34,041 nucleotides of DNA from positions 1 through 34,041 of the forward strand of contig JABSQZ010000006.1 in NCBI GenBank assembly GCA_013215505.1. The letters run 5' to 3'. The notes under the pieces were generated by a model. That model had not been told where the DNA came from and searched no databases. It was given only the letters and a program-made list of their open reading frames with translations. Shown here piece by piece: positions 1-34,041 of this stretch. Each line of letters begins with the position of its first letter. Positions within the stretch are counted from its first letter, which is position 1. A program made the position numbers and the translations under genes. This stretch comes from Oceanospirillaceae bacterium (GTDB lineage: Bacteria; Pseudomonadota; Gammaproteobacteria; Pseudomonadales; Balneatricaceae).

Positions 1-1
1 C

Positions 2-691
2 GCCGGTGAGACCACGGGCGACCGCTTAATTGGTCACCCGGACGTGGATTTCATTATTCTAACCGGCGGGACGGCGACGGGCTTGAATATTTTAAAGCAG
101 CGACCGGACGTTTTTCTGGCCGCCGAAACCGGCGGTAATGTCGAGGGTTCAGTACCCGACGAAACGGTAGTACTGTCCGGAGTTACCATCATTGGCAAGG
201 GCAACCTGGCCATTACTGAGTTCATCCCCACTGAAGAGCGCAGTACCCGTCGTCTGCCACTGCTGTTAACGACCGGGCGTATTTTATCCCAGTACAATGT
301 AGGCGCGCAAACACGCCGCACTGAGAACATGGCATGGCACAGCGAAGATGTGCTGGAAGTACACCCACACGACGCAGAGGAGCGAGGTATTGTTGATGGC
401 GATTGGCTGGGTATTACCAGCCGGGCCGGCAACACAGTGCTCAGGGCCAAAGTGAGCTCGCGGATGCAACCTGGTGTGGTTTATACTACCTTCCATCATC
501 CGGGCAGTGGTGCCAACGTTATCACTACCGACAACTCCGACTGGGCCACTAACTGCCCTGAATACAAAGTAACTGCTGTACAAGTTGAAAAAGTCAGCCA
601 ACCTTCAACCTGGCAAAAAGAATTTGTCGCTTTTGATAAAAAGCAACAGCGGTTCTTGCGCGCCGAACAGCAATCAGAGGTAAACCACTAA
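2..691 (+). CDS. fdsA: Formate dehydrogenase alpha subunit C-terminus, 5'-partial, preceded in frame by an aldehyde dehydrogenase fragment
   Basis: The frame is open from base 2 and its start lies outside the window. From about base 137 to the stop it matches the C-terminal molybdopterin-binding domain of the FdsA subunit of soluble NAD-dependent formate dehydrogenase, which oxidises formate to CO2. Supporting motifs are LTTGRILSQYNVGAQTRRT, HPHDAEERGI and TTDNSDWATNCPEYKVTAVQ. The first 45 or so codons do not belong to this family. HPDVDFIILTGGT followed by RPDVFLAAETGG is the aldehyde dehydrogenase segment around the general-base glutamate (GAA at 125-127). The switch lies near 131-140, where a typical AETGGKN motif becomes AETGGN. 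The neighbours fdhD and fdsD confirm an fds operon. The chimera may be a real rearrangement or an assembly join at a contig end. Confidence 0.85.
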   Translation, partial: AGETTGDRLIGHPDVDFIILTGGTATGLNILKQRPDVFLAAETGGNVEGSVPDETVVLSGVTIIGKGNLAITEFIPTEERSTRRLPLLLTTGRILSQYNVGAQTRRTENMAWHSEDVLEVHPHDAEERGIVDGDWLGITSRAGNTVLRAKVSSRMQPGVVYTTFHHPGSGANVITTDNSDWATNCPEYKVTAVQVEKVSQPSTWQKEFVAFDKKQQRFLRAEQQSEVNH

Positions 692-706
692 TATGGATCC
701 ACAGAT

Positions 707-1543
707 ATGAGTGAAAAAATACCCGGTGAGGAATTTTCTGCCGGGCATGTGAAAACTCATGTTCAACAGTGGCGCAGTGATCAACTGCGACCACTGGATG
801 ACCTGGTCGTTGAAGAAGTACCTGTAGCACTGGTTTACAACGGCATCAGCCAGGCAGTGATGATGACTACCCCCTGCGATTTGCAAGACTTTGCCATTGG
901 TTTTAGCTTAACCGAGGGCATTATCGATAACTTGCAGCAAATATTTGATATCCAGCTGACCCAACATGCTGCTGGCTATGAAATTGCACTGCAGATTAGC
1001 GGTCAAAAGATGCAGCAGTTGAAGCAGTACAAACGCAGTATGACTGGCAACAGTGGCTGTGGTCTCTGCGGTATGGAGTCTCTGAGCACGGCGATTCGCC
1101 CTGGGAAGATAGTTAACAGCGCTGCGCTGCCCGATGCTGCAGCTATTCAAAGCGCGGTCAGCTCGCTGCCCAGTTGGCAGCCGATTCAGGCCGCCACCGG
1201 AGCTTGTCACGCCGCTATGTGGTGCGATATGCAAGGTAATAAATTGCTGGTACGCGAAGATGTCGGCCGCCATAACGCCTTTGACAAACTGATCGGCGCC
1301 ATGGCTGCCAATAATGTTAGCAGTGAGCAAGGCTTTGCAGTCATCTCCAGCAGAGCCAGTTACGAAATGGTACACAAAGCGAGCTTTTTGCAGTGCCCAA
1401 CCTTAGTGGCGGTTTCAGCACCGACCTCTTTGGCAATAACACAAGCGAAACAACTCAACATCAATTTAATTGGTTTTGCCCGCAGTGGCAGACATAATAT
1501 TTATCACTCATGCATGAGTGAAACTGCGGACCAACCCAGCTGA
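707..1543 (+). CDS. fdhD: Formate dehydrogenase accessory sulfurtransferase FdhD
   Basis: A 278-residue protein of the FdhD family, the usual length. FdhD passes sulfur from a cysteine desulfurase to the molybdenum cofactor, which formate dehydrogenase needs for activity. The family CxxC loop is present as GNSGCGLCGMES (Cys118 and Cys121), followed by the conserved GACHAAMW and REDVGRHNAFDKLIG stretches. It starts 15 bases after the fdsA stop and is followed 14 bases later by fdsD, the gene order of fds operons, where it is also called fdsC. The ribosome site before ATG 707 is weak, so translational coupling to fdsA is plausible. Confidence 0.95.
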   Translation: MSEKIPGEEFSAGHVKTHVQQWRSDQLRPLDDLVVEEVPVALVYNGISQAVMMTTPCDLQDFAIGFSLTEGIIDNLQQIFDIQLTQHAAGYEIALQISGQKMQQLKQYKRSMTGNSGCGLCGMESLSTAIRPGKIVNSAALPDAAAIQSAVSSLPSWQPIQAATGACHAAMWCDMQGNKLLVREDVGRHNAFDKLIGAMAANNVSSEQGFAVISSRASYEMVHKASFLQCPTLVAVSAPTSLAITQAKQLNINLIGFARSGRHNIYHSCMSETADQPS

Positions 1544-1557
1544 AAAACGGAAGCAGC

Positions 1558-1767
1558 ATGAGAACAGCACAACAACAACTCATTCATATGGTCAATCAGA
1601 TTGCCGCCAATAACATGAGTGGTACTCTTGAGGACGCGGCGAAAGCCACCAGCACACACATGCAAAAATTTTGGGCGCGCTCAATGAAAGCAGATATTAT
1701 TGAGTATTTAAACACTGACGGAGCCGATCTTTCAGAGGCTTCCAAAGCAGCGGTAAAGCTACTCTAA
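1558..1767 (+). CDS. fdsD: NAD-dependent formate dehydrogenase delta subunit
   Basis: A 69-residue protein matching the small FdsD subunit of soluble formate dehydrogenases: HMVNQIAANN near the N-terminus, then a KFWARSMKADIIEYL segment ending in a short helix rich in Ala. FdsD is a cytosolic accessory or structural subunit of the FdsABGD complex and carries no cofactor motif. The start is supported by a CGGAAG ribosome site 5 bases upstream of ATG 1558. It is the last gene of the operon; a hairpin follows 13 bases after the stop. Confidence 0.9.
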   Translation: MRTAQQQLIHMVNQIAANNMSGTLEDAAKATSTHMQKFWARSMKADIIEYLNTDGADLSEASKAAVKLL

Positions 1768-1780
1768 TAGCCATACTGTA

Positions 1781-1808
1781 ATGACAGCAGTGCCAGCACT
1801 GTTGTCAT
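1781..1808 (+). terminator. Hairpin after the fds operon, probable terminator
   Basis: ATGACAGCAGTG (1781-1792) pairs with CACTGTTGTCAT (1797-1808) around the loop CCAG. This is a 12-bp stem with a single G-U wobble, starting 13 bases after the fdsD stop. No T-run follows, so it may act with Rho or as a 3'-end stabiliser rather than as a classic intrinsic terminator. Confidence 0.55.
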
Positions 1809-2142
1809 CCTCCCTATACAACGGTTCCTTTACCCCTCAGTGTGCAACTGTGCAAATACAGATTTGCATCTTTTCATCCTCAGCATTTTATTCAGTCCTG
1901 CGATCCCAATCCATGGCGCGTTTCTACCCTTAGAGAACACTTTTTCACTGCGATTTACTGCACTGGCCTGTCACTGATATCCGCAGCACCACTGCCAGAT
2001 TCTTAAATAATAAGTTATTGTTAGAAAATAATAGTTTATAAATTTATCTAATGGCTACTATAATAAAATGTCGCAGGTCTTAGTGGCTGTGCGAGCTAAT
2101 TTCAGGGATTGAACATCCAGCATAAATAAGAGGAACTATAGG
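1809..2142 (+). promoter_or_regulatory. Intergenic region with candidate barA promoter
   Basis: No gene is visible in this stretch. An AT-rich tract runs from about 2005 to 2070. TATAAT at 2059-2064 is a perfect -10 match, with a poor -35 (TTATAA at 2036-2041) 17 bases upstream. The ribosome site AAGAGGA lies at 2128-2134, about 8 bases before the TTG start. The promoter call rests on consensus matching only. Confidence 0.4.
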
Positions 2143-4896
2143 TTGAGAATTCTGGATAATTCGAGTGCCGGTTTAAACAAGCAAATACTGGTTGTCACAT
2201 TGATGCCGCTGGTATTACTGTCGATCGTTTTAACCGTCTATTTTATCTGGAACCAAACCACTGACAGTAAAAAGATGCTGATGCAGCAAGGACATACCAT
2301 TGCCAAACTGATCTCAGTGAATGCCCGGGATCCGATTTTACAAAACAATTTGCAACAACTACTTAAACTCAGCGCTACATCTTTAGAGATAGCCGATGTG
2401 GCAGATGTGATTTTCTTAGATATCAGATACAAAGTACTGCAGCGCTCCGCTTCTTTTCCCATCGATTTACAAGCTACTGCTCCGTCTATTTATCACAGCG
2501 GTTCACACTGGTATTTCGTTCAGGCGGTTTCTACTAATAGTGCTGTCCCCTCGCTCTTTAACCGCTCCAAGCAAAAAACTGAATCCAGAGAAATCATTGG
2601 CTGGGTCATCGTATTATTGGCGGAGGGCCCCACTAACCAGCGCAATCAGAACACTGTATTAACCATTATTGCAGTCATCACAGTGATATTACTGTTTGCT
2701 TTTTGGGTAGCGGGACGTTTCGCCCGGCAGATAATGGTGCCCATTTCGGAGATCACTTCAGTGGTTGAAGCGATTCAAAAAGGTAACTTTGATGCCAGGG
2801 CCAGAGAATCCCACGCCGGCAAATTACACGCTTTGGCCAACGGTATTAATCGCATGGCAATGCGCATTAAAGTATCAACTACCGACATGGAAACGCGGGT
2901 CGACAGCGCCACCAGAAGGCTGCAATCTGCGATGCACCACCTGGAGCAGCAAAACGAAATTCTCGAAGTCACTAAAGAAAAGGAGGTTGAGGCCAATCAG
3001 GCGAAAGATCAGTTTTTGGCGCGCATGAGTCACGAATTGAGAACCCCTCTTACTTCAATGTTAGGCTTTTCCAAAATTCTCCAGGAGACCAACTTCAGCG
3101 ATGAACAAGTTGAGCCTATTCGCATCATTAACCACACTTCACAATTGTTACTGTCTATTGTCGACGACATCCTCGATTATTCAAAGCTGCAGAAAAATGC
3201 CGTCACCCTGGAGCGCATAGACTTTAATGTCGAAACGGCACTGCTGGATATATTAGAGATGCAGGCGCCAATGGCTCACTCTAAAGGTCTGGAGCTGTCA
3301 TTGGTAAGCAGTAATGGCCGCACTTTTGAAATCAAAGGCGATCCCACTAGATTCAAGCAGATTATCAGTAATTTAGTCTCAAATGCGATAAAGTTCACAG
3401 ACAAGGGCTCGGTGGCCATCAGCGCAGATATTCAGCATATCAGCTCTCATCAGTCACTGATTATTATCAGCGTCACCGACACCGGAATCGGTATTTCCGA
3501 TGAGCAGTTAAACAAATTATTTAAAGCTTTTGTCCAGGCGGACACCTCCATTACCCGCCGCTTCGGTGGCTCGGGCCTGGGTCTGGTTATCGCCAAAACA
3601 TTGACCAAGTTAATGGGCGGAAAACTGGAGATCTACTCTAAACAAAATCGCGGTACTAACGTCACCCTGCAAATTCCGACATTAAGTAATACCGAGCTTG
3701 AAGAACCGCCAGAACAGCTCTATGAAGAACGGCAGACAGTACTCATCTACGACGAGAACCAGCACGCCAGAAGATCAATTGCGCTGTTGCTGGAACGAAA
3801 AAATTACAATTATCGCTCGGTCTCTAACGTGGATGACCTGTTAAAATTAATACCTGATTACACGCATTTAATTATTGGCATTAAATCCACTGATATTAAA
3901 AACCAGCTAATCAATAGACTGCTGCCGATTCTCAGCGAGCAGAATGAAATTGTCACTTTCGCCCTGCCTAACGGTCACCCTCTTCCAGCACTACCCGCTG
4001 GCATCTTCATTATCAATAAACCCATTCGCCCTGAGGCTTTGATTGCCAGTGATAACTTTAATCGCGCTGCGCAGCAACACAGTGATCAAGAGCCGGCGGT
4101 AGAAGCAGAAATATCTGTGGTAGTAGCGGAAGATAATACCTTCAATCAGATATTGATTTCGAAGATTTTAGCCAAACACAACATCAAATCTTACATCGCC
4201 TCCAATGGTAAAGAAGCACTGGAACTGATCGCTAAGCACCAACCTGATCTGGCGATTATCGATATTCACATGCCGGTAATGGATGGTTTCGAAACCACTA
4301 AAATAATCCGCCAAAACAGTCAATTACCTATTATTTCGCTGACCGCCAATATCATTGAACAAGATCATCAAAAAATCACCGCAGCAGGCAGTAACCGTAT
4401 TGTTTTGAAACCTATAAACGATGTTGAGCTTATCAGCCATATCCGCACCCTGACTAAAGCTGCCACTAGTCACTTAGCAAGCAGGCCGGCTAAGACCATA
4501 GCAGTTTCAGCCAACAGCAGACAGAAAGACCTATTCTCGGCCATAGAACAGGAAGGGGCGGTCGTAGAGGCCATTGACAGCCCTAGCAGTTCGACCAGCA
4601 AGCAGCAGATTGCCACCAACATAGAGGATTACGACTTGGACCAAAGTGTCTTACACACTGAATTAGCCAGGTTATTAGCGTTATTAGAGTTGGCCTTTAG
4701 GGTCCCGGACAAAGCAGAAATGCGCAGTATCGCGCATCAGTTGGTAGGCTTAGCAGGATTATACGAACTGCCGGAAGTGGAGTTAACCACCATAGAATTA
4801 CAGGGAATTTTAAAGACAGACGATAGCCGAAAAACTTGGCAGTGCCTGTCCCGGCTGATACGTATTGTCAACAACAGCGACAGCGAGGATGAATAG
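2143..4896 (+). CDS. barA: BarA/GacS-type hybrid sensor histidine kinase
   Basis: A 917-residue tripartite kinase beginning at TTG. Two membrane segments (about 15-35 and 172-194) enclose a periplasmic loop, followed by a HAMP linker, a HisKA domain (MSHELRTPLTSMLGF, phosphoacceptor His297) and an ATPase with NAIKFTD, DTGIGI and GSGLGL boxes. A degenerate receiver (about 530-640) lacks an acceptor Asp. A true receiver (AEDN; IIDIHMPVMDG, Asp707) and a C-terminal Hpt domain (AHQLVGLAG, His865) follow. The order matches BarA/GacS, which phosphorylates UvrY/GacA to raise CsrB/RsmY-type RNAs controlling the carbon and motility switch. No uvrY/gacA or Rsm RNA is in the window, so the partner is elsewhere. 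The downstream convergent gene ends only 15 bases away. Confidence 0.88.
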   Translation: MRILDNSSAGLNKQILVVTLMPLVLLSIVLTVYFIWNQTTDSKKMLMQQGHTIAKLISVNARDPILQNNLQQLLKLSATSLEIADVADVIFLDIRYKVLQRSASFPIDLQATAPSIYHSGSHWYFVQAVSTNSAVPSLFNRSKQKTESREIIGWVIVLLAEGPTNQRNQNTVLTIIAVITVILLFAFWVAGRFARQIMVPISEITSVVEAIQKGNFDARARESHAGKLHALANGINRMAMRIKVSTTDMETRVDSATRRLQSAMHHLEQQNEILEVTKEKEVEANQAKDQFLARMSHELRTPLTSMLGFSKILQETNFSDEQVEPIRIINHTSQLLLSIVDDILDYSKLQKNAVTLERIDFNVETALLDILEMQAPMAHSKGLELSLVSSNGRTFEIKGDPTRFKQIISNLVSNAIKFTDKGSVAISADIQHISSHQSLIIISVTDTGIGISDEQLNKLFKAFVQADTSITRRFGGSGLGLVIAKTLTKLMGGKLEIYSKQNRGTNVTLQIPTLSNTELEEPPEQLYEERQTVLIYDENQHARRSIALLLERKNYNYRSVSNVDDLLKLIPDYTHLIIGIKSTDIKNQLINRLLPILSEQNEIVTFALPNGHPLPALPAGIFIINKPIRPEALIASDNFNRAAQQHSDQEPAVEAEISVVVAEDNTFNQILISKILAKHNIKSYIASNGKEALELIAKHQPDLAIIDIHMPVMDGFETTKIIRQNSQLPIISLTANIIEQDHQKITAAGSNRIVLKPINDVELISHIRTLTKAATSHLASRPAKTIAVSANSRQKDLFSAIEQEGAVVEAIDSPSSSTSKQQIATNIEDYDLDQSVLHTELARLLALLELAFRVPDKAEMRSIAHQLVGLAGLYELPEVELTTIELQGILKTDDSRKTWQCLSRLIRIVNNSDSEDE

Positions 4897-4911
4897 TTCA
4901 ACCCTCAAAGA

Positions 4912-5289
4912 TTAAAACTCCCGGTACACAGGAGTGATAGCGATCAGCTTTTCCAACTTATCAATCAACAGTTTAACTTGTTCTATACCGGCTTTATCGT
5001 AGCGGCTTGCACCGACAGAAAAGCCGATTTGTTGCCCTTGCTCGGCCGCCAACTCAAGCTGTTGACACTGCAGCCTGATCTCATTTAAATCGGGATCAGC
5101 GGAAATAGCATGACCGATAAAGACCAGCCACTTAAGCTCCGTTAATTCGCCAGAAACTAAATCCTGCAGTAGTGCCAGCGCCTCTTCTCTGGATACTTGG
5201 TAGACAGGTGGGCGACCAAAATACAGCGCGGCAGATAAAATACACAGGACCACTGTAGTAATGGCAAAGATCAGCATAAACTCTTTCAC
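4912..5289 (-). CDS. Small membrane-anchored protein of unknown function
   Basis: This 125-residue protein has one N-terminal membrane segment (about 5-25) and a soluble domain of about 95 residues containing SREEALALLQDLVSGEL and DPDLNEIRLQCQQLE. It is not recognised as a named family; the second motif resembles a pattern seen in other small uncharacterised proteobacterial proteins. Its start overlaps the stop of the upstream gene by 4 bases (ATGA type), so the two are translationally coupled and probably functional partners. The ribosome site lies inside the upstream coding end. Confidence 0.75.
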   Translation of the reverse strand: MKEFMLIFAITTVVLCILSAALYFGRPPVYQVSREEALALLQDLVSGELTELKWLVFIGHAISADPDLNEIRLQCQQLELAAEQGQQIGFSVGASRYDKAGIEQVKLLIDKLEKLIAITPVYREF

Positions 5290-5747
5290 TTGCGCTGTAC
5301 CATTAGCTCGCCCAGGCGCTGCACTTCCTCTTTCAGTTGGTCGCCATGTTGCTGTTCAACTTTATTCATCTTGCGGGTATATTCTTTACGCTGTTTTTTA
5401 TCCAGCGCTTTCCACTCTTTTAGTTTGGGGATATGTCCCGTTTCGGCAAATATCAACTCAATCATCGGGAAACTGTTTTCCGCGATATTAGGCCGCAGTT
5501 GGTCAATCAATACTTTCAGCCTGATACCCGCCTCGACAACTTCTATCTGCCCACACGCCAGAGCTTTGACAATGATATCAATACTGCTGCTGACATACTC
5601 TTGTCGCTCATCGTGCTGGGCAATATGCTGCTGGATAATCGTCTGCTGGCGGCTCTTCTGCGCACTGGCAGTCTTTAATGTACGGTAGATGTAAAAACTC
5701 AGCGCCAGGATAAACAGGCAACCACTAAATATAGCGAAGTAGATCAT
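5286..5747 (-). CDS. DUF2489-like membrane protein
   Basis: A 153-residue protein from the ATG at 5747. That start is preferred because AAGAG lies about 7 bases before it and a membrane helix begins immediately (IYFAIFSGCLFILALSFYIY), whereas an in-frame start 21 codons upstream adds a non-conserved tail. After the helix come a basic Gln-rich coiled stretch and a helical domain with GQIEVVEAGIRLKVLIDQL, which resembles the DUF2489 family of single-pass proteins with unknown role. The C-terminus is strongly charged (KKQRKEYTRKMNKVEQQHG). It overlaps the next minus-strand gene by 4 bases. The family call is from memory of the motif. Confidence 0.7.
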   Translation of the reverse strand: MIYFAIFSGCLFILALSFYIYRTLKTASAQKSRQQTIIQQHIAQHDERQEYVSSSIDIIVKALACGQIEVVEAGIRLKVLIDQLRPNIAENSFPMIELIFAETGHIPKLKEWKALDKKQRKEYTRKMNKVEQQHGDQLKEEVQRLGELMVQRK

Positions 5748-6144
5748 AAAAACACTCTTATTTACGAGGCAAAAATTATACCTAGTTGCCACTTGGTGTC
5801 CAGAGAACATACTAATTAATCCGCTATCTGCTCTGCAAACTCTAAAGCACTTAGCTATGCGGCAGAGAGCGCAGCAAAATGACGGGGGCTAATGGCCCGG
5901 TTAGAAAGTGCACAGGGGCCATTTCATTATCCCTGTAGGGCAGACAGCATTTGTGTAGCCAATGCCTGGATCTTGCAATACTCTGTAAGCCAGAGCAGTA
6001 TCTGATTTGTTAATATGTACCCCAACCAATACAACGGCTTTGGTGCAGAGTTGTAAGCTTGGGTTTAAGTGAGGATTATCTTAAACTAAACAGACATTAT
6101 CTTGTCCTAAAGAAAGCACTTCAACACTAACAAACAGCGAATTT
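5748..6144. other. Intergenic region with small hairpins, no gene seen
   Basis: Divergent spacer between the DUF2489-like gene and the thioredoxin-like gene. It contains an 8-bp inverted repeat, AATGGCCC (5891-5898) with GGGCCATT (5916-5923), and the small palindrome CCCTGTAGGG (5931-5940). No open frame with a ribosome site was found. Repeated GGA loops that would mark an Rsm/Csr RNA are absent. Confidence 0.5.
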
Positions 6145-6660
6145 ATGTTTATGATGAGCAACATAAGACGACTGCCTCTGTGTATCTTGCGTAACCACTG
6201 GAAAGATATGGCGCTGGCTGTATTAATCTTCACTGGCGTCACTGTGTGGATGCAGCGGGATATGTTACAAATTGAGCAACAGGCAAACAACTTTGTACTG
6301 CCCAGTTTAAGCCAGCAAGCAACGCCTATTCTCAGCTCCTCAGAGCGCACCTTAGTGTATTTTTTTGCCCCTTGGTGCAACATTTGCAAGTTGAGCATTG
6401 GCAATTTATCGGGTCTCAGTGATGATCTGAATACCGTCGCCGTCGCCTTAGACTATGGGAGTACTAAGGAAGTAAAAACCTTTGTCGGTGATCGCGATTT
6501 ACAGGTAAAGGTATTACTGGGAAACTCACAAGTGGCAGATGCCTACCAGGTAAATATTTATCCCAGTTATTATGTCATAGACGCACAGGGGAAAGTCCTG
6601 GGCCGCAGCGTTGGCTATAGTTCTCTGGCAGGCTTACTGTGGCGCACCCGAGAAATTTAA
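6145..6660 (+). CDS. Membrane-anchored thioredoxin-fold protein (TlpA/DsbE-like)
   Basis: A 171-residue protein with one N-terminal membrane segment (about 22-38, LAVLIFTGVTVWM) and a periplasmic thioredoxin fold. The redox motif is FFAPWCNICK (Cys78 and Cys81), and the cis-proline loop is present in NIYPSYYVID. The length fits periplasmic thiol reductases of the TlpA/DsbE/ScsD type, which reduce specific disulfides; the substrate cannot be told. The first three methionines (residues 1, 3 and 4) are all possible starts and none has a good ribosome site. The next gene begins 23 bases after its stop, suggesting an operon. Confidence 0.8.
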   Translation: MFMMSNIRRLPLCILRNHWKDMALAVLIFTGVTVWMQRDMLQIEQQANNFVLPSLSQQATPILSSSERTLVYFFAPWCNICKLSIGNLSGLSDDLNTVAVALDYGSTKEVKTFVGDRDLQVKVLLGNSQVADAYQVNIYPSYYVIDAQGKVLGRSVGYSSLAGLLWRTREI

Positions 6661-6683
6661 CCAACAATCTGCCAGGTATCAAG

Positions 6684-7316
6684 ATGTCTGAATCGTTAAA
6701 TAAAACACAGTTGCAGCAACTGCAGGGAACTTTCTTAATGGAGTACCCGCTGGGCTTTGCGGATCCAAAAATGCAACCAATATTGAAAAAGCACCCGGTT
6801 GCGAAAATGACTGAGCTGGCCCGCGAAAGTTTTCCAGTTTCAGCGGCGGGAAATGTGCATAACAGTGCCCAGCAAATGGCCAAAATAGTCAGCCGTTCAT
6901 CGATGATTTCTATGTTTGAAAAGCCAAAGTTTAAAAGCTTCATCAACTGTTTAAATGAATACGACAAAGCTTTTCTGCTGGACTCTCTGCTGGAGTTTTT
7001 ACATGCGGACCAACAGCGCGGCTTTGAGGGAATGCTGCAGGTACTGAGTACTGAGAAACTGGCGAAGTGGAGCTTAATCAGTATCATACCCGCCTATTAC
7101 GCACCCGACAGGGAAGTTTTTATCAAACCTACCACGGTTAAAAATATCCTGCGCCACTTCGCTATTACCGAGCTAGTGTATAAACCCACCCCGAGCTGGG
7201 ATTTTTATCAACGCTATCGAGAATTAATCAATACAGCCAAGCAAAAAGTACACCCATCACTGGCCCCCAATAACCCGGCATTTTGCGGTTTTCTGATGAT
7301 GACAACCAAAACTTAA
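6684..7316 (+). CDS. Conserved hypothetical protein, function unknown
   Basis: This 210-residue soluble protein starts at ATG 6684, chosen over an in-frame ATG at 6639 because the latter overlaps the upstream gene and lacks a ribosome site, while CAGGT precedes 6684. No membrane segment, signal peptide or catalytic motif was recognised. The composition is helical, with hydrophobic and charged residues alternating and several aromatic residues near the C-terminus (PTPSWDFYQRYREL). It lies 23 bases after the thioredoxin-like gene and is probably co-transcribed with it. A redox role would be guilt by association only. Confidence 0.7.
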   Translation: MSESLNKTQLQQLQGTFLMEYPLGFADPKMQPILKKHPVAKMTELARESFPVSAAGNVHNSAQQMAKIVSRSSMISMFEKPKFKSFINCLNEYDKAFLLDSLLEFLHADQQRGFEGMLQVLSTEKLAKWSLISIIPAYYAPDREVFIKPTTVKNILRHFAITELVYKPTPSWDFYQRYRELINTAKQKVHPSLAPNNPAFCGFLMMTTKT

Positions 7317-7792
7317 CACTCTCTGGGACCTAGTTAGCTGTTCAAACAGAAATTGCATGTCTGCAAAATGCTGTTCTGTACTTGATCAGTGATTAATCTG
7401 AAAATTATTTTACGGTAATTTTTCTCTGTAAATACAAGATAGTTGGCGGATTTATTCCAGCCTTTGTTAACATTTTTTGCCACTAAAAAACCACCTTGAC
7501 GGCTTGTCGACAGGCTTTTCTTAATATAGAATAAACCAATATAAAGCATATAGATACACACAATACCGGCACGCCAATAGCATTAGATTCTGCTACTTTT
7601 AATCTCTCAGTTTGGGGTTGACCCGAGAAGGTTAATATCAGTACACCATGGGCTAAATGCCCATTGAGCACACTGCGGCAGCTGCAAACTGCTAAAAATT
7701 TAATTGCTTTAGCCCGGATCAAGTTTTAGCATTCCAGTGCGATCAAGGGAATGCTCCCCAGCTCAGCTTACTAATGGAACTTCGGGTTTAAG
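7317..7792. promoter_or_regulatory. Spacer upstream of rstA with two inverted repeats
   Basis: No convincing gene. Two inverted repeats stand out: ATGGGC (7648-7653) with GCCCAT (7659-7664) around a 5-base loop, and AGCATTCC (7728-7735) with GGAATGCT (7748-7755) around 12 bases. The second ends 37 bases before the rstA ATG and could be an operator or a leader hairpin. Minus-strand frames here look like chance. Confidence 0.4.
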
Positions 7793-8521
7793 ATGACAGA
7801 AAAAATATTATTGATTGAAGACGATGTAAAACTGACTAAATTATTGAGCTTATATTTGACCCGTAATGGCTTCGAAGTTGCTGTCGGCCACAGTGGTACC
7901 GATGCTATGCCTATGTTGAGCAACAGTGATCCGGACTTACTGATCTTAGATCTGATGCTGCCGGGTATGGACGGATTAAGTGTCTGTCGGGAAGTGCGTT
8001 CCAGCTATCAGGGAAAAATCCTCATATTGACCGCCAGTGATGACGATATGGACCAGGTAGCCGCCCTGGAAATGGGTGCCGATGATTTTGTCTGCAAACC
8101 CTTAAAGCCGCGCGTGCTGTTGGCACGCATTCGTATGTTGCTGAGGCGTAAAGATCAAGCAGCTGAGCCAATGCACAATAATGAATTAGTGCAACAACTT
8201 GCAAAAGATACCAATATTGTGCAATTGGGGGCGCTGATTTTAAACCAAATGACCCAGCGCTGCACTCTCGATCAACAGCTGATCAACTTAACGCCGAGCG
8301 AGTTTGAACTACTGTGGATTTTAGTTGCCCACAAAGATCAAGTGCTCTCCAGAGAACGCCTGGTCAAACTCACCCGAGGTATTGACTACGACGGTATAGA
8401 TAGGACCATCGATAATAAAATAGTGCTGTTACGTAAAAAACTGCAAGACGACCCCAGCCTGCCAAAAAGAATCATTACCTTGCGCGGTAAAGGTTATCTG
8501 CTGGTTGCCAGCGAGTGGTAA
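7793..8521 (+). CDS. rstA: OmpR-family response regulator, RstA-like
   Basis: A 242-residue regulator, the length of RstA. The N-terminal receiver has the acidic pair Asp10-Asp11 and phosphoacceptor Asp53 (LLILDLMLPGMDG). The stretch around ALEMGADDFVCKP and the effector sequence RGIDYDGIDRTID are typical of RstA rather than OmpR or CpxR. The C-terminal winged helix contains TPSEFELLWILV and RGKGYLLV. It is followed after 114 bases by an RstB-like kinase in the same direction. The ribosome site before ATG 7793 is poor. In enterobacteria RstA responds to PhoPQ, acid and low iron; whether that holds here is unknown. Confidence 0.85.
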   Translation: MTEKILLIEDDVKLTKLLSLYLTRNGFEVAVGHSGTDAMPMLSNSDPDLLILDLMLPGMDGLSVCREVRSSYQGKILILTASDDDMDQVAALEMGADDFVCKPLKPRVLLARIRMLLRRKDQAAEPMHNNELVQQLAKDTNIVQLGALILNQMTQRCTLDQQLINLTPSEFELLWILVAHKDQVLSRERLVKLTRGIDYDGIDRTIDNKIVLLRKKLQDDPSLPKRIITLRGKGYLLVASEW

Positions 8522-8635
8522 ATTGCCGTCGCCCCTCTACATCAAGTTGCGCCAATACAATAGTATACATTTGCACTACTGAATGCTGGCCACTGCTATG
8601 AGAGAATTACAATAATTTCCTAGAGAACAATTGTC

Positions 8636-9919
8636 ATGGCCCGTTTATTTTTCACGCTATACATCGCCATTGTCGGTGCTGTTTTTGCAGTTTTTATGAC
8701 CATAGATCACTTTAGCAGCAAGCACTTTTACAATGTTGAAGTTGAATCAATTACCCGCTCAGTGAATGCTTACAAAGGTTTGTTTGCCAGGATACATCAG
8801 CTCGGTGGTGAGCAGATGATGATTGACTCTATGTACCAGGCACTCAATACCGAAGATTTGTTGCTATTGAAGATCACCGATCCGGCAACCCTGGCTCTGC
8901 CGCAGATAAAAAATCAAAAAATGTTTGTCCAACCCCGCTTTGGCGATGATTTCATTGTTTATTTCCGCATGCCTGACAACAACGTCTACAGTGTCGAGCC
9001 GGATAAAAACTCCAGACGCTGGCGGGCTGAAGAGACATTAGGCAATGTCTACATGTTCGGATTTTTCTCCATCATTGCCCTGATACTGGCTCCCTGGGTG
9101 TATTTTCTGCAGCGAAAACTTAAAATACTGGAGCTATCCGCGATCCAGATTGCCAATGGCAATTTTAGTACCCGGGTGCCAGAACAATATAAACACCGGG
9201 TCGGCGGTTTAAATGCCGCCTTCAATAAAATGGCCGAACGCATAGAGCAATTAATTGCCAGTCACAAGCGTTTAACCAACGCGGTTGCCCACGAGCTGCG
9301 CACGCCTATTTTTAGATTGCGCTGTCAGGCTGAACTATTAGAGTACGGCACCTCTGAGCAGGATCATCAACAGTACATAGAAGGCATGGAAGAAGACCTC
9401 ACCGAGCTCGATCAGCTGGTCGATGAAATGCTCAGTTATGCGCGTATGGAGCGCAACGAAGAGATATTTGTCCTGGCTAGTTATGAGCTACAAGATTGGT
9501 TAAACAAGCATCGACCACTGTTACAGCGCAGCTGTAAAAAAGTTCTATCGGTCGAAGTCGGCGAGCAAATATCTTTGCAATTCGATTCTAGGTTGTTAAT
9601 GCGGGCACTGAGTAACCTGGTCCGAAACGCCGATATTCACGCCGATAAAAGCATCCAGATCAGATACTTCACTCTGGATAAATACGCGGTCATTTGCGTC
9701 GAAGACGACGGCAGCGGTATTCCAGAGCAGGAGCGCAGCCGGGTAATCGAACCCTTCGAGCGCCTGGACGATGCCCGTACCCGCAGCTCAGGAGGCCATG
9801 GTTTAGGCTTATCCATTGTCAGGGGCATCGCCCAACAGCACGGTGGTAAGATAATCATTTCCCAGTCTTCTCTCGGTGGTGCCTGTGTCAGTATTTATCT
9901 GCCACTTAAAGTAGTTTAG
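8636..9919 (+). CDS. rstB: Sensor histidine kinase, RstB-like
   Basis: A 427-residue membrane kinase, close to the length of RstB. A membrane helix at the N-terminus (FTLYIAIVGAVFAVFMTI) and a second near 138-157 flank a periplasmic domain of about 110 residues. A HAMP linker (IQIANGNFSTRVPEQ), the HisKA box VAHELRTPIFRLR (His219) and an ATPase domain with NLVRNADIHA, DDGSGIP and GHGLGLSIV follow. The KRLTNAVAHELRTPI string is very RstB-like. The start is supported by AGAGAAC about 9 bases upstream. It phosphorylates the adjacent RstA-like regulator. The unusual 114-base gap after rstA leaves room for a second promoter. Confidence 0.87.
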   Translation: MARLFFTLYIAIVGAVFAVFMTIDHFSSKHFYNVEVESITRSVNAYKGLFARIHQLGGEQMMIDSMYQALNTEDLLLLKITDPATLALPQIKNQKMFVQPRFGDDFIVYFRMPDNNVYSVEPDKNSRRWRAEETLGNVYMFGFFSIIALILAPWVYFLQRKLKILELSAIQIANGNFSTRVPEQYKHRVGGLNAAFNKMAERIEQLIASHKRLTNAVAHELRTPIFRLRCQAELLEYGTSEQDHQQYIEGMEEDLTELDQLVDEMLSYARMERNEEIFVLASYELQDWLNKHRPLLQRSCKKVLSVEVGEQISLQFDSRLLMRALSNLVRNADIHADKSIQIRYFTLDKYAVICVEDDGSGIPEQERSRVIEPFERLDDARTRSSGGHGLGLSIVRGIAQQHGGKIIISQSSLGGACVSIYLPLKVV

Positions 9920-9994
9920 GCAATATCTGCAGATGCACAGAACATAGCGAGCAGCTATCTACAAAAGCATACTTTGTTTTACTTAGGCACAGCC

Positions 9995-10045
9995 GGACTG
10001 CAGTTCACAACAGTTGCAGTCCAATCTAAGCCGGTATCTGGATAC
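9995..10045 (+). promoter_or_regulatory. Two inverted repeats in the rstB-mipA spacer
   Basis: GGACTGCA (9995-10002) and TGCAGTCC (10015-10022) form a perfect 8-bp stem around 12 bases, and GTATC-TG-GATAC (10034-10045) is a perfect small palindrome close by. The first could end the rst transcript, though it has no T-run. The second lies about 87 bases before the mipA start, where a regulator could bind. Both roles are inference. Confidence 0.4.
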
Positions 10046-10131
10046 AAAGATATACACAGCAAGGATATTGTCTGCTGCATTTCGCGGGCAACATAGCGGC
10101 ATTATTTAATCAATGTTCTATGGAGCACAGT

Positions 10132-10875
10132 ATGCAATACAACAAATTATTTTTGGGTTTAACCTTAGTACCTCTACTCATATCGACTCCGGCTCTGGCC
10201 GGTGAATTTACCTTGGGCCTGGGAGCTTACACGGCTAAATCAGAATATAAAGATCTGAAAAACAGCTCTGGGGCCGTACCATTAATTGAATACCAGGGTC
10301 AGGGCTGGAGTGTTAGCCCAGGAGGTATCAGTGTTGACTTACTAGGCGGTGAAGAAGCTCCATTAAAAATCAGTGCTATCCTGGAGTCTACAGGCAGTGA
10401 AATGGATGCCTCCGATTCAACTTCTTTTATTGGCGTTAATGACCGCGATGCCAGCATAGATTTAGGGTTGCAGATGAGCTACGCAATAGGTGCCGGTTCA
10501 GTCAAGGGTGCTCTCACTGGCGATGTTTCTTCAACCCACAAAGGTTACGGATTAGATGTTAATTACAGCCATAACATTCCGCTGTTTGGTGGTCACTTGC
10601 AACCTGCAGCCGGCTTTGAATTTAAGAGTGCAAACTATACAGATTACTATTACGGGGTAAGTAGCAGCGAAACCGCAACGGGTCGCGCCGCTTATAAGGC
10701 GAGCAGTGCTATTAACCCGTATCTGAGTTACAGCTATTTCTACCCGATTAATGAAAATTTATCGTTAATTCACAATACTTCCATTACTTTCCTGGATAGT
10801 GAAATTGAAGACTCACCACTGGTTGATCGCAGTAACACTTGGTCTTCGTTTGTCGGTGTAGGTTACAAATTCTAA
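10132..10875 (+). CDS. MipA/OmpV family outer-membrane protein
   Basis: From ATG 10132 this is a 247-residue outer-membrane beta-barrel. That start is chosen over ATG 10120 because TGGAG lies 7 bases before it and the signal peptide begins there directly (KLFLGLTLVPLLISTPALA, cleaved before GEFTLGLG). The mature chain alternates polar and hydrophobic residues, contains WSVSPGGISVDLLGG, and ends in Phe as barrel proteins do (FVGVGYKF). The pattern fits MipA/OmpV, scaffold or porin-like proteins of the outer membrane. Its position behind rstAB suggests it is a target of that system, which is inference. Confidence 0.8.
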   Translation: MQYNKLFLGLTLVPLLISTPALAGEFTLGLGAYTAKSEYKDLKNSSGAVPLIEYQGQGWSVSPGGISVDLLGGEEAPLKISAILESTGSEMDASDSTSFIGVNDRDASIDLGLQMSYAIGAGSVKGALTGDVSSTHKGYGLDVNYSHNIPLFGGHLQPAAGFEFKSANYTDYYYGVSSSETATGRAAYKASSAINPYLSYSYFYPINENLSLIHNTSITFLDSEIEDSPLVDRSNTWSSFVGVGYKF

Positions 10876-10897
10876 GTAGCTGAAAAACTCCCCTTGG

Positions 10898-10919
10898 CGG
10901 GCAAATAGGCGTTTGCCCG
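10898..10919. terminator. Bidirectional terminator between mipA-like gene and lysR gene
   Basis: CGGGCAAA (10898-10905) and TTTGCCCG (10912-10919) form a perfect 8-bp stem with a 6-base loop. It lies between two convergent genes, 22 bases after the barrel gene stop. On the minus strand a TTTTT tract follows about 9 bases later. The position fits a shared terminator although the U-runs are displaced. Confidence 0.5.
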
Positions 10920-10961
10920 TGCAGATAGGCTGGATTTAACAGGGACATTTTTTCAGTTCCG

Positions 10962-11840
10962 TTAAGCACAGATTTCTCTGAGAAACTCTATCATCACTTT
11001 TACCTTACCTGGAGTAAACTTTCTGGAGGGACGCACTGCATACAGCCCCAACGGCTCGGGGCGAAACTTCGTTAATATCTCTCGCAGTTGCTGACGCTTT
11101 AATCCCTGGGCAACGATAAACTCCGGCAGCAAGCTAATGCCCATGCCTTCAATTACCGCATCTTTTAATACATCACCATTGTTGGTTGATAACGAACCGC
11201 TGACTTCGATAGCTTTACCGTCGATATAGCGCCACTCTTCTCGACTTTTACTCAGACTGTAATCCAGCCAATTGTGCTGGCTCAGATCACTGAGGGTCTT
11301 TGGTTCGCCTCGCTGCAACAAGTATGCATTGGATGCACAAAAAATTCTGTTGATATCACCAATGTGACTGGCGACTAAAGTAGAGTCCTGTAACGAACCT
11401 ATACGTATCGCTATATCTATCCCCTCTGCCACCAGGTCAGTGAGCCGGTCATCCAATAGCAACTGTACTTTAAGCTCTGGATAGCGACGCATAAAGCCTG
11501 CCAGTGCCGGTGATAAACACTGGATGCCAAAACTTAACGGGGCCGCTATACGCAAAGTGCCTTTAATCGTTTTGCTGCCACTGCGAATTTTTTCCTCCGC
11601 CTCGTCCAGTGACAGGAATATATTCACTACATCCGCATAAAACTGCCTGCCCGCCTCGGTCAAATCAAGCTGCCTAGTGGTTCTGTTTAACAGCTTCACC
11701 CCCAGCGCAGTTTCCAGGCCAGAGATGCGCCGACTGACAGCGGCAGTGCTTGCCTCAAGTAATTGGGCGGCACCGATAAAGCTACCCACTTCTACCACAG
11801 TGATAAAACTGCGTAATGAAATCAAATCATATTGTTGCAT
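10962..11840 (-). CDS. LysR-family regulator of the electrophile-defence cluster
   Basis: A 292-residue LysR-type regulator. The N-terminal helix-turn-helix covers about residues 5-64 (SFIGAAQLLEASTAAVSRRISGLE, split here by the recognition helix) and the C-terminal part is the usual effector-binding fold (GTLRIAAPLSFG, DIAIRIGSL, GMGISLLPEFIV). It resembles the large AaeR/CrgA-like group that often controls aromatic or electrophile responses. It diverges from the NmrA-like gene with a 141-base gap containing a nested palindrome, so it probably controls that operon and itself. It does not resemble E. coli YhaJ, which controls the comparable yqjF region. Confidence 0.85.
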   Translation of the reverse strand: MQQYDLISLRSFITVVEVGSFIGAAQLLEASTAAVSRRISGLETALGVKLLNRTTRQLDLTEAGRQFYADVVNIFLSLDEAEEKIRSGSKTIKGTLRIAAPLSFGIQCLSPALAGFMRRYPELKVQLLLDDRLTDLVAEGIDIAIRIGSLQDSTLVASHIGDINRIFCASNAYLLQRGEPKTLSDLSQHNWLDYSLSKSREEWRYIDGKAIEVSGSLSTNNGDVLKDAVIEGMGISLLPEFIVAQGLKRQQLREILTKFRPEPLGLYAVRPSRKFTPGKVKVMIEFLREICA

Positions 11841-11843
11841 CTA

Positions 11844-11881
11844 GCGTAATTATCCTTTGTGCAAAGGTGTATTTATTACGC
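11844..11881. promoter_or_regulatory. Nested palindrome, candidate LysR operator
   Basis: The outer repeats GCGTAAT (11844-11850) and ATTACGC (11875-11881) enclose the perfect palindrome CCTTTG-TG-CAAAGG (11854-11867). The site begins 4 bases upstream of the minus-strand lysR start and lies about 100 bases upstream of the divergent oxidoreductase gene. This placement fits an autoregulatory and activating LysR site. Confidence 0.55.
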
Positions 11882-11981
11882 CATGGTAAAAAAATATACT
11901 GTTTATATCAAGTGCAGCAGTCGTTATTTGCAGTAAACCACTGGCACTAAATATTTCATCAATTTCAAAGTGAGATAAATC

Positions 11982-12860
11982 ATGAACAGAGAAACATTAC
12001 TCATCATTGGCGCGGCAGGCAATAACGGCGCTGCGACAATCGCGGCATTAACAGCACAACATGCGCAACACTTTAATATCCGTGCCGGAGTGCGTACCGA
12101 GCAGCGAGCCAGTGAACTAAAAAGCAAGTTTCCACTCATCGAGACGGTTATTTTAGATTTAGATCAACCTGAAACTCTCAGTGCAGCAATGCAAGGAGTA
12201 GACAAATTATTCCTGATATTGGGCAATGTAGAAAACCGAGAACAGCAGGCAAAACACGCCATTGATGCCGCTGTTGCAGCCAAAAGCGTCAAACAAGTAC
12301 TTTTTTACTCGGTATTTGGTGCTCAATACGAGTCGATATTGTTTGCCAAACAGTTCCGTGCCGGCGAAAAGTACTTAGAGCAATCAGGGTTAGCCTGGAC
12401 CCATTTACGCACTATTTTCTTCCAGCAAAATTTCGCTGGCTGGGCTGAGGGGATCAAAGATGGAGCCTTATATCTGGCGATAGGGGAAGGCGCATTTGCC
12501 CCATTGAATATCGAAGATATCGGTGAAATAGCGGCAAATATCCTGATCGCTGATGGACACCACAATAAAGCTTACGAGATCACCGGTCCAGAATTACTCA
12601 GTGGCAAACAATTAGCGGCAGCCTTTAGTCAACAGACCGGTCAGTCAGTGGACTATGTCTCCCCCGATAACAGCAGCACACTGGCCTCGCTATTGGCTGC
12701 TGGTTGGCCGAAATGGCAGGCAGAGGGCATGTTAGAGCTGTTTGCTGTGTTTGCCAGCAATCAGGCAGCCGTCGTCAGTGCTGATGGCCAGCAATTATTG
12801 GGTCGCGAAATGACCAGCATCCATCAGTATATCGAACAACATATTAGTTTTTTTAAATAA
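11982..12860 (+). CDS. NmrA-type NAD(P)-binding oxidoreductase
   Basis: This 292-residue protein has an atypical short-chain dehydrogenase fold. The dinucleotide loop is at the N-terminus (LLIIGAAGNNGAATIAAL), followed by GVRTEQRASEL, a typical NADP-binding stretch after strand 2. It has the NmrA-family FYSVFGAQ and LRTIFFQQNF segments and the C-terminal EITGPELLSGKQLAAAFS. Relatives include the quinone-sensing or quinone-reducing QorB proteins and NmrA redox sensors. It is the first gene of a run with DoxX, hydroquinone reductase and pirin, all linked to quinone or electrophile handling. Whether it is an enzyme or a redox sensor cannot be decided from sequence. Confidence 0.82.
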   Translation: MNRETLLIIGAAGNNGAATIAALTAQHAQHFNIRAGVRTEQRASELKSKFPLIETVILDLDQPETLSAAMQGVDKLFLILGNVENREQQAKHAIDAAVAAKSVKQVLFYSVFGAQYESILFAKQFRAGEKYLEQSGLAWTHLRTIFFQQNFAGWAEGIKDGALYLAIGEGAFAPLNIEDIGEIAANILIADGHHNKAYEITGPELLSGKQLAAAFSQQTGQSVDYVSPDNSSTLASLLAAGWPKWQAEGMLELFAVFASNQAAVVSADGQQLLGREMTSIHQYIEQHISFFK

Positions 12861-12872
12861 CATTAATGACCA

Positions 12873-12902
12873 CCAGCAGTTTCTAATCAAAGTAACTGCT
12901 GG
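12873..12902 (+). promoter_or_regulatory. Hairpin between the NmrA-like and DoxX genes
   Basis: CCAGCAGTT (12873-12881) pairs perfectly with AACTGCTGG (12894-12902) around 12 bases. It sits in the 57-base gap just before the DoxX ribosome site (AAGGAG). It may tune expression within the operon by partial termination or mRNA processing. No U-run follows. Confidence 0.45.
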
Positions 12903-12917
12903 GCTAAGGAGTTTATC

Positions 12918-13370
12918 ATGCAACAATTTGTTAAAAAGCTCACCCAAGTTTCCGACAATTCACACTTTTCTACACTGGCGTTGCGCCTGCCAATCGGCCT
13001 GATTTTAATGGCCCATGGCGCCCAGAAGCTATTTTCCTGGTTTGGCGGTTACGGCCTTGAGGGTACCGGCCAGTGGATGGCTTCTATCGGCTTAACCCCT
13101 GGTTATCTGATGGCCATGCTGGCGGGAAGCGCTGAATTTTTTGGTGGACTACTGCTGATTGTCGGCCTGTTGGTGCGACCGGCAAGTTTAGTCCTGGCTG
13201 TCACTATGTTAGTGGCGATCTTTAGCGTGCATATAGGCAACGGCCTCTTTATGAGCACTAACGGTTACGAATACGCACTGACCTTGTTAGTGGTATTCAT
13301 CTCGCTGACCTATCAAGGTGCAGGCAAGTACTCTTTAGACGCCGTACTGAGTCGGCGTCTGCAAAACTAA
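12918..13370 (+). CDS. DoxX family membrane protein (YqjF-like)
   Basis: A 150-residue inner-membrane protein with four hydrophobic helices. It shows the DoxX signature LRLPIGLILMAHGAQKLFSWFGG, read as two adjoining parts, and GSAEFFGGLLLIVGLLVRPA. The AAGGAG ribosome site before ATG 12918 is strong. DoxX proteins are associated with quinone or thiol redox functions, and E. coli YqjF lies beside the hydroquinone reductase YqjG. The same neighbourhood is seen here, with a hydroquinone reductase 45 bases downstream. Confidence 0.88.
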   Translation: MQQFVKKLTQVSDNSHFSTLALRLPIGLILMAHGAQKLFSWFGGYGLEGTGQWMASIGLTPGYLMAMLAGSAEFFGGLLLIVGLLVRPASLVLAVTMLVAIFSVHIGNGLFMSTNGYEYALTLLVVFISLTYQGAGKYSLDAVLSRRLQN

Positions 13371-13415
13371 CATTAAATCAAAAAACAATACGCACTACAG
13401 AATCAGGAGTAGAAC

Positions 13416-14378
13416 ATGGGACTTATCGTCGCTGGAAAATGGGTTGATCAATGGTATGACACACAGGGGAATCAAGGGCAATTTGTCCGTCAGGATAGCC
13501 ACTTTAGAGAGATAATTTCTTCTTCGAGCAACAGCACTTACCCGGCCGAGGCAGGAAGGTACCACTTGTATGTATCACTCGCCTGCCCCTGGGCGCACCG
13601 CACTTTGATCTACAGAAAACTCAAAGGGCTTGAAGACATCATTAGCGTCAGCGTAGTCAAGCCAGAAATGCTGGATAATGGTTGGGAGTTTGACCGCGAA
13701 CAGCAGGGACAATATCGGGATCCACTGTATCAATTTGACTATGCCTACCAGTTGTACCTCAAGTCCAATCCAGATTATCAGGGGCGAGTGACGGTGCCTA
13801 TTCTCTGGGATAAAAAGACCCAAACTATCGTTAACAATGAATCGGTAGAAATCATTCGCATGTTTAACTCTGCCTTTGATCAGCTAACCGGTAATAGTGA
13901 AGATTACTTTCCCGCAGAGCAGCGATTGGCCATTGAAGAAATTAACCAGCGCACTTACCAAAATATTAATAACGGTGTCTATCGGGCCGGATTTGCAACC
14001 ACTCAGGAGGCCTATGAAAGTGCCTATCAGCAGTTATTCGAAACCTTGGATGAACTGGAACTACGCCTTAGCTCACAACGCTTTTTAGTCGGGGATAAGA
14101 TAACCGAAGCAGACTGGCGCCTATTCACCACCTTGATCCGCTTCGATGCAATTTACCACGGTCACTTTAAATGCAACCGAGCAAAACTCAGTGAATTCCA
14201 TCATCTGAGCAATTATTTGCGTGAACTGTACCAAGTGCCAGGAGTGAGTGACACAGTCGACCTGCAGCACAGCAAAGTTCACTATTACGCCAGTCATGGC
14301 TCTATCAACCCGACGGCAATTGTACCTCTGGGTCCTTTTACTGACTTTTCAGCCGGCCACGATCGGGCCAGACTATAG
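13416..14378 (+). CDS. Glutathionyl-hydroquinone reductase (YqjG/ECM4 type), copy 1
   Basis: A 320-residue Xi-class glutathione transferase. It reduces glutathionyl-hydroquinones to hydroquinones through a catalytic Cys, here Cys57 in LACPWAHRT. Family landmarks are YHLYVSLACPWAHR, GRVTVPILWDKKT, IVNNESVEIIRMFN, NNGVYRAGFA and the C-terminal RFDAIYHGHFKCN. The length is the family norm. A ribosome site (AGGAG) precedes ATG 13416. It lies in the NmrA-DoxX-pirin run. A second paralogue lies at 16760-17737. Substrates are probably chlorinated or oxidised quinones bound to glutathione. Confidence 0.92.
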   Translation: MGLIVAGKWVDQWYDTQGNQGQFVRQDSHFREIISSSSNSTYPAEAGRYHLYVSLACPWAHRTLIYRKLKGLEDIISVSVVKPEMLDNGWEFDREQQGQYRDPLYQFDYAYQLYLKSNPDYQGRVTVPILWDKKTQTIVNNESVEIIRMFNSAFDQLTGNSEDYFPAEQRLAIEEINQRTYQNINNGVYRAGFATTQEAYESAYQQLFETLDELELRLSSQRFLVGDKITEADWRLFTTLIRFDAIYHGHFKCNRAKLSEFHHLSNYLRELYQVPGVSDTVDLQHSKVHYYASHGSINPTAIVPLGPFTDFSAGHDRARL

Positions 14379-14456
14379 CTGGATTCAACTGCAAATGTAG
14401 CTGGGCTGTATCAACTATTTTGGCATAATATGCCGAATATAACGGAGGCAGAAAAA

Positions 14457-15167
14457 ATGCTTGTGCACTACCCCTACAATAATTTAGGCGGCGCCGACCA
14501 CGGTTGGTTAAAAAGCAAACATCACTTTAGCTTCGCCAATTACTATAACCCCAAGCGCATGGGCTTTGGCAAACTACGAGTAGTCAATGACGACTGGATC
14601 AAAGCGGGCAGCGGCTTTCCACCGCATCCGCATCAGAACATGGAAATTATTAGTTATATTCGCAGTGGTGCAATCACCCACCGGGACAGTGAGGGCAACA
14701 AAGGCGTCACTAAAGCCGGCGTTATTCAGGTAATGAGTGCCGGCAAAGGCATAGTACACAGTGAATATAATTTAGAGCAGTCGGACTTGAGCTTTTATCA
14801 GATTTGGATCGAAACTGACCAGTACAATATCCAGCCCAGATGGGAGAGCAGTGATTTTCCCACTCAGGCCAGCAGCACTGGACTGAGTTTACTCGTCTCT
14901 GGTTTCGCCGAAGATTATAAGAACGCGCTGTTTATCAATCAACAGGCGCGGATATTTGGCGGGGTAATCAAGTCCGCTAGTGAGATAGAGCACCCGATTA
15001 CTCATCAAGCTTATGTGCTGGCCGCCGGCGGAAATTTCACCATCAGTACACAAAACCAGCAGGTTCAAATGTCTCAGGGAGATGGCGCCGAAGTGACAAA
15101 GACTAAATTCATCACTATCAAGGCACAGAGTGACAGTGAGATCGTCATTATTGATGCGCCGCGATGA
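14457..15167 (+). CDS. Pirin family protein (YhaK/YhhW-like)
   Basis: From ATG 14457 this is a 236-residue bicupin. That start is chosen over ATG 14430 because CGGAGG lies 8 bases before it and the pirin N-terminus begins there. Metal-ligand residues are visible in FPPHPHQNMEII and in GKGIVHSEYN (His, His, His, Glu). HHFSFANYYNPKRMGFGKLR is the family signature in the first cupin. Some pirins oxidise quercetin and others sense redox state. It ends the electrophile-defence run. An equivalent pirin (yhaK) lies near yqjFG in E. coli. Confidence 0.9.
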   Translation: MLVHYPYNNLGGADHGWLKSKHHFSFANYYNPKRMGFGKLRVVNDDWIKAGSGFPPHPHQNMEIISYIRSGAITHRDSEGNKGVTKAGVIQVMSAGKGIVHSEYNLEQSDLSFYQIWIETDQYNIQPRWESSDFPTQASSTGLSLLVSGFAEDYKNALFINQQARIFGGVIKSASEIEHPITHQAYVLAAGGNFTISTQNQQVQMSQGDGAEVTKTKFITIKAQSDSEIVIIDAPR

Positions 15168-15173
15168 ATCGCG

Positions 15174-15222
15174 AGTCGCGAGTCGGAAGTCGGAAGTCGG
15201 AAGTCGGAAGTTAAAAGTTAAA
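15174..15222 (+). repeat. AGTNNNN heptamer tandem repeat
   Basis: Seven consecutive 7-base units all begin with AGT: one AGTCGCG (15174-15180), four AGTCGGA (15181-15208) and two AGTTAAA (15209-15222). The array starts just after the pirin stop. A related AGTTGGT array lies at 33836-33870. Confidence 0.85.
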
Positions 15223-15229
15223 AAAGGAA

Positions 15230-15335
15230 AGCATGAATGCTCTCCTAAAGCTGCGCTTTAACTACGGAGAAAAGAATAGAGAAAGCATAAATGCTCTCGT
15301 AAAGTAACTCCTAAAGCTGCGCTTTAACTACGGAG
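15230..15335. repeat. Paired palindromic intergenic element
   Basis: Two near-copies of a composite element. Each has a short palindrome (AGCATGAATGCT at 15230-15241; AGCATAAATGCT at 15284-15295) followed by a 28-base segment that is identical in both copies (15242-15269 and 15308-15335). The segment contains the palindrome TAAAGCTGCGCTTTA and ends in CTACGGAG. It looks like a REP or miniature-element family. Confidence 0.7.
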
Positions 15336-15779
15336 TTCCTTTACCCCCTTGGGTTGCCGCCGTAGCTGGTTGTCAAATTACTGAAGCGGAACAACAGGAT
15401 GTTGTGTAGAGCGAATGCGGCATGGATGCCGCTGATGAGCGGCCAGTAACTTGGCAATCAGCGGAGGAGTTTTCGGCAATCTTGGGCGTGCTTTCTTTGG
15501 TTACTTTCTTTACACGAGTAAAGAAAGTAACTCGTTGAAAACGAAATATTCTTAAAAAATCAAAAGAAATATCAGAAATTAATACTTTCAATAAAACCCG
15601 CCTCTAAAGATAAACTTTAAAAGAGAAATCAGTTTAAAGTGGCCTATTTTTTATTAGTGTGAGCAAAAATCTAAACTCACCTTCTAGGCATATCATCCCT
15701 TGTAAGATAGTTACGAAGCTAATGACTACCCCCGGGAAACAAAACCTATTTGCTCCAAGTTATAACTAGCAATAACCCG
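15336..15779. other. Gene-free spacer with strong hairpins, likely decayed dispersed repeat
   Basis: No coding support. GCGGCAT-GG-ATGCCGC lies at 15417-15432. At 15500-15531 a perfect 14-bp stem (GTTACTTTCTTTAC with its complement) closes on the 4-base loop ACGA. The surrounding sequence (TTCTTTGGTTACTTTCTTT) resembles an intergenic repeat common in proteobacterial genomes. The 3' part, about 15540-15779, is AT-rich and featureless. Confidence 0.55.
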
Positions 15780-16664
15780 CTAACCTTTAACATTGGCCAA
15801 CAGCCAGTCACAAAACCTGCGTACTTGCGGTTGCTGATATTTTTCCCTGGGCATTACCAGCCAAAAATACACACCTAAATCGACACTCTGCGGCAGCGGT
15901 TGCAGCAGTCGCTGTTGTGCTAAATCTGCAGTGGCCAGCACTTCACTGACTAGCGCCACTCCCTGTCCATTAATAGCGCTGTTGAGCAAAATATCACTGC
16001 TGGTATAACGTGGGCCTTTGGTGATATCTATAAGTTCCAGCTGGTTGGCAGTAAACCAGCTCTGCCACTGAGTCTCGGGGTCGCGATCGTGCAGTAAGGT
16101 AAACTTAGCTAAATCAGCGGGCTTCTCTAAACGGCACTCTTGACTGAGTAATGTTGGGCTGCAGACTGGAATTAATCTGTCTTGCAGCAGTGGCAGACAG
16201 TGCAGATCAGGCCAGGGGCCATGACCCATACGAATCGCTAAATCTATGCCGGTGGCCCCAAAGTCAGTACTGCGCTGCTCAAGTGACAGCCAGACTTCAG
16301 TTTCGGCGGAAATTTGTGAAAATAGATTTAACTTATCCATCAGCCATTTACTGGCAATAGAGTGAGTCGTTGCTATGCCCAAAGTATTTTCAGTTTTTAA
16401 ATGCTGTAAATTTTCACTGCCTTGAGCAATCAAATCCAGAGCGCTGGAAATGGTCTTTAAATAGTTTTCGCCGGCGCTGTTGACACTAATATTGCGTGCG
16501 CTTCGGTCAAATAATGTCACACCCAACCAAGCTTCCAACTGTTTCAGCTGGCGGCTGATAGCACCGTGAGTAACATGCAGCTCCTCACTGGCTCGTTGCA
16601 CCCCTTGCAGCCTGGCGGTCGCTTCAAAGGCGCGTAGCGAATTTAACGGTGGTAGTCGTCTCAT
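15780..16664 (-). CDS. LysR-family regulator (GcvA-like) beside hydroquinone reductase copy 2
   Basis: A 294-residue LysR-type regulator opening with the GcvA-group signature RLPPLNSLRAFEATARL. The winged helix-turn-helix lies at about 6-63 (ASEELHVTHGAISRQLKQLE) and the effector domain contains GIDLAIRMGHGPWP and NGQGVALVSEVL. It diverges from the second hydroquinone reductase gene with 95 bases between the starts, so that gene is its likely target. The inducer cannot be predicted. Confidence 0.87.
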   Translation of the reverse strand: MRRLPPLNSLRAFEATARLQGVQRASEELHVTHGAISRQLKQLEAWLGVTLFDRSARNISVNSAGENYLKTISSALDLIAQGSENLQHLKTENTLGIATTHSIASKWLMDKLNLFSQISAETEVWLSLEQRSTDFGATGIDLAIRMGHGPWPDLHCLPLLQDRLIPVCSPTLLSQECRLEKPADLAKFTLLHDRDPETQWQSWFTANQLELIDITKGPRYTSSDILLNSAINGQGVALVSEVLATADLAQQRLLQPLPQSVDLGVYFWLVMPREKYQQPQVRRFCDWLLANVKG

Positions 16665-16705
16665 AGGTTAAAAAAACTCACGGATCGGTGATAACTCTTG
16701 GCTTT

Positions 16706-16738
16706 TATAATAGCAGTATCTCTCTATCATTAAATGAT
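16706..16738 (+). promoter_or_regulatory. Divergent promoter region with 13-bp palindrome
   Basis: TATAAT at 16706-16711 matches a -10 box for the rightward gene but has no good -35, as is usual at activator-dependent promoters. ATCATT-A-AATGAT (16726-16738) is a perfect palindrome 21 bases before ATG 16760. It may be an operator, although its downstream position would suit repression rather than activation. Confidence 0.45.
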
Positions 16739-16759
16739 TAATTCAATAGAGGAATACCC

Positions 16760-17737
16760 ATGGGAATGTTAGTTAACGGTCAGTGGTCTGAGCAAGATAA
16801 TATTATCGTCGATGGCGCATATATCAGAGAGGAAAGCCTTTGTAGAGCAGCTATTGAAGTTGGCAGCATTATTAAATACCCGGGCCGCTATCATCTAATT
16901 GCCTCCTGGAGTTGCCCCTGGTCACATCGCACTATGCTGATCAGGCAAGTGGTAGGATTGTCCGATCATGTTCCACTACATATCACCGGAGGTCCAAAGA
17001 TAGAAGGTTATTCGGCTGATCACGGTAATCCATGGAAAATTCCCGGCACTGAATCAGAGATCATCCATATGCATCAGCTATACAGTTTAAGTGATACCGA
17101 TTACACCGGCCGCTCAACTGTACCTATCTTGTGGGACAGCCATCTACGGAAAATAATCAGTAACGAGTCGACCCATATTATGCAGATTTTTGATCGAGAA
17201 AACCCCAATCGCCAAGCTGCGACCCGCGCTAATCCGACAGCGGCACTCTATACTGATCAGCCGCTGATCCCGGTGCTGTTAAAAACACAGATATTGGAAC
17301 TTAATGATGAAATTTACTGCCAATTGAGCAATGCTGTATATCGCGCCGGATTCGCAGAGCTGCAATCGGCATACGATGAAGCGGTGCAACAAGTGTTTAA
17401 CATGCTGCAAAGGTTAAATGCCCGCCTGGCAACTTCACGATTTTTATTGGCGGACCAGCCTACCCTGGCAGACTGGCTGTTGTTGCCAAATTTAGTGCGC
17501 TTCGATATAGATTATTATTTGCACAGCCGCTGCTGTTTAGCCAGGCTGACAGATTATCCCCACTTGTGGGCATATGCACGGGATTTGTATAATCTGCCAG
17601 GTATCAGCGACACTGTAAACTTTGCCGCTATTCACCAAAGCAATTACTCTGCAGGGGATATTTTGCCATTAATACCAAAAGCAGATTGGCAACTTAAAGC
17701 GGACAGAGAACACTTAAGTTCAGATACATGCAGATAA
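16760..17737 (+). CDS. Glutathionyl-hydroquinone reductase (YqjG/ECM4 type), copy 2
   Basis: A 325-residue paralogue of the protein at 13416-14378, with catalytic Cys52 in WSCPWSHRT. Shared landmarks are GRSTVPILWDSHL, ISNESTHIMQIFD, NAVYRAGFAEL and RFDIDYYLHSRC. It differs in the region after strand 2, where a glycine-rich GGPKIEGYSADHGN replaces the usual VVKPEMLDNGW-type stretch, so substrate preference probably differs. The start is supported by AGAGGA about 8 bases upstream. It stands alone with its own LysR gene. Confidence 0.9.
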   Translation: MGMLVNGQWSEQDNIIVDGAYIREESLCRAAIEVGSIIKYPGRYHLIASWSCPWSHRTMLIRQVVGLSDHVPLHITGGPKIEGYSADHGNPWKIPGTESEIIHMHQLYSLSDTDYTGRSTVPILWDSHLRKIISNESTHIMQIFDRENPNRQAATRANPTAALYTDQPLIPVLLKTQILELNDEIYCQLSNAVYRAGFAELQSAYDEAVQQVFNMLQRLNARLATSRFLLADQPTLADWLLLPNLVRFDIDYYLHSRCCLARLTDYPHLWAYARDLYNLPGISDTVNFAAIHQSNYSAGDILPLIPKADWQLKADREHLSSDTCR

Positions 17738-17841
17738 GTCCAATATAGCCCTTGTCAGGTAAATAATGACCCCAGTTGCAAGTGAATACTCCTTGCAACT
17801 TCACTGATAAATGTAGATTTTTAAAACTTATAGAGAGCATT

Positions 17842-18465
17842 ATGGAATCAATTTTTGCCGTTATTAGTATAGCGTTTATCGCTATGATTACCCCTGGGCC
17901 TAACAACTTCATTGTCATGCACTGCGCTGTACGCAGCGGCTTCACTGCAGCATTGCCGCTGATATTTGCAGTGATAGCTGGCGCCTTTAGTATTTCATTG
18001 TTGGTCTGGGCAGGTATAGCGACACTACTGGCCGCCGTTCCCTGGCTACAATCACTGATAACAATTCTAGGTGCCAGTTATCTGGTATATCTAGGTTTAA
18101 GCCTGATGCTGATAAAAGTTACCGACAACACCAGAGAGCAGAAAAATGTACTGCCAAGCTCTTTCAAAGGGGTGTATTTATTTCAGTTTTTTAATCCTAA
18201 GTCCCTGGTATTGATCGCCACATTAATTACAGAGCTGGCCAGAGATTTTTCAGCTTTGAGTTCCCTGGGAATTCTGCTGGGGGTTATCATCTGTGTTCCG
18301 CTGCTCTGTCTGCTGATCTGGTCGGCTTGTGGACATCTACTGGCGGAACAATTAAAAGTTGCGGCTGTGCGCGCCGCCTTCAATAAAGTGATGGGATCAC
18401 TGTTAGTACTGCCTGCCTCTTTTGTACTCTGGAAAAACCTGGCTAGCTATTTTCAGTACAGTTAA
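17842..18465 (+). CDS. LysE/RhtB family amino-acid exporter
   Basis: A 207-residue inner-membrane protein with about six hydrophobic segments. The start at ATG 17842 is supported by AGAGAG about 6 bases upstream; an upstream in-frame extension is non-conserved. The family signature ITPGPNNFIVMHCAVRSGF is present near residue 15, and FFNPKSLVLIATLI in the middle. RhtB proteins export threonine, homoserine or similar amino acids, but they are too promiscuous to assign a substrate. It is 104 bases from the hydroquinone reductase gene and may be independent of it. Confidence 0.88.
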   Translation: MESIFAVISIAFIAMITPGPNNFIVMHCAVRSGFTAALPLIFAVIAGAFSISLLVWAGIATLLAAVPWLQSLITILGASYLVYLGLSLMLIKVTDNTREQKNVLPSSFKGVYLFQFFNPKSLVLIATLITELARDFSALSSLGILLGVIICVPLLCLLIWSACGHLLAEQLKVAAVRAAFNKVMGSLLVLPASFVLWKNLASYFQYS

Positions 18466-18503
18466 CACCCATGCTTGCATACCTAAATCCACTCCCCGCT
18501 CGA

Positions 18504-20096
18504 TTAAAACTGCGGTTTAAGTAGAAATTTTTTAAATGCTTGCGGGGCTACGGGTCGGCTAAAGTAGTAGCCCTGTACTGAATCGCAAACGGTCTGCTGG
18601 AAAAACTCTAACTGCTCAAGGGTCTCCACGCCCTCTGCGGTGATCTTTAAATTAAAGTTGTTGGCCAAGGTAATAATTGCCTTAGTGGTTATAGCATCTT
18701 CTTTGCTGTAGGGAATATTGCGTATGAAGCTGCGATCAATTTTTAATCTATTCAATTTAAGCTTGCGCAGATAACTCATCGAAGAATAACCCGTGCCAAA
18801 ATCGTCCATCGCCAGTTTAATGCCTAAACTCTTTAGCTGATCCAGACGATTAATCGCCATATCCACGTCTCTCATTATGGTTGTTTCCGTTAGCTCTAAT
18901 TCTAAGTACTTGGCATTTAGAGCACTTTTCCTCAGGCATTCGACCACTGAATCGATATATTTATCGTAGCCTAGCTGCCGTGCGGACATATTCACCGACA
19001 TAACGATCGCCGCAAAGCCTGCCTGCTGCCAAGATTTATTCTGCTTACAAGCCTCCAGTAGCACCCAGTCACCTATATCGGAAATTAATCCTGTCTCCTC
19101 TGCGATAGGTATAAAAATGTCAGGGGGGATCATGCCTAGTTTCTTATTATTCCAGCGCAACAGCGCCTCAGCGCCTTTTAAACTGTTGCTGGAAACATCA
19201 ATAACCGGCTGATATACCAAACTAAATTCGCGATTTTCTAGAGCTCGACGCAGTTGCGTGCGAATATCCAATTTATTTTTTGCCTGCTGGTCTAGTTTGG
19301 AGGAGAAGAATCGGTAGGTATTTTTTCCCTCACTTTTAGCATGGTACATAGCAATATCTGCAACTTTCACCAGCTCTAAAGCTGAGCTGGCATCACCTGG
19401 ATAAATGGCAATACCGATGCTTAAACCAATATAGGCATCTTGCCCCTTCAGGGAAAAAGGCTGCGCCAATTGCATCAGCAATCTATCGGCCAGTAAACTG
19501 ATACTGGAGGGTGTGTGGATGCTGTCTAATATGATAAAAAACTCATCCCCGGAAATGCGTGCTAAGGTATCTTCCTTTCTCAGTTCAGCCCTTAATCGAT
19601 AGGCCACTTGTTTGAGCATTTCATCCCCGTAGTCGTGTCCAAAGGTATCGTTGATCTCTTTAAAATTATCTAAATCTAAAAAAATCACCGCCACAGAGCC
19701 ATCCACCCGTGCCGCGTGAGCTAAGGTATGTTCTAACCTATCATTACACAAATCCCGATTGGCAAGCCCGGTAAGGCTGTCGTAAAACGCCAATTTATTT
19801 ATTTCTACTTCGATTTCCTGGCGACGTATTATTTCGTTTTTAAGGTATTGTGTGTGACGAAAGATAATGACGATCAGGGCTAAAGAGGCGATCATCAGCA
19901 CTATAAATAGTTCATCGAGCTCCAGATGTTCATATTCACGGGACAGATCAACTAAATGCTCAAACGCATCATGCTCTTGGGCAAATGCAAAGACGATTAA
20001 TGAAGAAAATATAATAAGAACTACTTCAAGAACAAAAGGAGATTTTAACTTTTTATAAAGCCGCCTTATCTGCAAATAGTCTGAAAATTTCTGCAT
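18504..20096 (-). CDS. Membrane GGDEF-EAL cyclic-di-GMP protein
   Basis: A 530-residue protein. Two membrane segments (about 22-40 and 62-80) frame a short periplasmic loop of 20-odd residues, followed by a GGDEF domain (FYDSLTGLANRD; active loop ARISGDEFFIIL, residues 182-186, SGDEF instead of GGDEF) and an EAL domain (Glu310-Ala-Leu). The EAL metal and catalytic segments are intact: ELELTETTIM, LAMDDFGTGYSS, KIDRSFI and TAEGVETLEQL. It should hydrolyse c-di-GMP. Cyclase activity of the SGDEF half is uncertain. There is no large sensor domain. It follows the CheR and REC-kinase genes in the same direction. Confidence 0.92.
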   Translation of the reverse strand: MQKFSDYLQIRRLYKKLKSPFVLEVVLIIFSSLIVFAFAQEHDAFEHLVDLSREYEHLELDELFIVLMIASLALIVIIFRHTQYLKNEIIRRQEIEVEINKLAFYDSLTGLANRDLCNDRLEHTLAHAARVDGSVAVIFLDLDNFKEINDTFGHDYGDEMLKQVAYRLRAELRKEDTLARISGDEFFIILDSIHTPSSISLLADRLLMQLAQPFSLKGQDAYIGLSIGIAIYPGDASSALELVKVADIAMYHAKSEGKNTYRFFSSKLDQQAKNKLDIRTQLRRALENREFSLVYQPVIDVSSNSLKGAEALLRWNNKKLGMIPPDIFIPIAEETGLISDIGDWVLLEACKQNKSWQQAGFAAIVMSVNMSARQLGYDKYIDSVVECLRKSALNAKYLELELTETTIMRDVDMAINRLDQLKSLGIKLAMDDFGTGYSSMSYLRKLKLNRLKIDRSFIRNIPYSKEDAITTKAIITLANNFNLKITAEGVETLEQLEFFQQTVCDSVQGYYFSRPVAPQAFKKFLLKPQF

Positions 20097-20248
20097 ATAG
20101 CAAACCTATTCCTCTGCCTTAGCTGTGAATTAGCCACTCACTTAATCTGCACAGACTCTGCCTTTAGAGCTGCTGCATCGTTGTACCACTGCCGCGCACC
20201 GAGAAGATTACTGACGCCTATAATGATTAATCGGTCTGCCAGTTGTTT

Positions 20249-21553
20249 TTATTTATTCGGTTCCAGCAATTGTTTTACACAACTAATATGAAAACTACAG
20301 CCCTTTCCCAGGTCACTCTGACAGCGAATTTCTCCGGCGAGGGTTTGAGTAACTAAGTTGTAGACAATATACATACCCAAACCGCTACCTCCGGTACCGC
20401 GTTTGGTGGTAAAAAAAGGCTCGAAAATCATCGCCGCCACTTGAGGTTCCATGCCTTTCCCCTGATCTTTATAATTAAAATCTATAAGCTCTCCCCGCAT
20501 GCTTAAATCTATACATATCTTGCCAGGTTGATCATTTTTATAACCATGATTCAGAGAGTTCAACACCAGATTAGTGATAATTTGCGACCAGGCGCCGGGG
20601 TTGGAATATACGACAATAGACTCATCACCGGTGAGTATTACTTCTACGCAAGTGCGACGAATTTCTGGCCTCAGGCTTAGAATGGTCCTTTTGATATAAT
20701 CCAATAAGTTAAACTCACGCATTTCCTCGCTGGAGACATCCACTGCAACCAGCTTAAAATTACTGATCAGCTCAGAGGCACGATCTAAATTTGAGAGTAT
20801 TATTTCCAGTGATTGACCGGTACTGGCTAAATATTTATCTAATTTCTTTTTTGTTAGTTTCTGCGCATCAATTGCTTGATTAACTTCGGCATTTTCGTCG
20901 TTTAAATAGGATGTGGCGGTAATACAAATACCAATAGGGGTGTTCAATTCATGCGCAACTCCAGCGACTAACCGCCCCAGAGAGGCCATTTTTTCTGACT
21001 CCACCAGCTGATCTTGAGTGCCTAGCAAGTTGTTTAAGGTCGACTGCAACTCTTCAGTACGCTCTCTGACAATGATTTCTAACTTATCTTTATGTAAACG
21101 CAGCTCCTCTTCCGCTTTCTTCTTAACGCTATAGGCGTGGTTAAGGCGCATCTTCTCTTTGTATAATTCTAAAAAAACACTCACCTTACTACGAACAATT
21201 TCTTCGTTGATCGGCTTAACCAAATAATCTACTGCGCCACTGGAATAACCCTTGAACTCGAATGTCTCATCTCGGGCAAAAGCGGTAATAAATATGACCG
21301 GGATATGGCAAGTTTTGGGGTGATCCAACAGCAGGCTAGCCGCTTCAAAGCCATCCATGCCAGGCATTTGCACATCCATCAAAATCAAAAAAAAGTCGTG
21401 CCGATGGGCAATTGCCAGGGCCTGTTGCCCGGAGAGAGCTCTGACAAAAGTTAAGTTTAATGACTCTAAGGTACGCTCATAAACCCGATGATTATTAGGT
21501 TCATCGTCGACAATTAAAATTTTGGGGCTAAACTCTTCCACATACTCACCCAC
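20249..21553 (-). CDS. Receiver-histidine kinase hybrid
   Basis: This 434-residue cytosolic protein has no membrane segment. The N-terminal receiver has VDDEPNN and phosphoacceptor Asp60 (LILMDVQMPGMDG). A coiled coil (about 130-180, KKKAEEELRLHKDKLEIIV in part) links it to a kinase core with GRLVAGVAHELNTPIG (His201) and ATPase boxes NLVLNSLNHGY, GKGMEP and GTGGSGLGMYI. This REC-first layout places the kinase under control of another phosphodonor. It starts 92 bases after the cheR stop and is probably co-transcribed. An output regulator is not in the window. Confidence 0.9.
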   Translation of the reverse strand: MGEYVEEFSPKILIVDDEPNNHRVYERTLESLNLTFVRALSGQQALAIAHRHDFFLILMDVQMPGMDGFEAASLLLDHPKTCHIPVIFITAFARDETFEFKGYSSGAVDYLVKPINEEIVRSKVSVFLELYKEKMRLNHAYSVKKKAEEELRLHKDKLEIIVRERTEELQSTLNNLLGTQDQLVESEKMASLGRLVAGVAHELNTPIGICITATSYLNDENAEVNQAIDAQKLTKKKLDKYLASTGQSLEIILSNLDRASELISNFKLVAVDVSSEEMREFNLLDYIKRTILSLRPEIRRTCVEVILTGDESIVVYSNPGAWSQIITNLVLNSLNHGYKNDQPGKICIDLSMRGELIDFNYKDQGKGMEPQVAAMIFEPFFTTKRGTGGSGLGMYIVYNLVTQTLAGEIRCQSDLGKGCSFHISCVKQLLEPNK

Positions 21554-21645
21554 GTAAATTTCCTTTATAACCAGCCGTTAGAAGCACACCAAACTCGCTT
21601 GCCTGTTCAAACAACAGACTGCAGTTACTAAAGCTTTTTTTAGTT

Positions 21646-22476
21646 TTAAACATTGGCGACGCACCTATATATTCTATATTTGGCATCAATACTTTCAAAT
21701 GCCACATGCATATTGGCGGATCCTAAAGTCTCTTCCCTACCCAATATCAAATAACCTCGATTAACTAAACTGCTTTTAAACAGATTAAGTGCCAGCTGCT
21801 GTAATTTATGATCAAAATATATAAGAACATTTCGACACATCACCAAATGCATCTGCGCAAACTCTCTATCTTTAACTAAATTGTGATTGGCAAAAGTAAT
21901 ATGTTGCCGCAACCCCTGATCAAACTTTATGTGCTCGTGTTTAGTATGATAGTAATCGGCAAGTTTTTTTGTGCCTCCAGACTTTTTGTAACTCTTTTGG
22001 TATTTCGACATATGCTGCAGTGAATATATGCCCTCCTTGGCTACCGCCAGTGAATGGTTGTTAAAGTCTGTCGCATATAACTGACAACGCTCCAACAAAC
22101 CCTCTTCTTCTAACATAATCGCCATGGCGTAAACTTCTTCACCGGTCGAGCAACCCGCGTGCCAGATATTAATTCGCGAGTATGTTTTAAGTTGTAACAA
22201 CAATTGATTACGAATTTTTTTAAACACTAGAGGATCTCGGAACATCTCTGTCACTGTGACCGACATATCGTTTAGAAAAAGATTAAAATAGTCAGGATCG
22301 TGCATCACTTTGCCGATCATTTGCGAGACATTATCCAGTTCCGAGTGTTCTACACGGTACACAATTCGTCTCTCAATCGATTCCCTGGCGTAGTGACGAA
22401 AATCATAACCATAACGAAAATACACTGCTTCCAATAACTGGCTAACTTCAAAGGGTAGGGTATCGACTTCTTTCAT
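21646..22476 (-). CDS. cheR: CheR-type protein-glutamate methyltransferase
   Basis: A 276-residue CheR protein, which uses S-adenosylmethionine to methylate glutamates of chemoreceptors. The N-terminal helical domain has ESIERRIVYRVEH and MSVTVTEMFRDP, and the SAM loop is IWHAGCSTGEEVYAMAIML. The later C-terminal landmarks are LYATDFNNHSL, VMCRNVLIYFD and GYLILGREET. No cheB, cheA or receptor gene is adjacent. Position and strand link it to the REC-kinase gene downstream. It may act on a distant receptor or in a non-chemotactic signalling pathway. Confidence 0.93.
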   Translation of the reverse strand: MKEVDTLPFEVSQLLEAVYFRYGYDFRHYARESIERRIVYRVEHSELDNVSQMIGKVMHDPDYFNLFLNDMSVTVTEMFRDPLVFKKIRNQLLLQLKTYSRINIWHAGCSTGEEVYAMAIMLEEEGLLERCQLYATDFNNHSLAVAKEGIYSLQHMSKYQKSYKKSGGTKKLADYYHTKHEHIKFDQGLRQHITFANHNLVKDREFAQMHLVMCRNVLIYFDHKLQQLALNLFKSSLVNRGYLILGREETLGSANMHVAFESIDAKYRIYRCVANV

Positions 22477-22768
22477 AAGTTATTTCGCTCAGCCCTAACT
22501 AAATCGATCGAAACCCATTATCAATAGCAATCCACTAAATTTCTATGCTATTAATTCTGAATCTTGCGTTTGTGTAGACATGCGAATAGCAAACCGCTGC
22601 TCTGAATGATGTCTGCGGGGACTTTTCAGCACTAAATTGCGCCGTTTCGCCTGAACGGCTATTGGAGAGGTAAATATTGTAATTTTCGATGAACTTTTTT
22701 CACAAAGGTTTATAACAATTTTCTATACACTGGTAATATTATGTCTCCTCAATTATAGATATGGCACC

Positions 22769-23374
22769 ATGAAAACTAATCCAATCAAATTCTTGTTGAT
22801 CGAATTTATCCTTTTAGTCGCGATAATGGCCTTGATTCCCTTCATTATCTCAGTCGATATTAGTGTTTTAAAAAATGGCCTCTCGGAAATATCGATCACT
22901 GAGTTTGCCCAGGAAAGCCTTATTTTTATCGCTGCGTTAGTGTTCTTTTTAAAGCTGCGAACAGAACCAGAATCCAGAGGATTATTAATTTTGATCTGCG
23001 GTTTATTCAGTATGATGTTTATCCGAGAAGGCGATTTTTATCTGGATTTTGTCTATCACGGCTTCTGGAAAGTCCCGGTACTGATCGTCCTGATTAGCAC
23101 TTTGTATTACAGCTACAAAAACAGAGCGACTATCATTGCACCGTTAAATCAGTACCGAAATACTAAAACTTTCACATATATTTTTATCGGTTTTCTAATC
23201 ACTGTGGTCTTTAGCCGGGTGTTTGGCACCGGCAGTTTATGGGTAGAGCTCTCTGGCAACACTGACAGCGGTTTTATCAAGACAGTAGTACAGGAAGGGT
23301 TAGAATTATTTGGCTACTCCCTTATCTTTATCGGATCTGTGTTATTACATTTCAAAAAATCAGCGGATCAGTGA
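22769..23374 (+). CDS. Multi-pass membrane protein of unknown function
   Basis: A 201-residue hydrophobic protein with six likely membrane segments (about 8-28, 44-62, 70-87, 97-115, 134-153 and 175-196). Conserved-looking polar positions occur in FIREGDFYLDFVYHGFWK, between helices 3 and 4. No named family is recognised, and the motif suggests a bacterial membrane family without known function. It converges on the argO-like gene, with a shared terminator 20 bases after its stop. Confidence 0.75.
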   Translation: MKTNPIKFLLIEFILLVAIMALIPFIISVDISVLKNGLSEISITEFAQESLIFIAALVFFLKLRTEPESRGLLILICGLFSMMFIREGDFYLDFVYHGFWKVPVLIVLISTLYYSYKNRATIIAPLNQYRNTKTFTYIFIGFLITVVFSRVFGTGSLWVELSGNTDSGFIKTVVQEGLELFGYSLIFIGSVLLHFKKSADQ

Positions 23375-23393
23375 GCAGACAAGAATGCACAGT

Positions 23394-23420
23394 AAAAGCC
23401 TGCATTGGCAGGCTCTTTTT
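23394..23420. terminator. Bidirectional intrinsic terminator
   Basis: AGCCTGC (23397-23403) and GCAGGCT (23408-23414) form a 7-bp stem around ATTG. CTTTTT follows on the plus strand and TTTT on the minus strand. It ends the plus-strand membrane protein gene and, beyond the duplicated 3' copies, the minus-strand exporter transcript. Confidence 0.85.
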
Positions 23421-23422
23421 CA

Positions 23423-23772
23423 AAAGTTAGAAATTAATAATAGCAAGGCAATCAACCACAGAGTACTTCCTACCAGTATGTCTAGCTTTTTGCCAGCTCT
23501 TGTCACTGTTAAACCAAGGTGCCAGCGATTTGCCTCCTACTGATTAAAAGGTAGAAGCTAATAGCAGCAAGGCAATCAACCACATAGTACTTGCTGGCAC
23601 CTTGGTTTAACAGTGACAAGAGCTGGCAAAAGCTAGACATACTGGTAGGGATTTGCCTCCTACTGATTAAAAGGTAGAAGCTAATAGCAGCAAGGCAATC
23701 AACCACATAGTACTTCCTACCAGTATGTCTAGCTTTTGCCAGCTCTTGTCACTGTTAAACCAAGGTGCCAGC
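23423..23772. repeat. Alternating 57/66-bp repeat array with exact inversion of the middle unit, at the argO 3' end
   Basis: Segment Y occurs as Y1 23469-23526 (plus orientation, one extra T), Y2 23593-23649 (exact reverse complement) and Y3 23716-23772 (plus orientation). Segment Z, 66 bases, is identical at 23527-23592 and 23650-23715. A diverged Z end (23423-23468) precedes Y1. Y3 and the adjoining Z encode the last codons of the exporter on the minus strand. The leftmost copy retains a diverged version of the same 3' end ending in TGA at 23420-23422. The array therefore looks like a tandem triplication of the gene's tail with only the core of the middle copy inverted. Confidence 0.9.
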
Positions 23773-24278
23773 ACTTTGCCTCCTACGACCAAAGTTAAAA
23801 ACCAAAGTGCGGAGGCGACGCTTGCCCCCAAAGCAAACCAGATTGGCTGGTTATCGGGCAGTTGCCCGCCGATACTGCCGAGCAACACTACTGTATCTAA
23901 ATACACATGCGGGTTTAACAAACTCAGCGCCGTCGTCGTCGCAATCGCCGCTGTCACTGTCATAGTTTTTACCGAAGTTGCTGCCATTCCCTGTGGAGAG
24001 AATGCACGGCGAAAAGCTAAAGCGCCATAGACAAATAGGAACGCCGCACCGAAATAACTGGCAAGCACGATTAGCATTGGGGCTGCGCTAATCAGTGCTC
24101 CCAAGCCTAATACTCCAGAAAAAATAAGGGCTACATCAATTAATACACAGACGCTAGCGATGACAAAAGCGTGTTGTTTACGCAGTGCGCTACTCAAAAC
24201 GAAAGCATTTTGTGAGCCTATGGCCATAATCAAACTCGCCCCTATACCCATGCCTTTAAGAAAAGGAAAAAACCACAT
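23667..24278 (-). CDS. argO: LysE/ArgO family amino-acid exporter
   Basis: A 203-residue inner-membrane exporter of basic amino acids (arginine or lysine). The start at 24278 is chosen because AGAGGT lies about 9 bases upstream and the protein begins WFFPFLKGMGIGASLIMAIG as family members do. The MAIGSQNAFVLSSALRKQH signature is present, along with LSLLNPHVYLDTVVLLGS and the C-terminal helix STMWLIALLLLAS. It diverges from an ArgP-like LysR gene, the classic regulator-exporter pair. Its last 33 or so codons lie inside the repeat array, so the natural terminator is separated from the stop codon by about 250 bases of duplicated tail. Confidence 0.92.
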   Translation of the reverse strand: MWFFPFLKGMGIGASLIMAIGSQNAFVLSSALRKQHAFVIASVCVLIDVALIFSGVLGLGALISAAPMLIVLASYFGAAFLFVYGALAFRRAFSPQGMAATSVKTMTVTAAIATTTALSLLNPHVYLDTVVLLGSIGGQLPDNQPIWFALGASVASALWFLTLVVGGKVLAPWFNSDKSWQKLDILVGSTMWLIALLLLASTF

Positions 24279-24362
24279 TACTATTACCTCTGTTGTTATG
24301 GAACAAGATGGCAACACTATGCTCAAACAGTTATCATTAGTACAATTAAAGATTATTTAAAC

Positions 24363-24381
24363 CGATTAATATTTCTAATCG
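24363..24381. promoter_or_regulatory. Candidate ArgP-like operator
   Basis: CGATTA (24363-24368) and TAATCG (24376-24381) form an inverted repeat with a 7-base spacer, 11 bases before the regulator's ATG, in the 114-base divergent region with the exporter gene. Spacing and AT-richness fit a LysR site (ATTA-N7-TAAT). Confidence 0.5.
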
Positions 24382-24392
24382 AGAATTTTAAA

Positions 24393-25298
24393 ATGATTGA
24401 TCCTAAAGGACTAAGTGCCTTTCTAGCTATAGTGTCCCAAAGTAATTTTGAGCAGGCGGCCAACGCGCTGTTTATTACTCAATCGGCAGTTTCACAAAGA
24501 TTGAAGTTATTAGAACAGAGTTTAGGGCAGACCCTATTACTGAGATCACCGACGATAAAACCGACTCCTGCCGGACAAGCACTGCTTAAATACGCACATA
24601 ACCTGAGCCAGATTGAACGCTCATTGGCTCAGGAATTAGCCCCTAAAAAACAACTACAGTGGTTAAAGGTGTCGATTGCCACTAACGCTGATTCTCTGTC
24701 CACATGGCTATTAAGTGCTCTGGCCCCCTGGTGCCAAAAACATCAGGTACTGTTAGACCTGCGAGTGGATGATCAAGATCAAACCCATCAACTATTGCGC
24801 AGCGGCGAAGTACTCGGCTGTATTAGCTCCGTTGAGCAGCCTACCCAAGGCTGTACTAGCACCGCGTTGGGCAGTATTAATTATCACTGCATTGCCAGTG
24901 CTGATTTCCAAAAAAAGTATTTCGCCAAGGGCGTGGATAAACATAGTTTACAAAAAGCGCCCACGGTTATTTTTGGTCGCCATGATTTGTTACAGCATCA
25001 GTACTTAAAGCAGTTCTATTCACTGGATGCCAATCGACAACTGCAACACTTAGTGCCATCTTCCGATGGCTATCTGGAATGGATAAGATTGGGGATGGGT
25101 TTTGGCATGGCACCAAAACTGCAAATGCAGCACCTATTAGATAGTGGCGACTTAGTACTTGTTACCCCGCAACAGAGCATTGCAGTACCCTTGTATTGGC
25201 AGCAATGGGGTATTAGCACAGATTTAAGCCGCTCTTTGGCAAAGCAAATAGAGCATTTTGCCACTATCGCTCACGGCCAAGATCCAGATCTAAACTGA
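24393..25298 (+). CDS. argP: LysR-family regulator ArgP/LysG type
   Basis: A 301-residue regulator of the ArgP (IciA/LysG) subgroup. It opens with MIDPKGLSAFLAIVSQSNFE, as family members do with the AFxAVxxxGSFExAA pattern, then TQSAVSQRLKLLEQSLG as the recognition region. The effector domain has VPSSDGYLEWIRLGMGFGM, typical of ArgP. It normally activates the exporter gene when arginine is in excess and is inhibited by lysine. The divergent argO-like gene supports the call. About 20 bases separate its stop from the convergent pseudogene's end. Confidence 0.9.
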   Translation: MIDPKGLSAFLAIVSQSNFEQAANALFITQSAVSQRLKLLEQSLGQTLLLRSPTIKPTPAGQALLKYAHNLSQIERSLAQELAPKKQLQWLKVSIATNADSLSTWLLSALAPWCQKHQVLLDLRVDDQDQTHQLLRSGEVLGCISSVEQPTQGCTSTALGSINYHCIASADFQKKYFAKGVDKHSLQKAPTVIFGRHDLLQHQYLKQFYSLDANRQLQHLVPSSDGYLEWIRLGMGFGMAPKLQMQHLLDSGDLVLVTPQQSIAVPLYWQQWGISTDLSRSLAKQIEHFATIAHGQDPDLN

Positions 25299-25318
25299 CC
25301 ATTCCTCTATAGGGGAGT

Positions 25319-26383
25319 CTATCGACAAATATCAGTCACCATCGTTGTTCCGGCGATCTGTATAACTGCGGATGCTACGCAGAGTTTTTCATAGCCGCGG
25401 CAGTGCTGTTGATAGCCTGATACCGTCTCTGCATTCAACATGCTATTGATTATCGCATGTTGCAGTGACTCTATCGCGGTATCAAAGACTAGATCGATTT
25501 GCTTTTCAGGATAGCGAACAACAGTGTCCAACGCATCCTCTGTATGACTCATCTGATTGGCCGTGCAAAAGGCCAGACAAATATCACCACTGCCGGTACC
25601 CAACTGACTTCCCGTTTTTGCCAGCGCCACGACTGAACCTTTAGCTAGACGTTTTAACTGCCTGGCGTCTAGAGCTAAATCTGTAGCTATGATCATAATA
25701 ATGGAGCCATTATCTGCCCCCTCTAACTCACTGACCCGCTTAGCTAATTGCTGCTGCAATTTATGCTCTAGCTCAGCGCAGTAGTGACTAAAATCTTGCA
25801 GTCTGCCCATATTGGAAAACACCAGAGATCCGATACAGAATTCAACTCCATCTTGGTGCAGTAGGCGTGAAGCGGAGCCAATGCCCCCTTTGAGTTTATA
25901 GACTGACATCCCCCTGCCCGCTCCGACACTGCCCTGAGAAAAATACACCGAGGCATTTTCAATGGCGCTAAACACATCTTCAGGTTTGACATGTTGACCG
26001 CGAATATCATTTAAATAGCCATCGTTGCATTCCAGCACCTGGGGATTGACCGTACCCGCTACACCTATCTGCAAATTGTCTTTGAGCAGTTATTTAATCA
26101 GTGCATCACTGGCTGTTCCCACCGAGAGGGTGTTAGTTAACAGTATCGGTGTCTCTAATTGCCCTAACTCTGCCACTGGCATTAACCCCACCGACTGGCC
26201 AAAGCCATTAATGACTTCAACAGCGGCGACACATTTTTTTTAAAAGGTATTGCCCTGATGCGGCAATAAGGCAGTAACCCCGGTCTGTATATCTGCACCG
26301 TTTAAAGTGCAATGTCCGACGGTGATGCCCGGCACATCGGCAATTGAATTGAGTAATCCCTTAGTGTATTTCTCTGTGTACAT
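25319..26383 (-). pseudogene. DmpA/BapA-type (P1, S58) aminopeptidase pseudogene
   Basis: Continuous homology to DmpA/BapA aminopeptidases, which cleave themselves and release N-terminal D- or beta-amino acids. It runs in one frame but is interrupted by two TAA codons, at 26240-26242 and 26090-26092. Family segments on both sides are intact: ADVPGITVGH, VEVINGFGQSVGL, LLTNTLSVGTASDAL, ECNDGYLNDIRG, GAGRGMSVYKLKGGIGSAS and the cleavage site DNGSIIMIIATD with its Ser. The gene would have 355 codons, the family norm. A ribosome site (AGGG) precedes ATG 26383. There is no frameshift; the two nonsense changes alone break it, so decay looks recent. Stop readthrough cannot be excluded. Confidence 0.88.
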
Positions 26384-26594
26384 CTGCTTTTCCCTGTCGC
26401 TTAGGTCTGAACAAGATGCTATTAGAATATAGGGCTTATGTAAAATTGAAATATTCAATGTTATTTCTAGTGAGGCAGCCGTCTGGCTTCCTATTTGTCA
26501 ATGGATGAGAAGTGCACCTTGATTGACACTTAATGACTAGCGGGGTAAGGCTACCCCACTGTAATAGACCGTTATTGGCTTAAAAGTTAAATGA

Positions 26595-27335
26595 TCAGAG
26601 CTGCAGCGAGGCCTCACCAAGGCCCAAAAAATTAACGCTGATATAATCACCCGCCTTTGCCTGCGGATAGCCACTCCAAGTGCCTGACGTTATCCAACTA
26701 CCCGCTGTTAACTTATAACCGCGCTTTGTGCCCTGGTTAACGCCGGCGCTTAACAGACTGGTAGGGTCTTGCTGCGGGTGGCTGCCTGCGTCTGCTACGA
26801 TTAATTGCCGATTGATAAACAGCTCTACCTTTTGTCCGGCATAGTCAATATTCTGCCAACCTTTGATCGCATCTCCTATCACTAGTGCGCCGTTCATTTG
26901 ATTATCCGCCAGATGCAGAGTTTCCGACACGTGCTGCCAATTCTGCAGACGAGAGTCGAGAATTTCGATAGACACAGCGATCGCGTCAATGCCGGCGAAG
27001 ACTTGCTGCTCGCTGTAGCATTGCCCTGGCAAAAAGTCTGTGTTTAGTCGATAGGCCAGCTCGGCTTCTACATGCAGCGCATTAAACTGTCGACCACTGA
27101 AATTCGCTGGACTTTTCTGGCTGTCTTGGCTGGCAATAGGCGCGATAAACACCTCGCCATCATTCATCAAACCGATTTTCCAATGTTTTGGATTGGAATC
27201 TATGTATTGCATTTTTTGTTGCTGTACAGCGTAAGCCTGCTCTATGCTCAAACTGAGGTCTGTGTTAATCACAGCTCTAAGGTTATAGGCACTGGTAAGT
27301 TCAGCTGCCAGTTGTTTTATCTGTGGCAAAGTCAA
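26595..27335 (-). CDS. 2-oxo-pent-4-enoate hydratase / FAH-family enzyme
   Basis: The protein of about 246 residues belongs to the MhpD/HpcG hydratase-decarboxylase branch of the fumarylacetoacetate hydrolase superfamily. It has the metal-binding HVEAELAYRL segment, KIGLMND in place of the usual KVGLTS, and the C-terminal WITSGTWSGYPQAKAGD with NFLGLGEASL. The start is uncertain: no ATG is available. TTG 27335 (AAGAGA just upstream, family-like N-terminus) is preferred over TTG 27413, which sits in a small hairpin (27406-27421) and has no ribosome site. It follows the aldehyde dehydrogenase gene. It would hydrate or decarboxylate a 2-oxo acid. Confidence 0.8.
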   Translation of the reverse strand: MTLPQIKQLAAELTSAYNLRAVINTDLSLSIEQAYAVQQQKMQYIDSNPKHWKIGLMNDGEVFIAPIASQDSQKSPANFSGRQFNALHVEAELAYRLNTDFLPGQCYSEQQVFAGIDAIAVSIEILDSRLQNWQHVSETLHLADNQMNGALVIGDAIKGWQNIDYAGQKVELFINRQLIVADAGSHPQQDPTSLLSAGVNQGTKRGYKLTAGSWITSGTWSGYPQAKAGDYISVNFLGLGEASLQL

Positions 27336-27458
27336 AAATCTCTTGTGAGGTTGGCTCTTCAAATGCAGCTTAACAATAGTTATCGAGCCGCCGTTTGAGC
27401 TTTGAGCCCCCAAAAGGAGGCACTGTTGCTTAAATTTGTACTGAAAATTGCAATTGTG

Positions 27459-28952
27459 TTAAAAAGCGAAAGTAATTGCTTTAGTAGTACAGTAGCTGCG
27501 CAGCGCTTCCAGCCCCTTTTCGCGGCCAATACCTGAACGTCTGTTACCCCCGAAAGGCACTTCAATCCCCCCTGCCCAGTAATCGTTAACGGTAATCTGA
27601 CCGGCATCGATAGCGCGGCTAAGTTGCATCGCCGAGCTGATATTTTGTGTGTAGATGCCTGCTGCCAAGGCAAATTGAGTACAGTTGGCCGCTTCGATTG
27701 CCTGCTCCAGCGAGTCGACTACCTGGACGCTGAGTACCGGACCAAAGATCTCCTCTTGTACCAGCTCATCGTCCATCGGAACTTCATCCATGATTGTCGG
27801 TTCAAAGAACCAGCCATCAGCGGTGTCTTCGCCGTGCATTATATTGCCACCGCAGGCTACTTTTATACCTCTGGCTCTGGCGCGATCGACAAATCCGGCG
27901 ATCTTATCGAGTTGTGCCTTAGAATTTATGGCACCGTAGTTTGGATTATCCAAAGAGTGACCAGGCTTTAAGGCAGCGGCCTTTTCAACTATTTTGTCGA
28001 CCAGCTGGCGGTGAATCTCACGACTCACAACCAGCCGCGATCCCGCTGAGCAGATTTGTCCCGCATTGTAGAAAATCGCCCAGAGTACCCCCTCGGCAGT
28101 TTTTTCAATGTCGCAATCTGCCAACGCCACTATTGGAGATTTTCCACCGAGCTCTAATGTGACACTAGTGATATTGCGCGCTGCAGCCTGCATCACTAAA
28201 ATACCGGTATCGACGGAACCGGTAAAAGTCACATGCTGAACTTTTGGGTGGTTGACCAGTGCCGAGCCCGCCTCTGCCCCGGTACCATTGACCACATTGT
28301 AGACACCATCAGGTAACCCGGCAGAGCGCAATACTTCAGCCAGCATCAGCGCTGTTAAAGGTGTCTGCTCTGCAGGTTTAACCACTGCTGTACAACCCGC
28401 CGCCAGTGCCGGTGCAACACCTCTGATAGTAGTGGCCAAAGGATAATTCCAGGGAATAATATGCGCAGTTACCCCCACCGCTTCCAAAGTGGAGAATGAA
28501 TAACTGCCCTCTCCCAAAGGAAAGCTATCCCCTTGAATTTTATCAGCGCAACCAGCGTAATAGCGTAGTGCCGCCACTGAACTGTCGACATCACCTTGTG
28601 CTTCAGCCAGCGGTTTACCGCTATCTAACGCTTCTACAACAGCAAACCTGTCCGCTTGCTGCTCCAGCAAGTCGGCGGCTCTGGCCAGAATTTCACCGCG
28701 GCGACTCGCTTTAGTGAGTTTCCATACATTGTGAAAGGCACTGCTGGCGGCCTCTACTGCCCGCTCTACATCAATTTTATGAGCAATACTGAAGGTGGCA
28801 AATACTTTACCACTGGATGGATCTAAGCTCTCCATGCTCTGCTGGCTTTGTGCGTCGCACCACATTCCGTCAATGAATAACTTGCCAGGTAATCCCTTCA
28901 GGCCACCAGTACTTTGGTATTCCGCGATTAACTGTTCAATTTGCTGTGACAT
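27459..28952 (-). CDS. Aldehyde dehydrogenase, NAD(P)-dependent
   Basis: A 497-residue aldehyde dehydrogenase of the betaine aldehyde/gamma-aminobutyraldehyde type. The catalytic Cys301 is in FYNAGQICSAGSR, the general base Glu267 in LELGGKSP, and the cofactor loop is HVTFTGSVDTG; IIPWNYPL and KPAEQTPLTAL are typical. The start at 28952 has AAGGAAAT about 7 bases upstream. It lies 41 bases from the enolase-superfamily gene and 45 or more from the hydratase, all on one strand, so the three probably form an operon. Substrate is not predictable; an alcohol-derived aldehyde from the nearby GMC enzyme is a natural guess. Confidence 0.92.
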   Translation of the reverse strand: MSQQIEQLIAEYQSTGGLKGLPGKLFIDGMWCDAQSQQSMESLDPSSGKVFATFSIAHKIDVERAVEAASSAFHNVWKLTKASRRGEILARAADLLEQQADRFAVVEALDSGKPLAEAQGDVDSSVAALRYYAGCADKIQGDSFPLGEGSYSFSTLEAVGVTAHIIPWNYPLATTIRGVAPALAAGCTAVVKPAEQTPLTALMLAEVLRSAGLPDGVYNVVNGTGAEAGSALVNHPKVQHVTFTGSVDTGILVMQAAARNITSVTLELGGKSPIVALADCDIEKTAEGVLWAIFYNAGQICSAGSRLVVSREIHRQLVDKIVEKAAALKPGHSLDNPNYGAINSKAQLDKIAGFVDRARARGIKVACGGNIMHGEDTADGWFFEPTIMDEVPMDDELVQEEIFGPVLSVQVVDSLEQAIEAANCTQFALAAGIYTQNISSAMQLSRAIDAGQITVNDYWAGGIEVPFGGNRRSGIGREKGLEALRSYCTTKAITFAF

Positions 28953-28993
28953 GCAATTTCCTTAAGACTGTTAATATTTAGTTCGGTAGTGGC

Positions 28994-30103
28994 TTAAAAT
29001 CTTGATCCATTGAAGCTCACTTGATAGTTAGCGCTCGCCAACCACTGGCTATCTATCTCTATCCCCCAGCCGGGAGCTTGCTGCAAAATTAATTGACCCG
29101 CTTTTATTTCATAACCGGGGTTGAATACACCCGCCTGCCATGGGTAGTAATCAAGCCCTTCGATAGAATATTCAAGATATTTACCGGCATTGGGGATGGC
29201 AGCCATAAAATGTGCTGAAAACAGCGTTACCAGGGAGAGGTTGGCACAGTGCAAAGTACAGGGAATTCCCGCTTTTTCAGCCATTTTCGCCACCTGCAAG
29301 GTACGGGTAATACCACCCATATAACAGATATCCGGCTGGATGATATCCACAACTTTCTCACCGATAATCTGCTGCCATACATTGATATTATTATCTTGTT
29401 CACCACCTGATACGTCTATATCCAGAGCGGCGGTGACTTTTTTTGTCGACTCCAACTCCCAGTATGGGCAAGGTTCTTCGAAGTGAGAAATGCCATAGTC
29501 CTGCAACATTTTTCCCACTTCAATAGCTTTATCGGCGCTATAGGCACTGTTAGCGTCAACCAGCAGAGTCACATCATCACCCAGGCTTTTTCTGATCTGT
29601 TTAACAATCGCCTCAGTGCGCCCCGGCCATTGATCGATATCGTGACCACATTCGCGGCCGATTCTAAATTTGAAGGATTTGTAGCCAAACTGCTCCCGCA
29701 GGCCAATGAAACGTTCCGCCTCTTGCTCTGGAGTGATATCACGGCGCATGCTCGAGGCATAGACTGGAAATTCTGTTTTATCACTACCCAGCAACTGAGC
29801 GACACTTTTACCTGCCGCCTTGCCATGAATATCCCAGAGTGCGGTATCTAATCCGCACAGTGCCCTATACAGATAAGTACCGGGAAACTTATGTTCCCGT
29901 TCAAGTATAAGTTGGCTCAGTGCCGCCAGGTCAGTTGCGTCTTGTCCCAGCGCATGCGGGGCAATATGACGGTGCACTACCTGCGAAGTAATATCCGCAT
30001 TGTAGGGGGATACTTGACCCCAGCCCTCATGGCCATCTGTGGTGCGGACCCGAACAAAACCCACATATTCGTTGCTGAACGTTTCTATACTGGCTATTTT
30101 CAT
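28994..30103 (-). CDS. Enolase-superfamily dehydratase/racemase (mandelate racemase group)
   Basis: This 369-residue enzyme has the MR/MLE two-domain fold. Metal ligands are visible in LLVDANSAYS, HFEEPCPYWE and VSGGEQDNN. The Asp-His dyad of the mandelate racemase group is in IIQPDICYMGG and CTLHCANLS. The usual KxK pair reads SFKFRIG, so the second Lys is Arg. Such enzymes abstract the alpha proton of an acid, usually dehydrating sugar acids to 2-keto-3-deoxy acids. It is the first gene of the minus-strand catabolic operon and diverges from a LysR gene. The exact substrate is unknown. Confidence 0.88.
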   Translation of the reverse strand: MKIASIETFSNEYVGFVRVRTTDGHEGWGQVSPYNADITSQVVHRHIAPHALGQDATDLAALSQLILEREHKFPGTYLYRALCGLDTALWDIHGKAAGKSVAQLLGSDKTEFPVYASSMRRDITPEQEAERFIGLREQFGYKSFKFRIGRECGHDIDQWPGRTEAIVKQIRKSLGDDVTLLVDANSAYSADKAIEVGKMLQDYGISHFEEPCPYWELESTKKVTAALDIDVSGGEQDNNINVWQQIIGEKVVDIIQPDICYMGGITRTLQVAKMAEKAGIPCTLHCANLSLVTLFSAHFMAAIPNAGKYLEYSIEGLDYYPWQAGVFNPGYEIKAGQLILQQAPGWGIEIDSQWLASANYQVSFNGSRF

Positions 30104-30292
30104 AAGTAATTCCCAGACTAGTAAAAGATCTAAGCATTATGAACTGGAATTAAGGTCAAACCAAACGAAGCATTCTCCCCCTAAGACATGTTTTAATTTG
30201 TAGATACACTGACCTATAAACTATAATCCTACAGTTTTAAGTTGCACCGCGATCCAATTCTGAGCCAAAAGCACTGTAAAAATGGAGTGACC

Positions 30293-31213
30293 ATGAACTA
30301 CCAGCTTCCGCCACTAAATTGGCTGCGGGCCTTCGAAGCCGCAGCGCGCTACAATAATTTCACTACCGCTGCCAAAGAACTGAATTTGACCCCAGCTGCT
30401 GTCAGCCATCAAGTACGTTCTCTGGAGGAACATTTGGGCATTGCACTGTTCCAAAGGTTGGCGCGCAGTCTACGGTTAACGGACAAGGGACGCGCCTACT
30501 TACCTTCAGTGCGACATGCCTTTGAAGATCTTTCCGCTTCCACCATTGGCTTGTTTGGCGCAAAAGGCAAACAAACTATTAACATACGCTGTACTGCTGC
30601 ATTTTCGGTACTATGGTTGGCACCCAGGCTAAGTGATTTTTTAAATAAATTCCCTAACATCGATGTACGTCTGGATACGGCCATCTGGACTGAAGCATTG
30701 GAGCAGTCCGATATTGATATTGATATACGTTTTGGCGCTGGTCTTTGGACTGGCTTTAATGCCCAGAAACTATTGCACCAGCCTTCAGTCATAGTCGCGA
30801 CTGAACAGACGGCAAAACTGCTGAACAATCCCATCCCGGAAAATAAACATTTATTATCTGCAGTGCGTTGCAGCCAAATTGTAGGCTGCGAGGGACGTTG
30901 GGAAAAAATCCTCGAAAAGCAGTTTCAAGGCAGCGAATTAAAAGTGTCACTGACGGTTGATACCTCACTAATCGCCCTGCAATTGGCTAGTTCCGGCGCA
31001 TCTCTGGCATTAGTGCAAAAAAGTTACGCACAACCTTATCTGAGCGATGGGCGGCTGGTAAAAGTAATAGATGAGGAATTTATCTTTGACGAGTCGCACT
31101 ATGTTCTGATTCCAGATCATGAGGGACGCGCTAAACCTGAGAGCCTGCTGTTTCGCAACTGGTTAGTTGCACAGGCTGAACTTGAGGCACAAAGATCTGC
31201 CCCATTGCCATAG
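30293..31213 (+). CDS. LysR-family regulator (GcvA-like) of the catabolic cluster
   Basis: A 306-residue LysR-type regulator. The start at ATG 30293 is preferred over an upstream TTG because TGGAG lies about 6 bases before it and the GcvA-type N-terminus MNYQLPPLNWLRAFEAAARY begins there. The recognition helix region is AAKELNLTPAAVSHQVRSLE, and the effector domain includes DIDIDIRFGAGLW and SGASLALVQKSY. It sits between the divergent dehydratase gene and the convergent GMC gene, whose stop is only 3 bases away. It probably controls the surrounding catabolic genes. Confidence 0.87.
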   Translation: MNYQLPPLNWLRAFEAAARYNNFTTAAKELNLTPAAVSHQVRSLEEHLGIALFQRLARSLRLTDKGRAYLPSVRHAFEDLSASTIGLFGAKGKQTINIRCTAAFSVLWLAPRLSDFLNKFPNIDVRLDTAIWTEALEQSDIDIDIRFGAGLWTGFNAQKLLHQPSVIVATEQTAKLLNNPIPENKHLLSAVRCSQIVGCEGRWEKILEKQFQGSELKVSLTVDTSLIALQLASSGASLALVQKSYAQPYLSDGRLVKVIDEEFIFDESHYVLIPDHEGRAKPESLLFRNWLVAQAELEAQRSAPLP

Positions 31214-31216
31214 TCG

Positions 31217-32836
31217 TTAGTTTTGTACATCTGCCAATATTAAATCGGCGCCTTTTTCGCCGACCATAATTGCCGCCGCATTAGTATTTCCCGAGATCAA
31301 TTCCGGGAAGATAGACGCATCAACTACCCTTAAAGCTTCAATCCCATGCACCTTAAGGCGACAGTCAACCACACTGTCACTGGGGTCTGGTCCCATTTTA
31401 CAAGTACTGCTAGGATGAAAGCAGGTCCAGGCATAACCGCGGATATCATCGATCAGTTGCTGGTCGCTCTGGCAATCCAGACCCGGGCGCATCTCCTCGA
31501 TAATAATATCTTTAAGCGGCCCCATCTCTGCCATTTGCCGCAGATATTTCACCCCTTCCAGTAGCGTTTGCACATCTTCTTCAGTGGATAAATAATTAGG
31601 TTTAATCAGCGGTGCCTGCAGCGGATCACGAGATTTAATATGAATATAGCCCCGTGAACTGGGTCTGCAGTTGGTCAGGCCCAGCGAAAAAGCCGAGAAT
31701 GGATCCGGGTTCATCAGCGGTCTGGTTCCGGCGGGAGCACGGGTGTAACTCAGCGGCGAAAAATACAGCTGAATGTTCGGCTGAGCCAGCTCCGGCCGAG
31801 TCTTGATGAACCCGCCTCCCTGATTAATACTCAAGCTCAGCGGTCCCCTTCTGCTAACGACGTATTTGATGCCAGCGCGTATTTTACCCCACAGCGAATG
31901 CAGTTCATCGTTGAGGGTAGGTTTTGTACAGCGATACAGGTAATCCACCCCAAGATGATCTTGCAGGTTTTGACCAACAGCCGGACTTACATGTACTACA
32001 GGTATAGCGAGTGATTCCAGCAACTCTTTGGGGCCGATCCCCGATAACTGCAATAGCTGAGGTGAGTTAATTGCGCCACCACTGACTATCACTTCCCGGC
32101 ATGCAAATAGCTGCTTTGTTTGACCTTTATGCAGAAACTCGACCCCAACGGCCCGCTTATCCTCGAACAATATTTTGCTGGCATGGGCGGCAGTTATGAC
32201 TGTTAAATTGCTGCGTTTACTCGCCGGGTGCAGAAAAGCTTTAGCCGCGGATTGCCGAAAACCGTTCTTAGTGGTGGTCTGATAGAGGCCAATTCCCTCC
32301 TGTTCTGCACCATTCATGTTGCGGTTATATTTGAGCCCCAGTTTCTGCCCGGCCTGGATGAAATTTTCACACAGCGGGTGTAAATCTCTGGAAACATCGG
32401 CAACATACATAGGCCCTGCGCCACCTCGGTATTGGTCCTCTCCCAATTGATTGCACTCTGATTTTTTAAAGTATGGCAGTACTTCGGAGTAGCTCCAGCC
32501 AGGGTTACCTTGCGCAGCCCAATGGTCAAAGTCCAACTTGTGACCGCGGATATATACCATCGCATTAATGGAACTGGAACCGCCCAGGACTTTGCCTCGG
32601 GGCCAATAACTCTGGCGATTATTGGTACCTTCATCCGCTTCAGCCAAATACATCCAATTGACTGCCTTTTGATAATAGGTCTTACCATAGCCTATCGGCA
32701 TTTGAATCCAGAAACGCTTATCAGTGCCCCCCGCCTCTAAAATTAACACTGAATGTTTACCGTTTGCACTGAGCCTATTAGCCAGAACACAGCCAGCGGA
32801 TCCGGCACCGACGATAATGTAATCATATTTGTGCAT
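31217..32836 (-). CDS. GMC-family FAD oxidoreductase (choline/alcohol dehydrogenase type)
   Basis: A 539-residue flavoenzyme. The start at 32836 is chosen because AAGG lies about 9 bases upstream and the FAD loop DYIIVGAGSAGCVLANRLS begins at once. The GMC signatures WPRGKVLGGSSSINAMVY and SGGAINSPQLLQLSGIGP are present, and the active-site His lies in CFHPSSTCKMGPDP, with the later VVDASIFPELISGNTNAAA. It oxidises a primary alcohol to an aldehyde, passing electrons to the respiratory chain in the BetA/AlkJ branch. The nearby aldehyde dehydrogenase could take the product. It has its own promoter region facing the gene-free end. Confidence 0.92.
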   Translation of the reverse strand: MHKYDYIIVGAGSAGCVLANRLSANGKHSVLILEAGGTDKRFWIQMPIGYGKTYYQKAVNWMYLAEADEGTNNRQSYWPRGKVLGGSSSINAMVYIRGHKLDFDHWAAQGNPGWSYSEVLPYFKKSECNQLGEDQYRGGAGPMYVADVSRDLHPLCENFIQAGQKLGLKYNRNMNGAEQEGIGLYQTTTKNGFRQSAAKAFLHPASKRSNLTVITAAHASKILFEDKRAVGVEFLHKGQTKQLFACREVIVSGGAINSPQLLQLSGIGPKELLESLAIPVVHVSPAVGQNLQDHLGVDYLYRCTKPTLNDELHSLWGKIRAGIKYVVSRRGPLSLSINQGGGFIKTRPELAQPNIQLYFSPLSYTRAPAGTRPLMNPDPFSAFSLGLTNCRPSSRGYIHIKSRDPLQAPLIKPNYLSTEEDVQTLLEGVKYLRQMAEMGPLKDIIIEEMRPGLDCQSDQQLIDDIRGYAWTCFHPSSTCKMGPDPSDSVVDCRLKVHGIEALRVVDASIFPELISGNTNAAAIMVGEKGADLILADVQN

Positions 32837-33276
32837 GTTAAATGCCTTATGTATAGATGACTGAAGCAGTAAATAGAGCAATATTTAATACAGCGTTGGC
32901 CAATCAGTTCTGCGGTTGAATTAGTTATTTCAATGAATATAAATGACAACAGCGCGTAGTTACAAATGTTTTTTATACTTTTTGCATTAAGACATGGATA
33001 TATTTGTCACAAGGGATTTGGCTATTTGTTTTGCGCAAAAAAGCAGCGATTTTCTGATTGTATGAGAGAGGAGCTCTGTGTTGATGCTAAAAAAGCTGAG
33101 TAATGGCACAGGTCTATATTAGGGCATGAGATGGCTTTGCAGAGGCCTGGGAAGGTAATTGAGGAATACGACAAAGCTCTAGTAGCTTAAATATTTCTGA
33201 GGTTGTGTGTGCGGTTGTAGAGGATTTTGAGTGGTCCTGAGAACTAGGTTGCTGTGTAATGTCAGTAAAACGCTTT
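32837..33276. other. Gene-free region upstream of the GMC gene
   Basis: AT-rich promoter-side sequence to about 33000, then mixed-composition sequence without a supported open frame. From about 33100 it contains short words (GCTTTAGAAGC, CGGGTTTAGGCG) that recur in the repeats to the right and look like their eroded edge. Confidence 0.5.
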
Positions 33277-33700
33277 AGAAGCCTGCTGCGGGTTTAGGCG
33301 ATTAATGCTGACTTAGAATGGACCTGTAGAAACAGGTTCCTGCAGTGATCTGATAACGCAAGCTTACGTTGTAAACCTTATAGCCTACAGCCTGTTGTTC
33401 CATATCAGAATAATGTTTTAGAAACAGATTCAGGCAGTGATTCGCTAGCAAGGACTTGGCCTGCTAGAGCTTAAGAGCCTTCATAGGGTTGTTCTAAATG
33501 GTGATAATGCTTTAGAAGCAGATTCCGCAGAGTGTGCGCTAAGGCAAACTAGGCGTGTGAGAGTTTAAGAGCCTGTGGCGGGTTGTTCCAAATGAGAATA
33601 ATGCTATAGAAGCAGGTTCCGGCAGTGATGCGCTGGGAATAACTTGGCGTGATCAAGCCTAGCTGAAAATGCAAGCGCCGCTACAAGAGCCTTCAGGGAA
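33277..33700. repeat. Degenerate tandem repeat, period about 94 bp
   Basis: Units begin AGAARC at 33277 (partial), 33328, 33420, 33514 and 33608, giving periods of 92, 94 and 94 bases between the full units. Each has the order AGAAGCAGRTTCC, CAGTGATGCGCT, ACTTGGCGTG, TTAAGAGCCT, GGGTTGTTC and AATAATGCTTT with many substitutions. A solitary copy lies at 33906. No conserved open frame runs through them. Confidence 0.75.
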
Positions 33701-33835
33701 TAATGAGTTCATACGAAGCGGGACTTCAAATACATAAAAAGCACACCTACACCCATTTCAATCGCTCTACGCAGCCCAAGGATCCCAATCCCCGTAATTG
33801 TGATACAAGGGCATTCAAAAGGAGGCGGTTCTACA

Positions 33836-33870
33836 AGTTGGTAGTTGGTAGTTGGTAGTTGGTAGTTGGT
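33836..33870 (+). repeat. AGTTGGT heptamer tandem repeat
   Basis: Five consecutive AGTTGGT units followed by the imperfect AGTTGAG. The unit shape (AGT plus four bases) matches the heptamer array at 15174-15222. Confidence 0.85.
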
Positions 33871-33905
33871 AGTTGAGGATATTTAAGTAATGTCATCGCA
33901 GCTTC

Positions 33906-34024
33906 AGAAGCAATTTCCGGTAGTGATGCGTTACCGCAAGCTTGGCGTGGTAAATCTTAAAGGCGGGCGCAAGCGCCGCTACGGATTTTTTGATACGAAG
34001 CGGTGCTTCTAAAGCATCAAAAAA
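33906..34024. repeat. Isolated repeat copy followed by hairpin elements
   Basis: A copy of the 94-bp repeat head (AGAAGCAATTTCCGG, then AGTGATGCG and GCTTGGCGTG) runs into a GGCGC-AA-GCGCC hairpin (33966-33977). Next comes a longer stem-loop, TTTTTTGAT (33986-33994) with ATCAAAAAA (34016-34024), enclosing GAAGC-GGT-GCTTC (33997-34009). An AAGCGCCGCTAC word also occurs near 33674. Confidence 0.7.
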
Positions 34025-34041
34025 CTCCCCTACTATCACAT

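What the first reader, a model, noticed from the sequence alone, without database searches (positions are those of the whole stretch)
23423..23772. Exact inversion of the middle core in a triplicated exporter gene tail
The argO-like gene's 3' end is present three times as alternating Y (57-58 bp) and Z (66 bp, two identical copies). Y2 is the perfect reverse complement of Y3 while the Z segments around it keep their orientation. The ends of Y are not inverted repeats of each other, so a simple recombination at flanking repeats does not explain the flip. The diverged leftmost Z differs at about six of 43 positions, yet Y1 differs from Y3 by one inserted base only. That pattern points to recent copying, conversion or inversion of Y alone. 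Template switching at a replication fork, a site-specific inverting activity, or an assembly artefact are the alternatives.
Basis: seen in the sequence. Interest (0 to 1): 0.75.

Follow-up and report, generated by a model that had tools for sequence, protein, structure and literature searches.

The report
Gene-tail triplicate with flipped middle
The end of an amino-acid exporter gene is repeated twice downstream of itself, and in the middle repeat a 57-base stretch is turned exactly backwards, most likely the scar of a DNA-copying slip and not a working switch.

Summary
Downstream of a LysE/ArgO-like exporter gene (minus strand, 23667-24278) lie two more copies of its 123-bp tail. In the middle copy a 57-bp core (Y2, 23593-23649) is the exact reverse complement of Y3 (23716-23772), while the 66-bp Z parts beside it are direct and identical.

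Tail copies also occur in relatives. Of 7 genomes held for the genus, G006 has three direct tail copies with the same junction, G005 has a different tail duplication, and 4 have one tail. Only the window's genome has the flip; no other Y copy was found in it.

From an inferred two-copy state, one backward-copying template switch reproduces the array without mismatch; a plain direct duplication does not. No inverted repeat above chance flanks Y, and no Ku was found, so repeat-mediated inversion and Ku end joining look unlikely.

Best reading: an old tail duplication, partly homogenised, then a recent replication template switch. An assembly error in the flip alone is not excluded. Nothing indicates a function. 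Unexplained: why the flip keeps perfect register.

The parts
23667..24278 (-). LysE/ArgO-like exporter gene, 203 aa; its 3' end holds copy 3 of the unit
   Evidence: Translation; Pfam LysE 3.3e-35; below the NCBIfam cut-offs for ArgO and for the lysine exporter
23664..23786 (-). [not shown]
23541..23663 (-). [not shown]
23593..23649 (+). Y2, the reversed 57-bp core, exact reverse complement of Y3
23422..23540 (-). [not shown]
23397..23414 (.). Terminator-like hairpin between copy 1 and the convergent gene; the scan calls it on the + strand only (on the - strand its T run is too short for the rule)
22769..23374 (+). Convergent neighbour, 201 aa, no family found in Pfam or NCBIfam
24393..25298 (+). 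argP/lysG-family regulator, divergent from the exporter gene
   Evidence: above the family cut-off

Best explanation
[not shown]
For: One forward-backward-forward switch rebuilds the array exactly from the inferred two-copy state: 2 solutions differing by one base of slack, both with the gene's own Y as source; 0 pure direct-copy solutions. Copy 2 has no private substitution: turned back it matches copy 3 at 121 of 123 sites, and the other 2 match copy 1. G006 has the same junction, stop codon plus three bases then the unit head, in direct copies. Y is significantly more alike than Z between copies 1 and 3. No Ku match in a genome given as 98.23% complete. Walker et al. report many ape events in which the return point precedes the departure point, as here (PMC7954356, passages).
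Against: The switch points fall at matching offsets of the unit (start of Y twice, end of Y twice), a coincidence that a free template switch does not require. There is no flanking inverted repeat above chance and only 0-1 nt is shared at the joins. The two-copy state is inferred; no two-copy or direct three-copy strain of the same species was found. The flip rests on one assembly. The same junction in G006 could in principle have arisen twice, and G003, about equally related, has a single tail.
Confidence: 0.6

Rival explanations
1. The flip, not the array, is an assembly or sequencing error: the middle Y was placed backwards.
For: Only one assembly shows it; the perfect register is what a misplaced block would give; the sequence just before Y differs between copies 3 and 1, so the left edge of Y is a place where a repeat graph could break. 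No read data were available.
Against: Both joins of Y2 are sequences not present elsewhere in the array, so they would have to be invented; the right edge of Y is not where copies 1 and 3 begin to differ (first Z difference is the eighth base); the array lies inside a contig, not at its end, and G006 supports the array itself.
Confidence: 0.2
2. A site-specific recombinase flips Y as a switch.
For: A conservative, register-keeping inversion is what such an enzyme makes; the genome has 16 tyrosine-recombinase and 5 resolvase matches.
Against: No inverted sites above chance at the edges of Y, 0-1 nt shared at the joins, none of those matches on the window's contig C51, and the flipped piece lies after the stop codon so it cannot change the protein.
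Confidence: 0.04
3. The inverted pair is a selected RNA hairpin in the 3' untranslated region of the exporter transcript.
For: The transcript folds at -190.3 kcal/mol against a shuffle mean of -119.87 (sd 5.65; 0 of 100 shuffles as low).
Against: Any 57-bp inverted repeat folds so; the arms are identical, so no compensatory change can be tested; G006 and G003 have no such inverted pair; no Rfam match in the window at gathering scores.
Confidence: 0.05
4. Two double-strand breaks at the ends of Y were rejoined the wrong way round.
For: The joins are almost blunt (0-1 nt shared).
Against: No Ku match in the genome (among 14 control genomes the search rings in Bacillus subtilis only); two breaks 57 bp apart with no base lost is improbable. 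A Ku-independent joining route was not tested.
Confidence: 0.04

Closest known systems
Short-range template-switch mutations, four-point model (Walker et al. 2021, PMC7954356; passages seen)
   Same: A stretch is copied backwards from the opposite strand and copying then resumes forward; one event explains the array exactly. The ape study reports backward stretches with median 12 and maximum 128 nt, and many events in which the return point precedes the departure point
   Different: Bacterium, inside a tandem array, 57-nt backward stretch, product in perfect register with the unit
Small inverted triplications (Lei et al. 2026, PMC13334657; abstract and passages seen)
   Same: Direct copy, inverted copy, direct copy, at the scale of tens to hundreds of bases, proposed to arise by template switching in replication
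   Different: There the duplicated and inverted parts are 148/160/148 bp with a spacer of 30 bp and a breakpoint junction of 6 bp; here the joins share 0-1 nt, only a core of the unit is inverted, and the tandem copies were there before
Microinversions of the human-chimpanzee comparison (Potapova et al. 2022, PMC8755829; abstract and passages seen)
   Same: Exact, length-keeping reversal of a short stretch
   Different: Those 59 are 17-33 nt and each has flanking inverted repeats of 3 to 75 nt, some imperfect; here 57 nt and no inverted repeat above chance, though at copy 3 an imperfect 7-of-9 match lies near the edges and a lax rule might count it
Quasipalindrome-associated template switching in E. 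coli (Klaric et al. 2020, PMC7202029; abstract and opening text seen)
   Same: Bacterial template switching that makes inverted arms more alike; could now keep Y1, Y2 and Y3 alike
   Different: It starts from an imperfect inverted repeat, and none above chance is found at Y before the flip
Invertible gene tails such as shufflons (recalled, no call)
   Same: Alternative gene ends side by side, one of them inverted
   Different: No recombination sites found, and the inverted piece lies after the stop codon

Membership tests
Short-range template-switch mutation (four-point model) | Observed sequence equals forward copy, then backward copy of a nearby stretch, then forward copy | tested here: met
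   Exact, 2 solutions with one base of slack, from an inferred two-copy ancestor
Short-range template-switch mutation (four-point model) | The ancestral (pre-event) sequence is known from relatives | tested here: inconclusive
   G006 has direct copies with the same junction but is 85.0% identical in the first 480 nt of the gene; no two-copy relative found in 7 genomes
Small inverted triplication | The same segment present as direct, inverted and direct copy | tested here: met
   True of Y (Y3, Y2 inverted, Y1) but not of the whole unit, whose head and Z are direct in all copies
Small inverted triplication | Short reverse-complementary breakpoint junctions (6 bp dominant in PMC13334657) | tested here: not met
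   0-1 nt shared at the joins
Inverted-repeat-flanked microinversion | Inverted repeats at the edges of the flipped stretch | tested here: not met
   No better than 3000 random places in 9 tests, 3 states by 3 flank lengths; an imperfect 7-of-9 match at copy 3 is at chance level, P = 0.49
Site-specific DNA inversion switch | Inverted recombination sites and a recombinase nearby | tested here: not met
   two recombinase families searched, no match on C51
Site-specific DNA inversion switch | Both orientations in one population | not testable with these tools
   No reads available
Partial tandem duplication of a gene end | Head-to-tail copies of a gene end with the full gene left intact | tested here: met
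   Three units spaced 123 and 123, gene of 203 aa like its relatives G002, G003, G004 and G006

The most novel reading that the evidence does not exclude
A bacterial mutation type in which, while a nascent strand slips back by one tandem unit, the gap is filled with a same-sense copy of the template interval, so that a nearly blunt, register-keeping reversed patch of tens of bases arises without inverted repeats and without Ku. Such patch flips could be a regular by-product of slippage in tandem arrays that has gone unnoticed because arrays are seldom searched for units with a reversed core.
Probability: 0.15. Interest if true: 0.6.

Novelty: new variant of a known kind. Interest (0 to 1): 0.36.

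Why it matters
If the flip is real, it is a clean bacterial example of a short template switch whose source, departure and return points can be read off the sequence, and a length-keeping reversal of 57 bp without inverted repeats above chance at its edges, whereas each of the 59 definite microinversions of the human-chimpanzee survey was reported to have flanking inverted repeats, some as short as 3 nt (PMC8755829). The locus also shows how spare gene tails arise, decay and are partly homogenised within a genus. It has no evident effect on the exporter protein.

Tried and rejected

A genome-wide habit of gene-end duplication: suggestive only. By eye I read 7 loci in 824 kb of G000 (40 stretches and the window), 2 possible ones in 800 kb of four control genomes (40 stretches of G008, G012, G017, G020) and no clear one in 382 kb of G001 and G002 (20 stretches); binomial P = 0.097 for 7 against 2. 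The G000 sample includes the window, which was chosen for having such an array, so the contrast is weaker still. Repeats inside long reading frames and intergenic arrays not touching a gene were not counted; the script's own labels do not flag L148 and L157, which I added on inspection, and label L150 by a reading frame although it is a tRNA gene.

Full report
What is there. A LysE/ArgO-like exporter gene (minus strand, 24278 to 23667, 203 aa; Pfam LysE 3.3e-35; below the NCBIfam cut-offs for ArgO and for the lysine exporter) is divergent from an argP-family regulator and convergent with a 201-aa gene that matched no Pfam or NCBIfam family. In gene sense the gene ends in a unit of head, Y and Z, and two further units follow, spaced 123 and 123. 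Copy 2 has a direct head and direct Z, but its 57-bp Y is reversed exactly. Copy 1 has a direct Y with one inserted base and a diverged Z. A terminator-like hairpin lies between copy 1 and the convergent gene (the scan scores it on the + strand only).

Is it more than chance. A 58/58 inverted match and a three-copy tandem array of TRF score 453 are not chance. A search of the 5.73-Mb genome with the array found matches only at this place.

Relatives. Seven genomes of the genus are held, the window's own included. G006 has three tail copies, all direct, spaced 122-123; its copies 2 and 3 have diverged from the gene (81.1 and 69.7% identity to it). G005 has a different duplication, spacing 178, which also takes in the intergenic part. 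G001, G002, G003 and G004 show one tail. G000, G003 and G006 are about equally distant: 80.8 to 85.0% in the first 480 nt of the gene, 81.9 to 83.9% in the argP region, 81.8 to 84.6% downstream. Their branching order is unsettled, so G003 may never have had the array or may have lost it. In G000 and G006 the junction falls at the same place, stop codon plus three bases and then the unit head (read by eye). I take this as common descent; the same junction arising twice is not strictly excluded.

How the flip arose. I took copy 2 out and asked which single events rebuild the array. A forward-backward-forward template switch does so exactly: leave at the start of Y in copy 1, copy the gene's own Y backwards, resume just after the gene's Y. 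There are two solutions differing by one base of slack; no pure direct copy works. Y1 is not an exact source because of its extra base, unless it gained that base later. The event is recent: copy 2, turned back, has no private substitution. In apes, Walker et al. report many short switches whose return point precedes the departure point, with backward stretches up to 128 nt (PMC7954356, passages).

What does not fit. The departure point and the inner end of the backward stretch lie at the same offset of the unit, and the other two points coincide, so the product keeps perfect register. A recombinase or inverted repeats would explain register, but no inverted repeat above chance is present in nine tests, and the joins share 0-1 nt. 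In the human-chimpanzee survey each of 59 definite microinversions was reported to have flanking inverted repeats, 3 to 75 nt long and some imperfect (PMC8755829, abstract and passages); by a rule that lax, the chance-level 7-of-9 match near the edges of copy 3 might count. Ku was not found. I leave the register unexplained. It is also the best argument for an error in the assembly at this spot, to which I give 0.2. Against that, both joins of Y2 are sequences not found elsewhere in the array, and the right edge of Y is not where copies 1 and 3 begin to differ.

Function. The flip lies after the stop codon, so the protein is unchanged. The transcript would carry a 57-bp stem (-190.3 kcal/mol, z -12.47), as any such inverted repeat would. 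I found no evidence of selection.

Is tail duplication peculiar to this locus. In 824 kb of the same genome (40 stretches and the window) I read six other partial duplications at gene ends: tails of a DTW-domain gene (L109), of glcF (L157) and of a salicylyl-CoA 5-hydroxylase/oxidoreductase gene (L148), heads of rsxC (L114) and aat (L160), and part of a tRNA gene (L150). In 800 kb of four control genomes I read two possible cases (L140, L142), and in 382 kb of G001 and G002 no clear one. The contrast is not significant (P = 0.097), and the window was not drawn at random. Such copies are what tolerated tandem duplications should look like: one that runs past a gene end leaves a whole gene.

Verdict. 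A real tail array, probably with a real template-switch scar: a new variant of a known kind of mutation, of moderate interest. Papers: PMC8604942, abstract and section list; PMC13334657, abstract and passages; PMC8755829, abstract and passages; PMC7954356, passages; PMC7202029, abstract and opening text. In the rows listed by five paper searches (4 of 4, 10 of 27, 15 of 98, 12 of 83 and 12 of 45 papers) I recognised no bacterial report of a reversed core in a tandem gene-tail array; those searches cover the open-licence library only.

Noticed in passing
L007 2036-2298 (G005): A second, different tail duplication of the same exporter gene in a congener, spacing 178; the first copy reads through the usual stop, giving a 224-aa protein instead of 203.
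   Followed up: partly
L109 18392-18592; L157 6881-7129; L148 5110-5488; L114 4-297; L160 1825-2073; L150 4196-4426 (all G000): Six other partial tandem duplications at gene ends: tails of a DTW-domain gene, glcF and a bifunctional oxidoreductase gene, heads of rsxC and aat, and part of a tRNA gene.
   Followed up: partly
window 15242-15520 and L105 3963-4436: Similar-looking intergenic palindromic sequence in both places (resemblance noted by eye), probably a dispersed repeat family of this genome.
   Followed up: no
window 15181-15211 and 33836-33875: Heptanucleotide repeats (AGTCGGA x 4.4, AGTTGGT x 5.7) in intergenic DNA.
   Followed up: no
window 33394-33651: Degenerate tandem array, period 94, 2.7 copies, 73% matches, in intergenic DNA near the contig end.
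   Followed up: no
window 17776-18465: A second LysE-family gene in the same window.
   Followed up: no
G000 C1:749894-750391, C45:30048-30548, C10:150037-150540: The three strongest tyrosine-recombinase matches of the genome each have one stop inside the match as scored.
   Followed up: no
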